A DNA stretch of 64,000 nucleotides from Thermococcus sp. LS1 (GTDB lineage Archaea > Methanobacteriota_B > Thermococci > Thermococcales > Thermococcaceae): the NCBI RefSeq assembly GCF_012027395.1, contig NZ_SNUJ01000002.1:62001-126000 (forward strand), read 5' to 3'. A model generated the notes under the pieces. The model made no database searches. It was not told where the DNA came from and saw only the letters and a list, made by a program, of their open reading frames with translations. Shown here piece after piece: positions 1-64,000 of the stretch (position 1 is its first letter; every line of letters starts with the position of its first letter). Position numbers and translations under genes: made by a program.

Positions 1-101
1 TCAAAAACATTAACAGTGCAAAAGTGGAGCCGCCGTCGGAGCTGGTTCAGTACCTGAAGGAGCAGGGCATAGACCTGGACGAGCTCCTTGCCAGATGCTA
101 A
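1..101 (+). CDS. C-terminal end of a protein related to the lipoprotein at 1888-2729 (partial)
   Basis: Only the last 32 residues are inside the window; the frame runs from position 3 to the TAA at 99-101. The tail reads NINSAKVEPPSELVQYLKEQ, then a short acidic end and Cys. It matches the end of the lipoprotein at 1888-2729, which has DINQAKIEPPEDLMKIIQDN at the same place. I infer a paralog of that lipoprotein whose N-terminus lies outside the window, so signal peptide and lipobox cannot be checked. Function unknown. Confidence 0.7.
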   Translation, partial: KNINSAKVEPPSELVQYLKEQGIDLDELLARC

Positions 102-146
102 ACCTTTAAATTTCCAGCCTTCCATTCTTTTTTGGTGAGCAGTGAT

Positions 147-854
147 ATGGACGTGTTGAGTGCACTTGTGTTCTTCGCCTACGCTCCTGCGCTTGTCATA
201 CTCTGGTACTTCTATCACGCGGACAAGTTCGAGCCAGAGCCCAAAAAATACGTCATAGGCACATTCATCCTTGGCGGAACGCTCTCCGTTGGAATAGCGT
301 ACATCCTGGAGATGTTTCTTACTATCGGCGGCAGGGTGGATCCGGTACTCCCGACGACTGCCTTCTATGTGGCTCTCGTCGCAGGCATCGTGGAAGAGCC
401 GGCCAAGGCCCTGGCGATTAGGTGGCCGTTCAAGGCAGGCCAGATGGACGGCATAATGGACGGCCTTGTTTACGGAGTCGCCGCTGGCCTCGGCTTTGCC
501 GCCACGGAGAACTTCCTGTATGGCCTCGGTTACGGCATTCCGGTCACGATTGTGAGGGGATTCTTAACGCCCTTTGCCCACGCCACGTGGAGCGCAATAA
601 TTGGCGTTGGCTACGGCATGAAGGCCGAAGGAAAAGTGGACTCGGTGGGCCCGTTCTTCCTGCTGGCCATCATCCTGCACTTCGTCTGGGACTACTACGC
701 CTTCCTAAGCTACAACGTGGCGGCATACCACATAATGTTGATTCTGTTCATTATGATCAACTTGGCGATACTGCGCTACTTCCTCCTGATGGGCCAAGCG
801 GAGGATGCCAGTAGGATATGGTACTACTGGTTCAGGAGGGGTGGGTATGAGTGA
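147..854 (+). CDS. PrsW-family intramembrane metalloprotease
   Basis: A 235-residue polytopic membrane protein with the PrsW/CAAX-protease-like motif set: EEPAK near residues 83-87, the FAATENFLYG helix near 117-126, PFAHATW near 143-149 and LHFVWDYYAF near 177-186. The paired Glu and the two His/Asp motifs are the expected zinc ligands and catalytic residues, so an intact intramembrane endopeptidase is likely; bacterial PrsW cleaves an anti-sigma factor, but the archaeal substrate is unknown. I start at the ATG at 147, preceded by GGTGAG at 134-139, rather than the upstream TTG/GTG. A TATA-like TTTAAATT lies near 105-112. It overlaps the next gene by 8 nt. Confidence 0.85.
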   Translation: MDVLSALVFFAYAPALVILWYFYHADKFEPEPKKYVIGTFILGGTLSVGIAYILEMFLTIGGRVDPVLPTTAFYVALVAGIVEEPAKALAIRWPFKAGQMDGIMDGLVYGVAAGLGFAATENFLYGLGYGIPVTIVRGFLTPFAHATWSAIIGVGYGMKAEGKVDSVGPFFLLAIILHFVWDYYAFLSYNVAAYHIMLILFIMINLAILRYFLLMGQAEDASRIWYYWFRRGGYE

Positions 855-1053
855 CAAGATTAACGAGGCCCTCTTTGAGGCGAGGCCTTACGTGGAGTAC
901 TATGAAAGGCTAGAAAATCTTGTAAAAGGGCTCTGGGCGAAGGCGGCAACTGAGGAGAACTTCCTTCGGCTCCTGAATGAGGAGCTTGAGCGTGCCGAGG
1001 AACCCTTCAGAACGGATCTTAGAATATTTCTCCAGAAGTTCGAGGCGCTTTGA
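847..1053 (+). CDS. Small hypothetical protein coupled to the PrsW-like gene
   Basis: A 68-residue acidic soluble protein predicted to be mostly alpha-helical, beginning MSDKINEALFEARPYVEYYE. The ATG at 847 lies inside the end of the PrsW-like gene (8-nt overlap) behind AGGAGGGGTGGG, which argues for translational coupling. No cysteines, signal peptide or membrane segment are seen. I do not recognise the family. Because it is translated with a membrane protease it could be an adaptor or substrate, but that is inference from position only. Confidence 0.7.
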   Translation: MSDKINEALFEARPYVEYYERLENLVKGLWAKAATEENFLRLLNEELERAEEPFRTDLRIFLQKFEAL

Positions 1054-1086
1054 TTTTCCACTTTTTAACATATTTGGGTGGAGGCT

Positions 1087-1776
1087 ATGAGAGCAAGTTC
1101 TCTTTATGTCTTCTTGCTTCTTATGATTATCACTCTGAACGTAGTTTATTACGTGGTACCTGCTTCCACGGATAGGGGATACTCGTACAACTTTTCCGGT
1201 TTCTGGTGGTGGGGCCCGATGGGGAGACACGAGTTCTACGGGCGTGGTTACTGGAACTGCAGTTCTATTGGCTGGCGTAAGGTGGGGTACTATCCTGATG
1301 ACATAGATGTTAAGAAAACTGAAGTCTTCACGGCGGATGACAGAATCGTAATCGTAAAGTGGAAGTGGTCCCGAAAGGAAACTCAAACCTTAAACTTGAC
1401 TTTGAAGAACCTCCGCGAGGTCTTCTATGACCCTTGGTCTCATGCGGTACAGCTCTCCACAAGTCCCAATGTGAGCGTCTTCACGAATGGCAATGTTACC
1501 ACATACGTTCTGAGGAGCGTTTCCGAAGATGAGTGTGCCATCCACGAGGCAGTTCAGAAGGCCGTTTTTGTAGGAGACATGCCCGTGAGTTTAACCGTCA
1601 TTAAGGTTGGGAGAACAAAAATCCAGAATGGCACTATGACTTGTCTGGACGCCGATTATGAGAATCGGATTGAATACACAATCTCCCCACAATGCCCATC
1701 TCCACTCTATAGAGGCGGGTTAAACAATGATGTCATTCGGGCTCTCTTTTCGTGGATTGAGTTCATTGGAGGGTAG
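1087..1776 (+). CDS. Secreted or membrane-anchored hypothetical protein
   Basis: A 229-residue protein with an N-terminal hydrophobic segment (about residues 5-25, SLYVFLLLMIITLNVVYYVV) that acts as signal peptide or anchor. The rest looks extracellular and has several N-x-S/T sequons, a Trp-rich patch (FWWWGPMG) and scattered cysteines. The ATG at 1087 is preceded by GGTGGAGG; the GTG at 1078 lies within that Shine-Dalgarno and is less likely. No family recognised. It sits between PrsW-like and lipoprotein genes in a cell-surface neighbourhood. Confidence 0.65.
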   Translation: MRASSLYVFLLLMIITLNVVYYVVPASTDRGYSYNFSGFWWWGPMGRHEFYGRGYWNCSSIGWRKVGYYPDDIDVKKTEVFTADDRIVIVKWKWSRKETQTLNLTLKNLREVFYDPWSHAVQLSTSPNVSVFTNGNVTTYVLRSVSEDECAIHEAVQKAVFVGDMPVSLTVIKVGRTKIQNGTMTCLDADYENRIEYTISPQCPSPLYRGGLNNDVIRALFSWIEFIGG

Positions 1777-1887
1777 TGCCGCTTTCCACTTTTTGCTGAC
1801 TATTTTCAGTGGTATATAAAATTTGAATAGATAAATTATTTAAACCTACTATTCTCTTTTATTTGAACAACTACTGGGGGGTGTACT

Positions 1888-2729
1888 ATGAGGAGGTTCA
1901 TGGGATTTGCCTTGGTACTTTTGGTAGTTGTGATGAGTGGGTGCATTGGAAATGATGCCCTTACAGAGGAGAAGGTAATGAATGCCATAGACTCGATAGA
2001 TACATACTCCTCTCACCTCAACGAGAGCTTAGTGATGAATATGACGTTTATCTCACCTCACAAGAATGATACCCTGAATCTGAGGATTCTCTATTCCATT
2101 CTCGGCAACGAGAGCTTCAAAGAATCAAGGAAGCTGTTCCACATAAACACGACAGTCGAGCTGATGGGATGACAATTCACTTCCCCACGGAGGTCTACGT
2201 TAACGGGAACTCTTCATACGTCAAAGCAGAGGGTAAATGGATGACCTACGATGAATTTGTTGAAAAATACGACGCCGAAGACACGGCCCAAGATGTTGAG
2301 AGAATCACCGAGAAGTTCAACCTAACTTACAAGACCATCAAAAAGCTCATGCAGAACAAGACCATCGAGTTCATGATGGAGAACGAGCTTTATGTTGTGA
2401 AGGTGAACGTTACCCTGAGAGAACTGTGGAACGCCACAGGAGTGGAGGATGTAATTCTCGGAGACCTTGAAAAGGAACTCAGGAGCGCGGGAATGGAGTT
2501 TATTTACAACGAGACGCCCGGATACGTCATCATCAAGTTCACGAAGGACGGCTATCCCGTCTATTTCGAGAGGTTCAACAGCGGCGTCATGGAGTTCCGC
2601 GACCCCGAAACTGGGAAGAAGGCCATCATCCGCTGGTCTGACCACGTTGTGGAGAAGTTCTGGGACATAAATCAGGCTAAGATTGAGCCTCCTGAGGACT
2701 TAATGAAGATTATCCAGGACAACCAGTGA
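1888..2729 (+). pseudogene. Lipoprotein gene split by an apparent single-base frameshift
   Basis: The first frame (1888-2172, 94 aa) has a signal peptide ending in the lipobox LVVVMSGC and continues LTEEKVMNAIDSIDTYSSHL up to TTVELMG and a stop. The second frame (2169-2729, 186 aa) begins MTIHFPTEVYVNGNSSYVKA and ends INQAKIEPPEDLMKIIQDN, like the partial gene at 1-101. Joining the frames gives a continuous lipoprotein of about 280 aa. At 2164-2172 the reading is ATGGGATGA; one extra A (ATG GGA ATG ACA) would restore the frame. Promoter TTATTTAAA near 1837-1844 and a GGGGGGTG Shine-Dalgarno precede it. Alternatives are a sequencing error, or two coupled ORFs through the ATGA overlap, but the second has no signal peptide and no ribosome-binding site. 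Confidence 0.65.
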
Positions 2730-2797
2730 CTTCATTTTTCCTTTTAGAACCCTTAGTCTACGACAAAACCCTTTTGATCGAAAAGAAAAGGAAGAAT

Positions 2798-3148
2798 CTA
2801 GGCCCCCCTCGTCGCCACTATTTTTACCCCGTGCCACTCAGCTATGACATCCCCGACGTTTACCGGCGCATCCACCTCCAGCTTTGAAAGGAACTCCATC
2901 AGCTCCGGGATCTTCTCCTTCGGTACCGGTTCTGCGGTCTTTACACTCACCGTCGGCAGGGCACCGTTCCTGACCTTGATGACGCTCATGACAACTCTCT
3001 TTGGATTGGTAACCTCCTCGATGGCCCACTCCTTGCCCCTCGGACAGGTGTATCCCTTGACCTCGCCGATCTTGCCGTTCTCAACCTCGACTTCCAGTGC
3101 ACAGCCGAGGGGGCAGACAATGCAGGTAAAGCGGTAGGTCTTCTTCAT
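2798..3148 (-). CDS. DUF1667 CxxC protein of the glycerol-3-phosphate dehydrogenase complex
   Basis: A 116-residue protein with an N-terminal metal/Fe-S motif CIVCPLGC (residues 10-17) followed by a fourth cysteine in YTCPRGKEW; this is the DUF1667 family pattern. In Thermococcales this gene follows the FAD oxidoreductase and the G3P dehydrogenase, and T. kodakarensis was reported to form a three-subunit complex of the products. Its ATG overlaps the previous stop by 4 nt (ATGA), so it is the last gene of a three-gene operon. Likely role: small electron-transfer subunit on the cytoplasmic side. The individual function is inferred from context. Confidence 0.85.
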   Translation of the reverse strand: MKKTYRFTCIVCPLGCALEVEVENGKIGEVKGYTCPRGKEWAIEEVTNPKRVVMSVIKVRNGALPTVSVKTAEPVPKEKIPELMEFLSKLEVDAPVNVGDVIAEWHGVKIVATRGA

Positions 3149-4401
3149 AGCGGCACCACCTCCATGGTGATGCCGTCCCTGGCCTTCGCGATCTCCTCCC
3201 TTCTCAGCTTCACTCTGAGCATCTCCGCCGGCTTGACCACTGGAAGGCGGAGCTTTTTGCCTATCTCTGGGAAGCGAACCTCGACGTTCTCCATCGGTTT
3301 TGAAACGCGCGCGTATATCCAGACGTCCCTCTCGCCGCTGAGATAGTGTGGAACCAAAAGCCTGACGTTCTCGCCTTTTTCCAGCTTAATCCAGCGCCTC
3401 GTTGGTATCCCCTCTTTGTCTATGAAGAGCCTTGCCCCCTCCGCGGCAAGCTCACCCTGCTCGGCAACGTAGTCCACGAGGTCGTTTATAATGACCGAGT
3501 TTCCAGCGGCGAATATTCCTGGAACACTCGTCTCAAAGAGGTCGTTGACGACCGGTCCACCCGTTGCTGGGTCTATTTCAACCCCAATGGCGGTGAGGAG
3601 TTTGACGTTTGGCACGAGGCCGGCCGAGATTATCAGCGTGTCAGCCTCAATCCAGAACTCCGTTCCTGGGATTTCCCTTAGATTCTCATCAACTTTAACG
3701 ATCTTGACCCTCTCGACCCTCTCCTTTCCCCGGACTTCAACGACCTTGTGGCTCAGATATAGCGGAATATCGAAGTCCCTGAGTATCATTATGTTCCTGG
3801 CCAGGCCTCCGGGATAGGGCATCAGCTCGATTACGGCCTTGACCTTTGCTCCTTCAAGGGCAAAGCGACGCGCCATTATCAGTCCAACGTCGCCTGAACC
3901 CACGATGACGATTTCTTTTCCCGGCATTACACCGTAGATGTCCATGAGCGTTTGGGCCTCTCCTGCGGTGTAGATTCCCGCCCCCCTGTCTCCGACGATT
4001 CCTATCTCAAATGCGTGCCTCTCACGCGCTCCGGCGGCGTAGATTATAGTCCTTGTCCAGACCTGATAGGCTCCGCTTGGAGAACTGAATACAACGACTT
4101 TCTCGAGGTCTGAGTAGTTTTTAATCTCCAGAACCCTCGCGGCCGTCCTGTAATCAACGCCCAGCTCCACAAGCCTCTTAGCGAAGCGTGCCGCGAACTC
4201 CGGCCCGGTGAGCTCCTCTTTGAAGTAGTGCAGTCCGAAGCCGGGATGTATGCACTGGGGCAGGATACCGCCAAGGTAGTCGTTGTCATCGAGGAGGAGA
4301 ACTTTAAGTCCGAGCTTCTTTGCCCTTACGGCGGCCGCCATTCCTGCAGGTCCGCCGCCAATGACGACAACGTCGTAGTTGAGCATTGGAAGGTCGTTCA
4401 T
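3145..4401 (-). CDS. NAD(P)/FAD-dependent oxidoreductase of the glycerol-3-phosphate dehydrogenase complex
   Basis: A 418-residue flavoprotein with an N-terminal FAD-binding Rossmann motif VVVIGGGPAGMAAA, a second dinucleotide fold VIVGSGDVGLIMARR near residue 165, and the late FAD motif VPGIFAAGNS near residue 300. It lacks the CxxC disulfide of thioredoxin reductases and resembles the NADH oxidase-like GlpB-position subunits of Thermococcales. It overlaps G3P dehydrogenase upstream and DUF1667 downstream by 4 nt each. It probably moves electrons from reduced G3P dehydrogenase to NAD(P)+ or another acceptor. Confidence 0.88.
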   Translation of the reverse strand: MNDLPMLNYDVVVIGGGPAGMAAAVRAKKLGLKVLLLDDNDYLGGILPQCIHPGFGLHYFKEELTGPEFAARFAKRLVELGVDYRTAARVLEIKNYSDLEKVVVFSSPSGAYQVWTRTIIYAAGARERHAFEIGIVGDRGAGIYTAGEAQTLMDIYGVMPGKEIVIVGSGDVGLIMARRFALEGAKVKAVIELMPYPGGLARNIMILRDFDIPLYLSHKVVEVRGKERVERVKIVKVDENLREIPGTEFWIEADTLIISAGLVPNVKLLTAIGVEIDPATGGPVVNDLFETSVPGIFAAGNSVIINDLVDYVAEQGELAAEGARLFIDKEGIPTRRWIKLEKGENVRLLVPHYLSGERDVWIYARVSKPMENVEVRFPEIGKKLRLPVVKPAEMLRVKLRREEIAKARDGITMEVVPL

Positions 4402-5888
4402 GCCTCCTCACCTCTGAGGAGAACCTTAACGTCACCTATACCGACCTCGCTTCCCTTTCCTTTCAGTGTAACCTCCCAAGGCCCGACACCATACTCCCTC
4501 GCGAGGAGCTGGATTATTCTCGGCCTGCAGAAGCTTCCCTGACAGGTTCCAGTCGTTGCCTTGGTCCTGAACTTGACGGAGTCGACGCTCGGTGTCTTTA
4601 TACCGATGAACTTCATTCTCTCTATTGCCTCTAGAACATCCCCCTCGCTAACGCGGTTGCATCTGCAGATAACCTTTCCGTAGGCGGGGTCTCTTTTGAC
4701 GACCTCGTTTATTTGAGCCGGCGAGAGCATGAAGAAGTGGGTGATTTCCTTCCTGTAGGGATTCCACTTCCTTTTTTCAACGAGTTCTATTCCAAGGTCG
4801 CGCTGGATTATTTCGGCTACCTCGTAGGCTATCGCAGGGGCGCTCGTGAGACCGGGCGAGCGAATTCCGGCGACGTTTATGAAGCCCCAGACTTCCTCTT
4901 CGGCCTTTATTATGAAGTCTCCACCCGTTGGTTCGGGCCTCAGGCCGGCGAACGTTCTGATGACCTTGCTCCTCGGCGGCAGCTGCGGCCAGAGCTTTTT
5001 CGCACCTTCCCAGACCTGCTCAAGTCCTTCCCTTGTGGTCGCCAGGTTCTCCTTCTCCTCCGGAGGCAGGTCTTGAGCATTCGGTCCTATCATGAGGTGT
5101 CCGCTGATTTCTGTCGTGACAACTATGCCCTTGCTTATTGGCGTCGGCGTCGGGAAGAGAACGCGCCTTGGCCCGGGAATGCTATCATCAAAGAGGAAGT
5201 ACTCGCCCTTCCTCGGGTGAATCTCGAAGTAGTCTATCCCCGCCATCCTAGCTATCTCGTCGGCGTAAAGTCCGGCGGCGTTAATAACTACGTCCGCCTC
5301 TATGAAGCCGTCCTTCGTCTCAACACCTCTAACCTCGCCGTTCTCCACCTTTATGCCAGTGACTTCGGTCTCGAGGTGGGTTTTGACGCCATTGGCAACT
5401 GCATTTTCGACTATCGCTATAACCGCTGGAATCGGGCCTATCTGGCCGACTATTGGAACCCACAGCGCTCCGATGGCTTCCTTCGTGAGGTTTGGCTCAA
5501 GGTGGAAGAGCTCCTCCCTGTCTACTATGCGCATCTCGGGAACGCCGTTCTCCCTTCCGCGCTCCAGAAGTCTCTCCAGCTCGTCGAAGTCCTCTTCCTT
5601 CGTTGCCACTATCAATGCTCCGTTCCAGACGTGGGGGATTTCTAGCTCCTTGACCCACTGGTGCCAGAGTCTGTTACCACGGATGCACAACTTGGCCCTC
5701 ATCGGGTACTTTTTCGGGTCGTCATCGTAGCCGCCGTGAATTAAGGCTGTGTTGGCCTTGCTGACGCCCCAGCCGACGTCTGGAGCCTTCTCAATCAGAT
5801 GCACTTCAAGGTTCTCGTACCTGCTCAGAACGCGTGCTATGCTCGCGCCGCTTATTCCCGCGCCGATTATGGCGACCTTGGTTTTCAT
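4398..5888 (-). CDS. FAD-dependent glycerol-3-phosphate dehydrogenase
   Basis: A 496-residue protein that oxidises sn-glycerol 3-phosphate to dihydroxyacetone phosphate. The N-terminus KVAIIGAGISGASIARVL is the FAD-binding fold of the DAO/GlpA family. The C-terminal 90 residues form a BFD-like [2Fe-2S] domain with VICRCNRVSEGDV and GTCQGSFCRPR. The ATG at 5888 follows GGAGGGAG; a longer frame to 6017 adds a non-conserved basic stretch and starts upstream of the predicted transcription start. It heads the operon with the oxidoreductase and DUF1667. The promoter is just upstream with a palindrome between TATA and start (separate entry). Glycerol kinase is the next gene. Confidence 0.92.
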   Translation of the reverse strand: MKTKVAIIGAGISGASIARVLSRYENLEVHLIEKAPDVGWGVSKANTALIHGGYDDDPKKYPMRAKLCIRGNRLWHQWVKELEIPHVWNGALIVATKEEDFDELERLLERGRENGVPEMRIVDREELFHLEPNLTKEAIGALWVPIVGQIGPIPAVIAIVENAVANGVKTHLETEVTGIKVENGEVRGVETKDGFIEADVVINAAGLYADEIARMAGIDYFEIHPRKGEYFLFDDSIPGPRRVLFPTPTPISKGIVVTTEISGHLMIGPNAQDLPPEEKENLATTREGLEQVWEGAKKLWPQLPPRSKVIRTFAGLRPEPTGGDFIIKAEEEVWGFINVAGIRSPGLTSAPAIAYEVAEIIQRDLGIELVEKRKWNPYRKEITHFFMLSPAQINEVVKRDPAYGKVICRCNRVSEGDVLEAIERMKFIGIKTPSVDSVKFRTKATTGTCQGSFCRPRIIQLLAREYGVGPWEVTLKGKGSEVGIGDVKVLLRGEEA

Positions 5889-5912
5889 TTTTTTCTCCCT
5901 CCGAGTTAACTT

Positions 5913-5928
5913 GAGAAAGGACTTTCTC
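5913..5928. promoter_or_regulatory. Palindromic operator candidate in the G3P dehydrogenase promoter
   Basis: GAGAAAG-GA-CTTTCTC is a 7-bp perfect inverted repeat with a 2-nt centre. On the minus strand it lies directly downstream of the TATA-like CTTTAAAA (5931-5938) and covers the expected transcription start near 5905-5912. A protein bound here would block initiation, so a repressor site is the natural reading. The binding protein is unknown. Confidence 0.5.
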
Positions 5929-5930
5929 CA

Positions 5931-5938
5931 TTTTAAAG
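5931..5938 (-). promoter_or_regulatory. TATA box of the G3P dehydrogenase operon
   Basis: CTTTAAAA on the minus strand, 43-50 nt before the ATG at 5888, with purine-rich BRE-like sequence just upstream. It predicts a leader of about 20 nt that contains the GGAGGGAG ribosome-binding site. A second AT-rich motif (ACATATAAG, near 6066-6074) is farther away and would need a 150-nt leader. The rest of the 220-nt gap to glycerol kinase shows nothing else I can name. Confidence 0.5.
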
Positions 5939-6108
5939 CTTTCTTTAACCTCAGGTTTGGCTCAAAAGGAAGGAGAGAACAGATTTGGGCATGAAGAGGG
6001 GGAACGTGGGTGGACACTCATCAAATGAACAGATATGGTGTTTGCTCTGTCCATAGCTTCAAGTCTTATATGTATGCCAAAAAGAAGAAGGCCAGAGCTA
6101 TGCGTTCG

Positions 6109-7590
6109 TCAAGCCTCAACGACCTTCGCCCATCCAATGGCCCTCTTTACTGCCTCCTTCCAGCCAGCGTAGAGCTTCCTGCGGGTTTCTTCGTCCATCA
6201 CTGGCTCGAAGACCCTATCTGCCTTCCACAGGCTCTTTATTTCTTCAAGGCCCTCCCAGTAGTCAACGGCCAGTCCCGCCAGATAGGCCGCTCCCAAAGC
6301 TGTGATCTCCTTCACGACGGGCCTGACGACCCTCCTGTTGAGTATATCCGCCTGGAACTGCATCAGGAAGTCGTTCGTTGTTGCTCCCCCATCGACGCGA
6401 AGTTCCTTTATCCCCACGAGCCTATCCATCTCCTCGACCACGTCATGCGTCAAGTAGGCTATAGCTTCAAGCGTCGCCCTTGCGAGGTGCTCCCTGCCGG
6501 TTCCGCGCGTTATACCAATTATCAGCCCCCTGGCGAACTGATCCCAGTAAGGGGCTCCAAGGCCAACGAAGGCAGGGACGAAGTAGACTCCCTCATTGCT
6601 CTCCAGCTTCCGGGCGAGTTCCTCCGTTTCCGGTGCACTCTTGATTATCTTTATCCCATCGCGGAGCCATTGAACTGCCGCCCCTGTTATGAAGACGCTT
6701 CCCTCTAGGGCATAGGAGACTTTTCCATTTAACCCCCACGCTATCGTGGTGAGCAAATTATCTGAATAGCGGACGGTCTTGCCCGTGTTGACCAGGATAA
6801 AGTTTCCGGTTCCGTATGTTGCCTTAACCATGCCCGTCTCGAAGGCGGCCTGACCGAAGAGTGCCGCCTGCTGGTCGCCCGCATCACCGCTGACTGGGAT
6901 TTCGGCACCTAAGAGCTCCTTTCTCGTGTAACCGTAGACCTCACTTGACTCTTTAACCTCCGGAAGAACGCTCTCGGGGACCTCAAAGATTTCGAGAAGC
7001 TCGTCGTCCCATTCGAGCTTCTTGATGTTGAAGAGCATTGTTCTGGATGCGTTTGAGTAATCCGTAACATGCTCGCCCGTGAGGCGGTAGATGAGGAAGG
7101 TGTCAACCGTTCCGAAGAGAACCTCGCCTTTCTCAGCTTTCTCCCTAAGGCCCGGCACGTTGTCGAGAAGCCACTTAAGCTTGCTGGCCGAGAAGTAAGC
7201 ATCCGGAACTAACCCGGTCTTCTCCTTAATGACCTCGCCGTATTCTCGCTTTATTTCTTCGACCATCTCAGCGGTTCTTCTGCACTGCCAGACTATGGCG
7301 TTGTAGAGCGGTCTTCCGCTCCTGTCCCAGACTATCGTCGTCTCGCGTTGGTTGGTTATTCCTATTGCCTCTATCTGATTTGGCTCAATCTTCGCTGTTT
7401 CAATAGCCGTTTTTATCGCCCTGAACTGAGCCTCCCAGATTTCCTCCGGATTGTGCTCCACCCACCCCGGTCTGGGATAGTGCTGGGGAAACTCGTACTG
7501 CCCAACGCCGAGGACGTTGCTTTCCTTATCAAAGACTATTGCCCTTGCGGAGGTAGTTCCCTCATCAAGCGAGAGAATGAACCTGTCCAT
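6109..7590 (-). CDS. glpK: Glycerol kinase
   Basis: A 493-residue FGGY-family kinase that phosphorylates glycerol with ATP to sn-glycerol 3-phosphate, feeding the dehydrogenase next door. It begins [17 protein letters not shown] (the phosphate 1 loop), contains [13 protein letters not shown] and the strongly conserved [13 protein letters not shown], and ends with the FGGY-type [20 protein letters not shown] segment. Length is normal. The ATG at 7590 follows GGTGAACAAGG, and a TATATTA element near 7624-7630 supplies a promoter, so it is probably transcribed separately from the dehydrogenase operon. Confidence 0.97.
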
Positions 7591-7649
7591 CCTTGTTCAC
7601 CAGTGATGAGAAAAGTAAAAGATGGTATATTAGGGCTTCGGTCGTTGCC

Positions 7650-8399
7650 TTACCTGAGTCCCAATCTCCTTAAGTACTCAATCATTCTCTCAACGTCGTT
7701 CGCTATGACGACCTCGAAGAGGCCCTTCAGCTTGGCCAGGTTATCGTCTTTGTAGAAGAGAACGTCATTCTCCGTCCAGAGGGCGACCTTGAGGCCGAGT
7801 GAGCGCGCCCAACCTATTGCCTGGACGGTTTTCTCGAAGCCAATTATCGGGATTGCCTCCATGGGGACGTTTATCGACCAGAGGTTGAGCTCTTCCTTGA
7901 GCTTCGGTATGAGGGGTACAACTTCTTCCCTGTCTATGAGCAGCCCCATGGTCGTTTCCGTGTCCTGCTTCCGGTATTCCCTGAGTGCCTCAATCTCGAA
8001 GGAGGATATCATAACTCTCTCGGGATCGTTCTCGTTGACTATTCTGGCAACTTCCCTTGCTGTATCGACGTCCTTGAGTTCGATGTTTATCAGCGCGTCC
8101 TTCGGGATGACTTCAAAGACCTCCTCAAGCGTTGGAATCTTCTCGCCCATGCCTATGTCTGCCTTCTTGAGCTCTTCCAGCGTCATTTCTTTCTGTTTTC
8201 CGCTTAGGTTGCTTGTCCTGTCTATACTCTCGTCGTGCATGACTATGACCTTTCCATCCCGAGTGAACCAGACGTCGAGCTCGATTCCATCTGCCCCGGC
8301 TTCCACAGCTTTTCTAAAAGCCAGGAGGCTGTTTTCTGGGTATTTGCCCATGTATCCGCGGTGTCCGAGGACGATAACCTTATCACGTTCCCAGAACAT
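7650..8399 (-). CDS. Glycerophosphodiester phosphodiesterase
   Basis: A 249-residue GDPD-family enzyme hydrolysing glycerophosphodiesters to an alcohol and sn-glycerol 3-phosphate. The catalytic set is complete: [14 protein letters not shown], then [21 protein letters not shown] (His, Glu, Asp, His), with a NIELKD motif later. I use the ATG at 8399, which is 8 nt after GGAGG; the ATG at 8405 is only 2 nt from it. The start lies inside the preceding GDPD gene (17-nt overlap), so the two are translated from one message. The product feeds glycerol-3-phosphate dehydrogenase. Confidence 0.93.
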
Positions 8400-9120
8400 T
8401 GGCATCGCCTCCAGCGAATAGACCTTTAGGGTAAAAACTTTTTCTCAATCTGGCCGGGTCGTCCGAGATGACTGCGTCCACAAAGGGAAGAAGCCTCGGG
8501 ACCCAGTAAAGCTCGTCCATCTGGTAGTTCCAGAGGTAAACCCTCGTTCCCCGCTTCCTTAGGGTTCTGAGGAGAACCACCAGCGCTTTGTAGCCGACAT
8601 AACCGATGGCGTCAATCGGCACATGGATGGAGTAGAGGTCCCTAAGTTTCGTGAGATGGAAGAGTGAGGAATAACCTACTATCGAGAAGCCAACTTTACA
8701 GTCCGAGCACTCTCTCAGCAGTCCCCTGGCCACTTTCGGGCTTTCAGTTGAGAAAATCGTGTTCTCAAGGACTTTAAACCTCTCAGCGAGGGCAATAACT
8801 CTCTCTATGGCTTCTGTTTCTTTTACATCGACGTTGAAGAGAGCTCCGGAGAATTCCCTGAAAACGTTCCTGACCGTTGGGATAAGCTTCCCGTTGGGAT
8901 GCACCCTTCTAAGTTCCCTCAAGCTCAGCTCCCGGATATAAAGATACGAACCGTTAGCCTGAAAACCCTCGTCGTGATGAACCACAAGCTTTCCGTCGCC
9001 TGCGACTCTCACATCGAACTCTATCCCGTCGGCGTATCTGAGCGCCCTTCTAAAGGCGGGAGGTGTGTTCTCGAGTCTTCCCCTGAAGCCCCTGTGTCCG
9101 AGGATCGTTGGTGATACCAT
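8383..9120 (-). CDS. Second glycerophosphodiester phosphodiesterase
   Basis: A 245-residue GDPD paralog with [18 protein letters not shown] and [22 protein letters not shown], so the catalytic His, Glu, Asp and His are present. It is more divergent than its neighbour, more Arg-rich, and has two cysteines in RECSDCKVG. The ATG at 9120 follows GGGAG; a TATA-like TTTTTAAGG near 9150-9158 lies in the divergent promoter region shared with the MFS gene. The duplicate suggests two substrate ranges, for example glycerophosphoinositol versus archaeal lipid head-group diesters; this is inference. Confidence 0.9.
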
Positions 9121-9206
9121 TGCTACTCCCACATTTGCGGAGACCAAAAATCCTTAAAAACTCAGCGTTCCAGTTCATTGAGGACTAAAATAGATGGGTG
9201 ATGAAC

Positions 9207-10532
9207 ATGAAGGACTTCAGGTACAGCAGGATATTTATCCTTGGTTTTGGCTTCTTTGGGATAAGTATCATCTGGGCTCTCTACAACGCCTACATACCGA
9301 TTTTCCTGCAGGACACGTTCCACCTCAGCAAGACTGTTACGGGCTTCATTATGACGATAGACAACCTATTCGCGGTTCTGCTCCTCCCGTTCCTTGGGGC
9401 TTTAAGCGACATGACACGCACCAAACTTGGAAGGAGGAAGCCTTACATTCTCCTCGGTGCACCTTCGGCCGCTCTTATGTTCGCGCTCATTCCCGTTGCC
9501 AGGGAATACGAAAGCCTTGCCCTCTTCATGGGAACTATTATATTCATGAACTTCTTCATGGCACTCTTCCGCTCGCCGGTCATAGCATTCATGCCGGACA
9601 TAACGCCGAGTGAAAAGCGAAGCCAGGCTAACGGAATAATCAACTTCATGGGCGGCCTCGGTGCCCTGCTCGCTTACTTCGGTGGTAAGGCCCTCTACGA
9701 TATGAACTACGCTTATCCCTTCTATCTTGGTGCGGCGATAATGCTCCTTGCCAACCTGCTCGTGGTCCTTCTCGTCCCTGAGCCCGAGGAGTACCGCGTC
9801 TCTGGGAAGAAGCTTGAGCTCAAGAAGCTTCTCAAGGAAACAACCAGAAAGAGCTTCGGCGAGTTAAAGGAGAACCTCAAGGACGTCTTCGCGAGTGAGG
9901 AAAGGAGCCTCTTTGCCATCCTTGTGGCGATATTCTTCTGGTTCATCGCCTTCAACTCCCTGGAGACCTTCTTCACGAGCTACGCCAAGTATCACCTTGG
10001 AATCGAGGAGAGCACCGGAGCCTTCATGCTGGGAGTTTTCTCGCTTAGCTTCATGGTATTTGCCATTCCCGCCGGTTTCATAGGTGGCCGCTTTGGAAGA
10101 AAGAGGACGATAACCCTTGGCCTTCTCATAGTCGTTGCTATAATGCTCTTAGCTTACCAGCTCGGTGAAAGTTCGAAGCCGGCCAGCAGCTCCCTCAACG
10201 ACCCGGTAGTGATGAGCTTCATGGGACTGTTCTTCGTCGGCGGCATAGGCTGGGCTATGGTCAACGTCAACTCCCTGCCGATGGTCGTCGACATGACCAC
10301 CGAAGAAAAGCTCGGTGGCTACACGGGTCTCTACTACTTCTTCAGCCAGGCCGCAAACCTCGTGGCACCGCCCCTCTCCGGAGCGTTCATAGACGTGGCT
10401 GGCTATAAAACGCTACTGCCCTTCGCGACGATGTTTTTCATACTGGCAATGATAGCCATGCAGTTCGTCAGGAGGGGAGACATCGTCAGGGAGAAGAGCA
10501 ACATCTACGACTACGTACCCGATATGGACTGA
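9207..10532 (+). CDS. MFS transporter (SLC45/GPH-like)
   Basis: A 441-residue 12-helix carrier. The first cytoplasmic loop carries GALSDMTRTKLGRRKPYILLG, the D-R/K-x-G-R-R-x-P pattern of SLC45/GPH-type sugar carriers, and the second half has GGRFGRKRTITLG. No domain is missing. I start at the ATG at 9207 (GGTGAT then 4 nt) instead of the GTG at 9198. It is divergent from the GDPD genes and followed by a second, related carrier. The substrate is probably a sugar or glycoside, possibly a glycerophosphodiester given the context, but the sequence does not decide this. Confidence 0.88.
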   Translation: MKDFRYSRIFILGFGFFGISIIWALYNAYIPIFLQDTFHLSKTVTGFIMTIDNLFAVLLLPFLGALSDMTRTKLGRRKPYILLGAPSAALMFALIPVAREYESLALFMGTIIFMNFFMALFRSPVIAFMPDITPSEKRSQANGIINFMGGLGALLAYFGGKALYDMNYAYPFYLGAAIMLLANLLVVLLVPEPEEYRVSGKKLELKKLLKETTRKSFGELKENLKDVFASEERSLFAILVAIFFWFIAFNSLETFFTSYAKYHLGIEESTGAFMLGVFSLSFMVFAIPAGFIGGRFGRKRTITLGLLIVVAIMLLAYQLGESSKPASSSLNDPVVMSFMGLFFVGGIGWAMVNVNSLPMVVDMTTEEKLGGYTGLYYFFSQAANLVAPPLSGAFIDVAGYKTLLPFATMFFILAMIAMQFVRRGDIVREKSNIYDYVPDMD

Positions 10533-10629
10533 GACCTTGTTCTATTCTTACTCCTTTTCTTAGTCCTTCGAACCGAAAATGTAAAAACTCCGTTTTAACA
10601 TAAAGGTGTCAAAATAAGGGGGTGAAACC

Positions 10630-11940
10630 ATGGACAGGAAAGGCTTCAGCTGGAGTGTTGTTCTTGGTCTGGCCCTGCTCGGATTCAGCAGGAGCGTCGG
10701 CTGGGCACTGAATAAGGGCCTCTCCTTCCCACTGCTTTCGAGCTACACACAATCGGCCTTTGTGAAAGGAACGATTTTGGCTTTCGAGGGTTTCATCGGT
10801 CTGTTCATCCCCGTTCTTCTCGGCTATTACAGCGATACGCTCAAATCAAGGCACGGAAGGAGAAGGCCGTTCATTATGGCGGGTGGTCTCCTGGCAGGAA
10901 TAGCTGCGTTGATGATCTACACTGCCTACGCCATGGGAGTTCCACTCTGGGGCTTTGCACTGACGCTGGGATTCTTCTACCTCTCGATGCACCTCTACAC
11001 GGCGCAGTATAGGGCTTTGATGCCCGACACCATCGAGAGCGGTCAGAGGGGTAAGGCCAGCGGGGTTATCACACTCCTCGAATGGGCCGGCAACCTCTTC
11101 CTCTTCGGCCTTGCCGGCTACCTCATAGCAAAGGCCGTGGCCGAAACTGGTGAGAGCGAAGGGATAAAGGCCCTTGCACAGACGCCCTACCTCAAGGTTC
11201 CATTCCTCGTTACGGCTTTCTTCCTCATAGGTGCGGCTCTCTTCGTTTACTTCATCGTTAAGGAGCCCGAAGCACCGGAGATTGAGGAGAACGAGAGCCT
11301 CAAGGATTACCTCAAGAGCATCGTCGAAAACCGTGACTTCCTCAAGTTCTACGCGGCCCAGACACTCTGGTGGATGAGCTTCGAGTTCATAGCGATTTTC
11401 CTCTACGGTATCTTGGCGTACATCCTCCACGGCTCGGCCAGCGAAGAGAACGTTAAAGCTGTGACCTCCCTCGGTCTCTATCTCATGGCACTCTTTAATG
11501 TCACTGTTCTGCTAGGTGCTCTCCCGGGAGGTCTCATCTACGACAAGCTCGGCAGGAGGCTCAGCATAATCCTTGGCGGCGTTATCTTTGCACTACCGCA
11601 GCTCTGGGGCTGGTTCATAACGAGCCAGACAGAGATAGTGATAGCCCTTGGAATAGCGGGAATCGGCTGGGGAATCCTGATGGCTGCATCCTACCCTGTC
11701 ATCGGCGATCTGCTTACCCACTATGAAAAAGAGGCCTTCACTGGCAGATACTACGGCTTCTTTGAGGCGACGCGCTCCCTTCCAGTGCTGCTGGCAGGAA
11801 TAGTCGGCGGTGCCATAGTTGACCTGGCCGGCGAGAACTACAGGATACTCTTCCCGATAGGCGCAATCCTTGTGCTCTTGGCCATGCCGATGATATGGCA
11901 CATGAAGAACCTCGAGGTCAGCAAAGCAGAATCAGAGTGA
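10630..11940 (+). CDS. MFS transporter (SLC45-like), second copy
   Basis: A 436-residue 12-helix carrier distantly related to the gene before it, with GYYSDTLKSRHGRRRPFIMAGG in the first cytoplasmic loop and GGLIYDKLGRRLSIILGG in the second half. The ATG at 10630 follows GGGGGTG. A 97-nt gap with AT-rich sequence separates it from the upstream carrier, so it may have its own promoter. The following hydrolase starts 10 nt after its stop and is likely co-transcribed. Transported compound unknown. Confidence 0.88.
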   Translation: MDRKGFSWSVVLGLALLGFSRSVGWALNKGLSFPLLSSYTQSAFVKGTILAFEGFIGLFIPVLLGYYSDTLKSRHGRRRPFIMAGGLLAGIAALMIYTAYAMGVPLWGFALTLGFFYLSMHLYTAQYRALMPDTIESGQRGKASGVITLLEWAGNLFLFGLAGYLIAKAVAETGESEGIKALAQTPYLKVPFLVTAFFLIGAALFVYFIVKEPEAPEIEENESLKDYLKSIVENRDFLKFYAAQTLWWMSFEFIAIFLYGILAYILHGSASEENVKAVTSLGLYLMALFNVTVLLGALPGGLIYDKLGRRLSIILGGVIFALPQLWGWFITSQTEIVIALGIAGIGWGILMAASYPVIGDLLTHYEKEAFTGRYYGFFEATRSLPVLLAGIVGGAIVDLAGENYRILFPIGAILVLLAMPMIWHMKNLEVSKAESE

Positions 11941-11949
11941 GGTGATAGC

Positions 11950-12816
11950 ATGGGCTGGCTGATTGGCCTTGGAGTTCTTATCTTTCTCTTTATTCTCTTC
12001 CTCGCATTCGTCGGTTACAAGATGATCAAGCCCCCAAGGCTGATTGAAGATTGGACGCCGAAGGATTTCGGCTTCGACTACGAAGACGTGACGATAGAGA
12101 CGCACGATGGCCTCAAGCTGAGCGGCTGGTGGATTGACAACGGGAGCGAGAAAACAGTGATTCCCCTCCACGGCTACACCGCGAGCAGATGGTACAGCCT
12201 CTACATGAAGCATACAGTTGAATTCCTGCTCAAGGAAGGCTACAACGTTCTGGTCTTTGACTTCCGCGCCCACGGGAAGAGCGAGGGCAAATACACGACA
12301 GTTGGCGATAAAGAGCTAATTGACGTTATCTCTGCAATAGACTGGCTGAAGAAGGAGCACCCGGGCAAGGCAGAGAAGATTGGCCTTATTGGCTTTTCGA
12401 TGGGTGCGATGGTAACGATAAGGGCCCTTGCAGAGGATGAGCGGGTCTGCTGCGGCGTGGCTGACTCCCCGCCTATGGACATGGACAAGACCGGAGCGAG
12501 AGGGCTCAAATACTTCGCAAAGCTCCCAGAGTGGTTCTACATCGTCGTCAAGCCGTTTACAAAGCTCTTCAGCGGCGGAAAGGAGCTGCATCCCATCGAG
12601 TACGCCGATAGAGTCAAAAAGCCCCTTCTGCTTATAGCAGGAGAGAAGGATCCACTCGTCACGGTCGAGGAGATTAGGGGGTTCTACGAGCGGAACAGGA
12701 AGATAAACCCAAACGTTGAGCTCTGGGTAACCGATGCTGCCCACGTCAGGACGCTCAAGTTATATCCCGAAGAATGGAGAGCGAAGGTCGGGGAGTTTCT
12801 GAGGAAGCATCTTTAA
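11950..12816 (+). CDS. Membrane-anchored alpha/beta hydrolase
   Basis: A 288-residue protein with an N-terminal hydrophobic helix (residues 2-24) followed by a serine hydrolase domain of the BAAT/DUF1749-like group. Visible features are the oxyanion strand VIPLHGYTASRW, the nucleophile elbow GFSMGAMV (Ser near residue 141), the acid in AGEKDPLVT and a late His in TDAAHVR. Together they form a complete Ser-Asp-His triad. It follows the MFS gene with a GGTGAT ribosome-binding site. Its substrate may be an ester or peptide of what the carriers import; that is unproven. Confidence 0.88.
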   Translation: MGWLIGLGVLIFLFILFLAFVGYKMIKPPRLIEDWTPKDFGFDYEDVTIETHDGLKLSGWWIDNGSEKTVIPLHGYTASRWYSLYMKHTVEFLLKEGYNVLVFDFRAHGKSEGKYTTVGDKELIDVISAIDWLKKEHPGKAEKIGLIGFSMGAMVTIRALAEDERVCCGVADSPPMDMDKTGARGLKYFAKLPEWFYIVVKPFTKLFSGGKELHPIEYADRVKKPLLLIAGEKDPLVTVEEIRGFYERNRKINPNVELWVTDAAHVRTLKLYPEEWRAKVGEFLRKHL

Positions 12817-12898
12817 CTTTCTCCCTTTCCTTTCACTCGGGTCAGTCCCTATACCCATTATATGCTTCGAGCAAAGAATTATATTGCATAGTACAGGC

Positions 12899-13690
12899 TT
12901 ACCAAGAGTTCTGAAATTCAGAGTAAATCTCACGGGCAATTTTTCTCCTTGGTCGCCTAAAGACGAGAACCTCAGAAACTCCCGAAACACCGTGCTCTGG
13001 TGGAGTTATTAATTCGGCATCCTTGAAGAAAATCTTTCCCAGGGCGAGCTGTGAAGCTAAGTCCCATGCCCTCAGCTCCATCTCCGTGACCTTCTCAAAG
13101 CCCGGCAGTCTGTAGTATCCCCTCTTCTCGATCCCCCTTCGAACATCGTATCCCTCGTGAAGTGAAACTAGCGTGTACTCTTCTGTTTTTGCCTCAACTA
13201 AAAAGTTCTTGTAGTTGGAGTGGTAGAGAAACCTGCTTATTCTGTCTGTTTCTTCGATAAAGAAAGTCCCATCCTCACTTAGAACAACGGCAACACCAGC
13301 GAACAATCTTACCACCTCAAACGGGTCAAAATGCGGCATTGTATGTCCCCAAAGAACGGCAACGTCGTGCTTGTCCACGAGAGTGGGAAGTGTCAAGACA
13401 TCCCCAGCAATCAGGTTGAGTTCTGGGTTTATACTGGCTATTTCAAGCCACTCTGTCACTCTTTTCAAATCCTCATCTCTTGCTTCCACAAGTGTCAATT
13501 TTGATGCAGAAAGAGCTTTGGCCACCGCCACACCCGCTATTCCAGTCCCCGCACAGAGGTCAAGGACGCTTGAAGCATTAACTTCCTGCCCTTCAAAAAA
13601 GCGGACTATTGAATGAAACCTCTGCACTGCCCTTACATCTTTTGGCTCCATCCACCATCTAAAGTGCCTGTAAAATTCTTTAAGCGACAT
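12899..13690 (-). CDS. Class I SAM-dependent methyltransferase
   Basis: A 263-residue Rossmann-fold methyltransferase: motif I is VLDLCAGTGIAGVAVAKAL near residues 42-60, an acidic residue ends the next strand (LTLVEARDED), and motif IV-like VAVLWGHTMPHFDPFE follows. The substrate is not evident; the N-terminal HFRWWMEPKDVRAVQRFHS segment resembles that of archaeal small-molecule methyltransferases. The ATG at 13690 follows GGTGG. It stands alone between convergent and divergent neighbours. Confidence 0.85.
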   Translation of the reverse strand: MSLKEFYRHFRWWMEPKDVRAVQRFHSIVRFFEGQEVNASSVLDLCAGTGIAGVAVAKALSASKLTLVEARDEDLKRVTEWLEIASINPELNLIAGDVLTLPTLVDKHDVAVLWGHTMPHFDPFEVVRLFAGVAVVLSEDGTFFIEETDRISRFLYHSNYKNFLVEAKTEEYTLVSLHEGYDVRRGIEKRGYYRLPGFEKVTEMELRAWDLASQLALGKIFFKDAELITPPEHGVSGVSEVLVFRRPRRKIAREIYSEFQNSW

Positions 13691-13810
13691 CAGACCACCA
13701 TAAAGTGCTGGGAGGTCGATTTTAAAACTTTTAAGGCCTCGGCTAACCCTCTTTTCCTCACCGCTCAGCGTGGCTAACGCTCGTCATCGGCCGAGAAGAG
13801 TTTGCCTCAA

Positions 13811-13820
13811 GGTTTAAAAA
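13811..13820 (+). promoter_or_regulatory. TATA box for the C/D box sRNA
   Basis: GGTTTAAAAA lies 25-30 nt before the GGGG that opens the terminal stem of the C/D box RNA at 13841. This is the normal TATA-to-start spacing in Thermococcales, so the RNA can begin right at its own stem. No ORF starts nearby on the plus strand, which supports a dedicated RNA promoter. Confidence 0.65.
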
Positions 13821-13840
13821 GAATCCGCCGAAGAAAAGCG

Positions 13841-13914
13841 GGGGATGAGGAGCGTTTACCGGTCTGAGACTGCGCTCCGCGCGGCACGTGATGACATCGG
13901 CACTGGCCGACCCC
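13841..13914 (+). ncRNA. C/D box small guide RNA (2'-O-methylation guide)
   Basis: All four boxes and both guides fit the archaeal layout. Terminal stem GGGG (13841-13844) with CCCC (13911-13914); box C ATGAGGA (13845-13851); a 12-nt guide GCGTTTACCGGT; box D' CTGA (13864-13867); a 20-nt D'-C' spacer containing the hairpin GCGC-TCC-GCGC; box C' GTGATGA (13888-13894); a 12-nt guide CATCGGCACTGG; box D CCGA (13907-13910). Both guides are exactly 12 nt. Box C has G where UGAUGA has its second U, and box D has C where CUGA has U, so the usual U-U pair is replaced by G-C. The N+5 rule predicts methylation of G in ACCGGUAAACGC (D' guide) and U in CCAGUGCCGAUG (D guide). Targets not identified. The gene ends against the tmk stop codon. 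Confidence 0.8.
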
Positions 13915-14532
13915 TTACTTCTTGAGGAGCTCGTGCTCGACCAGGGCCACGATGTCGTTGTGGATGTCTTCCACGCTTGCCAGTGCGTTCACTATCCTCA
14001 TCTCAGGAAATCTCTCCGCGAGCTTGAGGTAGTTCTCCCTGACCTTCTTCTGAAGCTCTGCTATCTTGTCGAACTCCGTCTTTATGCTTCTGCCGTTTAT
14101 GCGCTTCATGCTCTCCTTGACCGGCAAATCAAGCAGAATAACGAGGTCAGGCCTTACGGCAAAGCGGTTCAAGTCAATCAGCCACTCGAGGTCGAGACCG
14201 CGAGCCCACTGGTAGGCGAGTGAGGAGTAGAAGTAGCGGTCTGAAATAACAATCTTCCCTGTCTTGAGGGAGGGTTTTATCAGCTTGTGGACGTGTTCGG
14301 CCCTGTCGGCCGCGAAGAGGAGCGCCTCTGCTTCGTGGCTTATTCGAGCGCCATCTATTATACCTTCCTTACCACCCGTTAGGACGAGCCTCCTGATGAG
14401 CTTTCCAAAGGCAGTATCGGTCGGCTCTTTCGTCAGAACAACGTCGTAACCTTTCTTTTTGAACCACTCCGCCAGAAGCCTTGCTTGAGTTGATTTGCCT
14501 GCGCCATCGATGCCTTCAATGACAATAAACAT
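13915..14532 (-). CDS. tmk: Thymidylate kinase
   Basis: A 205-residue P-loop kinase converting dTMP to d[23 protein letters not shown] at the N-terminus is the Walker A loop, VVLTKEPTD holds the DRX-preceding region, and [19 protein letters not shown] is the conserved DRY/H dTMP-binding motif. Start: ATG at 14532 gives the normal MFIVIEG end; a GTG at 14538 two codons upstream has better spacing to GGGGTGAC. TATA-like CTTATACC lies near 14570-14576. It is convergent with the C/D sRNA, whose 3' stem ends one base from the tmk stop. Confidence 0.95.
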
Positions 14533-14640
14533 TCCCACAGGTGTCACCCCCAAAATGAACGGGAGAGGTATAAGGGACTCCCCTTTTAACGCTTTTCTCT
14601 TTGGATTTTTTGAAGGCTTTAAAAGGGGAGATAAAAAATC

Positions 14641-15348
14641 TCAAAGGTTCTTCTTCATGTGATCGAGGAGCTTCCACATGCTGCTGAACTCAAGCTCTTC
14701 TCCATCCCTGTAGAACTCGACGACACCTTCTGGCCTGAAGCGCAGTCCAAAGTCGTAGTCCCCCTTGTTCAGCTTGTGGAGGAAGACCTCCTTCGGTTTC
14801 GGCGGCAGATAACTCGTCATCATGTCGTTTATCAGCTCGACCTCGAAGCCGAAGTGGTCGCTTATCCTCGGGAAGAAGAGCACCGCGGGAGTGTTCATTG
14901 CATCTACGAGGGCTTTGCCCTTAACGCGGAAGTTGTAGTGCTTGAATATTTCGTGCAGGAAGTCGTCGAGAGCGTTGGGATAATAGACTGTCGCGCCAAT
15001 GTCGTTGGGCTGCGCCTCTATGAAGCTCTTGCTCTCGAGGATGGTCTTTATTTCTTCGCTGTCTATGCCGCTGACGTAAACCCTAACGCCGCCGTAGTAG
15101 TAGACGTAAGCCAGGGGAAGGCCCTTCCTGTGGGCAAAATCTTTGAGCGCTATGAGGGGAATGAGCCTGACGTCCATTATAGTCGAGCCGGTGCTGACTA
15201 TTCCGACCACCATTGCCCTTTTTCCGTAGCGGGAAATTGCTCTGCCGTCCCTTCCGACGATTATGGTCCCGTGGGATATCGTTCCTATGGCCCTTCCAAG
15301 AAGGGCAAGCTCCTCGGGGTTGAACCTCTGGGAGTAATACACTTCCAC
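14641..15348 (-). CDS. Phosphohexomutase-like protein lacking the catalytic serine loop
   Basis: A 235-residue protein resembling the first two domains of alpha-D-phosphohexomutases: IIVGRDGRAISRYGKRAMVV and STGSTIMDVRLIPLIAL match the domain 1 VGRDTR...STG..V.DVG.. pattern, and KALVDAMNTPAVLFFPRI matches the domain 2 K.V.D..NG.. strand. The TASHNP active-site serine loop expected between AYVYYYG and GVRVYVSG is absent, as are domains 3 and 4, so mutase activity is unlikely. I start at the GTG at 15348, behind GGTGG and 10 nt after the nucleotidyltransferase stop. It is probably a regulatory or structural partner of that enzyme. Confidence 0.75.
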   Translation of the reverse strand: MEVYYSQRFNPEELALLGRAIGTISHGTIIVGRDGRAISRYGKRAMVVGIVSTGSTIMDVRLIPLIALKDFAHRKGLPLAYVYYYGGVRVYVSGIDSEEIKTILESKSFIEAQPNDIGATVYYPNALDDFLHEIFKHYNFRVKGKALVDAMNTPAVLFFPRISDHFGFEVELINDMMTSYLPPKPKEVFLHKLNKGDYDFGLRFRPEGVVEFYRDGEELEFSSMWKLLDHMKKNL

Positions 15349-15358
15349 ATTCACCACC

Positions 15359-16444
15359 TCAGTCAGGCAGTATAATACTTTCCCTACCAATCCTCGACTC
15401 CACCCAAATCTTGACGTTGGAGCCGATCTTGCTGAAGTCCTCGATGAGCGTGTTATCGCCTATAACGCTTCCGGGCTGGATGATCACGCCCTTACCGATA
15501 TGAACGTTCTCGCCTATTATGGCTTCCTTAACTTCGGCGCCTTCATCTATAGTGACATTTGGAAATATCACCGAACGCTCTATTTTAACGTTTCTGCCGA
15601 TTTCCACGTCATCCCCGAGCAGGGCGAAGCCCCTTATCTCGGGCCTTCGGAGGGTGCACCTCTGCCCGGTAACCAGAGTGCCTCCATGCTCGAGGTTTCC
15701 CTTCAGGCTCTTCGTCCTTAGCCCGGGGAGCATCAGCCTTCCGTGGAAGACGTCCTCCGTCGCCTGCAGGTAGCTCGATGGCCTGCCCACATCGTTCCAG
15801 TACTCCCTGAAAGGAAATCCGTAGAGTGGCAAATCGTTTTCGAGCATCCGGGGGAAGAGGTCCTTTGAGAAGTCGAAGTTCTTTTCTTTTGGAACTAAGT
15901 CAAATGCCTCCGGCTCGAAGACGTAGATACCGGAGTTAACTAAATCGCTGAATGCTTCCTCAGGTTTCGGCTTCTCTTTGAATCGGAGGATTCTGCCGTT
16001 GTGGTCTATTATGGCTATGCCGTACTGCGTTGGGTCTTCAACTTTGGACAGTGCTATCGTCGTGAGGCCCTTTTTCCTGATGTGGTAGTCGTAGAGCGCC
16101 TTGAGGTCAAGGTTCATGAGCACGTCACTGGAAACGACGAAAAATGTCTTGTCTATGTGCTTGACCACCTTTTTTGTCGCACCTGCCGTCCCGAGCTTGA
16201 CGTTCTCGCCGTTGGAGTAGTGTATCTCAACCCCCCACTGGCTGCCATCACCGAAGTACTCCATGATGCGCTCCTTGAGGTAGCCAACGAGGATGTATAT
16301 CTCGTCGACTCCAGCTTTGATGAGGTTCTGAAGGGTATACTCCATCAGCGGCCTGTTGAAGAAGGGTACCATGGGCTTTGGTCTGTAGACTGTGAGCGGA
16401 AGTAGTCTCGTTCCCTTGCCCCCTGCCAGAATCACTGCCTTCAT
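15359..16444 (-). CDS. Sugar-phosphate nucleotidyltransferase with beta-helix domain
   Basis: A 361-residue protein. Residues 1-230 form a nucleotidyltransferase domain opening with MKAVILAGGKGTRLLPLT and RPKPMVPFFNRPLMEY; the C-terminal 120 residues show hexapeptide repeats of a left-handed beta-helix. It resembles mannose-1-phosphate guanylyltransferases and glucose-1-phosphate thymidylyltransferases, so it makes an NDP-sugar; the exact base and sugar cannot be read from sequence. The ATG at 16444 (not 16501) gives the canonical N-terminus. TATA-like AGTATATTAA near 16477-16486 serves it. A mutase-like gene follows 10 nt downstream. Confidence 0.88.
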   Translation of the reverse strand: MKAVILAGGKGTRLLPLTVYRPKPMVPFFNRPLMEYTLQNLIKAGVDEIYILVGYLKERIMEYFGDGSQWGVEIHYSNGENVKLGTAGATKKVVKHIDKTFFVVSSDVLMNLDLKALYDYHIRKKGLTTIALSKVEDPTQYGIAIIDHNGRILRFKEKPKPEEAFSDLVNSGIYVFEPEAFDLVPKEKNFDFSKDLFPRMLENDLPLYGFPFREYWNDVGRPSSYLQATEDVFHGRLMLPGLRTKSLKGNLEHGGTLVTGQRCTLRRPEIRGFALLGDDVEIGRNVKIERSVIFPNVTIDEGAEVKEAIIGENVHIGKGVIIQPGSVIGDNTLIEDFSKIGSNVKIWVESRIGRESIILPD

Positions 16445-16587
16445 TCCATGCACCGCTGGACTATATCGCCGGAAGTTAATATACTTTGCGCATGGGAACA
16501 TGACTGAACTTATAAATACACTGGGGGACGGGATTTACCAAACAAACTATTTTAATACATCGTTCAACTCTTTCTGGAGGCGATAAC

Positions 16588-18465
16588 ATGGATGCTCTTG
16601 AAAGGCTTGAAAAGCTTCTCGATAAAGAGCAGTTTGAGAAGATTAAAGCCATCGACAATCCGGAGCTTCACAAGTTTTTGGCGGAGTGGATTGAGTGGCT
16701 TGAACCGAGCAAGGTTTTCGTCTGCACCGACAGCGAAGAGGACGAGTTCTACGTCCGCTGGAAGGCGCTCTACTACGGCGAGGAAAAGATTCTCGAGACA
16801 CCGAACCACACCGTCCATTACGATAACTACTATGACCAGGCCCGCGACAAGGCCAATACCAAGCTCCTCGTTCCTGGTGGAAAGAAGATTCCCTTCCTCA
16901 ACACCAAGGATAGGGATGAGGGGTTGAAGGAAATCCGCGAGCTGATGAAAGGAGTTATGAGGGGTAAGGAGCTCTTCGTGTGCTTCTTCGTCCTCGGACC
17001 GAAGAACTCGGTCTTCACGATTCCTGCCGTTCAGCTCACGGATTCTGCTTATGTAGCCCACTCAGAGTTTATTCTTTACAGGAAGGGCTACGAAGAGTTT
17101 AAACGTCTCGGAAGAAGCGCACGCTTCTTCAAGTTTGTCCACTCAGCTGGGGAGCTCGACGAGAGGAAGACGAGCAAGAACCTCGATAAGAGGCGTATCT
17201 ACATCGACCTAGTTGATGAGACCGTTTACTCTGTCAACACCCAGTACGGCGGTAACACGATAGGCCTTAAGAAGCTCGCTTTCAGGCTCACCATCCAGCG
17301 CGCCGTTAGAGAGGGCTGGCTCAGCGAGCACATGTTCCTGATGAGGGTAAACGGCCCCAACGGCAGGAAGACTTACTTCACCGGCGCCTATCCGAGCATG
17401 TGCGGAAAGACATCCACTGCCATGATATCCTGGGAGAACATCGTCGGCGATGATTTGACGTTCATCGTACCCATGAACGGAATAGCCCGTGGAGCAAACG
17501 TTGAGAAGGGTGTCTTTGGCATAATCCAGGGCGTCAATCCCGAGGACGATCCGATAATCTGGCAGGTTCTCCATTCGCCCGTTGAGATAATCTTCTCCAA
17601 CGTCCTCATCAAGGACGGAAAGCCCTACTGGAACGAGATGGGCGTGCCAATACCTGACGAAGGCGAAAACCACAGCGGAAAATGGTGGCGCGGAAAGAAG
17701 GACGCCGAAGGAAACGAGATTCCGCCGAGCCACAAGAACGCTCGCTTCACAGTCAGCCTTGAGCACTTCCCGAACGTTGATCTTGAAGCGCTAGAAGCTC
17801 CCTGCGGCGTCGAGGTCGGTGGCATGATCTTCGGAGGCAGAGACAAGGACACATGGCCGCCGGCCAGGGAAGCCTTCGACTGGAAGCATGGCGTCATAAC
17901 GATGGGTGCTGCTCTTGAGAGTGAGACAACCGCCGCAACCCTTGGAAAGGAAGGAGTTAGGGCCTTCAACCCGATGGCTATACTCGACTTCATGAGCGTT
18001 CCCCTCGGCGAATACATCAAGAACTACCTTAAGTTCGAGAAGAAGCTCAGAAAAGCCCCCAAGATATTCGCGGTGAACTACTTCCTCCGCGATGAGGACG
18101 GCAACTGGCTCAACCATAAGCTCGACAAGGCAGTCTGGCTCAAGTGGATGGAGCTCCGCGTTCACGGCGACGTCGATGCCATAGAGACTCCCATAGGCTA
18201 CATCCCGAAGTATGATGACTTAGCGAGGCTCTTCAGGGAGGTTCTCAACAAGGACTACAGCAAGGAGGACTACGAGAAGCAGTTCACCATTAGGGTTCCG
18301 GAACTTCTGGCGAAGATAGAACGTATCGAGAAGATCTACCGCGAGCAGGTTAAGGAAGTTCCGGAGGAGCTCTTCCAGGTTCTCGAGGAGGAGAGGAAGA
18401 GGCTGCTCGAGGCCAGGGAGAAGTACGGCGACTATATCAGCCCCTTCCAGCTTGAGAAGGCCTGA
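16588..18465 (+). CDS. Phosphoenolpyruvate carboxykinase (GTP)
   Basis: A 625-residue enzyme of the GTP-dependent PEPCK family, interconverting oxaloacetate and phosphoenolpyruvate. The kinase-1a loop is GAYPSMCGKTS, with the hyper-reactive Cys near residue 272, and a metal-binding IVGDDLTFIVP motif follows. HSGKWWRGKKD and SAYVAHSEFILY are further family blocks. Two TATA-like elements precede it, CTTATAAATA (16509-16518) and CTATTTTAATA (16547-16557); the second gives a short leader with GGAGGCGAT. Full length and intact. Its position next to maltodextrin phosphorylase links gluconeogenesis and glycan use. Confidence 0.96.
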   Translation: MDALERLEKLLDKEQFEKIKAIDNPELHKFLAEWIEWLEPSKVFVCTDSEEDEFYVRWKALYYGEEKILETPNHTVHYDNYYDQARDKANTKLLVPGGKKIPFLNTKDRDEGLKEIRELMKGVMRGKELFVCFFVLGPKNSVFTIPAVQLTDSAYVAHSEFILYRKGYEEFKRLGRSARFFKFVHSAGELDERKTSKNLDKRRIYIDLVDETVYSVNTQYGGNTIGLKKLAFRLTIQRAVREGWLSEHMFLMRVNGPNGRKTYFTGAYPSMCGKTSTAMISWENIVGDDLTFIVPMNGIARGANVEKGVFGIIQGVNPEDDPIIWQVLHSPVEIIFSNVLIKDGKPYWNEMGVPIPDEGENHSGKWWRGKKDAEGNEIPPSHKNARFTVSLEHFPNVDLEALEAPCGVEVGGMIFGGRDKDTWPPAREAFDWKHGVITMGAALESETTAATLGKEGVRAFNPMAILDFMSVPLGEYIKNYLKFEKKLRKAPKIFAVNYFLRDEDGNWLNHKLDKAVWLKWMELRVHGDVDAIETPIGYIPKYDDLARLFREVLNKDYSKEDYEKQFTIRVPELLAKIERIEKIYREQVKEVPEELFQVLEEERKRLLEAREKYGDYISPFQLEKA

Positions 18466-18520
18466 GCCCTTCTCTTCTTTTCCTTCTCTGGGTGCACTTT
18501 TCTGGGCACCCCCAAAACCC

Positions 18521-18530
18521 TTTTTAACCC
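18521..18530 (+). promoter_or_regulatory. TATA box of the maltodextrin phosphorylase gene
   Basis: CTTTTTAACC, 46-55 nt before the ATG at 18576, predicts transcription start near 18550. Just upstream (18491-18513) is a GGGTGC...GGCACCC inverted repeat that ends the pckA 3' region and could form a hairpin in that transcript. Confidence 0.5.
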
Positions 18531-18544
18531 CGCTCCCCACATAG

Positions 18545-18561
18545 TATCACCGAAAATGATA
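18545..18561. promoter_or_regulatory. TGM-type sugar-response operator
   Basis: TATCAC-CGAAA-ATGATA matches the Thermococcales glycolytic motif TATCAC-N5-GTGATA with one mismatch (A for the G of the right half). This motif is recognised by Tgr in T. kodakarensis and TrmBL1 in Pyrococcus. It lies downstream of the TATA box and covers the predicted start site, the arrangement in which the regulator represses sugar-degrading genes when maltodextrins are absent. Confidence 0.75.
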
Positions 18562-18575
18562 CATAGGTGGTTGCC

Positions 18576-21077
18576 ATGGCCGACATTGAAACTCCCACCC
18601 ACGATTTAATCAGGGAGAAGCTTCCCCATCCCATCAAGGATTTGGCTGATCTGGCCTACAACTACTGGTGGAGCTGGAACAGAAGGGCAACGAGGCTCTG
18701 GGAGTATATTGACCCGGAACACTGGAGGGAACACAAGAATCCGGTTAAGCTCCTTCTCGACGTTTCTGAGGAGCGCCTTGAGGAGCTTCTGAAGGATGAC
18801 GACTTCATGAACCTCTACGAGCTCGTTATGGAACAGTTCCGGGATTATATGGATCCAGATTCGACCTGGTTCTCAACCAACTATCCCAAGTGGGACAAGC
18901 CCATAGTGTATCTCTGCATGGAGTACGGCATAAGCAGGACTCTGCCCATATACTCTGGTGGTCTGGGAATACTCGCTGGTGACCACGTGAAGACTGCCAG
19001 TGACCTTGGCCTGCCTTTCATAGCAATAGGTCTGCTCTATAAGCACGGCTACTTCAAGCAGGAGATAGACAGAGACGGAAGACAGATCGAGATCTTCCCA
19101 GAGTACAGGCCAGAGGAGATGCCGATAAAACCGGTTCTCGGGAAGGATGGAAAGCCACTTCTTATAGAGGTCCCCATAGAGGATAGAATCGTTTACGCGA
19201 GGGCCTCGGAGGTTGAGGTTGGAAGGGTGAAGATATATCTACTGGACACCGACGTTCCCGAGAACAGCGCGGACGACAGAACCATATGCGACTACCTCTA
19301 CAATGCCGAGATAGACAAGCGCATAAAGCAGGAGATACTTCTAGGAATCGGTGGAATGCGCCTTCTCAAAGCTTTGGGCATTGAACCCGGCGTTGTCCAC
19401 CTCAACGAGGGGCATCCAGCCTTTGCCAACCTCCAGAGGATAGCCTGGTACATGGATGAAGGGTTGACCTTTACCGAGGCGTTGAGTATTGTCAGAGGGA
19501 CTACGGTTTTCACCACGCACACCCCAGTTCCAGCGGGCCACGACCGCTTCCCAATTGAGGAGGTCAGGAAGAGACTCGCCAAGTTCCTTGAGGGTAAGGA
19601 CGAGAGACTCCTAGAGCTCGGCCGCGAGGGGGATGAAATCAATATGACCCTACTGGCCATAAGAACTTCCAGCTACGTCAACGGCGTCAGCAAGCTCCAT
19701 GCCGAGGTAAGCAAGCGCATGTGGCAGAATCTTTGGCCCGGAGTTCCACTGGATGAGATACCCATCGAGGGCATCACCAACGGCGTACACACCATGACCT
19801 GGGTTCACAGCGAGATGAGAAAGCTCTTTGACCGCTATCTCGGAAAGGCATGGCGCGAGCACACGAACATCGAGGGTCTGTGGTACGCCATTGAGAGGAT
19901 TCCCGATGAAGAGCTCTGGGAGGCCCATCTTAAGGCCAAAAGGGAGTTCATAGAGCTACTAAAGAGAAAGATTAAGGCAAGGAACGAGAGGCTTGGAATA
20001 GATGATCCCCTGCCGGAGATAGACGAGAACGCGCTCATCATAGGCTTCGCCCGGCGCTTCGCGACCTACAAGCGCGCCACCCTACTCTTTACGGATATTG
20101 AAAGGCTCAAGAGACTTCTGAACAACCCAGAGAGGCCAGTCTACATAGTCTTTGGTGGAAAGGCCCATCCAATGGACGAGGCTGGCAAAGAGTTCCTAAA
20201 GAAAGTCTACGAGGTCTCTCAGATGCCCGAGTTCAGGGGCAAGATATTCGTCCTTGAGAACTACGATATGGGAAGTGCAAGGCTCATGGTGGCTGGAGTT
20301 GACCTCTGGCTCAACAACCCGCGCAGGCCGATGGAAGCGAGCGGAACGAGTGGAATGAAGGCCGGGCTGAACGGAGTGCTCAACGCGAGCATCTACGAGG
20401 GCTGGTGGGTGGAAGGCTACAACGGCAGGAATGGGTGGATCATTGGAGAGGAGAGCACGGAGTCCGAAACCGAGGCCGACGACATAAAGGACGCAGAGAG
20501 TCTCTACAACCTGCTGGAGAGGGAGATAATCCCAACCTACTACGGCAACCGCGGGAAATGGATTTACATGATGAAGGAGAGCATCAAGAGCATAGCCCCG
20601 CGCTTCAGCACTCACAGGATGGTCAAGGAGTACATGGATCGCTTCTATTCCAAGGCTATGAGCAACTACATCTGGCTCACGAGGGATAACTACATCGGTG
20701 CCAAAGAGATGGCCACATGGAAAGATCGTGTTATCGGTGCATGGGACAACGTGAGCATCGAAAATGTCGTCATAAAAGATGGAAGCAGACTCGAGGTCCT
20801 CGTCTACCTTGATGGACTTAAGCCCGAAGACGTTCGTCTCGAGCTCTACTACGGCGTCCGTGCCGAGGAGCACCGCATAGAGAAGCCGCATATCGTTGAG
20901 CTGAGGCATCCAAAGGAGCTCGGGGATGGAAGGTGGCTCTACACCTATGAGGGAAGCGCTCTGAGGCACCTTGGTGACTCCTGCTGGCACTATGCGATAA
21001 GGATCTACCCCCACCACGAAAAGCTGCCCCACCGGTTCTTGCTTGGATTGGTGAAGTGGAGAGGTCTCTTCGAGTGA
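18576..21077 (+). CDS. Maltodextrin (alpha-glucan) phosphorylase
   Basis: An 833-residue GT35 enzyme releasing glucose 1-phosphate from maltodextrins with inorganic phosphate, using PLP. The PLP lysine is in EASGTSGMKAGLNG (Lys near residue 595); other blocks are YSGGLGILAGDH and FARRFATYKRA. The 100-residue N-terminal DUF3417 domain (NYWWSWNRRATRLWEYIDPE) is typical of the archaeal/Thermotoga-type short phosphorylases. The ATG at 18576 follows AGGTGG; the GTG at 18567 is inside that site. It is controlled by the TGM operator described above. Confidence 0.95.
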   Translation: MADIETPTHDLIREKLPHPIKDLADLAYNYWWSWNRRATRLWEYIDPEHWREHKNPVKLLLDVSEERLEELLKDDDFMNLYELVMEQFRDYMDPDSTWFSTNYPKWDKPIVYLCMEYGISRTLPIYSGGLGILAGDHVKTASDLGLPFIAIGLLYKHGYFKQEIDRDGRQIEIFPEYRPEEMPIKPVLGKDGKPLLIEVPIEDRIVYARASEVEVGRVKIYLLDTDVPENSADDRTICDYLYNAEIDKRIKQEILLGIGGMRLLKALGIEPGVVHLNEGHPAFANLQRIAWYMDEGLTFTEALSIVRGTTVFTTHTPVPAGHDRFPIEEVRKRLAKFLEGKDERLLELGREGDEINMTLLAIRTSSYVNGVSKLHAEVSKRMWQNLWPGVPLDEIPIEGITNGVHTMTWVHSEMRKLFDRYLGKAWREHTNIEGLWYAIERIPDEELWEAHLKAKREFIELLKRKIKARNERLGIDDPLPEIDENALIIGFARRFATYKRATLLFTDIERLKRLLNNPERPVYIVFGGKAHPMDEAGKEFLKKVYEVSQMPEFRGKIFVLENYDMGSARLMVAGVDLWLNNPRRPMEASGTSGMKAGLNGVLNASIYEGWWVEGYNGRNGWIIGEESTESETEADDIKDAESLYNLLEREIIPTYYGNRGKWIYMMKESIKSIAPRFSTHRMVKEYMDRFYSKAMSNYIWLTRDNYIGAKEMATWKDRVIGAWDNVSIENVVIKDGSRLEVLVYLDGLKPEDVRLELYYGVRAEEHRIEKPHIVELRHPKELGDGRWLYTYEGSALRHLGDSCWHYAIRIYPHHEKLPHRFLLGLVKWRGLFE

Positions 21078-21215
21078 GTCTTTCCCCTTTGTTTCATTTT
21101 TGGCAAAATTTGCTCCATAAACTGGAAGTAAGAACTTTTAGACGTTCTTCGTGGGGAGTCATCTTTTTAACCTCAAAAGTCCATTGTGGGATATATAAAC
21201 CAAGGGGGTGAAACC

Positions 21216-22502
21216 ATGGACGAGATTAAGAAGTGGACAATATACTTGATATTCCTTGTTGCCGGATTTGCCACTGGAGTAGGTAGCATCGGTCTGTTCC
21301 CGCAGTTCTGGCTCCAGTATGGTCTGACTGGAATGATTGTGCACTTGATATTCCTTGCAATACTGACGTACGTCGCAATACTCGAGGCTGAGACCGTTAT
21401 GAAGTCCGGCTACTACTTCGTTGAACTCTACAACAAGGTCTCAAAGCGGCCTGCTATGGTGCTCTCAATCTTTGCCGCTATTGCAATGTTCCTCTCGTAC
21501 TACACCGCCAATACCATGCTGACTGTTCTCTCGCCGGTTCTGGGAACGGGAACGGTTGCAAGGCTCATAGCCAAGATACTGATGTTTGCTATAGTCTTTG
21601 TTATCCTCACTAGGGCCAAAGAGAAGACCTTTGCAATCATGGCGATAGGTTCTGTGATATTTGTTGTTGCGGTTACGATAACTACGGTTGCGTTCAAGTT
21701 GCAGATATCTGAGAGCGCCACTTTCCTCGGAATGGCCAAGCACATGCTCGTTGCAAGGCACCCAATAACCCTTGATCTCATAAAAGCTGCTGCTGAAAGG
21801 GCAATCTACGGTGTTGGACTTGGATTTGCATTCTACTTGATGCTTGGAAGCTTTATCAACGAGCGCTTCAACGCGAAGGTAATCATTGGGGCTGGAATTC
21901 TGGTTCAGCTTTTCATCGGGGTTCTATCAACGATAACCGTTGTCTATGCAATTGCCCCCACCACGCCTGACAGACTTCTCCAGTATGTCTATGGTGGCGA
22001 AGAGGGTGCTATTCAGCTCATGGGCGAACTGCCACACATCCTTGCAGACTATCCGACGCTGATACTCCTCATAGGAATCTCGGCGTTCTTTGCGGGTATC
22101 ACCAGCCTGTTGCCAACTGCTGAGGTCGGTCTCCAGATAGTTGAATCAACCCTAAGGGTGAGCAGGAATAAAGCTGCCACCTATCTTGTAGCTGTGGCCC
22201 TTGCAATAGGCGTAGTCGACTCCTCGCCCTCAATAGCTGACATGGTGCTCAAGGCAGTGACTGTGATAACATTCTTCACGGCAATTTTTGAGCTCTACCC
22301 GGTGCTGACTTCCAAGGAAAAGCCACAAACTTCAGCCCTCGCAATAGCTGGAATAGCAGCGGTGCTGTTCCCCGTTGGTGGTCTCTACGCCCTATTTGCA
22401 GTCTTCAGGGCTGGCGGCGTCTACGTTGTCTCGGGAATCATTGCCGCGGTAGTGATTCTGTTCGGTCTCTTCGGCGACAAACTAGTACCTGAAAAGGCCT
22501 GA
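21216..22502 (+). CDS. Sodium-dependent transporter of the NSS/SNF family
   Basis: A 428-residue membrane protein with about 11 hydrophobic helices. Helix 1 reads LIFLVAGFATGVGSIGLFPQ, the unwound Na+ site of neurotransmitter:sodium symporters (GxGNxWRFP in better-known members, here weakened), and helix 8 has FFAGITSLLPTAEVGLQI with the Na2-site serines. The likely substrate is an amino acid. The ATG at 21216 follows GGGGGTG; TATA CTTTTTAAC near 21163-21171 gives a leader of about 20 nt. A 6-bp inverted repeat AAGAAC...GTTCTT (about 21130-21149) lies just upstream. Single-gene unit. Confidence 0.85.
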   Translation: MDEIKKWTIYLIFLVAGFATGVGSIGLFPQFWLQYGLTGMIVHLIFLAILTYVAILEAETVMKSGYYFVELYNKVSKRPAMVLSIFAAIAMFLSYYTANTMLTVLSPVLGTGTVARLIAKILMFAIVFVILTRAKEKTFAIMAIGSVIFVVAVTITTVAFKLQISESATFLGMAKHMLVARHPITLDLIKAAAERAIYGVGLGFAFYLMLGSFINERFNAKVIIGAGILVQLFIGVLSTITVVYAIAPTTPDRLLQYVYGGEEGAIQLMGELPHILADYPTLILLIGISAFFAGITSLLPTAEVGLQIVESTLRVSRNKAATYLVAVALAIGVVDSSPSIADMVLKAVTVITFFTAIFELYPVLTSKEKPQTSALAIAGIAAVLFPVGGLYALFAVFRAGGVYVVSGIIAAVVILFGLFGDKLVPEKA

Positions 22503-22550
22503 ATATGCCCCTTATCCTTTTTTGTTTTGCATGAAAAATAAAAGAAGATG

Positions 22551-24272
22551 TCACTTGTGGGCGAATATCGCCACCACTTTCTCGGGCATTACATCATCTA
22601 TTCTTACAAAGCCGAAACGCTCAAACTGGACAACGTCATCGACCTTGACGTTGGCGTCACTCTCGAGCAGGCCTTTTCTGACTATCAGCTCGTCGCCTTG
22701 CGGGATGAGAACCTCACAGGCCCTGCCTTCAGTGACCCAGTGCACCATCCTCCAGCGGTTCTCTCTGGCGATTTCGTAGTCAACGCTGTGGAACCTGGCT
22801 TTTATGCCTTCCTCTGAAACTTCGAGGATTTCCACGTTGAAGAGATCCTTGAGGCGGACGAAGCTGCCCGGTTTGAACAGTCCCATATCATCCTTGGAGA
22901 CGTAGACGGGCCTGCCTGGCTTGAACTTAAGCTTTCTGACTCCCCTGTCCGGGTGGTCTGGATGCAGCGGTATCTCTGCCACGAACTCTTCATCGTAGCC
23001 TTCAATGTACATCGGTATCGGGTCAGCAACGAAGAAGTAGCGATTGGCTATTGGCTCGATTATGCGCCTGTTTATGGCGGCAAGATTGTCCCAGCTTATC
23101 GTCGTGTCGCTCCTCTTGAGGCCAACCTCGATAATAAGCTCTCTTATAGCCTCTGGCCTTATACCGCGCCTTTTGAGTGCCCTTATGGTTCCAAGCCTTG
23201 GATCATCCCAGCCGAGGTATTTACCTTCCTCTATTCCCTTCCTCGTCTTAGACTTGCTGAGAATGACACCCTCAATTGAGAGCCTGCCGTGGTGAACGGT
23301 GACAGGATATTCCCAGCCAAAGTAATCATAGACATAGCGCTGTCTTGTCTCGTTCTCGGCGTGTTCCTGGCCGCGGAAGATGTGCGTAACGCCTAGCTCA
23401 TGGTCGTCTATGGCTGAGGCGAAGTTGTAAAGCGGCCAGACGCGGTACTTGTCACCGGTTCTCGGATGGTTCGGGTTGTCGATTATCCTAAGAGCGGGCC
23501 AGTCGCGAACGGCGGGGTTCGGATGCTTAAGATCGGTCTTTATTCTAACTACCGCTTCGCCTTCTTTATATTCGCCGTTGAGCATCTTTCTCCAGCGCTC
23601 GAGCTGAACCTCTACCGGCTCTTCCCTGTGCGGGCAGGCAATTCCCTTATCCCTCAGCTCGCGGAACTTCTCCGGCGGGCAGGTGCAGACGTAGGCCTTG
23701 CCCATCTTGATGAGTTCTTCTGCGTACTTATAGTAGATTTCAAGTCTGTCGCTGGCTATGTGGATTTCGTCAATCTGGAAGCCGAGCCACTTGAGGTCTT
23801 CGATGATCCAGTCGTAGAACTTAGGTTCGGGTCTTTTGACCTTTGGATCAGTGTCGTCGAAGCGGAGAATGAACTTGCCGCCATAGAGCCTCGCGTACTC
23901 GTGGCTTAGGATAGCAGCACGGGCATTACCGAGGTGGAAGGCCCCGTCTGGGTTGGGTGCAAAGCGCGTAACCACCTTACCCTTCTCTGCCTTCGGGAGG
24001 GGTGGAAGACCTTTCTTTTCCTCTTTCTTTTCCTTCTTTGCCTCGAAGAACTCTGGGTAAATCTCCTTCAGCTTTGCCTCCTGTTCCTCGATGCTCATTC
24101 CATTGACCTGCTCCACTATCTGGTTGACGAGAGGGATTATCTCCTTTGCTTTGGGCCTAAGTTCCGGGTTCTCGCCGAGAACCTTCCCTATCACAGCCTT
24201 CGGGTTGGCCTTGCCCTTGTGGCTGATCGCGTTGATGAGCGCGTACTTCATAATCAGCTCTTCCACGTTCAT
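22551..24272 (-). CDS. gltX: Glutamyl-tRNA synthetase
   Basis: A 573-residue class I synthetase of the archaeal/eukaryotic GlxRS type, charging tRNA-Glu. An N-terminal extension of about 95 residues precedes the catalytic domain. The HIGH-like sequence is APNPDGAFHLGNARAA and the KMSKS-like loop is VILSKSKTRKG. The C-terminal half is the all-beta anticodon-binding domain typical of this branch. I take the ATG at 24272, 5 nt after GGTGA; the GTG at 24281 overlaps the ribosome-binding site. A 57-residue membrane protein gene lies just upstream. Confidence 0.95.
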   Translation of the reverse strand: MNVEELIMKYALINAISHKGKANPKAVIGKVLGENPELRPKAKEIIPLVNQIVEQVNGMSIEEQEAKLKEIYPEFFEAKKEKKEEKKGLPPLPKAEKGKVVTRFAPNPDGAFHLGNARAAILSHEYARLYGGKFILRFDDTDPKVKRPEPKFYDWIIEDLKWLGFQIDEIHIASDRLEIYYKYAEELIKMGKAYVCTCPPEKFRELRDKGIACPHREEPVEVQLERWRKMLNGEYKEGEAVVRIKTDLKHPNPAVRDWPALRIIDNPNHPRTGDKYRVWPLYNFASAIDDHELGVTHIFRGQEHAENETRQRYVYDYFGWEYPVTVHHGRLSIEGVILSKSKTRKGIEEGKYLGWDDPRLGTIRALKRRGIRPEAIRELIIEVGLKRSDTTISWDNLAAINRRIIEPIANRYFFVADPIPMYIEGYDEEFVAEIPLHPDHPDRGVRKLKFKPGRPVYVSKDDMGLFKPGSFVRLKDLFNVEILEVSEEGIKARFHSVDYEIARENRWRMVHWVTEGRACEVLIPQGDELIVRKGLLESDANVKVDDVVQFERFGFVRIDDVMPEKVVAIFAHK

Positions 24273-24312
24273 TCTCCTCACCGGGGGAAGAAGGAAGGGA
24301 GGAGTTATAAAG

Positions 24313-24486
24313 TTACTCCCCTTCGCAACGTGGTTTTTCCTTCCGTTTCTTCTGCGGTAGGAGTATCTCCAAGAACACCATGGTTAAGCCGAGGATTCCG
24401 AAGAACATGCCTCCGTTATTGCCCATCAGTATTCCAAAGAGAATGAACGAAATTCCCAAGAGCATCAGCTCGAGACCATCGTCCAT
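24313..24486 (-). CDS. Small membrane protein
   Basis: A 57-residue ORF starting MDDGLELMLLGISFILFGIL, followed by a second hydrophobic segment (FFGILGLTMVFLEILL) and a basic tail QKKRKEKPRCEGE. Two transmembrane helices with a cytoplasmic positive C-terminus are predicted. GGTGG lies 4 nt before the ATG and a TATA-like CTTTTAACTT near 24510-24520 sits at promoter distance. Short, but the regulatory signals and amphipathic composition support a real gene. Function unknown. Confidence 0.7.
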   Translation of the reverse strand: MDDGLELMLLGISFILFGILMGNNGGMFFGILGLTMVFLEILLPQKKRKEKPRCEGE

Positions 24487-24554
24487 AGAACCACCAGAAA
24501 ATTCTACCCAAAGAAGTTAAAAGTTTTGTGATGAGAAATAAGAAGGTGCGGAGC

Positions 24555-25871
24555 TCACTCCGCAAAGGTCACTATCTTGAGATTGACCGGCCTTCTGACG
24601 ACGTTGTACTTCCTTGCTCCAACAAGGTACTTTACCCCGCTCTCGCTGACAGTGTCGATGAGCCTCTGGGTTATGACGCCGTTGAAGACGACGGCATAAA
24701 CGTCCTTTCTCTCCTTGAGCTGGTTGGTGAGCTCCCTGACGGGTATCTCTGCTATGATGTTCTTGTCCTTGTCGAGTAGGAGCGCCATCGAGTCCTTGGA
24801 GCTCTTGACCTTCTCGATGAACTTGCCGAACTCGTCCAGCTCGCTCGGCCTGGGCTGCTGAATCGGCTTGACTATCTTCTCTTCCCTCTCTCTGGGCTCT
24901 GGCTTCTCTATTGGCTTTGGTGCCGGTGCTGGAGCCGGTGCAGGTGCTGGCGGTTTGACCTCCCTTGCCTTCTCCTCCCTGCCGTTCTTGGCCTTTTCCT
25001 TCTCCTTTATGACCTCGTAGAAGTTCCTACCCTTGTAGAATATCTCAGTTATGACCTGCTCAGCAGGCACCTTGCTCCTCAGTGCCTTCACTATCTCCTT
25101 CTTGGTGAGCTCTTCGACTTCCTTGCCCTCTGGTGCCCTGGCGACATAGTCAACATCTGCGACCTGAAGGAGCTCCTTGAGTATGAGCTCTCCACCGCGA
25201 TCGCCGTCGGTGAAGGCGGTAACGATGCGCTCCTTGCTGAGCTTTATGATGGTCTCCGGAACTGAGGTGCCTTCGACGGCTATGGCGTTCTTTATGCCGT
25301 GCTTGAGCAGGTTGAGCACATCCGCCCTTCCCTCAACGACAATGATTGAGTCGGAGAACGGCACATGCGGTCCGGCGGGGAGCTTCTCCGGGCCGTACTC
25401 GATGAGCTCCTTAGCCCTAACAGCCTTCTTGACTTCCTCTGTGAGCTCTTGGGTCTCTGGAATCTCTTGCTCCATGAGGGTCTCAAGTATCTCCTTGGCC
25501 CTCTCGATAATGTACTTCCTCTTGGTTGCCCTGACGTCCTCTATGCGGAGGACCTTTATTTTGGCCTCTGCTGGACCGACCCTGTCTATCGTCTCAAGTG
25601 CGGCCGCCAAAATGGCCGTCTCAACCCTATCAAGGCTCGAAGGAACGGTTATCGTTCCGTAAGTTTTTCCGGCCTTTGTGTGAACCTCAACCCTTATTCT
25701 TCCAATTCTTCCGGTCTTTTGAAGCTCCCTTAGGTCCAGATCGTCACCGAGAAGACCTTCAGTCTGGCCAAAAATAGCACCAACAACGTCAGGCCTTTCG
25801 ACGATTCCATTGGCTTCAAACTCGGCGTAGATTACGTATTTAGTAGTTCCGAATTCATCTTTGGCTGACAT
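24555..25871 (-). CDS. dnaG: DnaG-type primase
   Basis: A 438-residue archaeal DnaG, a Toprim protein found with the exosome and with primase activity. The N-terminal DELGTTKYVIYAE-like block is DEFGTTKYVIYAEFEANGIV. The Toprim core has IIVVEGRADVLNLLKHG and FTDGDRGGELILKELL (acidic DGD). An Ala/Pro-rich linker near residues 285-320 precedes a C-terminal domain. GGTGGTGGT precedes the ATG at 25871. An in-frame ATG at 25949 forms an ATGA overlap with the Toprim gene behind GGAGGGG and would add 26 basic residues; both starts are plausible. Confidence 0.93.
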   Translation of the reverse strand: MSAKDEFGTTKYVIYAEFEANGIVERPDVVGAIFGQTEGLLGDDLDLRELQKTGRIGRIRVEVHTKAGKTYGTITVPSSLDRVETAILAAALETIDRVGPAEAKIKVLRIEDVRATKRKYIIERAKEILETLMEQEIPETQELTEEVKKAVRAKELIEYGPEKLPAGPHVPFSDSIIVVEGRADVLNLLKHGIKNAIAVEGTSVPETIIKLSKERIVTAFTDGDRGGELILKELLQVADVDYVARAPEGKEVEELTKKEIVKALRSKVPAEQVITEIFYKGRNFYEVIKEKEKAKNGREEKAREVKPPAPAPAPAPAPKPIEKPEPREREEKIVKPIQQPRPSELDEFGKFIEKVKSSKDSMALLLDKDKNIIAEIPVRELTNQLKERKDVYAVVFNGVITQRLIDTVSESGVKYLVGARKYNVVRRPVNLKIVTFAE

Positions 25872-25945
25872 ACCACCACCCTCTTTTCGTTTTTCAAACT
25901 TCTGCTTTTCAGCCAAAATGTGGTGAAGCACTGTCTTCTTCCTCT

Positions 25946-26347
25946 TCATTGAATCCCCTCCATTCGGGGGTCAGAAACGGAGACGACTTTAAGGTAGAGG
26001 CCGTAGAGATCCTCAATCCCCTTAATGTCCTTCTTTGCTATCCTTTTGAGCTCCTTCCGCGTCTCTACATCGACCCTGCAGGGATACCCCTCCAGATAGC
26101 GGAGGAGCTTCCTTGCGAGCTCTTCGCCCTTTCTGTCGAAGTCTGTAAGTATCATGACCTCTTTATATGATGACGCGATGAGCGCGATTTCTGATAGCGG
26201 GAGGCGTGAAAGTCTTATTATCTCCGCCCTGACCCCCAAATTTCTCAGAGCCACCTCGTCTCGCGGGCCCTCAACTATGATGGCCCCTTCAAACTCTCGC
26301 AGTTTGTCTATAAGCTCCTCGAATCTTTTATAGTTTTCGGCGTACAT
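25946..26347 (-). CDS. Small Toprim-domain (UPF0292-type) protein
   Basis: A 133-residue protein that is essentially a lone Toprim domain: AIIVEGPRDEVALRNLG carries the catalytic Glu and VMILTDFDRKGEELARKL carries the DxD. Such small primase-like proteins are widespread in archaea and their role is not settled; RNA or DNA strand transactions are likely. The gene sits directly before dnaG in the same direction, so the two Toprim proteins are probably co-expressed. TATA-like GCTTATAACC (26379-26388) leaves only about a 10-nt leader, and no good Shine-Dalgarno is visible. Confidence 0.85.
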   Translation of the reverse strand: MYAENYKRFEELIDKLREFEGAIIVEGPRDEVALRNLGVRAEIIRLSRLPLSEIALIASSYKEVMILTDFDRKGEELARKLLRYLEGYPCRVDVETRKELKRIAKKDIKGIEDLYGLYLKVVSVSDPRMEGIQ

Positions 26348-26421
26348 GTTGCCGTCGTGCTGATAACGAAAGAATGGGGTTATAAGCTTATTGGATAATT
26401 TTTGACGCTTTTCTGTCTATT

Positions 26422-27696
26422 TCAGCAAACCTTCCGCACGGTTCCAATGTAGCTCATGGGTTCCTCATAGAACTCCTCCATAAGCCTCTGGAGCTTTCTT
26501 GAGAGCTCAACCTGCTTGCCCCAGGAACCCTCTATCTTGCCCTTCGCTGCCATCCTGCCCAGAAACTTCTTCATCTCCTCGCTCAGAGGTGAAGGCTTGC
26601 ACCGTGCCCATGGGGTTCCCGGAAGGGGCATAAAGTAGTGGGCCCTGACCTTGCCGCCCTTTTTCATTATCCACTCCATAAGCTCGATGCTCTTCCTTTG
26701 GCTTTCAGGCGTCTCGTTCGGCAGGCCAACGATGAAATCAACCACAGGCTCGAAGCCGTACTCCAGCATATACTCAACGGCCTTTTGGACGTGCTCCACT
26801 TTGTGGATCCTGTGCATGGCTCTCAGCATTGTGTCGTCACCGCTCTGAGCGCCGATAGCCAAGCGTCTATTATCGGCATAATCAATCAGGAGCTCCAAAG
26901 TCTCTGGGAGGACGAACTCCGGCCTGACCTCACTGGGAAACGTGCCGTAGAAAAGCCTCCTGCCTTCCTTCCTTAGGGGCTGAAGGGCCTTGAGAAGGGC
27001 CTCAAGCTTGTTGATTTTGAGTATCGCCCCAGGGCTTCCGTAAGCAAATGCATTTGGCGTTATGTAGCGTATGTCCTTCATCCTGCGAGAGTACTTTACT
27101 ATTTGGTCTATCGGCCTGTGCCTCATGCGGAGGCCTTTTATGTATGGGGTCTGACAGTAATAGCAGCCGAAGGGGCAGCCACGGGTTATTTCTATCGGCG
27201 AGATAAGACGAACGCTTTCTGGATACGGTGGAAATCGCCAGAAGTCCTCAACCTTGGCGAATCCGGTAAAGACGAACTCGCCATTGAGGTAGAAAGCAAG
27301 ACCAGTAATGTTGAGAAGCTCCCTGGTGATTTTGTAGTCCGTTCTTTTGAGCGTCTTCAGGAGATGATACAGAACTTCCTCCCCCTCGCCGATGACTGCT
27401 ATATCGAAACCAAGCTGATTTAGGGTATGTTTAGGCATGGCTATAGCATGATATCCACCGGCTATTAACAGCGCACCCCTTTCCTTGAGAAGCCGGACTT
27501 CCTGAGGAAGACTCCCCCATATTTCCTCTGTGAAGAACGAGTAGAGAACGACCTTTGGTCTGGCCTTCAGAATTTCGTTGAAGTCCTTTGTTATTAACAT
27601 TTCTCCGAGATCAAAACCCTGGCTCTCCAAGGCTCCGAGGAGGTGAACGAAGGCATTGTGGTTGCGCTTGGTCATTCTAACGGCTATCTCTGGCAT
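26422..27696 (-). CDS. B12-binding-domain radical SAM protein
   Basis: A 424-residue protein with an N-terminal B12-binding-like domain (residues 1-125, including GALLIAGGYHA and IGEGEEVLYHLL) and a radical SAM core with the [4Fe-4S] motif TRGCPFGCYYCQTPY. It resembles the MJ_1487 family, whose reaction is unknown; methylthiolation or methylation are possibilities. The B12 domain lacks the classical DxHxxG cobalt-ligand pattern, so cobalamin may not bind. TATA TTTTTAAACC at about 27717-27726 lies only 25 nt from the ATG, so the mRNA is probably leaderless. Confidence 0.85.
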   Translation of the reverse strand: MPEIAVRMTKRNHNAFVHLLGALESQGFDLGEMLITKDFNEILKARPKVVLYSFFTEEIWGSLPQEVRLLKERGALLIAGGYHAIAMPKHTLNQLGFDIAVIGEGEEVLYHLLKTLKRTDYKITRELLNITGLAFYLNGEFVFTGFAKVEDFWRFPPYPESVRLISPIEITRGCPFGCYYCQTPYIKGLRMRHRPIDQIVKYSRRMKDIRYITPNAFAYGSPGAILKINKLEALLKALQPLRKEGRRLFYGTFPSEVRPEFVLPETLELLIDYADNRRLAIGAQSGDDTMLRAMHRIHKVEHVQKAVEYMLEYGFEPVVDFIVGLPNETPESQRKSIELMEWIMKKGGKVRAHYFMPLPGTPWARCKPSPLSEEMKKFLGRMAAKGKIEGSWGKQVELSRKLQRLMEEFYEEPMSYIGTVRKVC

Positions 27697-27763
27697 GATA
27701 GAACAATCAGAAGAGCGGTTTAAAAAGCTGATGAGTTACAAAAGCAAGAAGAAAGAAAGACCT

Positions 27764-27967
27764 TCAGGTCTTGATAGCGAGCTTGATGTCCTCGGCCTTG
27801 ACGGTCTTCCTGCCAGCGTGCCTGGCGAACTCGGCGGCCTTCTTAGCAACATCAATGGCGTACTCCTCGAGGTACTCGGCGAGGACCTTGGCAGCCTCCT
27901 CGCTGACCCTCTCGGCACCGGCCTTCCTAATCAACCTGTCAATCGGGGCAATCGGCAACTCAGCCAT
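27764..27967 (-). CDS. Archaeal histone
   Basis: A 67-residue histone-fold protein starting [20 protein letters not shown]. The three helices, the R-T pair ([15 protein letters not shown]) and dimer-interface residues are intact, and there are no tails. It wraps DNA as dimers or longer hypernucleosome-like stacks. Order next to a radical SAM gene, dnaG and the ribosomal cluster resembles hpkA of T. kodakarensis. GGAGGTG precedes the ATG and a strong TATA GTTTATATAT (28016-28025) lies upstream, consistent with high expression. Confidence 0.96.
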
Positions 27968-28014
27968 TCACAACACCTCCAGGAAGGGTTTTTCACTATT
28001 TTCTAGGCGATTGG

Positions 28015-28026
28015 AGATATATAAAC
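28015..28026 (-). promoter_or_regulatory. TATA box of the histone gene
   Basis: Minus-strand GGTTTATATATC with the purine-rich CCGAAA just upstream as BRE. It predicts transcription start near 27995 and a leader of about 28 nt that contains the GGAGGTG ribosome-binding site. Confidence 0.65.
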
Positions 28027-28317
28027 CTTTCGGTAAACGGAGCCATCTACGTCGACTAGATGTCCACTGCGCCCTTGGACACAACCAACTTGACGAGATG
28101 GATTTTCTCGTGAACCTTGAGGGAAATAGATAACCGGTTAAGAGCACAGTGCTCAATAGAAGGCATTACCCAGATGATGCCTTTGAGAAGCTATAGTTCC
28201 CCAGTACACTTTTTAATAGCCCTAAAGTTCTCAGGAAAAATTTATTTGTTCATTAATTGTGCTTGAATGGCACAAGAAATAGAATAGGGCAAAGTGTTGA
28301 GGCTGATTTCATAGCTC
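28027..28317. other. Gene-free stretch with several small palindromes
   Basis: Between the histone promoter and the dcd stop I find no ORF with a ribosome-binding site. The stretch holds TAACCGGTTA (28131-28140), GAGCACAGTGCTC (28142-28154) and AAGGCAT-N10-ATGCCTT (28160-28183) close together, plus AT-rich TATA-like sequence on both strands near 28210-28250. It may be a short RNA gene or decayed DNA; I cannot tell. Confidence 0.5.
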
Positions 28318-28788
28318 TCACTTTTTCTTCCTCTTTGATAGCGCTAGATGCTGGCTTCCCTGGTAGTTGCCCCTGTACGGGTTCTTTGCAGGTCCCTCAA
28401 GCCGGATGAACGCTATCTGAACAAAGCGTTCTCCGTAAGCCAGCTCAACCGGTTCATCCGAGGCATTGAAGATTCCGAGGGTGAGGTTGCCATCCCAGCC
28501 GGGATCTACCCAGGCGAAGGATCCCATCAGTCCTTCCCTCGCGAGGCTGCTCCTGAGCTTCATGTCTCCCATGACATCATCGGGGAGCTTTATCCTCTCA
28601 AGCGTTAGAATGAGAGCGTAGTTCTTGGGAGGGATTACTACCTTCCCTTCCCTCTCAACGTCTATGAAGTCTCCGTTCACCATTGCCTCCTTTCCGACCC
28701 TCAAGTCGTAGCCGGCCGGCTGAAGAGATTTCTCGTTGAAGGGCTCGATTAGTATCTCCTTTCTGATTTTCCAGTCGGGGAGCATCAT
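28318..28788 (-). CDS. Dcd-family protein (annotated type: dCTP deaminase) with altered catalytic residue
   Basis: A 156-residue protein of the dCTP deaminase/dUTPase fold. LQPAGYDLRVG, LRSSLAREG (residues 79-87) and VDPGWDGNLTL are the family motifs. In E. coli Dcd the motif after PGW.G is VLEFYN, with Glu138 as general base; here it is TLGIFN, so Gly105 stands where Glu is expected. A deaminase lacking it would be impaired, whereas dUTPases of this fold do not need it. It could therefore be a dUTPase or a dNTP-binding relative. Start: ATG at 28788 after GGTGG; TATA TTTTTAAGC near 28818-28826. Confidence 0.85.
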   Translation of the reverse strand: MMLPDWKIRKEILIEPFNEKSLQPAGYDLRVGKEAMVNGDFIDVEREGKVVIPPKNYALILTLERIKLPDDVMGDMKLRSSLAREGLMGSFAWVDPGWDGNLTLGIFNASDEPVELAYGERFVQIAFIRLEGPAKNPYRGNYQGSQHLALSKRKKK

Positions 28789-28837
28789 GTTGACCACCCC
28801 AAGGTTAAACGAGGAGGTGCTTAAAAAGCTGACCACA

Positions 28838-28871
28838 GAAACTTTGCTGGGCAAAGTTTCATCAAAGTTCG
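28838..28871 (+). repeat. Terminal palindromic repeat, copy A
   Basis: Ten-base perfect arms GAAACTTTGC and GCAAAGTTTC around TGG, followed by ATCAAAGTTCG. It is placed about 10 nt upstream of the dcd TATA box and faces the interior of element 1. Confidence 0.8.
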
Positions 28872-29334
28872 TGGCTCTTTGCTAGCCTGTCCGATTCGCA
28901 GTGTTTTCCAATTGAATCTTGCGGTTTAGTAGGGGAGAATCACGGGAGTTTGGCTTTTGAGATAGGGGTTAACTTTGGAGTTAGACGCCCGGAGGACGTC
29001 GAGAAAGTGTAAATCCATCGGGAAACAGCCATATAATAGATTCTCCCCATCAAGCAGGGGTTGACACTAGGAAAATCTGACAAACTGGAGTTCGCGCAAG
29101 CGAGCAGACTCGTGGAAAAAATTGACCACGAGTTTCCTTTCTGTTAGGTGGGCAAGCAAATAAGCATGCACTCTAAAATTTGCCCTCAAAAGGGGTTTAA
29201 CTGCAAAAACGTGAGTGGGTGAGGTTTTACTTTTTCTCTTAACGCCCTTTGGGCGTTATTCTCGCAGTAAAACACTGTAAAATTGGAAATTGTGGAGTAA
29301 ACCCGCTTAAGAACTGCCAATTTAAGGGGACATG

Positions 29335-29370
29335 CAAACTTTGATCAAACTTTTGCTTGGCAAAAGTTTG
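29335..29370 (-). repeat. Terminal palindromic repeat, copy B
   Basis: On the minus strand: CAAACTTTTGC and GCAAAAGTTTG (11-bp arms) around CAA, then ATCAAAGTTTGC. It begins 6 nt after the encoded CCA of tRNA-Arg. Beyond the repeat it shares ATGTC.C.TT.AA and further bases with the region after copy C. Confidence 0.8.
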
Positions 29371-29376
29371 TATTTC

Positions 29377-29452
<76 letters not shown>

Positions 29453-29547
29453 ACCGCCAGTGGTTCATAACGGCCAAAGATAAACCTTGCGGTCCTGTTC
29501 GAAAATCTTTTAGGTTACCATACCTCATGTTAATCTGGTGGAATGAT

Positions 29548-29988
29548 ATGCGAAGGAGCACCTCACTGCTCGCCATAAGTGCCCTGGCGATAGCGGGGTT
29601 TTTTGCCCTAGCACCTGCTCTACCGCTTTACCAGCCCCTCGTGGATAGGTACGGAAGCGGAATCGTTGATACCGCAACGATAATTCTCGGCCTCACCGGG
29701 CTTGTCTTCATGATAATAGGCATTACCCTTAGGAAGCTGGAAAGACTTCCCTGGAAAGTGGCACTGTACGAGACCCTGGAACCCTTGGTGATGGCGTTTG
29801 GAGGAATAATCTGGATGGACGTTATTCAGGACATCTCCAGTCCCGTGGAGAAGATCATCGTTACGTTTGCGTTTTTTCTGGCGCTGGTGATGTTCTTAGG
29901 ACTGTTCAGGAAAAAGCTTGATCCCGACAGATACCGGCGGATATGGATCACGTTCTGGATCGTCAAGAACCGCAAAGAAAGGTTTTGA
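29548..29988 (+). CDS. Four-helix membrane protein of unknown function
   Basis: A 146-residue protein with four hydrophobic segments (residues about 7-27, 42-63, 80-100 and 108-128) and a basic, Arg/Lys-rich C-terminus (WIVKNRKERF). The ATG at 29548 has GGTGG 6 nt upstream; earlier in-frame codons run through the tRNA-Arg gene and cannot be coding. No catalytic motif seen. It is convergent with the ribosomal P1 gene, with 37 nt between stops. Confidence 0.75.
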   Translation: MRRSTSLLAISALAIAGFFALAPALPLYQPLVDRYGSGIVDTATIILGLTGLVFMIIGITLRKLERLPWKVALYETLEPLVMAFGGIIWMDVIQDISSPVEKIIVTFAFFLALVMFLGLFRKKLDPDRYRRIWITFWIVKNRKERF

Positions 29989-30025
29989 GGTGTCCGCCCG
30001 AGGGCGGACAAAAGAGGAAGGGAGT

Positions 30026-30343
30026 TCAGCCGAAGAGGGCGCCGAGTCCAGCGAGGGCCTCCTCCTCGCTGACCTCCTCCTCTTCTTCCTCCTCTTCCTC
30101 CTCAGCCGGAGCGGCCTCGGCGCCAGCGGCCGGAGCGGCGGCGACGGCGACCGGGGCGGCAACCGGCATGGCGGCCTTCTCAATGACCTCGTCGATGTTG
30201 ACACCCTCAAGGGCGGCAACGAGAGCCTTTATCCTGGCCTCGTCCGGGCTAACTCCAGCAGCCTCAAGGACGGCCTTGAGGTTCTCCTCAGTTATCTCCT
30301 TACCAGCGGCGTGGAGCAGCAGAGCGGCATACACGTACTCCAT
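30026..30343 (-). CDS. rpl12: Ribosomal protein P1 (L12, stalk)
   Basis: A 105-residue archaeal P1 (aL12). [20 protein letters not shown] is the dimerisation domain, followed by an Ala/Pro hinge, a long Glu run and the factor-binding tail [12 protein letters not shown], identical over its last ten residues to the P0 tail next door. ATG at 30343 after GGAGGTG. Last gene of the ftsZ-to-P1 cluster. Confidence 0.97.
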
Positions 30344-30412
30344 TTTTCGCACCTCCAATCATCTTCATTTTTTCACACGGTTTTATTCAGGGATACGAGG
30401 GAAATGGAAAGT

Positions 30413-31432
30413 TCAGCCGAAGAGCGCGCCCAGTCCAGCGAGCGCGTCCTCCTCGGAGGCTTCCTCTTCTTCCTCCTCTTCCTCAGCCTCCTCAACCTTC
30501 TCTTCCTGCTGAGGCTGAGCGGCAACGGCTATTTGTGCCTGTTGGTTTAAAAGCTCTTTGGTCTTCTCGTCGAGTAGCTCCTCAGGCAGGTTCTGGGCTA
30601 TGAGCAGGACAGCGCGCAGGGCCCTGCCAAAGATGTCCTCGACGGTCTCTGGGGTAATGTAGCCAGCCTCGACTGCAACGTTCTTGGCTCCAAGGTAGGC
30701 CTTCTGGATGATGGCCTCGATGGTCTGGCTGGTCGGGTAGGCAGTGTTGACGGACAGGTTGAACGCGTGCATGTAGGCCTGCTGGAGCAGGTTGATGTAC
30801 TCCTCCTCGTCGATGGCGAGGACTTCCGGAGTGTAGACGATTCCGTCCTCGTAGGCAGCGAGCAGGTTGAGACCAACCTCAAGGGGCTCGATGCCAAGAG
30901 CGTTAAGGATCCTCGCAAGCTGCTCGGTTATGACCTCACCAGCCTTGAGCACGGTGTAGTCCTTCTGGATGCTGACCTTACCCTTCTCGATTCTCGCGGG
31001 TATGCCAAGAGCCTGCATCTCACCGACGAGCGGACCCGGTGAGATTGAGGTCGGACCGGCTGGTATGACGACGTCCTTGGGAACCGGCACGCCTGGCTTG
31101 GCCGGAGCAGGAGTCTTGCTCTCCTCAAGGAGCTTGTAGAGCTTGAACGGGTTCATCTCGGTGGCGAGGATTCCAGCTCCACCCTGGATGTAGTCGATGA
31201 GCTTCTCAAGCTCTGGCTTTCCAAGCTCCTGAGCGGCTCTCTTTATGGCGAGTTCGATGAGGGTGTTCCTCGAGACCCTGAGGAGTGCCTTGCCCCTGAG
31301 CTTCTCACGCATCTTTGAGAGCGGATAAGCCGGGACGTTGGCAACGTCAACGAGCGCTATCACTGGGTAGCTTTTGATGATGTTGGCGAGTTCTTCAACT
31401 TCCTTCTTCTTCCACTCAGCGACGTGGGCCAT
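30413..31432 (-). CDS. rplP0: Ribosomal protein P0 (uL10, stalk base)
   Basis: A 339-residue P0. The N-terminal rRNA-binding domain starts [20 protein letters not shown], the middle carries the insertion domain ([20 protein letters not shown]), and three helical spines that each bind a P1 dimer precede the acidic tail [11 protein letters not shown]. The ATG at 31432 lies 5 nt after GGTGA and 5 nt past the L1 stop, so L1 and P0 are translated from one message. Confidence 0.97.
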
Positions 31433-31437
31433 CTCCC

Positions 31438-32088
31438 TCACCTCTCCACCTTAACGGCCGGTCCCATGGTGGTCTTGACGTACACTGACTTCACTTGGTT
31501 CTCTCCGCGCTCGAGCTTGTTGATGATGGCATTGAGCACTGCTTCAGCGTTCTCTGCGAGCTTCTCGTCGTCCATGTCCTCGGTTCCTATTGGGGCGTGC
31601 ACAACCGGGTTGTTCTTGAGCTGTATCCTGACGGTCTTCTTGAGCCTTGCGACTATTGGCTCCAGGTTGGTCATGGTCGGCGGAACGACCTGCGGCATCT
31701 TGTTCCTTGGACCGAGGTACCTACCGAGGTACCTACCGATCTTCGGCATCAGCGGAGCTGCCGCAATGAAGAAGTCGTAGCTCTTCGCCAGCTTCCTTGC
31801 CTGCCTCGGGCTCTTGGCAAGTTCCTCAAGCTGCTCTCCACTAATTACATCCAGCCCGAGCTTTTTAGCCGCCTCGGCAACGGCACCATCAGCGATGACC
31901 GCGATCTTGGGCTCCTTCCCACGACCGTGGGGCAGCACAACCTCAAGCTTAAACCTGTTCTCCGGCTTGCGGAGGTCTATATCCTTGAGGTTGACTGCCA
32001 CTTCGACGGTCTGTGTGAAGTTGCGCGGCTTAGCCCGGGCCTTCGCCTCCTTCACCGCTTCCACGAATTTCTGCCTGTCAAAGGCCAT
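31438..32088 (-). CDS. rpl1: Ribosomal protein L1 (uL1)
   Basis: A 216-residue archaeal L1 starting [20 protein letters not shown], with the two-domain L1 fold and the conserved rRNA-contact segment near [12 protein letters not shown]. It binds the L1 stalk of 23S rRNA; in several archaea L1 also represses its own mRNA. A separate TATA-like GTTTAAAAAT (32150-32159) just after the L11 stop and an inverted repeat at 32104-32137 suggest its own promoter or regulation. Confidence 0.97.
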
Positions 32089-32103
32089 TTACAGCCCTCC
32101 CTT

Positions 32104-32137
32104 CATTTTTGATTTAAGCACCGAAAAGTCAAAAATG
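32104..32137 (-). promoter_or_regulatory. Inverted repeat before the L1 gene
   Basis: On the minus strand CATTTTTGA and TCAAAAATG are perfect 9-bp arms around a 16-nt loop; the second arm ends 15 nt before the L1 start codon. It straddles the start site predicted by the TATA box at 32150-32159. It could be an mRNA hairpin in a read-through transcript, such as an L1 autoregulation site, or a DNA operator. Confidence 0.45.
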
Positions 32138-32167
32138 CGTAAAAAGAGGGATTTTTAAACTTTTCCC

Positions 32168-32659
32168 TCACTCCTCGGCGTTCGCAAAAATCTCGTCGTA
32201 AACGCCTTCGTCAATCTCCTTCTGGACTTCCCTCGGGTCCTTGCCCTCGACGGTAACACCCATGCTGAGCGCGGTACCGATGACCTCCTTGGCTGCAGCC
32301 TTGAGGTCAGCGGCGAGCATCTGGTCCATCTTGGCCTTAGCTATTCTGATAACCTGCTCCATGGTCAAGTTTCCGACCGGGCTGTGGCCGGCCTCGCTGG
32401 AGCCCTTTGGTATGCCAAGCTCCTTCTTGATGAGCTGGCTGACCGGGGGAACACCGACCTCAATGCGGAAGGTCTTCTTCTTGGGATCCTCCACGATGAT
32501 CTTGACTGGAACCTGCATTCCCTCGAAGTCCTTGGTAGCCTTGTTTATCTCGTCAACGACCTGCTTAACGTTAAGTCCGAGTGGACCGATAGCGGGACCG
32601 AGTGGTGGACCTGGTGAAGCCTTTCCTCCCTCAACGAGCACCTCAACAACCTGCGGCAT
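32168..32659 (-). CDS. rpl11: Ribosomal protein L11 (uL11)
   Basis: A 163-residue protein, [20 protein letters not shown] then [19 protein letters not shown], the Pro-rich N-terminal domain of L11, and a C-terminal GTPase-centre RNA-binding domain. The ATG at 32659 follows GGTGAGAAAG. It is preceded by spt5 in the conserved secE-spt5-L11-L1-P0-P1 order. Confidence 0.97.
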
Positions 32660-32688
32660 CTTTCTCACCTCTAGTTATCTGAGTCCGT

Positions 32689-33147
32689 TCACCCCTTCTG
32701 GCGTTTGCTTATAAGTCTAACGTATTCGCCCCTCACCGTAACCGGAATCGGGACGATTGAACCGATAAGCTCGACGACTATCTCGTCCTTGGCTTCGTCA
32801 ACCCTGACGACCTTAGCCTTTTCACCCTTGAACGGGCCAGCGATGAGTTCAACTATGTCGCCAGGCTCGAAGCCGCTGACGGCTGGCTTTTCCTCGAGGA
32901 AGTGCTCAATCTCCTCGAACTTGACCTCGCCCGGAAGGGTGCCCTTGGCGTGCCTTATGCCCTTGATGGCCTCATCGACTGCGCTCTTGCTTGGGGCCTC
33001 GACGAATATGTATCCCTTCACCTTTGACGGAGTCAGTATGGCATAGACCGGAAGGTTATACGTTTTAATCTTGCTGTATATCAGCTTGGCCGTAGTTTCT
33101 TCCTGGCCAACCGTGACACGCACTGTGAATATCCTGCCGTCGCTCAT
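32689..33147 (-). CDS. spt5: Transcription elongation factor Spt5 (NusG family)
   Basis: A 152-residue protein with the NGN domain ([18 protein letters not shown], about residues 1-85) and a KOW domain ([20 protein letters not shown], about 90-125). It binds the RNA polymerase clamp with Spt4 and increases processivity; it also couples to ribosomes through KOW. ATG at 33147 is 4 nt after GGTGAT. Confidence 0.97.
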
Positions 33148-33167
33148 CTCTATCACCCGTTGCTGGC

Positions 33168-33353
33168 TCAGGCGCCAGTAATGAGGTAGCCAATCATACG
33201 GATTACGAGGCCTATGAGGCCGATTAAAATCATTCCGATGCCGGTAATCTTTGCGGCCATCTTAAACTCTTTCCAGCCCGGCTTTTTTGTGACCAGCAAA
33301 ACCCTCCGCGACTCCGCGAAGAAGTTTTTAAGCTTTTCCGTGGTTGTTGCCAC
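33168..33353 (-). CDS. secE: SecE / Sec61-gamma subunit of the protein translocase
   Basis: A 61-residue single-span protein. An amphipathic helix ([20 protein letters not shown]) lies along the membrane, then one transmembrane helix near the C-terminus ([20 protein letters not shown]). The start is the GTG at 33353, 5 nt after GGTGA; the longer frame overlaps the ftsZ gene and lacks a site. Clamp subunit of SecYEG. Confidence 0.93.
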
Positions 33354-33391
33354 ACTCGTCACCCCTCTAAATTTTGAAAATGAAAGGGTTA

Positions 33392-34513
33392 TCAAAGCTC
33401 CTCAAGGTCGAGTTTAATAACTTTTCTCTCTGGCTCCTCACCGTAGTAAGTGGGCTCCTCCTCGGCGACAGCGTATGGGGAGCTAACTCCAGTAACCACG
33501 ATGAGGATCCTTATCATCTTTCCGAGCTCTTCGTCAAGCTGTATTCCCCAGATGACTTGGGCCTCCGGGTCAAGCTTGCTCGTGACGAGCTCTATTATCT
33601 GCTGGGCCTCCTCGAGCTTGACGTCGCTTCCGCTTATGCTTATGAGCGCTCCCTTGGCACCGCTTATGTCAACGTCGAGGAGCGGGCTGTTGAGTGCCTG
33701 CTGGGCAGCTTCGAGGGCCCTCTTCTCGCTGTCGCTCTCGCCAATACCTATCATCGCAACGCCGCCGTCCTTCATGACAGCCCTGACGTCGTTGAAGTCG
33801 AGGTTAACAAGTCCCGGCTTGGTGATGAGCTCGGTGATGCCTTTGACTGCCTGGACGAGTATCTCGTCAGCAACCTTGAAGGCCATGTGTATCGGCAGGT
33901 TAGGAGCGACCTCCATGAGCTTGTCGTTCGGGATGACAATAACGGTGTCGCTGTTCTTCCTGAGCCTCTCGAGACCGTACTCGGCGTTCTTTATCCTCCT
34001 GATGCCCTCGACGGTGAATGGAAGGGTAACGACTGAGACAGTGAGAGCGCCCATCTTCTTGGCTATTTCGGCAACAACTGGAGCGGCTCCAGTACCGGTT
34101 CCACCGCCGAGACCGCAGGTGATGAAGACCATGTCAGCGCCTTCAAGGGCGTCGCGAATTTCCCTCTCGCTCTCCTTGGCAGCCTCCTCGCCCATCTTGG
34201 GGTTGTTTCCTGCACCGAGACCACGGGTAAGTTCTTTACCTATGAGTATCTTTTTGTGAGCCCTAACCTTGAGAAGATCCTGAGCATCAGTGTTGATGGC
34301 GATAACCTTCGCACCCTGGATGCCGACCTGCATCATTCTGTTTATAGTGTTACAGCCGGCACCGCCAACACCAACGACATAGATCTTGGCCTGTATCTGC
34401 TCCAGAATCCTCCTAAGCTCCTCATCGATGTCGGTCTGCGGAGCCTGGGCCTCCGGGACCTTGTTAAGGTCAGCGGAGGTTCTTTCGATAGCGTCTTCAA
34501 TCAGCTTCAGCAT
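33392..34513 (-). CDS. ftsZ: Cell division protein FtsZ
   Basis: A 373-residue tubulin-fold GTPase. [15 protein letters not shown] is loop T1, [12 protein letters not shown] (residues about 134-145) is the tubulin signature, and [13 protein letters not shown] is the T7 loop with both catalytic Asp. It polymerises at mid-cell. Start: ATG at 34513, 4 nt after GGTGA; the extra 12 codons upstream contain the ribosome-binding site. TATA TTTATATA near 34564-34572. It leads the secE-spt5-ribosomal cluster and gives a direct comparison for the FtsZ-like gene at 59585. Confidence 0.97.
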
Positions 34514-34634
34514 CTTTTCACCCTCCGGGCAATTTAACATCTGTTTCACTTTGTAGGCAGGTAGTATATAAATTTAGCTAAAGCCGAGTGCTGATTTTAA
34601 AATCCCGCTTAACATCTTTAAAGATTTCGATTAT

Positions 34635-35453
34635 TCAGTCCCGTATGAACTCCAAGCCGAGCTCTTCAGCCAAAGCTTTCGCCATCTGCCTCGTTTCACC
34701 TTTGCTGCCCTTCCAATCGACGTATATGGCATCCACTTTTTCGACGGTTCTTTCGATGGCCTTGAGAATGAGTTCTTTCTTGAGTGGATGGGCATACTTT
34801 GGCGCTATGTGGCTGAATGCCAGGTCTGTCTCCAGTGCTCTTTTTGTCTGCTTTGGGGCGTAGTGGCCGCCACCTATTCCTATGGCAACTGGGAACCTGG
34901 CCTCTCTGTAGTTATCCAGCACATATGTTATTGTCTCTGCTAGTATCTCCCCCGCCCTGTCGTTCACCCACTCCTCCTTGCTCGACCCTATTTCGATGAA
35001 CAGACTCGGGACGTTCAGCTCGCTCGGACCGTGGTGTGTGGCCTCATAGCAGACGGTCCAGTTCAGGTCGTTGAGCTCATTCATCTTGAGGAGCGCAAGC
35101 TTCATTGCGCTCGGTTGAGCTATGGCCAGGCTCTCGTCATTTCCCCCGTACATTGCGTTGCCCCAGTTACCGGTTATGTGAGTGGTAAGTGCAGGCAGCT
35201 TCTGCTTGCTGGCGTGTCTCGAGGCGAAGACGATGATTTCAGGGACGAAACCGAGTTGGTGCTCGATGGCCTTGTCGAGGTTGTCGTAGTAAATCATCTC
35301 GTCGTTGGTGGTCAAAATGAGTGTATTGCCCTTTGAATAGACTGGATTTCCATCGAAGACCCTGTCAGTTTCCTTAAAGCCGAAGTTCTCCACCAGTTTT
35401 TCCATTATGTTCATTGAAGCGAGGTCTATCTTCGTCGTCATTATTACCTTCAT
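34635..35453 (-). CDS. dtdA: D-aminoacyl-tRNA deacylase, archaeal/plant type
   Basis: A 272-residue DTD2/GEK1-family hydrolase that removes D-amino acids mischarged onto tRNA. Family motifs include [30 protein letters not shown] (the HHGP zinc/catalytic block) and [13 protein letters not shown]. Intact length. The ATG at 35453 follows GGGGGTT. Stands alone upstream of the ftsZ promoter. Confidence 0.93.
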
Positions 35454-35606
35454 CTTGCAACCCCCTTGATGCTCGGTTCGAGAATTAAAAGGCTTTGCCT
35501 GGGTTCGAACCTCTACCTTTGTCCAGTGGATACCGAGGGTACCACGTTTTATGCCCGAAATTTCACGAAAGATTTACGAAAAAGTAACACAAACTATATA
35601 ACTCGG

Positions 35607-35654
35607 AATGTACTTGAATATCCTAATGTGGTCGTTAGACCATATTCGTACATT
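35607..35654. promoter_or_regulatory. Long inverted repeat at the TAXI-TRAP promoter
   Basis: Nested perfect arms: AATGTAC (35607-35613) with GTACATT (35648-35654), GAATAT (35616-35621) with ATATTC (35642-35647), and GGTC with GACC around GTTA. A TATA box ACTATATAA (about 35593-35601) lies directly upstream, so the predicted transcription start falls inside the repeat. A dimeric repressor site is likely; in RNA only part of the stem would be included. Confidence 0.6.
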
Positions 35655-35674
35655 GAAGTTTGGGGGTGCAAAAT

Positions 35675-36703
35675 ATGAAAAGGTTGATGTCGATTGGGCT
35701 CGTGGCAGTTTTGATTTTTGCCGTGGTTATGGCAGGGTGTGTAGGCAGTAGTGGTGAAACCACGACCAGCGGACCAACCGAAACCTATTCCATAACAATC
35801 TACACTGGCTCGACTTCTGGTGTCTACTACCCGCTTGGTTCAACCTATGCAAATATACTCCAGAAGTACAGCAAGGATGAGACCGGAATTCAGATTGATG
35901 CAAAGGCCGTTACGAGCGGTGCAAGCGTCTCCAACGCCCAGGCCATTGGGGATGGAAGGGCCCAGGCTGCAATCATGCAGAACGATGTCGCCTACTATGC
36001 TTATAATGGGGTCATACTCGACGCTTTCAAGGATAACGCCGTTAAGAACCTCCGCGGAATAGCCGCCCTCTATCCCGAGACCATCCAGTTCGTTGTCAAG
36101 GCTGACAGTGACATAAAGAGCCTTGAGGATCTTGCCGGCAAGAAGGTCGCCGTTGGTGCTGCCGGAAGCGGTACTGCCGTTGCCGCCCAGCAGATACTCG
36201 AGGCCGCTGGTGTGTGGGACAAAATTGATCCGGTCTGGCTTTCCTTCACCGAAGCAACCCAGCAGCTCAAGCTCGGTCAGATTGACGCCGCTGTTATAGT
36301 TTCGGGTGCTCCAACTCCGGCCGTTGACCAGATTGCCGTGCAGACCCCAGTTAGGATTATCCCGATTGGTGACGACATCCTCCAGAAGCTCCACGACAAG
36401 GGCTACATATTCTATGTCAGCCAGACCCTCCCGAAGGACACCTACAACGGTATGACCGAAGACACCCCGACCCTTGCCGTTAAGGCTGTCCTCGTTGTCA
36501 GTGCCGACGTTCCCGACGACGTCGTTTATGCAATGACCAAGCTCCTCTTCCTCCACATTGACGAGCTCAGGCAGGTTCACGCCAAGGCCCAGTATATAAG
36601 CCTAGACACTGCCCTCGACGGCATGAGCATCCCGCTCCACCCAGGAGCTATCAAGTACTACGAGGAGCAGGGCAAGACGATTCCAGATGAGTTAAAGCCA
36701 TGA
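35675..36703 (+). CDS. TAXI-family TRAP transporter solute-binding lipoprotein
   Basis: A 342-residue binding protein. Signal peptide ending in AVVMAGC (lipobox) anchors it outside the membrane. TYSITIYTGSTSGVYYPLGS begins the TAXI domain, and ARAQAA-type GRAQAAIMQNDVAYYAY follows. It delivers substrate to the TRAP permease two genes downstream. The ligand is unknown; TAXI proteins that are characterised bind glutamate or other carboxylates. ATG at 35675 after GGGGGTG. The inverted repeat at 35607-35654 probably controls it. Confidence 0.93.
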   Translation: MKRLMSIGLVAVLIFAVVMAGCVGSSGETTTSGPTETYSITIYTGSTSGVYYPLGSTYANILQKYSKDETGIQIDAKAVTSGASVSNAQAIGDGRAQAAIMQNDVAYYAYNGVILDAFKDNAVKNLRGIAALYPETIQFVVKADSDIKSLEDLAGKKVAVGAAGSGTAVAAQQILEAAGVWDKIDPVWLSFTEATQQLKLGQIDAAVIVSGAPTPAVDQIAVQTPVRIIPIGDDILQKLHDKGYIFYVSQTLPKDTYNGMTEDTPTLAVKAVLVVSADVPDDVVYAMTKLLFLHIDELRQVHAKAQYISLDTALDGMSIPLHPGAIKYYEEQGKTIPDELKP

Positions 36704-36713
36704 GGGGGTCTCT

Positions 36714-37166
36714 TTGAGCAGTAGAACCCTTTCTTTTTTTGTCATACTTATCATATTCCTTCTCCTGTTCCTTCCGGTGAAAGCCGTTGAGATACGTTTC
36801 GATGGTAACGCCTACATGTATCCCCTCGGTTCAAAAATCGAGATAACCTACGTTCATAGTGTTGAGAGGAGCACCGTGGTTGAGGTGCTCGTGGCAAATG
36901 AAAGCGGCTTTTATGCCGTTGAAATGAAGTGGAAAGACTTCGGAGCAGGCCTTCCAGAGGACATCCAGGGGATGGAAGGAGACTACTACGTAAAGCACGT
37001 CAGCGACTACCTTGGAAGGAGCTTCAGCTACTGGTTCATTCCGATAAACCACGTCAACATAACCGTAAACGGCTCTCCCGTCCTCAATAATCCTGAACAC
37101 GAACTGCTCGTTGATTTTGAGATTAAGCGCGTTCCATTCGTGTTAATCCTTATAAGGAGGTGGTGA
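36714..37166 (+). CDS. DUF1850 protein of the TAXI-TRAP operon
   Basis: A 150-residue protein with one N-terminal hydrophobic helix (FFVILIIFLLLFLPV) followed by a mainly beta extracellular domain with the DUF1850 block IEITYVHSVERSTVVEVL. DUF1850 genes are often found between TAXI binding proteins and fused TRAP permeases, as here, so it is probably an accessory subunit. The start appears to be a TTG at 36714, 5 nt after GGGGG. Its end overlaps the ribosome-binding site of the permease. Confidence 0.82.
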   Translation: MSSRTLSFFVILIIFLLLFLPVKAVEIRFDGNAYMYPLGSKIEITYVHSVERSTVVEVLVANESGFYAVEMKWKDFGAGLPEDIQGMEGDYYVKHVSDYLGRSFSYWFIPINHVNITVNGSPVLNNPEHELLVDFEIKRVPFVLILIRRW

Positions 37167-37168
37167 AA

Positions 37169-39481
37169 GTGGCAGAAGAACCGAGTCTAGATGTTGTGGA
37201 AGCAGAGGAGGTCATCATAGAAAGGACGAGGACTCTACCTCCGAGGCTGGAATTAGTGGTTAGAGTCGCCGCCGTGCTGATAGGCCTCTACGAGATACTC
37301 TTCATATTCAACTTCAACTACACTCTCTATGACCTATTCTCTAGGCTCGGCATCAGTCTGGAGTTCCTCAGAATAACCTTCCAGCCGAAGCAGGGAGAGG
37401 CCTTTGTTCTGGCAATGCTGATGGTAATAACCTTCCTGCTCTATCCAATCAGGAAGAAGGAGAAGTATTTCAAGAAGGTCTTTTCCTACGACTATCTTAT
37501 GGGAGCCTTGGCAGTAATCTCGATGCTCTATCTCTTCGCCGTCTATCAGCGCTACATAATGACCTCGAGGCTCACGGACACGGACGTGGTCTTTGGCCTG
37601 CTGGCCATCGTCATGGTCATTGAAGCAACGAGGCGCGTTCTCGGCTGGGTTCTGCCCTTAATAGTGACCCTCTTCCTGGCCTACGGCATCTACGCTATCG
37701 GCTTTGACTGGGTGCGCTTCGTCCAGCAGCTCTACTTCGACGAGGGAATCTTCGGAATTCCGTTCTTCGTCATGACAATCTACGTCTTCGCATTCATATT
37801 CTTCGGAGCATTCCTGCTCAGGATAGGCGTCAGCGACTACATAACGGAGTTCATGATAAGCCTCTTTGGAAAGAAACCTGGAGGTCCGGCTAAATCTGCG
37901 GTCATTTCGAGCGCCCTTATGGGAACGGTCAGCGGTTCGAGCGTTGCGAACGTTCTTACGACGGGAACCTTCACCATTCCGCTGATGAAGAAGGCTGGCT
38001 ATCCACCAGAGATAGCAGGTGCAGTTGAGCCGGTCGCTTCAACGGGCGGTCAGTTAATGCCTCCCATCATGGGTGCGGCAGCGTTCATCATGGCCGAATT
38101 CCTCAACCTGCCCTATAGCAAGATCATCATTGCCGCGGTTCTGCCCGCGTTGGTCTACTACGGCGGCGTTTACCTCTTCATAGACCTCGAGACCAAAAGG
38201 CTTGGCCTCAAGGGTATGGCAGCTGAACACTTCAAAACTATGGCGTACTTCATCCGGAAGCTCTACATCCTTCTGCCAATAGTTGTCATCACCGTTGCCC
38301 TTGTCTGGGGAATTGCACCACAGATAGCGGCAATCTCATCGCTCGGCATAGCCATCTGGGTTGCATGGATTTCGAGAGATGAAATCTACGGAGATGAAAA
38401 GCTCTACGTGGCGATAGCCTTAGTTGCGACCTTCTTGATGTTCCTCGGAAAGGACATCGGAACCCAAACCGCAATAGTCCTCCTGGCGATGTTCCTCTTC
38501 CTCGTTGTCCTTGGGGTCATGAAGAAAGGAGTGGCCTTCAACGAGAAGTTCTACATTACGGCAATGTTCCTCCTCTTCATAGCCCTAGCCAAGTACCTCA
38601 GCATGACCAAGGAGCAGATAGTCCTCATGACCGGCGTCTTTGGAATAGTCTTCTCAATCCTCGTCGGCTACCGCTCGACCAAGGACAGCGGCAAGATGAT
38701 GTATCGTGCCACCTACGAGGCAATGATTGATGCTGGAAAGACGAGCGTCAGCGTCATGCTCGCTGCCGCCAGCGCAGGCCTCATCCAGGGAGTTCTCACA
38801 ATGACGGGTGAGCTCACCAACATCGGCTACAGGCTTGTATCCCTTACCCACGGAAACCTCTGGTTGCTCCTCATGCTTACCATGGTCTTCAGCCTCATCC
38901 TTGGAATGGGTGTTCCAACGACGGCCAACTATATCATAACCTCCCTCGTCGCGGCACCGGCAATCTACATGCTCGTTAGGGGCATTGAACCCTACAACCA
39001 GCCAGTTCCAGGCTACACCGTGCTGATAGCCCTGCTATCGGCCCACTTCTTTGTGTTCTACTTTGGAATACTGGCCGATGTTACACCGCCCGTCGCACTG
39101 GCAAGCTACGCGGGTTCAGCAATAGCTGGCGGAGACTTCTGGAAGACTGCCATGAACGCCGTCAAATACGCCTTAGCTGGCTACATAGGACCTTACATCT
39201 ACTTCACTCACCCGGAGATGTTCCTGATAACGGTTTCAGAATGGAACGCTGCAACGGCACTCAGGATACTCTATTACCTCGTGGCGACGCTGTTCGTAAT
39301 GTATCTGCTGGCGATAGCACTGACAGGCTTTTACAGAACGCACCTGAAGAAATGGATAAGGCTAGTACTCACGGCCATCGGATTGGCAGGAGTGACACTG
39401 AACCCGATAATCATTGGAGCCGGAGTGGTCGCCTGGCTCGGTCTGAAGTTCTACGGGGAGAGGGTTTCTTCGGGGGCATAG
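37169..39481 (+). CDS. TRAP transporter permease, fused DctQM type
   Basis: A 770-residue membrane protein combining the small (4-helix) and large (12-helix) TRAP subunits, the usual form for TAXI systems. Conserved blocks: SALMGTVSGSSVANVLTTGT and GMGVPTTANYIITSLVAAP, each in an inverted-repeat half of the large subunit. It uses a sodium gradient to import the carboxylate bound by the TAXI protein. I start at the GTG at 37169, 8 nt after AAGGAGG. Confidence 0.93.
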   Translation: MAEEPSLDVVEAEEVIIERTRTLPPRLELVVRVAAVLIGLYEILFIFNFNYTLYDLFSRLGISLEFLRITFQPKQGEAFVLAMLMVITFLLYPIRKKEKYFKKVFSYDYLMGALAVISMLYLFAVYQRYIMTSRLTDTDVVFGLLAIVMVIEATRRVLGWVLPLIVTLFLAYGIYAIGFDWVRFVQQLYFDEGIFGIPFFVMTIYVFAFIFFGAFLLRIGVSDYITEFMISLFGKKPGGPAKSAVISSALMGTVSGSSVANVLTTGTFTIPLMKKAGYPPEIAGAVEPVASTGGQLMPPIMGAAAFIMAEFLNLPYSKIIIAAVLPALVYYGGVYLFIDLETKRLGLKGMAAEHFKTMAYFIRKLYILLPIVVITVALVWGIAPQIAAISSLGIAIWVAWISRDEIYGDEKLYVAIALVATFLMFLGKDIGTQTAIVLLAMFLFLVVLGVMKKGVAFNEKFYITAMFLLFIALAKYLSMTKEQIVLMTGVFGIVFSILVGYRSTKDSGKMMYRATYEAMIDAGKTSVSVMLAAASAGLIQGVLTMTGELTNIGYRLVSLTHGNLWLLLMLTMVFSLILGMGVPTTANYIITSLVAAPAIYMLVRGIEPYNQPVPGYTVLIALLSAHFFVFYFGILADVTPPVALASYAGSAIAGGDFWKTAMNAVKYALAGYIGPYIYFTHPEMFLITVSEWNAATALRILYYLVATLFVMYLLAIALTGFYRTHLKKWIRLVLTAIGLAGVTLNPIIIGAGVVAWLGLKFYGERVSSGA

Positions 39482-39485
39482 CCCC

Positions 39486-39656
39486 TTAACCCTCCATCAT
39501 TTCGTTCATGGTTTTTATTATTTCCTCGGAGGTTCTTGTGACCTGAGTGGAGGCGTCGATGGCCGTTCTTTGGACTATCCTAATGGTGAACAGAGCCACT
39601 ACTAAGGCAAGTGCCATCATCATGAGGTATTCTACTGCAGCCTGAGCTCGCCTCAT
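39486..39656 (-). CDS. Short type IV pilin-like protein (class III signal peptide)
   Basis: A 56-residue protein starting MRRAQAAVEYLMMMALALVV. This is the archaeal class III signal peptide: a short basic leader, a cut site before Gln and the QxxxEYL motif, then a hydrophobic helix; the rest is a polar Thr/Glu tail. GGTGAT lies 3 nt before the ATG and a TATA TTAATATATA (39680-39689) upstream. Its mature length of about 53 residues suits a minor pilin or adhesion filament subunit cut by an EppA-type prepilin peptidase. Convergent with the TRAP permease. Confidence 0.85.
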   Translation of the reverse strand: MRRAQAAVEYLMMMALALVVALFTIRIVQRTAIDASTQVTRTSEEIIKTMNEMMEG

Positions 39657-39760
39657 GCTATCACCCCCTTCACCTCTCAGTATATATTAAGTAACTTCAG
39701 GTTAATAAAATTTTGGGTGGGTACCTGTCCAGAAAGAGAAGAAAAGATAAATTATGGGCA

Positions 39761-40969
39761 TCAGTACAGCATGACTTCAAAGCCCAGTTCGCTGAGGAGA
39801 TCCGCCAGCTCCTCGCTGTCAACATAAACCAGCAGGTGATGGTTGCCCAGGGTGCCGTCTATGAAGTCTCTGGCTTCTTCTATCCGGAGCTTCATCTGGG
39901 TTCTGCAACGGTGCTCGCTGCGCTCCCTTCCAACGACTTCAACGCCGGCAACGACGGCTTTTCTGCCACGTATTTTGAGGAGCGAGGCTTTGCCCTTCGG
40001 CAGCTCGACCTCAACGCCAACTCCCATTCCGCTCTCAAAGTGCGACCTTATGATGTATCCGCCGATGAGGGGAGCGGTACAGTGGGCAAGGATGATGTAG
40101 TCGTCGCCGTAGTCAGCTATGTTGCCCATGAATGCTGGCTTATCGAAGAAACGCTTCACTATCGCCATCCCTAGGAGCGCGTTCAGCTCTCCCTCGCAGG
40201 CCGCTGGAATTCCCTCTGCGTTGAACATCGCCAGCGCCAGACATGGGGTCGCCTTGAGCTTTCCTATCAGATCGAAGCAGCCGATGGTGAAGCCGTCAAG
40301 CCTGTAGTCCTCGAGAATGCGTTTTATGGCGAGATAAATCCTCCCGGCTTTGACCAGATCCTCCCTTGCGGGTTCCTTTATCTCCCTGGCCTTTGCCACT
40401 ATCTCCTCGACGACCTTCCAGCCTTCAGCGTCGGTCGTTGCCTCATAGTACTCGTAGAACTTCTTGAGGCTTATGCTGGTGTAGGGTAGCTCGAACTTCT
40501 CGTTTATGAGCCACGGCGAGACGCGGCCTATTATGCCAAGGCGCATCCTCAGGAACTTGTCGAGGGTCTCTTTCATATCTTCGTAGCCGAGAAGGGCCGC
40601 TTTGAGTTCGTTAAAGTCCTTGACAAGGGTTGAGGGAACGAGTCTGTCCCTGAAGTATTCGCGCAGCTCTATTCCTGCCGCGAGGGAGTTATTGAATGTG
40701 TCGCCGTAGATTATTATCGGCCTTCTGTAAACCGCGAACTCCTTCAAAGCTCCTTCGGTTCCACCCGTCAGGGGATAAAGGACTATCGCATCAACCTTGT
40801 TGAAGTTTACCTCTTCCTTGGCTTCCTTGAAGTCCCTTTTGGTGGAAACGAAGAAGCCCCCAACGACGTCGAACTCCTTTGCGAGCTCGGTTATGAACTT
40901 CGATGCTTTCTTCTCGAAGGCCGATGGACTTGCCAGCTCGCTTACTCCAAAAACGACTCCGACTCTCAT
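39761..40969 (-). CDS. L-fucose/L-arabinose isomerase-fold protein
   Basis: A 402-residue protein related to fucose isomerase C-terminal-domain proteins found in archaea and Thermotogae. The N-terminal third resembles a sugar-binding fold (VDAIVLYPLTGGTEGALKEF), and IGCFDLIGKLKATPCLALAM, AACEGELNALLGMAI and ILAHCTAPL hold the Glu, Asp and His positions that bind metal in FucI/AraA. It could act on a pentose or deoxysugar, but no sugar operon is nearby. The ATG at 40969 follows GGTGAAAGC; divergent from the HARP gene. Confidence 0.78.
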   Translation of the reverse strand: MRVGVVFGVSELASPSAFEKKASKFITELAKEFDVVGGFFVSTKRDFKEAKEEVNFNKVDAIVLYPLTGGTEGALKEFAVYRRPIIIYGDTFNNSLAAGIELREYFRDRLVPSTLVKDFNELKAALLGYEDMKETLDKFLRMRLGIIGRVSPWLINEKFELPYTSISLKKFYEYYEATTDAEGWKVVEEIVAKAREIKEPAREDLVKAGRIYLAIKRILEDYRLDGFTIGCFDLIGKLKATPCLALAMFNAEGIPAACEGELNALLGMAIVKRFFDKPAFMGNIADYGDDYIILAHCTAPLIGGYIIRSHFESGMGVGVEVELPKGKASLLKIRGRKAVVAGVEVVGRERSEHRCRTQMKLRIEEARDFIDGTLGNHHLLVYVDSEELADLLSELGFEVMLY

Positions 40970-41021
40970 GCTTTCACCTAACTGTTTTAAACTTCCGTGA
41001 TTAAATAAGCTTGTGGTGGTC

Positions 41022-41621
41022 ATGAGGTTCGTGCTCGATACGAGCATCTTCGTCAATCCAGAAATAAGGCGGAAGTTTGGGGACAACCCGACCGAGGCTA
41101 TGAGAACATTTCTCGGATACGCCGAGAGGCTCTTCGGCAGGGTGGAGTTCTACATGCCTCCTGGCATCTACCGCGAGGTTATGCACTTCGTCGATGAAGA
41201 AGAGCTCCTGCCTGAAATCGAGCTCTACATCATAAAGAAGCCCCCCAACGTCCACGACATTAAGATTCCCGCCTTCGTCGTCTACGAACTGATTGACGAC
41301 ATAAGGAGGCGCATAGATAAGGGCCTCCGCGTCGCTGAGAAAGCCGTCCGCGAGAGCGTAATCGAGACTGATAACGTCGATAAAATAATCCAGAAGCTGA
41401 GGCGTAACTACCGCAAAGCCCTCCGTGAGGGCATCGTTGACAGCAAGGAGGATTTTGAACTTATTTTGCTAGCAAAAGAGCTCGACGCGACGATAGTTTC
41501 TGCCGACGTTGGGATACTCACCTGGGCCCAGAAGATGGGTATCAAGTGGATCGACGCGGCCAACTTTCGCGAGGTTCTTGAGGGCCTCGTGGCAAAAATG
41601 AGCGAAGGGAAAAATTTATAA
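41022..41621 (+). CDS. HARP: protein-only RNase P homolog (PIN-domain, UPF0278 / RNA ligase partner)
   Basis: A 199-residue PIN-like metallonuclease of the HARP family (homologs of Aquifex RNase P), often labelled RNA ligase partner protein. FVLDTSIFVNPEIR carries the first acidic residue, DSKEDFELILLAKELDATIVS and ADVGILTWAQKMGIKWIDA the others, and the Arg-rich helix RRNYRKALREG lies between, matching the insertion that makes HARPs larger than ordinary PINs. In Aquifex it is the sole RNase P and cuts 5' leaders from tRNAs; archaea keep an RNA-based RNase P as well. The gene ends 26 nt before tRNA-Thr. Confidence 0.88.
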   Translation: MRFVLDTSIFVNPEIRRKFGDNPTEAMRTFLGYAERLFGRVEFYMPPGIYREVMHFVDEEELLPEIELYIIKKPPNVHDIKIPAFVVYELIDDIRRRIDKGLRVAEKAVRESVIETDNVDKIIQKLRRNYRKALREGIVDSKEDFELILLAKELDATIVSADVGILTWAQKMGIKWIDAANFREVLEGLVAKMSEGKNL

Positions 41622-41623
41622 AT
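41615..41623 (+). promoter_or_regulatory. TATA box of the tRNA-Thr/tRNA-Pro unit inside the HARP stop codon
   Basis: TTTATAAAT lies 25-33 nt before the tRNA-Thr 5' end. Its bases include the last sense codon and the TAA stop of HARP (AAT TTA TAA). It predicts a tRNA primary transcript starting near 41643 with almost no leader. Confidence 0.7.
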
Positions 41624-41647
41624 GCTCGCCTGCATGGTATCATCGAC

Positions 41648-41724
41648 GCCCCGGTGGCTCAGCCTGGTGGAGCGGCCGCTTGGTAAGCGGCAGGTCGCGG
41701 GTTCAAACCCCGCCCGGGGCTCCA
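41648..41724 (+). tRNA. tRNA-Thr (anticodon GGU)
   Basis: Acceptor GCCCCGG/CCGGGGC, anticodon stem GCCGC/GCGGC with loop UUGGUAA (GGU, reads ACC/ACU), T arm GCGGG-UUCAAAC-CCCGC, discriminator U and an encoded CCA (41722-41724). No intron. Confidence 0.96.
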
Positions 41725-41751
41725 AACTTCTTGAAGGACTATTCTGGGCAG

Positions 41752-41829
41752 GGGGCCGTGGGGTAGCTTGGTCCATCCTGCGGGCTTTGGGAGCCCGTGA
41801 CCCGGGTTCAAATCCCGGCGGCCCCACCA
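41752..41829 (+). tRNA. tRNA-Pro (anticodon UGG)
   Basis: Acceptor GGGGCCG/CGGCCCC, anticodon stem CGGGC/GCCCG with loop UUUGGGA (UGG, reads CCA/CCG), T arm CCGGG-UUCAAAU-CCCGG, discriminator A and encoded CCA (41827-41829). It is 27 nt after tRNA-Thr, most likely one transcript, and 3 nt before repeat element 2. Confidence 0.96.
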
Positions 41830-41832
41830 TAG

Positions 41833-41867
41833 GAAACTTTGCCTTCGCAAAGTTTCATCAAAGTTTG
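41833..41867 (+). repeat. Terminal palindromic repeat, copy C
   Basis: Ten-base perfect arms GAAACTTTGC/GCAAAGTTTC around CTTC, followed by ATCAAAGTTTG. It starts 3 nt after the encoded CCA of tRNA-Pro. Confidence 0.8.
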
Positions 41868-42080
41868 TATGTCGCTTTTAAGCTTGCCAATTTTCAGAAG
41901 GTTTCACAGTCAAACGAGCTTTTATTCAGAGTTTCACTCAAGATATAGTGCTCAGAGAGCACCAAAAGAAAAGGGAAACTGCTTGAAAGGCTTTTCTTGA
42001 AGGCAAACCAAAAAACCGGGACTTCTAACAAAGACACACAAACTCATTCCAGCCAACTTTACAGAGAGTTAACCTTTTTG

Positions 42081-42106
42081 ATCAAACTTTGAGCAAGCAA
42101 AGTTTG
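42081..42106 (-). repeat. Terminal palindromic repeat, copy D
   Basis: Nine-base perfect arms CAAACTTTG/CAAAGTTTG around a 6-nt loop, with GATCAAA on the inner side when read on the minus strand. It ends about 10 nt before the topoisomerase TATA region (TTTTTATA, 42117-42124). Confidence 0.75.
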
Positions 42107-42155
42107 TTCCGCAGGATTTTTATACGGCTGTCTCGTAGGGGGTAGAGGTGTCGTC

Positions 42156-45100
42156 ATGGTCACGCTCATCATCGCCGAGAAGCCCAACGTCGCGAGAAAG
42201 ATAGCCTACGCCCTGGCAGAGGGTAAGCCGGTCAGGAAGACCATCGGTAAGGTTCCCTACTATGAGTTCACGCGCGACGGGAAGAGAATAATCGTAGCTC
42301 CGGCAGTTGGCCACCTCTTCTCGCTCGCCCCAAAGACGAAGACTTACGGTTATCCGGTCTTTGACATTGAATGGGTTCCTGTCTACGTCGCCGAGAAAGG
42401 CAAGAGCTACGCTAAAGACTACATTAAGGCTTTGGCAACCCTCGCTAAACGCGCCGACGAGTTTGTAGTTGCCTGCGACTACGATACTGAGGGTGAGGTT
42501 ATCGGTTATACAGCTCTCAAATACGCCTGCGGCGTTGACCCCTCAAAGGCCAAGCGCATGAAGTTCTCCGCCTTAACAAAGAAGGACCTTCTAAAGGCCT
42601 GGTACAACCTGGAACCGACCATAAACTTTGGAATGGCCGACGCGGGGATAGCGCGTCATGTCCTCGACTGGTACTGGGGTGTGAATCTCTCTCGGGCCCT
42701 AACCTCGGCGATAAAGCGCGCCAGCGGCAAGTGGATGGTTCTGAGCACCGGTAGAGTCCAGGGGCCCACTCTTAAGTTCCTCGTGGACAGGGAGAAGGAG
42801 ATCCAGAACTTCAAGCCCACGCCATACTGGGTCATTAAAATGCTTTTAGAGAAAAACGGCCAGCAGTACACGGCCGTTTACGAGAAAGAGCGTATTCTTG
42901 ATGAAAACGAGGCCAAGCGCATCGTTGAAGAGGCCAAGAAGGGGCCGGCCTTCGTCGAGAAGGTTGAGGTGAAGCAGCAGAACAGACATCCTCCGGTTCC
43001 CTTCGACCTCGGAACGCTCCAGAGGGAAGCGTATTCCGCCTTTGGATACAGTCCAAAGAAGACTTTGGAGATTGCCCAGAAGCTCTACGAGAAGGGTTAC
43101 TGTCTCCACCCCGATTCTCTCATACCAACCCCTGAAGGGGTAAAGAGAATCAAAGAGTTACCCCGTGAGGGTGAAGTATTTGCCCTTGACTTCGACCTTA
43201 AACTGTCAAAGGCAAGGTACAGGCTTCTTGAAAGGGACGCGGACGAGCCCATGTATAAAGTCGTCCTGAGCGATAGAACGGAGCTCTACCTTACGGGAGA
43301 CCATCCAGTTTTGGTTTATCGGGACGACAAGCTAATATTTGTGCCAGCTGGGGAACTCAGAGACGATGACCAGGTAGTGCTTCTTATAAACCGTCAGAAG
43401 TTCCAGGATGTGGGGAGAACTCCAAGTCTGTTTGACTTTGTCCTAAAAAACGCCCCTTCCATGAAAGACTACATCCTCTATGAACCTTCCTTTGGCCCCA
43501 TTTTAAGGGAGAGGATTGGGAAGGCTGGTTTAAAGGTGGAAATCCTGTGGAGGTTCAAAATCAGGGAGCCAACGTACTACAAATACCTCAGGGGCAAAAT
43601 GCCTGTTCCAGTTTTCAGATTTCTTATTGAGAGGGGTGTAGTCTCAAAGGAAGAGGCAGGAAGAATTTTCAGGGGATTCTCACACGGCACATCACTATCC
43701 CCGGTTTCTTTTGAGTTCAGCGAGGATTTCTGGTACCTGTTCGGTTTCGTAGTGGGAGATGGTCATCTGACTAAGGAGGGCAAAATAACAATCTCCGCCA
43801 AGGATAGGACAGAAGAAACAATAAAGGCTCTTGGAGAGGTTGCGAGCTCCCTGGGTATTCCATTCGCCTACGATTCGAAATACAAGATGATAATCATCCG
43901 TAGCAAGTCCTTGGCGAGGTTGCTTGAACTTCTTGGCTGTCCCCCCGGAAACAAAACGGAGATATTTGAGGTTCCCAATGAGGTAATGGCAAAGCCCGAA
44001 TGGATGGCTTCGTTCCTAGCCGGTTACTACGATGCCGACGGCCACATCGGTACAAAACTAACGGGAAGTAAAAAATCAATGTCCCCACAAATTGTCCTGA
44101 CATCTAAGAACAGGCGGGCAATATACACGGTCAAACTCATGTGGCAACTCCTCGGTGTTGGAACGTACCTATGGGAGAAGAAAGACAGACGGGGCAACTT
44201 TATAGCTTACGAGCTTAAGGTCTACTCCCGCGACGCACTCAGGTTTTACGAGGTTATGAGTGACCATCTAAGGGTGAAGAAGCGAGACCTTGAGAAAGTT
44301 CGGGAGATGGCGGTACGAAAGAGGAAATCCTATTCCCACCATTACAGCGTTCTCAATGTTAAGGACTGGAGGGGGAAGTTAAGAACCAACAATACGCTCT
44401 GGAAAAAGTTTGACATGTCCAATCAGACCGCACATGGAAGAGGGATAAGTCTCGACAAGCTCAGGAGGATTAAAGACTATCTGACCGATGAAGACCTCCG
44501 CAGGATTGCCACGGGGGACGTTTATGTGCTTGGGATAAGATCCATTGAGAAGTTCCACTATCGCGGAAAGGTCTACGATCTCGTTGTTGAGAACTATCAC
44601 AACTTCATAGCCAATGGCGTCGTTGTCCACAATTGTTCCTATCCCCGCACTTCGTCCCAAAAGCTCCCAAAGAACCTCAATTTCCGCTCTATACTTCAGA
44701 ACCTGGCTAAACTTCCGGAGTACAAGCCCTTCGCCCACGAGCTTCTGGGTAAGGAGAGGCTCAAACCTGTCGAAGGCAAGAAGGACGACCCTGCTCATCC
44801 TGCCATCTACCCTACAGGCGAGCTTCCAAAGCCGGGCGAGCTGACTAAAGACGAGGCCAACCTCTACGATCTCATCGTGAGGCGCTTTTTGGCTCTCTTC
44901 ATGGAGCCGGCTGTTAGGGAGATAATGAAGGTCATTATAAACTCAAACGGTCACCGCTTCATTCTGAGCGGAGCCAGGACGGTTAAGGAAGGGTGGCTCA
45001 AGGTTTACGGTAAGTACGTCAAGTTTGATGAGGTTATCCTGCCCTCCTTTAAGGAGGGTGAGCCTGTTAAGGTCCTCCAGATAAAGCGCGAGAAGAAGAA

Positions 45101-45839
45101 AACGAAGCCTCCGGCGAGATATTCTCCCGCAGCCGTAATCAAGAAGATGGAGGATCTAGGCATAGGAACGAAAGCCACGCGTGCCCAGATACTCGAAACG
45201 CTCTATGCGAGGGGCTACATCGAGGGTAAGAAGAAGATAAAGGTTACCCCTCTCGGTATGCGCGTCGTCGAGGCCTTGGAGCGGAACGTTCCTGACATAG
45301 TCAGCGTCGAGCTGACGAGGGCATTTGAGGAGAAGATGGAGGAGATAATGGCCGGCAAGGCCGATAAAGACCTAGTTATAGAAGAGAGCAAGGAGCAGCT
45401 CGTCAAGATCCTTCAGGAGTTCAAAGAAAAGGAACTGGACATCGGAAAGATCCTCATGGAAACCACGGGAACCGGTGTAACAACGAGCAAAGAAAATGCC
45501 AAGCGCGCTGGGGCGGTAAATGAGCTCAGTGAGGCTGAGGAAAAAGAAGTGAAGAAGACCATTGAAAAGGGAGAAAAGAAGCCCCTTGTCGTTGGCAAGT
45601 GCCCCAAATGTGGCGGCGATTTGGTCGTCCGCTACAACAGAAAGACAGGGAAGAGATTCGTTGGCTGCTCGAACTGGCCGAAGTGCAACGTCACGTATCC
45701 CCTCCTCCAGCGCGGGCAGATAATCCCAACGAACAAGACCTGCTGTGATGGTGCTCCTGTCGTCAAAATCCGCGAAAAAGGCAGAGAGTACGAGATCTGC
45801 CTTGACATGAACTGCAAAGAGTGGAGGAAGAAAAAGTAA
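42156..45839 (+). CDS. Type IA DNA topoisomerase containing an intein
   Basis: A 1227-residue precursor giving a 716-residue topoisomerase after splicing. Toprim domain at residues 1-150 ([18 protein letters not shown], Mg-binding DYDTEG near 108). The intein occupies residues 316-826. The catalytic Tyr is Y829 of the precursor in CSYPRTSS, only two residues after the splice junction. C-terminal zinc ribbons start near residue 1149 ([13 protein letters not shown]...GCSNWPKC, then CCDG...CLDMNC). It relaxes or decatenates underwound DNA. ATG at 42156 after AGGTG; TATA TTTTTATA near 42117. Archaeal topo III/topA group. Confidence 0.93.
43101..44633 (+). other. Intein with LAGLIDADG homing endonuclease
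   Basis: A 511-residue in-frame insertion. Block A starts [20 protein letters not shown] (Cys1), block B is LTGDHPV, and block F/G ends [10 protein letters not shown] with Cys+1 on the downstream extein, so all splicing residues are present. Two LAGLIDADG motifs carry their acidic residues: [11 protein letters not shown] (Asp near precursor residue 535) and [12 protein letters not shown] (Asp near 626). Splicing and homing both look functional. Removal joins ...KLYEKGY to CSYPRTSS. Confidence 0.95.
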
Positions 45840-47030
45840 TCAGAGCAGCTCCTTAAGGAGGCTCAACCTCCTCTTGCTCATGAGCACCTTGGGGTGCTTG
45901 AGGAGGGCCTTGATGACCTCGACGTAGTCTCCTCCCGCTATCTTTTCGGCATCCGCACCACTGAGTATCTGGATGAAGAGGTCAAGGTCTTCGTCGGTGA
46001 GCTTCTCCGTGACGCGCCTGACCTTCAGAACCCTCTCAAGCCTCTTTCCGTCGGTCTCCCACCACTCGGTCGTGTAGTTCTTAAGGAGCTCCAGGTTTTC
46101 TTCCTCAAGAGCCTTGACTATCCACTTGCTGGCTATGGTTCCGGCATCCATCGCCTCAGCCATTCCACCACCGTGCATGGGGTTTACCTGCCTTGCTGCA
46201 TCGCCGACAACGATAACGTTGTCCTTGGCGAGCTCCTTGACGAAACCGCCAACCGGAACAACGCCGACGTTTATCTCCAGAAGCTTCTTGGCGGGAATGT
46301 TGTTCTCCTTCAGCCACTTGTCGAGGTAGTACTTGGCCGTCTGGGGATTGTCGGAGTTTATGCCTATTCCGACGTTGGCCCTATCTTCATCCTTGGGGAA
46401 GACCCAAACGTAGCCCCTCGGCGCTATTTCGTTCCCGAACCAGAGATGGATTAGGTCAGGGTCAAAGCCCTCGATGAGCATCTCGTACTCATAGCTTGAG
46501 TCGAACTCGTGCGGCGGGGCGTAGGTGTTTATGCCGGCCTTCCTCGCTATGGTACTCTCCACACCATCGGCAGCAACGATTATGTCAGCATAAATCTCAA
46601 CGGGCTCGTCCTCGTGCTTGGCCTTTATTCCCGCTATTTTTCCGTCCTTCCTTATGACGTCCATTGCCTCGGTTCTAGCAAGAACGTCGGCCCCAGCTTT
46701 GGCGGCGTAATAAGCAAGCATTTTGTCGAAGACCTTCCTCTCGAGGATTACACCGCTGACTTCCTTGTATCTGAGCTCGAGCTCGTAGCCGCTTGGGGAG
46801 TAGAGTTTGGCACCATAAATTTCACGGTTGATGAAGCGCCTGTCGTAGGGTATGTCGTACTTCTCAAAGACCGTCTTGCTTATTCCCTCGGCGCACTGCT
46901 TTGGAGTGCCTATCGCGGACTTCTTATCGATGAGCAGAACGGAGAAGCCGGCTTTAGCAACGTTTCTCGCGACGATTGGGCCGGCGATTCCTGCGCCGAC
47001 AACCACTACATCGTACTTCATCTCGGTCAT
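45840..47030 (-). CDS. Geranylgeranyl reductase-family flavoprotein
   Basis: A 396-residue FAD enzyme: N-terminal [26 protein letters not shown] near residue 47 (the Cys-x-E-G motif of the family), [16 protein letters not shown], and the second FAD motif [20 protein letters not shown]. It reduces the isoprenoid chains of archaeal ether lipids, usually with reduced ferredoxin. It overlaps the ferredoxin gene by 4 nt, so the likely electron donor is made next door. Confidence 0.93.
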
Positions 47031-47230
47031 TCGGACACCCCCAGGGGTTCAGCGGTTAGGGCACCAACCGGGCAGGCGTTGATGCATATGCGGCAGGATA
47101 TGCACTTGTCCTGGAAGAACTCCCACTTTGAGGAGCCCACTTTTATGGCCAGCGTTGGGCAGACACCCGCACAGCCGCCGCAGAGGTAGCACCTGTCTTC
47201 GTTAACGACGATTTTAATCTTCTCCGGCAT
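47027..47230 (-). CDS. 2[4Fe-4S] ferredoxin
   Basis: A 67-residue ferredoxin with two complete cluster motifs, [12 protein letters not shown] and [12 protein letters not shown]. The ATG at 47230 follows GGTGTCGAAG. It begins inside the end of surR (17-nt overlap) and ends in an ATGA overlap with the reductase, so all three form one operon. Likely donor to geranylgeranyl reductase; a wider redox role is possible. Confidence 0.92.
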
Positions 47231-47930
47231 CTTCGACACCGCCAAGCTTTTGTTTGAGCTTTTCCTCGTCGATTTTGACGACTCCGTCTTTTATTCTTAA
47301 CGGTATAAACCTGTCCAGCTCCTGGGCTTTGACGAGGACTTCCCTCTCCTTGAGGTTCAGCCTGTCGCTCAGGTCTTCGATAGTGGCCTCACCGTTGAGG
47401 AGCAAGTAGTGGAGTATCGCCAGCTGGGTCATGTCGCCGATTTCCTCCAGGTAGCGCTCTTTTATCTCCTTCATCAGCCTATCCCTTCTGCTCTCAACTG
47501 CCTGGAGGGCCTGGAGAATCTTCTCGAGCTCTCCGGTAAGCTCAAGGAATGAGGTAACCATACTAATGAGTGTTTCGTGCTCGAGGGGTATGCGAGAGAG
47601 GTCTATCTCAGTTTTTTCTATCAAGGGCTCACCCAGGTCAAGGCCACGGTACCAGAACAGGTTAGGGGTTACCGTGGTGACGTAAGTTCTGGATATGGCT
47701 ATGTCATAGTACTTCCTTGCGGGCCCAATGAAGGGGCCTTCCCTCTCGTAGGACTTTAGGATGCCTTCGCGCTCCATGATTTTAAGGTGCTTGGCAACGG
47801 CTGTTGAGGAAACGCTCACCTTGCTGCTGAGGAAGCTGAAGTAGCATTCCGTACAGGTGAGGTGGCTGAGCAGATCGCGCCTCACCTTGTTTCCCAATAT
47901 GTAAAAGATGTCCGGTTCAGTTTCAGTCAT
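47214..47930 (-). CDS. surR: SurR, redox-switch sulfur-response transcription regulator
   Basis: A 238-residue ArsR-type regulator. The CxxC redox switch is CTEC at residues 26-29 in the first helices (HLTCTECYFSFL), and the wHTH continues STAVAKHLKIMEREGILKSY. In P. furiosus the reduced protein activates hydrogen-metabolism genes and represses sulfur-response genes; oxidation of the switch by sulfur releases DNA. The start ATG at 47930 follows GGTGTGGGTC. It is divergent from pdo, as in P. furiosus (PF0095/PF0094), with a perfect site between them. Confidence 0.93.
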   Translation of the reverse strand: MTETEPDIFYILGNKVRRDLLSHLTCTECYFSFLSSKVSVSSTAVAKHLKIMEREGILKSYEREGPFIGPARKYYDIAISRTYVTTVTPNLFWYRGLDLGEPLIEKTEIDLSRIPLEHETLISMVTSFLELTGELEKILQALQAVESRRDRLMKEIKERYLEEIGDMTQLAILHYLLLNGEATIEDLSDRLNLKEREVLVKAQELDRFIPLRIKDGVVKIDEEKLKQKLGGVEDAGED

Positions 47931-47961
47931 GACCCACACCACCCAAATCTGTGACGCAAAG

Positions 47962-47971
47962 CTTATATAGT
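47962..47971 (-). promoter_or_regulatory. TATA box of the surR operon
   Basis: Minus-strand CTATATAAGC lies 32-41 nt before the surR ATG, so the leader is about 10 nt. The SurR site (47980-47996) is just upstream of it, the position used for activation. Confidence 0.6.
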
Positions 47972-47979
47972 GAACATTC

Positions 47980-47996
47980 AACCTTAGGTTGCAAAC
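47980..47996. promoter_or_regulatory. Extended SurR binding site
   Basis: AAC-CTTAG-GTT-GCA-AAC is a perfect reverse-complement match to the extended SurR consensus GTT-N3-AAC-N5-GTT described in P. furiosus. It lies between the TATA boxes of surR (47962-47971) and pdo, 10 nt upstream of the surR TATA box and about 37 nt upstream of the pdo TATA box, so one bound dimer pair could act on both genes. Confidence 0.85.
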
Positions 47997-48032
47997 CTGG
48001 AGATTAAACTCCACCAGGTATTGTGCTCAAAG

Positions 48033-48041
48033 CGTTATAAA
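48033..48041 (+). promoter_or_regulatory. TATA box of pdo
   Basis: CGTTATAAA lies 25-33 nt before the pdo ATG region; start near 48059 leaves a very short leader overlapping GGAGGTG. Confidence 0.55.
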
Positions 48042-48065
48042 CCTTTAGATGTGGAGGTGTCGAAA

Positions 48066-48746
48066 ATGGGATTGATTAGTGATGCGGACAAGAAGGTTAT
48101 CAAGGAGGAGTTCTTCTCCAAGATGACCAACCCAGTCAAGATTATCGGATTCATCGGGGAGGACCACTGCCAGTACTGTGACCAGCTCAAACAGCTGGTT
48201 CAGGAGCTTGCCGAGCTGAGCGACAAGCTCACTTATGAGTTCCACGACTTCAACAGCGAGGAGGGCAGGAAGCTCGCCGAGCAGTATGGCATCGATCGCG
48301 CCCCGGCCGTTACCATAACCCAGGACGGCAAGGACATGGGCGTCAGGTTCTTTGGCCTTCCTGCCGGTCACGAGTTCGGTGCCTTCCTTGAGGACATCGT
48401 CGACGTCAGCAACGCCCAGACCGACCTTATGCCTGATACGAAGGAGGAGCTTGCCAAGGTCGACAGAGACGTCAGAATACTCGTCTTCGTCACTCCGACC
48501 TGCCCGTACTGCCCGCTCGCGGTCAGGATGGCTCACAAGTTTGCCATCGAGAACACCAACGCCGGCAAGGGTAAGATAAGGGGTGACATGGTTGAGGCCA
48601 TCGAGTATCCGGAATGGGCTGACCAGTACAGCGTCATGGCCGTCCCGAAGATCGTCATCCAGGTAGACGGCGAGGACAAGGTTCAGTTCGAGGGAGCTTA
48701 CCCGGAGAAGATGTTCCTCGAGAAGCTTCTTGCCGCCCTCGAGTGA
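48066..48746 (+). CDS. pdo: Protein disulfide oxidoreductase (Pdo, tandem thioredoxin folds)
   Basis: A 226-residue protein, exactly the P. furiosus length, with two thioredoxin-fold units. Unit one has CQYC at 35-38 and unit two CPYC at 146-149. It forms and isomerises disulfides in the cytoplasm and, with NAD(P)H-linked reductase, reduces SurR. The ATG at 48066 follows GGAGGTG; the 15-codon frame extension overlaps the promoter. Confidence 0.95.
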   Translation: MGLISDADKKVIKEEFFSKMTNPVKIIGFIGEDHCQYCDQLKQLVQELAELSDKLTYEFHDFNSEEGRKLAEQYGIDRAPAVTITQDGKDMGVRFFGLPAGHEFGAFLEDIVDVSNAQTDLMPDTKEELAKVDRDVRILVFVTPTCPYCPLAVRMAHKFAIENTNAGKGKIRGDMVEAIEYPEWADQYSVMAVPKIVIQVDGEDKVQFEGAYPEKMFLEKLLAALE

Positions 48747-48861
48747 GGGCCTTTTCTTTAATCATTTGATTGTAGGATTATGTAATTACTGATAGCCCTT
48801 AGATTTCAAGATTGTGAACATGAGTTCACTGCCCTCAGTTCTCCTGGAGTCTTATTGAAAC

Positions 48862-48884
48862 CTCGCTCTGCCATGAAGAGCGAG
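48862..48884. repeat. Hairpin-forming inverted repeat after pdo
   Basis: CTCGCTCT-GCCATGA-AGAGCGAG has perfect 8-bp arms and a 7-nt loop in the 195-nt gap between convergent pdo and acetyl-CoA synthetase beta genes. No ORF or promoter goes with it; a 3'-end hairpin is likely. Confidence 0.45.
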
Positions 48885-48941
48885 AAGATGAATTCAAAAA
48901 AATACGATCAAATTAACGAGTAAAAATGGGGAAGAGCCCCT

Positions 48942-49640
48942 TCAGAGAAGCATCCTCGCGTCGACGGCAACCGCGCTGTCCTCGTAGGCGAAGATCGGGT
49001 TGATGTCGAGCTCCTTGATCTCCGGAAGCTCAAGGGCAAGCTCGCCGACCTTGACGATTATATCCGCGAGAGCATCGATGTCCACCGGCTTCTCACCACG
49101 GGCTCCGGCGAGGATCGGGTAGGCCTTGATCTCCTTTATCATGTCGAGGGCTTCCTCCTTGGTTATCGGAGCAACACGGAAGGAAACGTCCTTGAGGATC
49201 TCAACAAAAATTCCACCGAGACCGAACATGATGGCCGGGCCGAACTGCGGGTCGCGGATCATACCGACGATGACCTCCTTGCCGAGTGGAAGCATCTTGT
49301 AGACGATGACGCCCCAGAGGTCGGCGTCCGGCTTGTAGTTCTTGGCGTTCTCCATGATGGTCTTGAATGCCTGCCTAGCTTCATCGTCGTTCTTGATGTT
49401 GACCTTGACACCGCCGGCGTCGCTCTTGTGGATGATCTGCGGAGAAACGATCTTCATGACGACAGGGTAGCCGATTTCACGGGCGAACTGAACGGCCTCC
49501 TCCTCGTTGGTGGCGACCTTGAAGTCCGGAACGGGGACGCCATAGAGCTTGAGTATCTCCTTGGCTTCCGGCTCGACGAGCTGCCTGTTTTCAGCCTTCG
49601 CCTTCTCGATTATCTCCCTAGCCTTTGCAATCCTGTCCAT
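48942..49640 (-). CDS. ADP-forming acetyl-CoA synthetase, beta subunit
   Basis: A 232-residue ATP-grasp subunit of the NDP-forming acyl-CoA synthetase that makes ATP from acetyl-CoA in sugar and peptide fermentation. The ATP-grasp begins with EPEAKEILKLYGVPVPDFKV, with PVVMKIVSPQIIHKSDAGGV and PAIMFGLGGIFVEILKDVSF (phosphohistidine swing partners). Length and start (ATG 49640 after GGTGAT) match the isoform I beta of Pyrococcus. The alpha subunit is not in the window. Confidence 0.93.
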   Translation of the reverse strand: MDRIAKAREIIEKAKAENRQLVEPEAKEILKLYGVPVPDFKVATNEEEAVQFAREIGYPVVMKIVSPQIIHKSDAGGVKVNIKNDDEARQAFKTIMENAKNYKPDADLWGVIVYKMLPLGKEVIVGMIRDPQFGPAIMFGLGGIFVEILKDVSFRVAPITKEEALDMIKEIKAYPILAGARGEKPVDIDALADIIVKVGELALELPEIKELDINPIFAYEDSAVAVDARMLL

Positions 49641-49785
49641 ACCAATCACCTCATCAGCTTGACAGTTGTGAATCTCTCGGGAGAGTTAAAAGGGTTTCCA
49701 TTTGCCAACCTTTCGTTTCGGCTCGATTTGAAGCGATAACCGGGGTATAAATACTATGCCGCCGAAAGGGATATAGGTGATTGCG

Positions 49786-51087
49786 ATGAATAGAAAAATG
49801 ATCGCTGGACTCGGAGGAATTTTAATTCTGATTCTGGCGGTTTTCTCGTTTCAGGGGGAGAAGGCTATGGATGCCAACACCACGGTTGTCCTCTACAATT
49901 CTGTCAGGATTGGGGTTATTGAAGAGACCATTGAGCTCGACCTGAATGAGGGAATTAACGATGTTCCCCTTGAGAAGCTGGCCGGGCTGAACATAGCAGA
50001 GGTGACGATAAGGCCGCTCGACGATGGAGTTAGAGTCCTCGGGATTTTCAGTAAGAGCTCCACTGGAGACGTTTACAGCGCCAACGTTGGAAGCGATGTC
50101 GAGATCAAGCTGAGGAGCGGCGATACCGTTACCGGAAAGTTCCTTGGCATCAAGAACGGCAAGCTTGCCATTCAGGGCGATTCATACTACCTCATCAACC
50201 CGAACGAGGTGGTTTACTTCAAAGCTGAGAACCTGGAGGGGGCTTCGAGCGTTTATGCGGCTATTCAGGCTGATGCAGCCGGCAAGTACCGCTTCGACGT
50301 AATATACCGTGTGGCAAACATGAGCTGGTCCTCTCGCTACAAGCTCTACATTGGGGATACCGCCAAGCTCTACGGCTATATCGTGATAGACAACCCCACT
50401 GCTCAGGCTTTTGAGGGTGCGAGGGTTCTCCTCGTTGCCGGTGATGTTCAGCTTTATCAGCAGGCCTTCCCGCAGCCGAGGGTTCTCTACGAAAAGGCCG
50501 AGATTGGTGTGGTAGAGCCGGGTGAACCTGAGAAGATAGAGGCATTTTATCTGTACAAGCTCGGTATAGTCGACCTGAGCCCTTCGAGCAAGATGGTCTT
50601 CCCGTACATCAGCTTCGAGGCTCCCTTTGAGAGGGAGTACCTCTACGAGAGCTATACATACGGTGGAGAGGGTGCAGTTTACGAGTCAATCTCCTTTAAG
50701 ACGGATGACGTTCTTCCGGCTGGAGTCGTTGAGATTTACAGGGAGACTGAAGACGGGACGCTCCTGATAGGTGAGAGGATGATAGAGCACACGCCTGAGG
50801 GCGACATGCTCAGAATAGGGATCGGCAGAGACTACGACCTGAAAGGAAGCACCGTTCTCCTCGAGGAGAGGCACGCAGAGAGCTACTACTATTACAAGGT
50901 GAAGGTCACGCTCGAGAACTTCGGGGAAGAGACGAAAACCATAATAGTCCGGCACTACAAGTGGGGCAAGATAATCAGCTCGAGCATCGAGCCGATAAGC
51001 GAAAGGGCCAACTACGTCGAGTTCAAGGTTACGCTGAAGCCGGGAGAAAAGAAGGAGATAGTTTTTGACTACGAGAGCCGCTATTAG
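49786..51087 (+). CDS. Secreted DUF4139-domain protein
   Basis: A 433-residue protein with an N-terminal signal or anchor helix (LGGILILILAVFSFQG), then two beta-rich regions; DVIYRVANMSWSSRYKLYIG is typical of DUF4139, found in archaeal and bacterial surface proteins. Many Tyr and charged residues; no transmembrane segment at the C-terminus. Substrate or partner unknown. ATG at 49786 after AGGTGATTG; TATA GGTATAAATA near 49742. Confidence 0.75.
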   Translation: MNRKMIAGLGGILILILAVFSFQGEKAMDANTTVVLYNSVRIGVIEETIELDLNEGINDVPLEKLAGLNIAEVTIRPLDDGVRVLGIFSKSSTGDVYSANVGSDVEIKLRSGDTVTGKFLGIKNGKLAIQGDSYYLINPNEVVYFKAENLEGASSVYAAIQADAAGKYRFDVIYRVANMSWSSRYKLYIGDTAKLYGYIVIDNPTAQAFEGARVLLVAGDVQLYQQAFPQPRVLYEKAEIGVVEPGEPEKIEAFYLYKLGIVDLSPSSKMVFPYISFEAPFEREYLYESYTYGGEGAVYESISFKTDDVLPAGVVEIYRETEDGTLLIGERMIEHTPEGDMLRIGIGRDYDLKGSTVLLEERHAESYYYYKVKVTLENFGEETKTIIVRHYKWGKIISSSIEPISERANYVEFKVTLKPGEKKEIVFDYESRY

Positions 51088-51317
51088 GACTTTCTCAGCG
51101 TTATCTCGAACCTCTTTTCTCCTTTTGTCACGTCCAGCACGAGCCCCTTGTCGTAGTCTATAAACCTCGTCCCAACGAGGGCGTAGCCTTCCTCCTTGAG
51201 GAACTCCACCATCTTCAGCCCGAGCTCATCGAACAGCTTCGCCGCCATCGCGGCCATACTGGGCTCTTTTATACCCAGCTCGTCGTGATACTTTCTCGCA
51301 AGTTCGAAAACGTCCAT
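51084..51317 (-). CDS. Hypothetical protein, 77 residues
   Basis: A small soluble protein with an all-helical N-terminal half (ELARKYHDELGIKEPSMAAM) and a beta-rich C-terminus. It overlaps the DUF4139 gene by 4 nt in convergent arrangement. GGTGGTGTG precedes the ATG at 51317. No family recognised. Confidence 0.65.
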   Translation of the reverse strand: MDVFELARKYHDELGIKEPSMAAMAAKLFDELGLKMVEFLKEEGYALVGTRFIDYDKGLVLDVTKGEKRFEITLRKS

Positions 51318-51413
51318 AACACACCACCGTATTTACTCCTCGCGAAGGGATAAAACGGTTGCGGTCGAAAGGCTTAAAACTGCCAGCAATTACCACCCTA
51401 AGAAGTGGTCAGT

Positions 51414-51944
51414 ATGGAAGAGAAGACCCTTAAGAAGGGGGAGCGATATTACAAAGCCGGAAAGGTTCTCTGGGTGGTTAAACAGGGGGATACGCTCTTA
51501 TCCAAGGTCCTTGGCACTTACCTCTATTACGTTGAACTCAACCTCTCAACCGGCGAGAACCGCTGCACCTGCCCTCTCGGAGGGGACTGCAAACACGTCG
51601 CTGCCACCCTGAAGGCCTATGAGAACGGCTTCTACTTCGAAGCCCTGGAAAAGCACGCCGAACTCTACCCCGAGGCGGTGGCAATGGAGATGCTCGCGAG
51701 TGTTCCGGAGTTAGCGCTCGACGTTACTCTGAAGGAGCTTCGCTTTGCCATGAGCACCGATGAGAGCGGCAGTGAAGTGGCGAGGCTCTTCCGGAGGGCG
51801 CTGAAGCTCGTAGGGATCACCAAACGGGCCGAAGCCCTCCACGTCCTCGAGGAGGTTCTCGACGAGTACCGGCACATCTTCAGCGATTATGAACTCTCCT
51901 TAAAGCTGGAGGATGAGCTGAGGGAGCTTGAGGCAGGTCTCTAA
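51414..51944 (+). CDS. SWIM zinc-finger protein
   Basis: A 176-residue protein with a SWIM motif near residue 52, CTCPLGGDCKHVAAT (CxC...CxH), in an N-terminal domain, followed by a helical C-terminal half. SWIM proteins bind nucleic acid or protein partners in recombination and chromatin systems. Here it lies 51 nt upstream of reverse gyrase in the same direction, so a role near DNA topology is possible but inferred only from position. ATG at 51414 after GTGGTC; the divergent gene at 51317 shares the 96-nt promoter region. Confidence 0.8.
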   Translation: MEEKTLKKGERYYKAGKVLWVVKQGDTLLSKVLGTYLYYVELNLSTGENRCTCPLGGDCKHVAATLKAYENGFYFEALEKHAELYPEAVAMEMLASVPELALDVTLKELRFAMSTDESGSEVARLFRRALKLVGITKRAEALHVLEEVLDEYRHIFSDYELSLKLEDELRELEAGL

Positions 51945-51995
51945 AAAGCCTTATAAATCCCCCAAACACCAAATAGAAACTTAGAGGGTGGGAAA

Positions 51996-54900
51996 ATGAA
52001 GGCCGTTTATCGAGAGATGTGCCCAAACTGCCTCGGTAGAATCTCGGACGAGAGGCTCTACCTGAAAAATCCCTGTAATGAGTGTCTCGACGAAACCGCT
52101 CACGCTGACTCTTATTTTGAGCTCATAACTGCTGTAAGAAATGCCCTCCAGCTGAAGGGCACGCTTAAGGAGTGGGAGAGGATATACGAACTTGAGAGTG
52201 GTGTGAGGGAAGTCGAAGCATTCTTCGAGAAGGCAACCGGCTTCACCTTCTGGAGCGCCCAGAGGACATGGGTCAAGAGGCTCCTCAAGGGTAGGAGCTT
52301 CTCAATAATAGCCCCGACCGGAATGGGCAAGAGCACCTTTGGCGCTTTCATGGCCCTCTGGCACGCCACCAAGGGCAAGAAGAGCTACATAGTGGTTCCG
52401 ACCACCCCGCTCGTCATCCAGACCGTCAAGAAAATCCAGGCAATAGCCGAGAAATCGGGCGTCCAAATCAACCTCGCCTACTACCACGGCAACCTGAGGA
52501 AGAAGGAAAAGGAGGAGATGCTGGCTAAAATCCAGAGCGGCGACTACGATATCCTCGTCACCAGCGCTCAATGGCTTGCGAGGAACTTCGACGAGAAGCT
52601 CAGGGGCAGGCGCTTCGACTTCATATTCGTTGACGACGTCGATGCCTTCCTAAAGGCGAGCAAGAACATAGACCGCTCGCTCCTACTTCTGGGCTTCACG
52701 GAGGAGGTAATTAACAAGGCTTGGGAGATAATAAGACTCAAGAAGAGCATGGCCAAATACATCAATGGCCGTGCTGAGGATAGAGACGAACGCTTGAAGG
52801 AGCTCAATGGGGAGATTGAGAAGCTCCAGCGCGAGATCGAGGAGTTTAAAGAGAAGAACGGCGTCGGCATAATGATAATTGCCTCAGCAACTGGAAGCGC
52901 CCGCGGCGATAGAATAAAGCTCTACCGCGAGTTGCTCGGCTTTGAGGTCGGAAGCGGCCGCTCGGCCTTGAGAAATGTTGTGGATAGTTATCTAATGCCC
53001 ACTAAGGACATCAAGGAGCACGTTGAGGAGCTCCTAACCCGTCTCGGAAAGGGTGGAATCATCTTCACGCCCATTGACCAGGGGTTAACCTACGCCGAGG
53101 AGCTGGCGAACTATCTAAAGGAGAAGGGCTTCCGTATCGAGCTGGTCTCATCAAAGAACAAGAAGGCGGTAGAGAAGTTTGAGAACGGCGAAGCTGACTA
53201 CCTCATCGGCTCGGCCACCTACTACGGCTCCCTCGTTAGGGGGCTTGACATGCCCCACCTCATACGTTACGCGGTATTCACCGGCGTTCCGAAGTTCCGC
53301 TTTTCCATAGACCTTGAGAGACCGACCATCTACCGCGCACTCGGCCTGCTGAGCGAGGTAATGGATTTCCTGAGCGACGAGCAGAGGAGGGAAGCGGAAA
53401 AGCTCCACGCGAGGCTTAGAAGGCTCATAAGGAACATTCCCCAGTTCGAGCTCCTCAAGATTGAGGAGGCTTTGGCCGAGGGCCTTCCGATAGACAACTC
53501 CTTCCACAACCACGTTCTCAACGTCTTCCGCGAGCTGGTGGAGTTTCTGAGGAAGGTCCTCCGCGACGGAGAAGTCCTCAGGAAGCTTGCCGAAGATCCG
53601 TTCATAAGCCTGAAGGAAGAGGGTGGAAAGTGGTACATCGAGATTCCTGACGTGAGAACTTACATACAGGCAACTGGAAGAACCAGCAGGCTCTTTGCGG
53701 GCGGAATTACCAAGGGTCTCAGCGTCCTCATAGTGGACAACGAGAAGGTCTTCAACGGCTTAGTGAGGCAGATGCGCTGGCGCTTCACGGAGTTCAAGAT
53801 GGTTCCCTTCGAGGAGCTGAACCTCGATGAAATCCTCAGGCAGATAGACGAGGACAGGGAGAAGGTCAGGCTCGTCATGGAGGGCAAGATAAGCGCCAAG
53901 GTTAAAGACCTCGTTAAGTCGGCCCTCATGATTGTCGAGAGTCCTAACAAGGCAAGGACGATAGCCAACTTCTTCGGCCAGCCCAGTAAGAGGCGCATTG
54001 GAGATCTAGTGGCCTACGAGGTAAGCATAGGCAACAGAATGCTCACCATTCTGGCCAGTGGCGGGCACATGTTCGACCTCGTTACGACTGAGGGCTATCA
54101 CGGTGTTCTGATTGAGGAGAAAGATGATATGCTTAAGTTCATCCCGGTTTACGACACCATCAAGCGCTGCCGCGACTGCGGACATCAGTTCGTTGACTGG
54201 GAGGAGAAAGGCATCTGTCCGCGTTGCGGCTCAACCAACGTCCGTGATGCCCTGGAGAACGTGAAGGCGATGCGCGAGATTGCCCAGGAGGTTGACGAGA
54301 TACTCATCGCCACGGACCCCGATACTGAGGGAGAGAAGATAGCCTGGGACATCAGGAATGTTCTCTCGCCCTACACACCCAATATCAAGCGCATAGAGTT
54401 CCACGAGGTTACGAGGCCAGCCATACTGAGGGCAATTGAAGAGGCTCGCGAGGTAAACGAGGGCCGCGTTAATGCCCAGCTTGTGAGGCGCATAGAGGAC
54501 AGGTGGATAGGATTCGAACTGAGCCAGGAACTCCAGAGGGTCTTCGAGAATCGCAACCTCTCCGCCGGAAGGGTTCAGACTCCTGTCCTTGGGTGGATAA
54601 TCGAGCGTTATAAGGAGTTTACCGAGAGTGAGACATACTTCCTCGGTTTGGCCCTCGAGAACGAGCTCAGTGTAACAATCGAACTCGGCAAAGATGCAAA
54701 AGAAGTTGAACCGCCAGAAGAGGTTCTCGTTGAAGATGTAAGCCTCGAGGAGCGCGAGTTGAATCCTGCTCCACCATACACAACCGATGCCATGCTAAAG
54801 GATGCATCAACATTCCTCAAGCTCTCTGCTCCTGAGACGATGCGCCTCGCTCAGGATCTCTTCGAGCTCGGTCTTATCACCTACCACAGAACAGACTCAA

Positions 54901-55661
54901 CCCATGTCAGCAACACGGGAATTGAGGTTGCCAAGGAGTACATCACCCAAGAAGTTGGTGAAGAGTACTTCAGGCCAAGGCCGTGGGGAGAGGAGGGAAC
55001 CCACGAGGCCATAAGGCCAACGCGGCCGATAGACACCGGTCGCTTGATGCAGCTCATCCGCGACGGCATAATCCAGCTCCCCAAGAACCTCACCAGGAAC
55101 CACTACCGGCTCTACGACATGATATTCAAGCGCTTCATGACGAGCCAGATGAAGTCGGCAAAAGTTCTCTACGAGAAGGCGGTAATCGATGCAAAAGTTG
55201 GGAAGGCCGAGATCGAAGGTTACGTGGAGGTAATTGAGGACGGCTGGACTAAGCTCAGAAGTCCGCCCATGAGGCAGCTCCCAAGACTTGAGAAGGGAGC
55301 CAGACTTAAGGTCGTCGAGGCAAAGAAGTGGAAGGCACCTAAGGTTTCACTCTACACCCAGGGAGACATAATAGCCCTCATGAAGGAGCGTAAGATTGGT
55401 AGGCCTTCGACCTACGCTAAAATCGTTCAGACACTCCTCCAGCGCTACTACGTCATAGAGACCCGTGGAAGGAAGAAGCTTGTGCCAACCGAGCAGGGTA
55501 TCAAGGTCTATCACTATCTCATAAGTAAATATAAGGAATTAGTCAGTGAGGAGAAGACAAGGGAGCTGGAGGAAATAATGGACATGATAGAGGAGAACAA
55601 GGCAGACTATCAGGAAGTGCTCAGAGGGCTCTACAGTGAGATACGGGAGTACTTGAAATGA
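51996..55661 (+). CDS. rgy: Reverse gyrase
   Basis: A 1221-residue fusion of an SF2 helicase-like module (about 1-640) and a type IA topoisomerase (about 641-1221) that introduces positive supercoils with ATP; found in all hyperthermophiles. N-terminal zinc finger [22 protein letters not shown], Walker [10 protein letters not shown] (K112), DEAD-like VDDVDAF (212-218), Toprim start [17 protein letters not shown] near 644, second zinc finger CRDCGHQF...CPRCG, DPDTEG and catalytic Y963 in [12 protein letters not shown]. No intein in this gene. TATA CTTATAAATC near 51950. Confidence 0.97.
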
Positions 55662-56008
55662 GTCGGCATCAGGATGATATTGGTAACGTCCTTTCTAGTT
55701 TTTGTGAGTTTGTTTTTGCACCTATTTCCCTTAATATGGTTTCAATTCCAAAATTGGGCAAATTCCGGGGTTGGTATATATCCAGGTTATTGCAAATTCT
55801 CTAAAAACATCACATTTTGTCGTATTTTTTGTTGTTATCAATTCATTTAGTACCCCATCCTTGGCCATAAGTTTGCTTTTCAGTAAAACCAAAAATTTTA
55901 AAATCTCTATGTAGTAATAGGTTTGCATGTACATGCAACGGCCGTAATATCCAGTGAAGTCATTGCCGAATAATCTTCGAGGCATAACCTGAAACACTAA
56001 CGACACGT
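55662..56008. other. AT-rich gene-free stretch upstream of trmBL2
   Basis: It holds TATA-like GGTATATATCC (about 55773-55783), AATTTTAAAA (55893-55902) and ATTTATATG (56016-56024), the 16-bp palindrome at 55923-55938, and long A/T runs. A minus-strand frame of 91 codons (55731-56006) has no convincing ribosome-binding site and unusual composition; I regard it as doubtful. Confidence 0.5.
55923..55938. promoter_or_regulatory. Perfect 16-bp palindrome upstream of trmBL2
   Basis: TTGCATGTACATGCAA is fully self-complementary. It lies about 80 bp upstream of the main trmBL2 TATA box and 21-36 bp downstream of AATTTTAAAA, so it could overlap a start site of an upstream promoter. Candidate operator; the binding protein is not known. 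Confidence 0.5.
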
Positions 56009-56068
56009 GGAAAAAATTTATATGTGATTAAATCCACAAATAAAATAGAAAATGTGGTGGTGGTAAGA

Positions 56069-56863
56069 ATGGTTAAGGACAGGATGGTAGAGCTCCTTCA
56101 GGAGCACTTTGAGTTGAACCTCTACGAGGCCAGAGCGTACGTGGCACTGGTTGGCTTCGGTGTTCTTACCCCTGCCGAGCTGGCCAGTGTTTCAGAGGTT
56201 CCGGCTCCAAGAACCTATGACGTTCTCAGGAGCCTCGAGAAGAAGGGTTTCGCCATAAGCCAGCCCGGTAAGGTCAACAAGTACAGGCCAGTTCACCCCC
56301 AGAACATTCTCGAGAAGTTCATCGAGGAGTGGCAGGAGCGCGTCGCTGAGGAGCTTGAGGCTAAGAAGAAGGCAAAGGAGGAGCTCCTCGAGCTCATGAG
56401 CCCGCTTATTGAGACCGAGATTCCGAAGTACGGCGTCGAGAAGGTCTGGGTCGTCAGGGGTATAAGGAACGCCACGCTCAAGACCAAGGAGATGTTTGAG
56501 GAGGTCAAGGAGCAGATTCTCCTGGCTGACGACGGCTACATCGCCATCAACCTCGAGAGCGACATCCTCAAGGCCATCGACAACGGCGCCAAGGCCAAGA
56601 TAATCGTCACCGAGAACGTCTACCACAGGCTCAGCACTTCAAAGATACTCGACTACTACAAGGCCGGCAAGCTTGAGCTCAAGGTCATCGACAAGCTCGA
56701 GCTTCCGATGCTCATCTGCGACGATGAGGTCTTCTTTGCCCTTGAGGACATGGCTGCCAGGTACTTCAACTACGAGACCCAGATCTGGATCAAGGACTTC
56801 CGCGTCAAGGCCCTCTTTGAGAGCAAGTTCAACGAGTACTGGAAGAAGGCAAAGAAGGTCTGA
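56069..56863 (+). CDS. trmBL2: TrmBL2, abundant chromosomal DNA-binding protein
   Basis: A 264-residue TrmB-like protein (exact size of the T. kodakarensis and P. furiosus proteins). The winged helix is LQEHFELNLYEARAYVALVG and VSEVPAPRTYDVLRSLEKKG, then the coiled dimerisation helix (QERVAEELEAKKKAKEELLE) and a shortened C-terminal domain without a sugar-binding site. It coats DNA in thick filaments in T. kodakarensis and affects chromatin and gene expression. It follows reverse gyrase, as in P. furiosus. Start ATG at 56069 after GGTGGTAAGA; TATA ATTTATATG at 56016-56024. Confidence 0.93.
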   Translation: MVKDRMVELLQEHFELNLYEARAYVALVGFGVLTPAELASVSEVPAPRTYDVLRSLEKKGFAISQPGKVNKYRPVHPQNILEKFIEEWQERVAEELEAKKKAKEELLELMSPLIETEIPKYGVEKVWVVRGIRNATLKTKEMFEEVKEQILLADDGYIAINLESDILKAIDNGAKAKIIVTENVYHRLSTSKILDYYKAGKLELKVIDKLELPMLICDDEVFFALEDMAARYFNYETQIWIKDFRVKALFESKFNEYWKKAKKV

Positions 56864-56947
56864 TTTCCTTTCCCTTTCTCTACGTTTTCCGAATCAACCC
56901 AGTGCCAATTTTCTGCGTTTGAACCCATTAGAAGAGAAAAGAAGGGC

Positions 56948-57160
56948 TCAGACGTACTTAAACTCTTCCTCTTTTTCGTCCTTCTCTTTAATCTTCCAGA
57001 AGAGTTTTCCGTCCTTCTGATAACTCTCGACCTTACCTTGCTCAAGGAAGCGGAGCAGGTAGCGTCTCACTTCCATCTTTGGGAGCTTGGTAATCTCCGC
57101 TATTTCCTCGATGGTCTTTGGACCTTCCTCCAGGGCCTTCATAACCCTGACGTTCTTCAT
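56948..57160 (-). CDS. Small winged-helix protein
   Basis: A 70-residue DNA-binding-type protein with a helix-turn-helix (KTIEEIAEITKLPKMEVRRY) and a wing (KVESYQKDGKLFWKI). It overlaps the previous gene by 4 nt (ATGA) behind GGAGGGAGGAG. Third gene of a minus-strand operon with the zinc-ribbon and arginase-fold genes. No partner known; it may regulate its own operon. Confidence 0.8.
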   Translation of the reverse strand: MKNVRVMKALEEGPKTIEEIAEITKLPKMEVRRYLLRFLEQGKVESYQKDGKLFWKIKEKDEKEEEFKYV

Positions 57161-57486
57161 TCTCCTCCCTCCAGTTTCCTGTATCTCTCCAACAGTTCGA
57201 TTATCTTCTCCATAACTCTTAAGTGTTTTTCAAGTTCGGCAAGGTCCTCGGGCATGGAATTTGCCAGTTCGTTAAGCTTCTCCATGAGCCTCTCCTCGAT
57301 GCCTTCCATCTCGGCCTTCCTCTGCTTTGCTCTGTGCTCGCATATGGGGCAGAAAACCCTTCCGTCCTTTTCAAAGAGTGGAGAGCCACACTTGGGGCAG
57401 TGTCTGTCGAGCATCTTTGCCCCGGAAAGCATCAGCGGCATGAGGACGGTTCTCATTTCCTCCTCCGTGGGTCCCTTCAGTGCCAT
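57157..57486 (-). CDS. Zinc-ribbon protein of the Sjogren's syndrome/scleroderma autoantigen 1 family
   Basis: A 109-residue protein with a CPKCGSPLFEKDGRVFCPICEH zinc ribbon at about residues 30-49 and a long C-terminal coiled helix (LAELEKHLRVMEKIIELLER). The human homolog is autoantigen p27; the archaeal function is not known. The ATG at 57486 follows GGTGAT 3 nt away and starts 4 nt past the preceding stop. Confidence 0.85.
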   Translation of the reverse strand: MALKGPTEEEMRTVLMPLMLSGAKMLDRHCPKCGSPLFEKDGRVFCPICEHRAKQRKAEMEGIEERLMEKLNELANSMPEDLAELEKHLRVMEKIIELLERYRKLEGGE

Positions 57487-57490
57487 CCCA

Positions 57491-58216
57491 TCACCCCATT
57501 AGCAGCTGGAAGACCTCAACGAAGGCCTTCTTCCCGAGGCGGGAGCGCCTTATCCTGTCAGATACCTCGGCTATGTCAAAGGCAACTATCTTGAAGTTCC
57601 TCTTTATTTTCTCGAGAATTTCCAAGAGTTCTTCAAGGCTCAGCTCCCCGTGCTGGAAGCGGGCTATCCTGTACTCTGGCTTCAGGACGTCCATGTCGAC
57701 AGTCAGGTAAATCTCATCGCCGAGATACTTCTTAGTCTCAGCCAGTATCTCGTCGAGCGAGTTGGTCTGTAAGTTCTTGTATGCCCTCCACTTCCCCCGG
57801 ACCTTCCTGCTCCTTAGCAAAGCCGGGAAGATTTTAACCCTCCTCGTCCAGAGCTGGGTTCTCTCCGTTGTCGGGATCATTAAAACCGGGGCAAGAACAA
57901 CGGCGCGGTTAAGGATGTGCTCCTCGAGGGCATAAGCGAGCCACGAGCCGTGGTCAAGGTAGTCGTGCATCAGATCGGTATGAGCGTCGAGACTTATCAG
58001 AGAGCCCGGCTTGAGCTTCTCCACGATGCCATATGTGGCAAGATGATCCCCTATTATGTAGGCCTTGTCCTGGGGGATCCTTTCAGCCAGAAGTTCGACT
58101 CTGCTCGATTCGACTATCATGTAGTCCTCTATGAGCTTGTTCCTTCTAAGAAGTTGCAGAACGTAGAGAACACCGTCGCGGTTGGGCTTCTCGCCGAAGG
58201 GGATGAACGTTACCAT
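57491..58216 (-). CDS. Arginase/agmatinase-fold (ureohydrolase) protein
   Basis: A 241-residue protein with the metal-binding motifs of the ureohydrolase superfamily: IIGDHLATYG, SLDAHTDLMHDYLDHGS, LTVDMDVL and VAFDIAEVSD. All Mn-ligating Asp/His positions can be matched, but the segment that recognises guanidino substrates is shortened, so the substrate is uncertain: agmatine or a deacetylase substrate. First gene of its operon; TATA TTTAAAAG near 58247; ATG 58216 after GGTGG. Confidence 0.82.
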   Translation of the reverse strand: MVTFIPFGEKPNRDGVLYVLQLLRRNKLIEDYMIVESSRVELLAERIPQDKAYIIGDHLATYGIVEKLKPGSLISLDAHTDLMHDYLDHGSWLAYALEEHILNRAVVLAPVLMIPTTERTQLWTRRVKIFPALLRSRKVRGKWRAYKNLQTNSLDEILAETKKYLGDEIYLTVDMDVLKPEYRIARFQHGELSLEELLEILEKIKRNFKIVAFDIAEVSDRIRRSRLGKKAFVEVFQLLMG

Positions 58217-58354
58217 GATTCCACCCCTCGAGAGTTGGCCTCCTCCCTTTTAAACCTTGGTAAGGTCTTTCGACAAAATCATGTTAAATTTTGACGCCAA
58301 ACTTTAAAAAGTAGCCCTCTGAGATTAAAACGAAAACTCCTTGGAGGCGAGGAG

Positions 58355-59575
58355 ATGATACTCCAGGTTGCCCTTGACTTAACTGACATTGAGCAGGCAA
58401 TTTCTATCGCTGAGAAGGCCGCTAAAGGTGGCGCTCACTGGCTTGAGGTTGGAACTCCCCTCATCAAGAAGGAAGGCATGCGCGCCGTTGAGCTTCTCAA
58501 GAGGCGCTTCCCGGACAGGAAGATCGTCGCGGACCTGAAGACCATGGACACCGGTGCCCTGGAAGTCGAGATGGCAGCTAGGCACGGTGCCGATGTTGTT
58601 TCTATCCTCGGTGTTGCCGACGACAAGACCATCAAGGATGCCGTCGACGTCGCCAGGAGATATGGAATCCGGATCATGGTAGATTTAATCGGCGTTAAGG
58701 ACAAGGTCAAGCGCGCCAAGGAACTTGAGAAGATGGGCGTTCACTACATCCTTGTCCACACGGGCATAGACGAGCAGGTCCAGGGCAAGAGCCCGCTGGA
58801 GGATCTTGAGAAAGTCGTCAAGGCCGTCAGAGTTCCTGTAGCTGTTGCCGGCGGCTTGAACCTCGAGACCATCCCGAAGGTCATAGAGCTCGGTGCGACG
58901 ATAATCATAGTTGGCGGAGCCATAACCAAGGCGAAGGACCCTGAGGACGTCACTAGGAATATAATCGATCTCTTCTGGGGCGAGTACATGATGACCATCA
59001 GGAAGGCCATGACTGATATCCTGGAGCACATCAACCAAGTTGCTGAGAGCATCAAGCTCGAGCAGGTCAGGGGCTTTGTCGATGCCATGATCGGAGCCAA
59101 CAAGATATTCATCTACGGTGCCGGAAGGAGCGGTTTGGTCGGAAAGGCCTTCGCAATGAGGCTCATGCACCTCGACTTCAACGTCTATGTCGTCGGTGAG
59201 ACAATAACCCCTGCCTTCGAGCCGGGAGACCTTCTCATAGCCATCAGCGGTTCAGGCGAGACCAAGAGCATCGTCGATGCCGCGGAAATAGCCAAGAGGC
59301 AGGGTGGAAAGGTCGTAGCAATAACCTCCTATGCCAACTCGACCCTTGGAAAGCTCTCCGATGTTGTCGTTGAGATACCTGGAAGAACGAAAGCTGACAT
59401 ACCGACGGACTATATCGCCAGGCAGATGCTCACCAAGTACAAGTGGATAGCGCCGATGGGCACTCTCTTCGAGGACTCCACCATGATATTCCTTGACGGC
59501 ATAATAGCTCTCCTAATGGCCACCTTCCAGAAGACCGAAAAGGATATGAAGAAGAAGCATGCGACCCTTGAGTAA
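58355..59575 (+). CDS. Fused 3-hexulose-6-phosphate synthase / 6-phospho-3-hexuloisomerase
   Basis: A 406-residue bifunctional enzyme of the ribulose monophosphate pathway. Residues 1-210 are HPS (LQVALDLTDIEQAISIAEKA, then IVADLKTMDTGALEVEMAAR), residues about 215-406 are PHI, a SIS-domain isomerase (FIYGAGRSGLVGKAFAMRLM, AISGSGETKSIVDAA). Archaea use it in reverse to make ribulose 5-phosphate from fructose 6-phosphate. Thermococcales often have the fusion. First gene of a plus-strand operon reaching 62598. ATG at 58355 after GGAGGCGAGG; TATA CTTTAAAAA near 58304. Confidence 0.96.
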   Translation: MILQVALDLTDIEQAISIAEKAAKGGAHWLEVGTPLIKKEGMRAVELLKRRFPDRKIVADLKTMDTGALEVEMAARHGADVVSILGVADDKTIKDAVDVARRYGIRIMVDLIGVKDKVKRAKELEKMGVHYILVHTGIDEQVQGKSPLEDLEKVVKAVRVPVAVAGGLNLETIPKVIELGATIIIVGGAITKAKDPEDVTRNIIDLFWGEYMMTIRKAMTDILEHINQVAESIKLEQVRGFVDAMIGANKIFIYGAGRSGLVGKAFAMRLMHLDFNVYVVGETITPAFEPGDLLIAISGSGETKSIVDAAEIAKRQGGKVVAITSYANSTLGKLSDVVVEIPGRTKADIPTDYIARQMLTKYKWIAPMGTLFEDSTMIFLDGIIALLMATFQKTEKDMKKKHATLE

Positions 59576-59584
59576 GGGGTCGCC

Positions 59585-60337
59585 ATGCCGTCTTTTACCC
59601 ATCTTTTTGTAGGAATAGGGAGCACGGGAGCGAGGATAGTCAACAGCATACGCGCAGATGGAATCGTAAAGGTAACTGTCAATCCAGCCTACTACCTCCT
59701 TCCCCGCTCCGATAAGTATGAGGAGCGCCTCAGGAACTTCTTCTCCAGCCTTCCGAAGAACACTTTCCTGTGGCTCGTTTTCGATGACAAGGAGGTAAAC
59801 CACGAACTCATGGAGATAATCGTTGAGAGTGCTCCGAGCGATACCATAAAGCTCGCCTATGTCCTGACCCCAAGAAAGGAGCTGGTTACCGGAAAGAAGC
59901 CCGAATGGGCCGAGCCGTTTGAGACTGTGTTCTATGATTCCCTCTGGGACTTCCTCAGGGAGAGCGATTCCTTATCACTAGCCTTCAGCAGGGCCTCCGA
60001 GAACATCGCCGAGATGTTCTCCAAGCTCTACTACTACCTTGAGACCCAGATGCTGGTTAACATAGACTATGCAGACCTGTTCAACATGATACGCGGAGGG
60101 AACGTTGGGATCCTGCGCCTCCTTGACCGAGTAGACTTCAACTGGCACTGGGGCATCTGGGACCGGGGTCTAATTGGAATTCTCGTTGGCAGGGAGTTCC
60201 CGCTCAAGGACGCTCACGAGATACTCGGCCGCTTCCAAGATATACTTAAGGAGAAAGACATAATATGGGGCGTCGTTATGGACGACGAGCTGACGAGGGA
60301 GGTCGAAATACTGGCGTTGCTCGTTAAGAGGTGGTAG
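59585..60337 (+). CDS. Divergent FtsZ-fold protein without the GTP-binding signature
   Basis: A 250-residue protein alignable with FtsZ of this same window. The T1-like loop LFVGIGSTGARIVNSI (residues 7-22) resembles [15 protein letters not shown]. Residues 157-165 read LVNIDYADL, aligned without gaps to Fts[10 protein letters not shown], so the T7-loop Asp pair is kept (D161, D164). The end, IIWGVVMDDELTREVEIL, matches Fts[19 protein letters not shown]. The GGGTGTG tubulin signature is replaced by WLVFDDKEVNHEL, and the protein is about 120 residues shorter than FtsZ. Nine nt after HPS-PHI, one nt before a HAD gene. I infer a pseudo-FtsZ that may interact with FtsZ; no nucleotide binding is predicted. 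Confidence 0.8.
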   Translation: MPSFTHLFVGIGSTGARIVNSIRADGIVKVTVNPAYYLLPRSDKYEERLRNFFSSLPKNTFLWLVFDDKEVNHELMEIIVESAPSDTIKLAYVLTPRKELVTGKKPEWAEPFETVFYDSLWDFLRESDSLSLAFSRASENIAEMFSKLYYYLETQMLVNIDYADLFNMIRGGNVGILRLLDRVDFNWHWGIWDRGLIGILVGREFPLKDAHEILGRFQDILKEKDIIWGVVMDDELTREVEILALLVKRW

Positions 60338-60338
60338 A

Positions 60339-60983
60339 ATGGAGGCCATTCTCTTCGATATCGATGGGACGATACTCACTGAGGAGCCTCTGATAATGCT
60401 CTTCCTTCCACAGGTCTACGATAAGCTCTCTAGAAAGCTTGGAATCAGCAAGGACGAGGCCAGGGAGAGGTTCCTCGCAGAGATACTCGGCAGGAGGGAC
60501 AGTTACGACTGGCACGATTGGAACTTCTTTTTCAAACTGTTTGACCTCGATTTGAAATACGAGGAGCTTCTCGAGAGGTATCCCCACAAACTTCAGGTTT
60601 ATCCGGACACCATTCCTACCCTGGAATGGCTGAGGGATACCGGCTATAAGCTTGGTGTTGTGACGAGCGGGCCGAAATATCAGAGGCTCAAGCTTAAGCT
60701 CGCCGGTCTTCTGGATTACTTCGACGTCGTCATTACGCGGGACGACGTCAACGCCATAAAACCCGAGCCTAAAATCTTCCTCTACACCATTGAAATGCTC
60801 GGAGTCGAGCCCGGCGAAGCCGTTATGGTCGGCGACTCCCTCAGCCAAGACGTTTATGGCGCCAAGAGCGTCGGTATGACCGCAGTGTGGATAAACCGTA
60901 ATGGTGATATGGGCTACAACATGGCCGATTACGAGATTAGAACCCTTTACGAGCTTAGAAAGGTTTTAGGTGGTGAAAGATGA
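60339..60983 (+). CDS. HAD-superfamily phosphatase
   Basis: A 214-residue HAD hydrolase with catalytic nucleophile D7 in AILFDIDGTIL, motif II LGVVTSGPK, motif III lysine in DDVNAIKPEPKIF and motif IV VMVGDSLSQDVYGAK. Such enzymes act on sugar phosphates or nucleotides; substrate unknown. Adjacent stop and start suggest coupling with the FtsZ-like gene. GGTGGTAG precedes the ATG at 60339. Confidence 0.9.
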   Translation: MEAILFDIDGTILTEEPLIMLFLPQVYDKLSRKLGISKDEARERFLAEILGRRDSYDWHDWNFFFKLFDLDLKYEELLERYPHKLQVYPDTIPTLEWLRDTGYKLGVVTSGPKYQRLKLKLAGLLDYFDVVITRDDVNAIKPEPKIFLYTIEMLGVEPGEAVMVGDSLSQDVYGAKSVGMTAVWINRNGDMGYNMADYEIRTLYELRKVLGGER

Positions 60984-61159
60984 AGGAAATATTCAATGCT
61001 AAGGGCCTTTTTGTTAAGTATACCGAAAAGAAGGTGAAGCTCGAGAACGGCGACGAACTGACCCACAGGAGCGAAGAACCGACGGAGCTCTGGTGGAGGC
61101 TGAAGGAAGCTGTAAAGGGCAAGAAGGTTAGAATCGTCGTCTATGAGATCGAGGAATGA
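60980..61159 (+). CDS. Small conserved-looking protein, 59 residues
   Basis: Starts MKEIFNAKGLFVKYTEKKVK and continues to EIEE*. It overlaps the HAD gene by 4 nt (ATGA) behind AGGTGGTGAAAG, and the next gene begins 4 nt after its stop. Charged, no cysteines, one beta/alpha domain. The tight coupling supports coding. Family not recognised. Confidence 0.72.
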   Translation: MKEIFNAKGLFVKYTEKKVKLENGDELTHRSEEPTELWWRLKEAVKGKKVRIVVYEIEE

Positions 61160-61162
61160 GCC

Positions 61163-61969
61163 ATGATAGCACATCTAATAAACACCGATATCGGGAACAG
61201 GGGAGTGCTGAAGGTCTACCTCGACTACCGGAGGAAGAACTTTAATTTTTTACATAATTCTGCAAAACTGTTCTTAGACAATCTCGAGCGGGTTCTCATA
61301 GTTACGGGCTTTCCCATCCCCCCTATGATGCTGGCCGAAACTGACGGGCCGCCGGGAGCAATGGCCATTTACAGCACCGTTGAGATGCTTGGAGGAAAGG
61401 CTGAAATCCTGACGTATTCAGAGGTCGAAAAGGCTCTTGAGCCCTTCGGCGTTTCCTTTGCCAGGAATCCTGAGCCAGAGGATTACTCCCTGATAATCAG
61501 CGTCGAGACCCCTGGTAGGGCTGCCGACGGTAGATACTACTCCATGAGTGCCATGGAAATAAAGAGAGATCCCCTGGACGGCATCTTTCTCAAAGCGAGA
61601 GCCCTTGGAATTCCCACGATAGGGGTAGGTGACGGAGGCAACGAGATTGGCATGGGAAAAATCCGGGAGCTGGTTGTGAGCCACGTTCCACACGGAGAGA
61701 AAATAGCGAGCGTCGTCGAGACGAACGAGCTCATAGTTTCCGCCGTCTCCAACTGGGGGGCCTACGGCTTGATTGCTCAGGCATCGATTGAAGTTGGAAG
61801 AAACCTCCTCGAGAGGTGGGACGAGAGGAGAGTTGTTGAGGCCATCTCTAGCGCTGGATTAATAGACGGCGTTTCAAAGACCTTGGCTCCGAGCGTGGAC
61901 GGGATAAGTTTGGGGGTTCACGAAGGAATCGTTGAGCTTTTAAAGGCAGTAATCGATGAGGCCATTTAG
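61163..61969 (+). CDS. DUF4392 / D-glutamate cyclase-like protein
   Basis: A 268-residue protein of the family whose mammalian member (DGLUCY C-terminal part) converts D-glutamate to 5-oxoproline. Characteristic: GDGGNEIGMGKIRELVVSHV near residues 157-176 and SVDGISLGVH near the end. Substrate in archaea not established. Start ATG 61163 a few nt after the small gene, with only weak GAGG upstream, so it is translated by coupling. Confidence 0.82.
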   Translation: MIAHLINTDIGNRGVLKVYLDYRRKNFNFLHNSAKLFLDNLERVLIVTGFPIPPMMLAETDGPPGAMAIYSTVEMLGGKAEILTYSEVEKALEPFGVSFARNPEPEDYSLIISVETPGRAADGRYYSMSAMEIKRDPLDGIFLKARALGIPTIGVGDGGNEIGMGKIRELVVSHVPHGEKIASVVETNELIVSAVSNWGAYGLIAQASIEVGRNLLERWDERRVVEAISSAGLIDGVSKTLAPSVDGISLGVHEGIVELLKAVIDEAI

Positions 61970-61977
61970 GTGGTTGA

Positions 61978-62598
61978 ATGGAGCTGGACGCGTTCATAAC
62001 TGATGAGAAGACTCTCAAATTGATAGAACGTACCAGAGAATTTGCTATGAGCTTCTTTGAACGCGAGGGGACCCACGGCTTCAGCCACGTGGAGCGCGTC
62101 TTCAACCTCTGCATGCACATAGGCAGGGAAGAAGGTGCGGATCTAGAAATCCTAGCTTTAGCGGCGCTTCTCCACGATGTTGCTAGACCCCTTGAGAGCG
62201 CCGGAAAGGTGGAAGACCACGCCGCTGAGGGGGCGCGGATAGCCAGACAGTACTTGAGAAGCTTGGGTTATCCAGAAGAGAAAGTCGAGGCTGTTGCTCA
62301 TGCAATAGAGGCCCACCGCTTCTCGCGCGGTCCGAAGCCGACCACTCTTGAGGCGAAGATACTCAGCGACGCCGACAAGCTCGATGCGATAGGTGCGATA
62401 GGCATCGCAAGGGTCTTCATGTACTCCGGCGAGCACGGCAGGGACATAGAGGCTTCTCTAAGGCACTTTGAGGAGAAGATACTTAAGCTCAAAGACCTCA
62501 TGTACACGGAAACTGCTAAAAAGATGGCAGAAGAACGCCACCGCTTTACAGAGGAGTTCATAGAGCGCATAAGGCGCGAGATAGAGGGAGAAATCTGA
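61978..62598 (+). CDS. HD-domain phosphohydrolase
   Basis: A 206-residue metal-dependent phosphohydrolase: GFSHVERVFNL, LLHDVARP (the HD doublet), HAIEAHRF and SDADKLDAIGAIGIARVF form the H...HD...D pattern of the HDc superfamily (uncharacterised YqfB/UPF-like subgroup). Substrate is probably a nucleotide or nucleotide sugar. The ATG at 61978 follows AGGTGG. Last gene of the HPS-PHI operon. Confidence 0.88.
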   Translation: MELDAFITDEKTLKLIERTREFAMSFFEREGTHGFSHVERVFNLCMHIGREEGADLEILALAALLHDVARPLESAGKVEDHAAEGARIARQYLRSLGYPEEKVEAVAHAIEAHRFSRGPKPTTLEAKILSDADKLDAIGAIGIARVFMYSGEHGRDIEASLRHFEEKILKLKDLMYTETAKKMAEERHRFTEEFIERIRREIEGEI

Positions 62599-62700
62599 AC
62601 TCCCCTTTGGCCTTTTCTTCCATAATAAGGTTTTTAAAGGACTTCCAGAATTAAGGGTTAGCCCTTTAAGGTCATTCTTCAGGCTGAGGGAGGTGAGGAG

Positions 62701-63213
62701 ATGAAGGCGCCAATCTGTGAGGTGTGTTTGAAGACCGACGACATTCTGTGCCCGGCTGATGAGAAAAAGCTTCAAGAAGGGATTATTTCCGAACTGGATG
62801 TTAAAGTCGCGAGACTCCTATACAAGCTCATTGGCGACGCTGACGTTGAATTCAAGAAGGCCGTTGAAGCTGGCGACCTCGTGATAATCATGGTCGGCGA
62901 GGGCGACGTCCCTATAACCATCGGAAAGGGCGGCAAGAACATAAAGGCCCTCATGAGGGAGCTCGGTAAGAGGATAAGGGTCATTGAGAGCGTTGAAGTG
63001 AAAGGCACTGACGACGTCAAGAAGCTCGCCACTGACCTGCTCTACCCTGCCGGAGTCTTCGGCGTGAACATCGTTTACAAGCCGGGCGGGGGAACCTACT
63101 ACAAGGTCCTCGTCCTCAGCAGGGATAGGAAGAAGCTCCCGGAGAAGGCCGAGGTTCTGGAGAGCATACTCTCCCAGATAGTCGGCCAGGAAGTTAAAAT
63201 GAACTTCATTTGA
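62701..63213 (+). CDS. KH-domain NusA-like protein
   Basis: A 170-residue archaeal NusA-type protein with an N-terminal CEVCLKTDDILC metal motif and two KH domains (the GxxG-like IGKGGKNI near residues 78-85 in the first). It binds RNA and takes part in transcription elongation or RNA handling. The ATG at 62701 follows GGAGGTGAGG; TATA TTTTTAAAG near 62629-62637 gives a leader of about 40 nt. The next gene, aspS, follows after 28 nt. Confidence 0.88.
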   Translation: MKAPICEVCLKTDDILCPADEKKLQEGIISELDVKVARLLYKLIGDADVEFKKAVEAGDLVIIMVGEGDVPITIGKGGKNIKALMRELGKRIRVIESVEVKGTDDVKKLATDLLYPAGVFGVNIVYKPGGGTYYKVLVLSRDRKKLPEKAEVLESILSQIVGQEVKMNFI

Positions 63214-63241
63214 CTTCTTTTTTCTTACGGAGGTTGTGGAG

Positions 63242-64000
63242 ATGTACCGGACGCACTACTCGAGTCAGATTACGGAAGAGCTCAACGGCCAGCGCGTCAA
63301 GGTTGCTGGCTGGGTCTGGGAAGTTAAGGACCTCGGAGGAATAAAGTTCCTCTGGATAAGGGACAGGGAAGGCATAGTTCAGATAACCGCACCGAAGAAG
63401 AAGGTTGACCCAGAGATATTCAAACTCATCCCGAAGCTCAACTCAGAAGACGTCATAGCCGTCGAGGGAATAGTCAACTTCACACCCAAGGCAAAGCTCG
63501 GTTTTGAAATCCTCCCCGAGAAGCTCGAGGTTCTCAGCAGGGCCCAAACACCCCTCCCCCTTGACCCGACAGGAAAAGTCAAGGCCGAGCTTGACACGAG
63601 GCTCGACAACCGCTTCATGGACGTCAGAAAGCCCGAAGTAACGGCGATATTCAAAATCCGCTCCAGCGTTTTCAAAGCGGTTCACGACTTCTTCCACAGC
63701 GAGGGTTTCATAGAGGTCCATACGCCAAAGATAATCGCCACCGCAACCGAAGGTGGAACCGAGCTCTTCCCTATGAAGTACTTCGAGAAGGACGCCTTCC
63801 TTGCCCAGAGCCCGCAGCTATACAAGCAGATAATGATGGCGAGCGGCCTCGACCGTGTTTATGAAGTCGCCCCCATATTCAGGGCAGAGGAGCACAACAC
63901 CACCAGACACCTCAACGAAGCATGGAGCATAGATGCGGAGATGGCCTTCATAGAGAACGAGGAGGAGGTAATGGAGCTCCTTGAGAGGCTCGTCGCTTAC
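63242..64000 (+). CDS. aspS: Aspartyl-tRNA synthetase (partial, cut by the window edge)
   Basis: The first 253 codons are present and the frame runs off the right edge without a stop. N-terminal OB-fold anticodon-binding domain ([40 protein letters not shown]) followed by class II motif 1 ([20 protein letters not shown]) and the motif 2 loop [15 protein letters not shown]. Archaeal type. The ATG at 63242 follows GGAGG. Residues past 253 cannot be judged. Confidence 0.93.

What the first reader, a model, noticed from the sequence alone, without database searches (positions are those of the whole stretch)
59585..60337. A short FtsZ-fold protein that keeps the T7 aspartates but has lost the GTP-binding signature
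Read beside the FtsZ at 33392-34513, this 250-aa protein aligns without gaps at LVNIDYADL (Fts[10 protein letters not shown]) and at IIWGVVMDDELTREV (Fts[16 protein letters not shown]), and begins with a T1-like GIGSTG. The GGGTGTG loop is replaced by residues that cannot hold GTP. A subunit that offers the catalytic T7 loop without binding GTP itself could stimulate hydrolysis in, cap or sever FtsZ filaments. It is in an operon with HPS-PHI, a HAD phosphatase and a small protein, so a non-division role is also possible.
Basis: partly seen in the sequence, partly recalled or inferred. Interest (0 to 1): 0.85.

Follow-up and report, generated by a model that had tools for sequence, protein, structure and literature searches.

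The report
GTP-site-less FtsZ paralogue in Thermococcales
Every well-assembled Thermococcales genome checked carries a small, degenerate copy of the cell-division filament protein FtsZ that has lost the GTP-binding loop but keeps the three residues with which one FtsZ subunit makes its neighbour split GTP, so it may control FtsZ filaments rather than build them.

Summary
ORF 59585-60337 (+, 250 aa) is a real, purifying-selected gene whose model has an FtsZ fold (AlphaFold2 pTM 0.86; all 50 best PDB matches are FtsZ, E to 8e-12; a second model from a distant orthologue agrees). Profiles match FtsZ by sequence alone (E 1e-10 to Thermococcales FtsZ2). It lacks the T4 loop GGGTGTG, the T3 loop, the T2 Asp, the H5 Arg, the guanine-contact Asp, helix H9 and both FtsZ tails. 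The T7 catalytic set N159/D161/D164 is invariant in 41/41 orthologues that differ down to 43-48% identity. It is present in 89 of 94 Thermococcales genomes (the other five are drafts that lack or truncate the adjoining HPS-PHI gene) and was not found elsewhere in the phylum. It lies between HPS-PHI and a HAD phosphatase in all 24 loci examined, and most likely descends from the order's FtsZ2. Best explanation: a non-polymerising 'half-active-site' FtsZ paralogue that docks through T7 on the GTP face of an FtsZ subunit and stimulates hydrolysis or caps that end. Fold, homology and motif loss are shown; the partner and activity are inferred. I found no description of it in the paper library.

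The parts
59585..60337 (+). pseudo-FtsZ gene (250 aa + stop), the finding
   Evidence: ORF and translation; dN/dS about 0.11-0.12 against two 90% identical orthologues; orthologues; fold
59612..59629 (+). T1-like loop, residues 10-15 GIGSTG; G10, G12, G15 invariant in the family and in FtsZ1/FtsZ2
59783..59803 (+). place of the T4 loop (GGGTGTG in FtsZ), residues 67-73 DDKEVNH; N72 invariant, acidic residue(s) at 67-68 in most members
   Evidence: alignment
60053..60079 (+). T7 loop, residues 157-165 LVNIDYADL; N159, D161, A163, D164 invariant in 41/41; equivalents of SaFtsZ N208, D210 and D213 for N159, D161, D164
   Evidence: roles of the SaFtsZ residues from PMC8936486
60122..60163 (+). residues 180-193 LDRVDFNWHWGIWD, which stand in place of FtsZ helix H9; F185, W187, W189, G190, W192 invariant; possible family-specific surface
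60251..60286 (+). strand S9 region, residues 223-234 EKDIIWGVVMDD, matching FtsZ xVIWGxxLDEE
60326..60337 (+). last codons AAG AGG TGG TAG: C-terminal KRW; the DNA also reads GAGGTG, a Shine-Dalgarno-like motif for the next gene, so the invariance of W250 is confounded
   Evidence: sequence
58355..59575 (+). HPS-PHI (hexulose-phosphate synthase/isomerase fusion), adjacent upstream on the same strand
   Evidence: Pfam PF00215 + PF01380; synteny
60339..60983 (+). HAD phosphatase, starts 1 base after the pseudo-FtsZ stop
   Evidence: Pfam PF00702; downstream neighbour in 24/24 loci
60980..61159 (+).
   Evidence: translation, position; conservation not tested
33392..34513 (-). FtsZ1 of this genome (canonical; candidate partner)

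Best explanation
The gene encodes a pseudo-GTPase FtsZ paralogue. SHOWN: it has the FtsZ fold (models), is homologous to FtsZ and groups with Thermococcales FtsZ2, is fixed in the order, is under purifying selection, has lost the phosphate- and guanine-binding motifs and the FtsZ tails, and keeps the complete T7 catalytic set (N159, D161, D164) without exception. INFERRED: it cannot be an inner subunit of a normal GTP-driven filament, because it lacks the GTP-bearing face, but its T7 face can dock on the GTP face of a real FtsZ subunit (FtsZ2 first, FtsZ1 second). There it would supply the two aspartates that position the attacking water, hydrolyse that subunit's GTP, and block further contact on that face. 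It would so act as a GTPase-activating cap at the nucleotide-exposing end of filaments, and as a competitor for GTP-loaded monomers. Sitting in the HPS-PHI operon, it could tie FtsZ dynamics to pentose (nucleotide precursor) supply; that last step is speculative.
For: Whole-chain FtsZ fold in two models built on different orthologues. Sequence homology to FtsZ at E 1e-10 and 5e-7. N159/D161/D164 in 41/41 sequences while the family drifts to 43-48% identity. T7 is the most FtsZ-like 9-residue stretch of the second half: 59% mean identity to FtsZ2 and 56% to FtsZ1, against 18% and 16% outside T7 and S9. Only 13 positions are identical in every sampled pseudo-FtsZ and every sampled Thermococcales FtsZ1/FtsZ2: three are T1 glycines and three are the T7 catalytic residues. 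In FtsZ those T7 residues act on the neighbour's GTP, not the subunit's own (PMC8936486). General knowledge: beta-tubulin, whose T7 faces a GTP that is not hydrolysed, lacks the acidic T7 residue that alpha-tubulin keeps, so retention suggests use. It is found in 89/94 genomes, nearly always single copy, alongside FtsZ1, FtsZ2 and CetZ and SepF.
Against: No interaction, localisation or GTPase data exist; complex modelling was not possible with these tools. The T7 residues could be kept for folding or cation binding. Conservation is not confined to the T7 side: S6 (FETVFYDS), the former pocket and the WHWGxW segment are equally or more conserved. The gene neighbourhood is metabolic, with no division gene. 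In bacteria, mutations of the top interface are reported as non-toxic compared with bottom-interface mutations (PMC8936486), so such a subunit need not be a strong regulator. The AlphaFold confidence around T7 is modest (block 151-160 mean 67).
Confidence: 0.45

Rival explanations
1. A metabolic sensor or regulatory subunit: the FtsZ scaffold has been recruited to the HPS-PHI/HAD operon and now binds a sugar phosphate or nucleoside in the remodelled pocket, acting on these enzymes and not on FtsZ.
For: HPS-PHI and HAD flank it in all 24 loci; an extra gene (phosphoglycerate-mutase-like in the one read) stands between it and HPS-PHI in three. Former pocket loops carry invariant residues G10/G12/G15, N72, P96, E99-L100, F116-S119.
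Against: Does not explain why N-x-D-x-x-D of T7 is kept without exception. Gene adjacency can reflect shared expression only.
Confidence: 0.22
2. Structural relic: the T7 aspartates are kept only because the loop between H7 and H8 needs them for folding or metal binding in a hyperthermophile; the protein has some unrelated function.
For: The T7 loop of FtsZ coordinates a cation in the tense state (PMC8936486). Many other residues in the domain are equally invariant.
Against: Exactly the three residues with catalytic or transition-state roles are kept, with hydrophobic neighbours free to vary (L/V, V/I, I/V, Y/L/M/F, L/F).
Confidence: 0.18
3. An unconventional polymer subunit: it assembles with itself or co-assembles within FtsZ2 filaments without GTP, or with another nucleotide, as a structural element.
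For: The fold keeps both domains; the T1 glycines are intact; the invariant WHWGxW segment could be a new contact.
Against: No phosphate loop, no T3, shortened nucleotide-binding domain, no H9, no linker or C-terminal tail of the kind FtsZ uses for anchoring. A subunit without a GTP-bearing top face would end the strand in the FtsZ geometry.
Confidence: 0.1

Closest known systems
FtsZ2 of Thermococcales (archaeal FtsZ, TIGR00065)
   Same: Fold, H7-T7-C-terminal sequence, T7 catalytic residues, IxWG strand; the tree groups them with support 100/99.8
   Different: FtsZ2 is 402-425 aa in the sampled genomes with G[GN]GTGTG, T3, H9, linker and tail; the present protein is about 250 aa and lacks all of these; its connecting branch is about 6.5 changes per site, so the grouping is provisional
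CetZ (archaeal tubulin-like family; PMC9856176)
   Same: Tubulin-superfamily fold; about one CetZ per Thermococcales genome, as with this gene
   Different: CetZ keeps GGGTGAG; profile comparison is not significant (hhalign probability 1.1%)
FtsZl1 and FtsZl2 (Makarova & Koonin 2010, PMC2875224)
   Same: Divergent FtsZ-like families outside classical FtsZ
   Different: Both keep the GGGTG(S/T)G loop; in FtsZl1 it is the T6-H7 part that cannot be recognised, the opposite pattern to this protein
ARC3 of plant chloroplasts
   Same: An FtsZ-derived chimera that binds FtsZ1 and FtsZ2 and inhibits ring assembly, a functional analogue of MinC (PMC5855766); no MinC_C was found in eight Thermococcales genomes
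   Different: ARC3 carries a C-terminal MORN domain; no direct sequence comparison was made; the resemblance is of principle only
MciZ and SulA (bacterial FtsZ cappers)
   Same: Small proteins that block one longitudinal face of FtsZ
   Different: Unrelated folds (general knowledge); MciZ binds the bottom interface of FtsZ (PMC8936486), whereas the protein here would bind the GTP face

Membership tests
FtsZ (TIGR00065 / PF00091 + PF12327) | Two-domain FtsZ fold | tested here: met
   Predicted models only: Foldseek E 8e-12 and 2e-12, TM-score on the query 0.61-0.76
FtsZ (TIGR00065 / PF00091 + PF12327) | Profile score above the curated cut-off | tested here: not met
   TIGR00065 19.4 bits against 295.2; PF12327 14.9 against 27; PF00091 no match
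FtsZ (TIGR00065 / PF00091 + PF12327) | T4 GTP-binding signature GGGTG[TS]G | tested here: not met
   Absent in all 41 orthologues
FtsZ (TIGR00065 / PF00091 + PF12327) | T7 synergy loop NxDxxD | tested here: met
   41/41
FtsZ (TIGR00065 / PF00091 + PF12327) | GTP binding, GTPase activity and polymerisation | not testable with these tools
   Needs protein
CetZ | Significant profile similarity to CetZ | tested here: not met
   hhalign probability 1.1%, E 0.047, 39 columns
FtsZl1/FtsZl2 | GGGTG(S/T)G loop retained | tested here: not met
ARC3-type FtsZ-derived regulator | Binds FtsZ and inhibits ring assembly | not testable with these tools
   Needs interaction assay
ARC3-type FtsZ-derived regulator | C-terminal MORN regulatory domain | tested here: not met
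   Chain ends after S10 at residue 250; no MORN match in Pfam

The most novel reading that the evidence does not exclude
A lineage-wide, dedicated 'half-active-site' GTPase activator for FtsZ: a paralogue that keeps only the catalytic T7 half of the inter-subunit active site and so acts in trans as a cap and hydrolysis trigger, with a remodelled pocket that reads a pentose or nucleotide metabolite made by the adjoining HPS-PHI and thus couples division to nucleotide supply.
Probability: 0.12. Interest if true: 0.92.

Novelty: new variant of a known kind. Interest (0 to 1): 0.7.

Why it matters
I found no description in the literature at hand of an archaeal FtsZ paralogue with the T7 catalytic face and no GTP site, fixed across a whole order that includes genetically tractable species. 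FtsZ needs two subunits to make one active site; this looks like an evolved separation of the two halves. It would offer a test of how filament ends are controlled in archaea, where few FtsZ regulators beyond SepF are known, and a natural counterpart to plant ARC3, an FtsZ-derived regulator that stands in for MinC.

Tried and rejected
Chance similarity: rejected. CetZ membership: rejected. FtsZl1/FtsZl2: rejected. Truncated or decaying FtsZ pseudogene: rejected; intact copy across the order, dN/dS about 0.11-0.12. Real loss in five genomes: not supported; in those drafts HPS-PHI is also missing or cut at a contig end. Viral or plasmid origin: no relatives in viral contigs or PHROGs, and only an annotated ftsZ on one haloarchaeal plasmid. 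HPS-PHI fusion in one genome (662-codon frame, L035): a one-base longer A run relative to a near-identical genome, probably a sequencing error, not used as evidence. Origin from FtsZ1: the tree with pseudo-FtsZ + FtsZ1 held together is borderline rejected (p-AU 0.044); whether the gene arose inside or beside Thermococcales FtsZ2 is unresolved (p-AU 0.133). The tally '92 of 94' printed counts FtsZ hits too; my count of orthologues from its rows is 89. No paper was found on the gene; TK0476 as its T. kodakarensis locus tag is my guess from memory that TK0475 is the HPS-PHI gene and was not verified. No search outside the window's phylum with the profile was possible, so absence elsewhere is not shown.

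Full report
OBSERVATION. The ORF at 59585-60337 (+) encodes 250 aa. The FtsZ used for comparison lies at 33392-34513 on the minus strand and is canonical. Pfam and NCBIfam recognise the protein only weakly (FtsZ_C E 0.035; TIGR00065 E 5e-4, 19 of the needed 295 bits); 27 of 41 family members give a sub-threshold TIGR00065 match, best 6e-7. A search with the single sequence in 94 Thermococcales genomes also hits a second FtsZ at residues about 117-246, best E 1.5e-7. The 41-member profile hits it at 2.5e-10 and M. jannaschii FtsZ in the PDB at 5e-7.

FOLD. AlphaFold2 on the 41-member alignment gives pLDDT 87.8 and pTM 0.86. All 50 listed PDB matches are FtsZ, E from 8e-12, probability 1.00, TM-score on the query 0.61-0.76 over the whole chain. 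A second model, from a 48%-identical orthologue with a different alignment, agrees (pLDDT 86.1, pTM 0.87, top hits FtsZ at 2e-12). Order of elements: S1-T1-H1-S2-H2-(no S3/T3)-S4-(T4 replaced)-H4-S5-S6-H6-H7-T7-H8-S7-(no H9)-S8-H10-S9-S10 (element names assigned by me).

WHAT IS LOST AND KEPT. Residue roles below come from S. aureus FtsZ (PMC8936486), where T1-T4 hold the phosphates, T5 the ribose and T6 the guanine, and where the T7 loop of the next subunit supplies N208, D210 and D213. Lost here: GGGTGTG (now DDKEVNH-like), the T3 loop with G72, D46 of T2 (now mostly A, T, S or G), R143 of H5, and the guanine-side Asp at the start of H7 (now mostly S or A; that role is from general knowledge). 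Also missing are H9, the N-terminal extension, and the linker and tail. Kept: T1 glycines G10, G12, G15; P96; and N159, D161 and D164 in 41/41 sequences. Of the 13 positions identical in every sampled pseudo-FtsZ and every sampled Thermococcales FtsZ1 and FtsZ2, three are T1 glycines and three are the T7 catalytic residues. T7 is the most FtsZ-like stretch of the second half (59% and 56% mean identity to FtsZ2 and FtsZ1, against 18% and 16% outside T7 and S9). The former pocket also carries invariant residues (N72, E99, D118), and the stretch in place of H9 carries the signature W187-x-W189-G190-x-W192. So the protein is not merely decaying in its first half. The final KRW codons double as a Shine-Dalgarno-like GAGGTG for the HAD gene one base downstream, so the invariant last Trp says little.

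DISTRIBUTION AND DESCENT. Orthologues occur in 89 of 94 Thermococcales genomes, all six genera, nearly always as a single copy. In the five others, all drafts, the HPS-PHI gene that precedes it is missing or ends at a contig edge, so the locus is simply not assembled. In the 21 further genomes of the phylum only genuine FtsZ, or nothing, is hit. The family diverges more (mean pairwise identity 54% in 11 genomes) than FtsZ1 (85%), CetZ (84%) or FtsZ2 (68%) in matching genomes, yet dN/dS between close species is about 0.11-0.12. On the S6-S10 region it groups with Thermococcales FtsZ2 (support 100/99.8); grouping with FtsZ1 is borderline rejected (p-AU 0.044). The connecting branch is about 6.5 changes per site, so the exact attachment is uncertain. 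The most likely history is duplication of FtsZ2 at or before the root of the order, followed by loss of the GTP site.

CONTEXT. HPS-PHI, pseudo-FtsZ and HAD phosphatase keep the same order and strand in all 24 loci examined across the six genera; in three, an extra gene (phosphoglycerate-mutase-like in the one read) is inserted after HPS-PHI. Gaps are mostly short (here 9 bases and 1 base), so co-transcription is likely. The window's genome has FtsZ1, FtsZ2 next to a MinD/ParA-type gene, CetZ and SepF. MinC_C was not found in eight Thermococcales genomes.

MECHANISM. In FtsZ the active site is shared: the bottom subunit brings GTP, the top subunit's T7 brings the aspartates. This protein has only the second half. 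General knowledge from tubulin is instructive: beta-tubulin, whose T7 faces a GTP that is not hydrolysed, lacks the acid that alpha-tubulin keeps. Total retention here argues that T7 still meets a hydrolysable GTP, which must belong to another protein; FtsZ2 and FtsZ1 are the obvious candidates. The prediction is a T7-first docking on the exposed nucleotide face of filament ends or GTP-bound monomers, stimulation of hydrolysis, and a block to extension on that face. Bacterial filaments are reported to shrink from the nucleotide-exposing end, and top-interface mutations, the nearest engineered analogue, are reported as non-toxic compared with bottom-interface ones. A shrinking-end cap or trimmer is therefore more likely than a potent global inhibitor. 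Severing has no specific support. The partner and the activity are inferred; nothing here demonstrates them.

COMPARISON. Not FtsZ by defining features (no GTP signature, far below cut-offs), not CetZ, not FtsZl1 or FtsZl2, which keep GGGTG(S/T)G. The best functional parallel is ARC3 of chloroplasts, an FtsZ-derived inhibitor that is a functional analogue of MinC. No paper in the library describes this gene; the library is not complete, and annotation elsewhere could not be checked.

VERDICT. Observation confirmed; interpretation as an FtsZ-fold pseudo-GTPase supported; the proposed action on FtsZ is plausible and testable but unproven.

Noticed in passing
L056 865-2124 (-); L074-L080 compared with L071-L073: FtsZ2 of most sampled Thermococcales has T4 = GMGNGTGTG (one glycine to asparagine), while three sampled FtsZ2 keep GGGTGTG; FtsZ2 also evolves much faster than FtsZ1 (68% against 85% mean identity). 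In L056 it is followed by a MinD/ParA-like gene.
   Followed up: partly
L035, junction upstream of 6638 on the - strand: A one-base longer A run relative to L036 puts HPS-PHI and pseudo-FtsZ in one 662-codon frame; probably a sequencing error.
   Followed up: partly
L040 4906-5607 (+): A phosphoglycerate-mutase-like gene is inserted between HPS-PHI and pseudo-FtsZ; L041 and L042 have a gap of the same size.
   Followed up: no
L110 and L111: A third, very divergent FtsZ in a sister family of the class; the L110 match has four in-frame stops and L111 sits on a long branch (1.46).
   Followed up: no
G069:C2:360947-361698 (-): One genome carries a second pseudo-FtsZ copy broken into two frames with a TGA stop, besides its intact copy.
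   Followed up: no
window 60980-61159 (+): 59-aa ORF overlapping the end of the HAD gene; not characterised.
   Followed up: no
window 57491-58216 (-) and 57157-57486 (-): Arginase-family protein and a zinc-ribbon protein (Auto_anti-p27), divergently oriented beside HPS-PHI in many Thermococcales loci.
   Followed up: no
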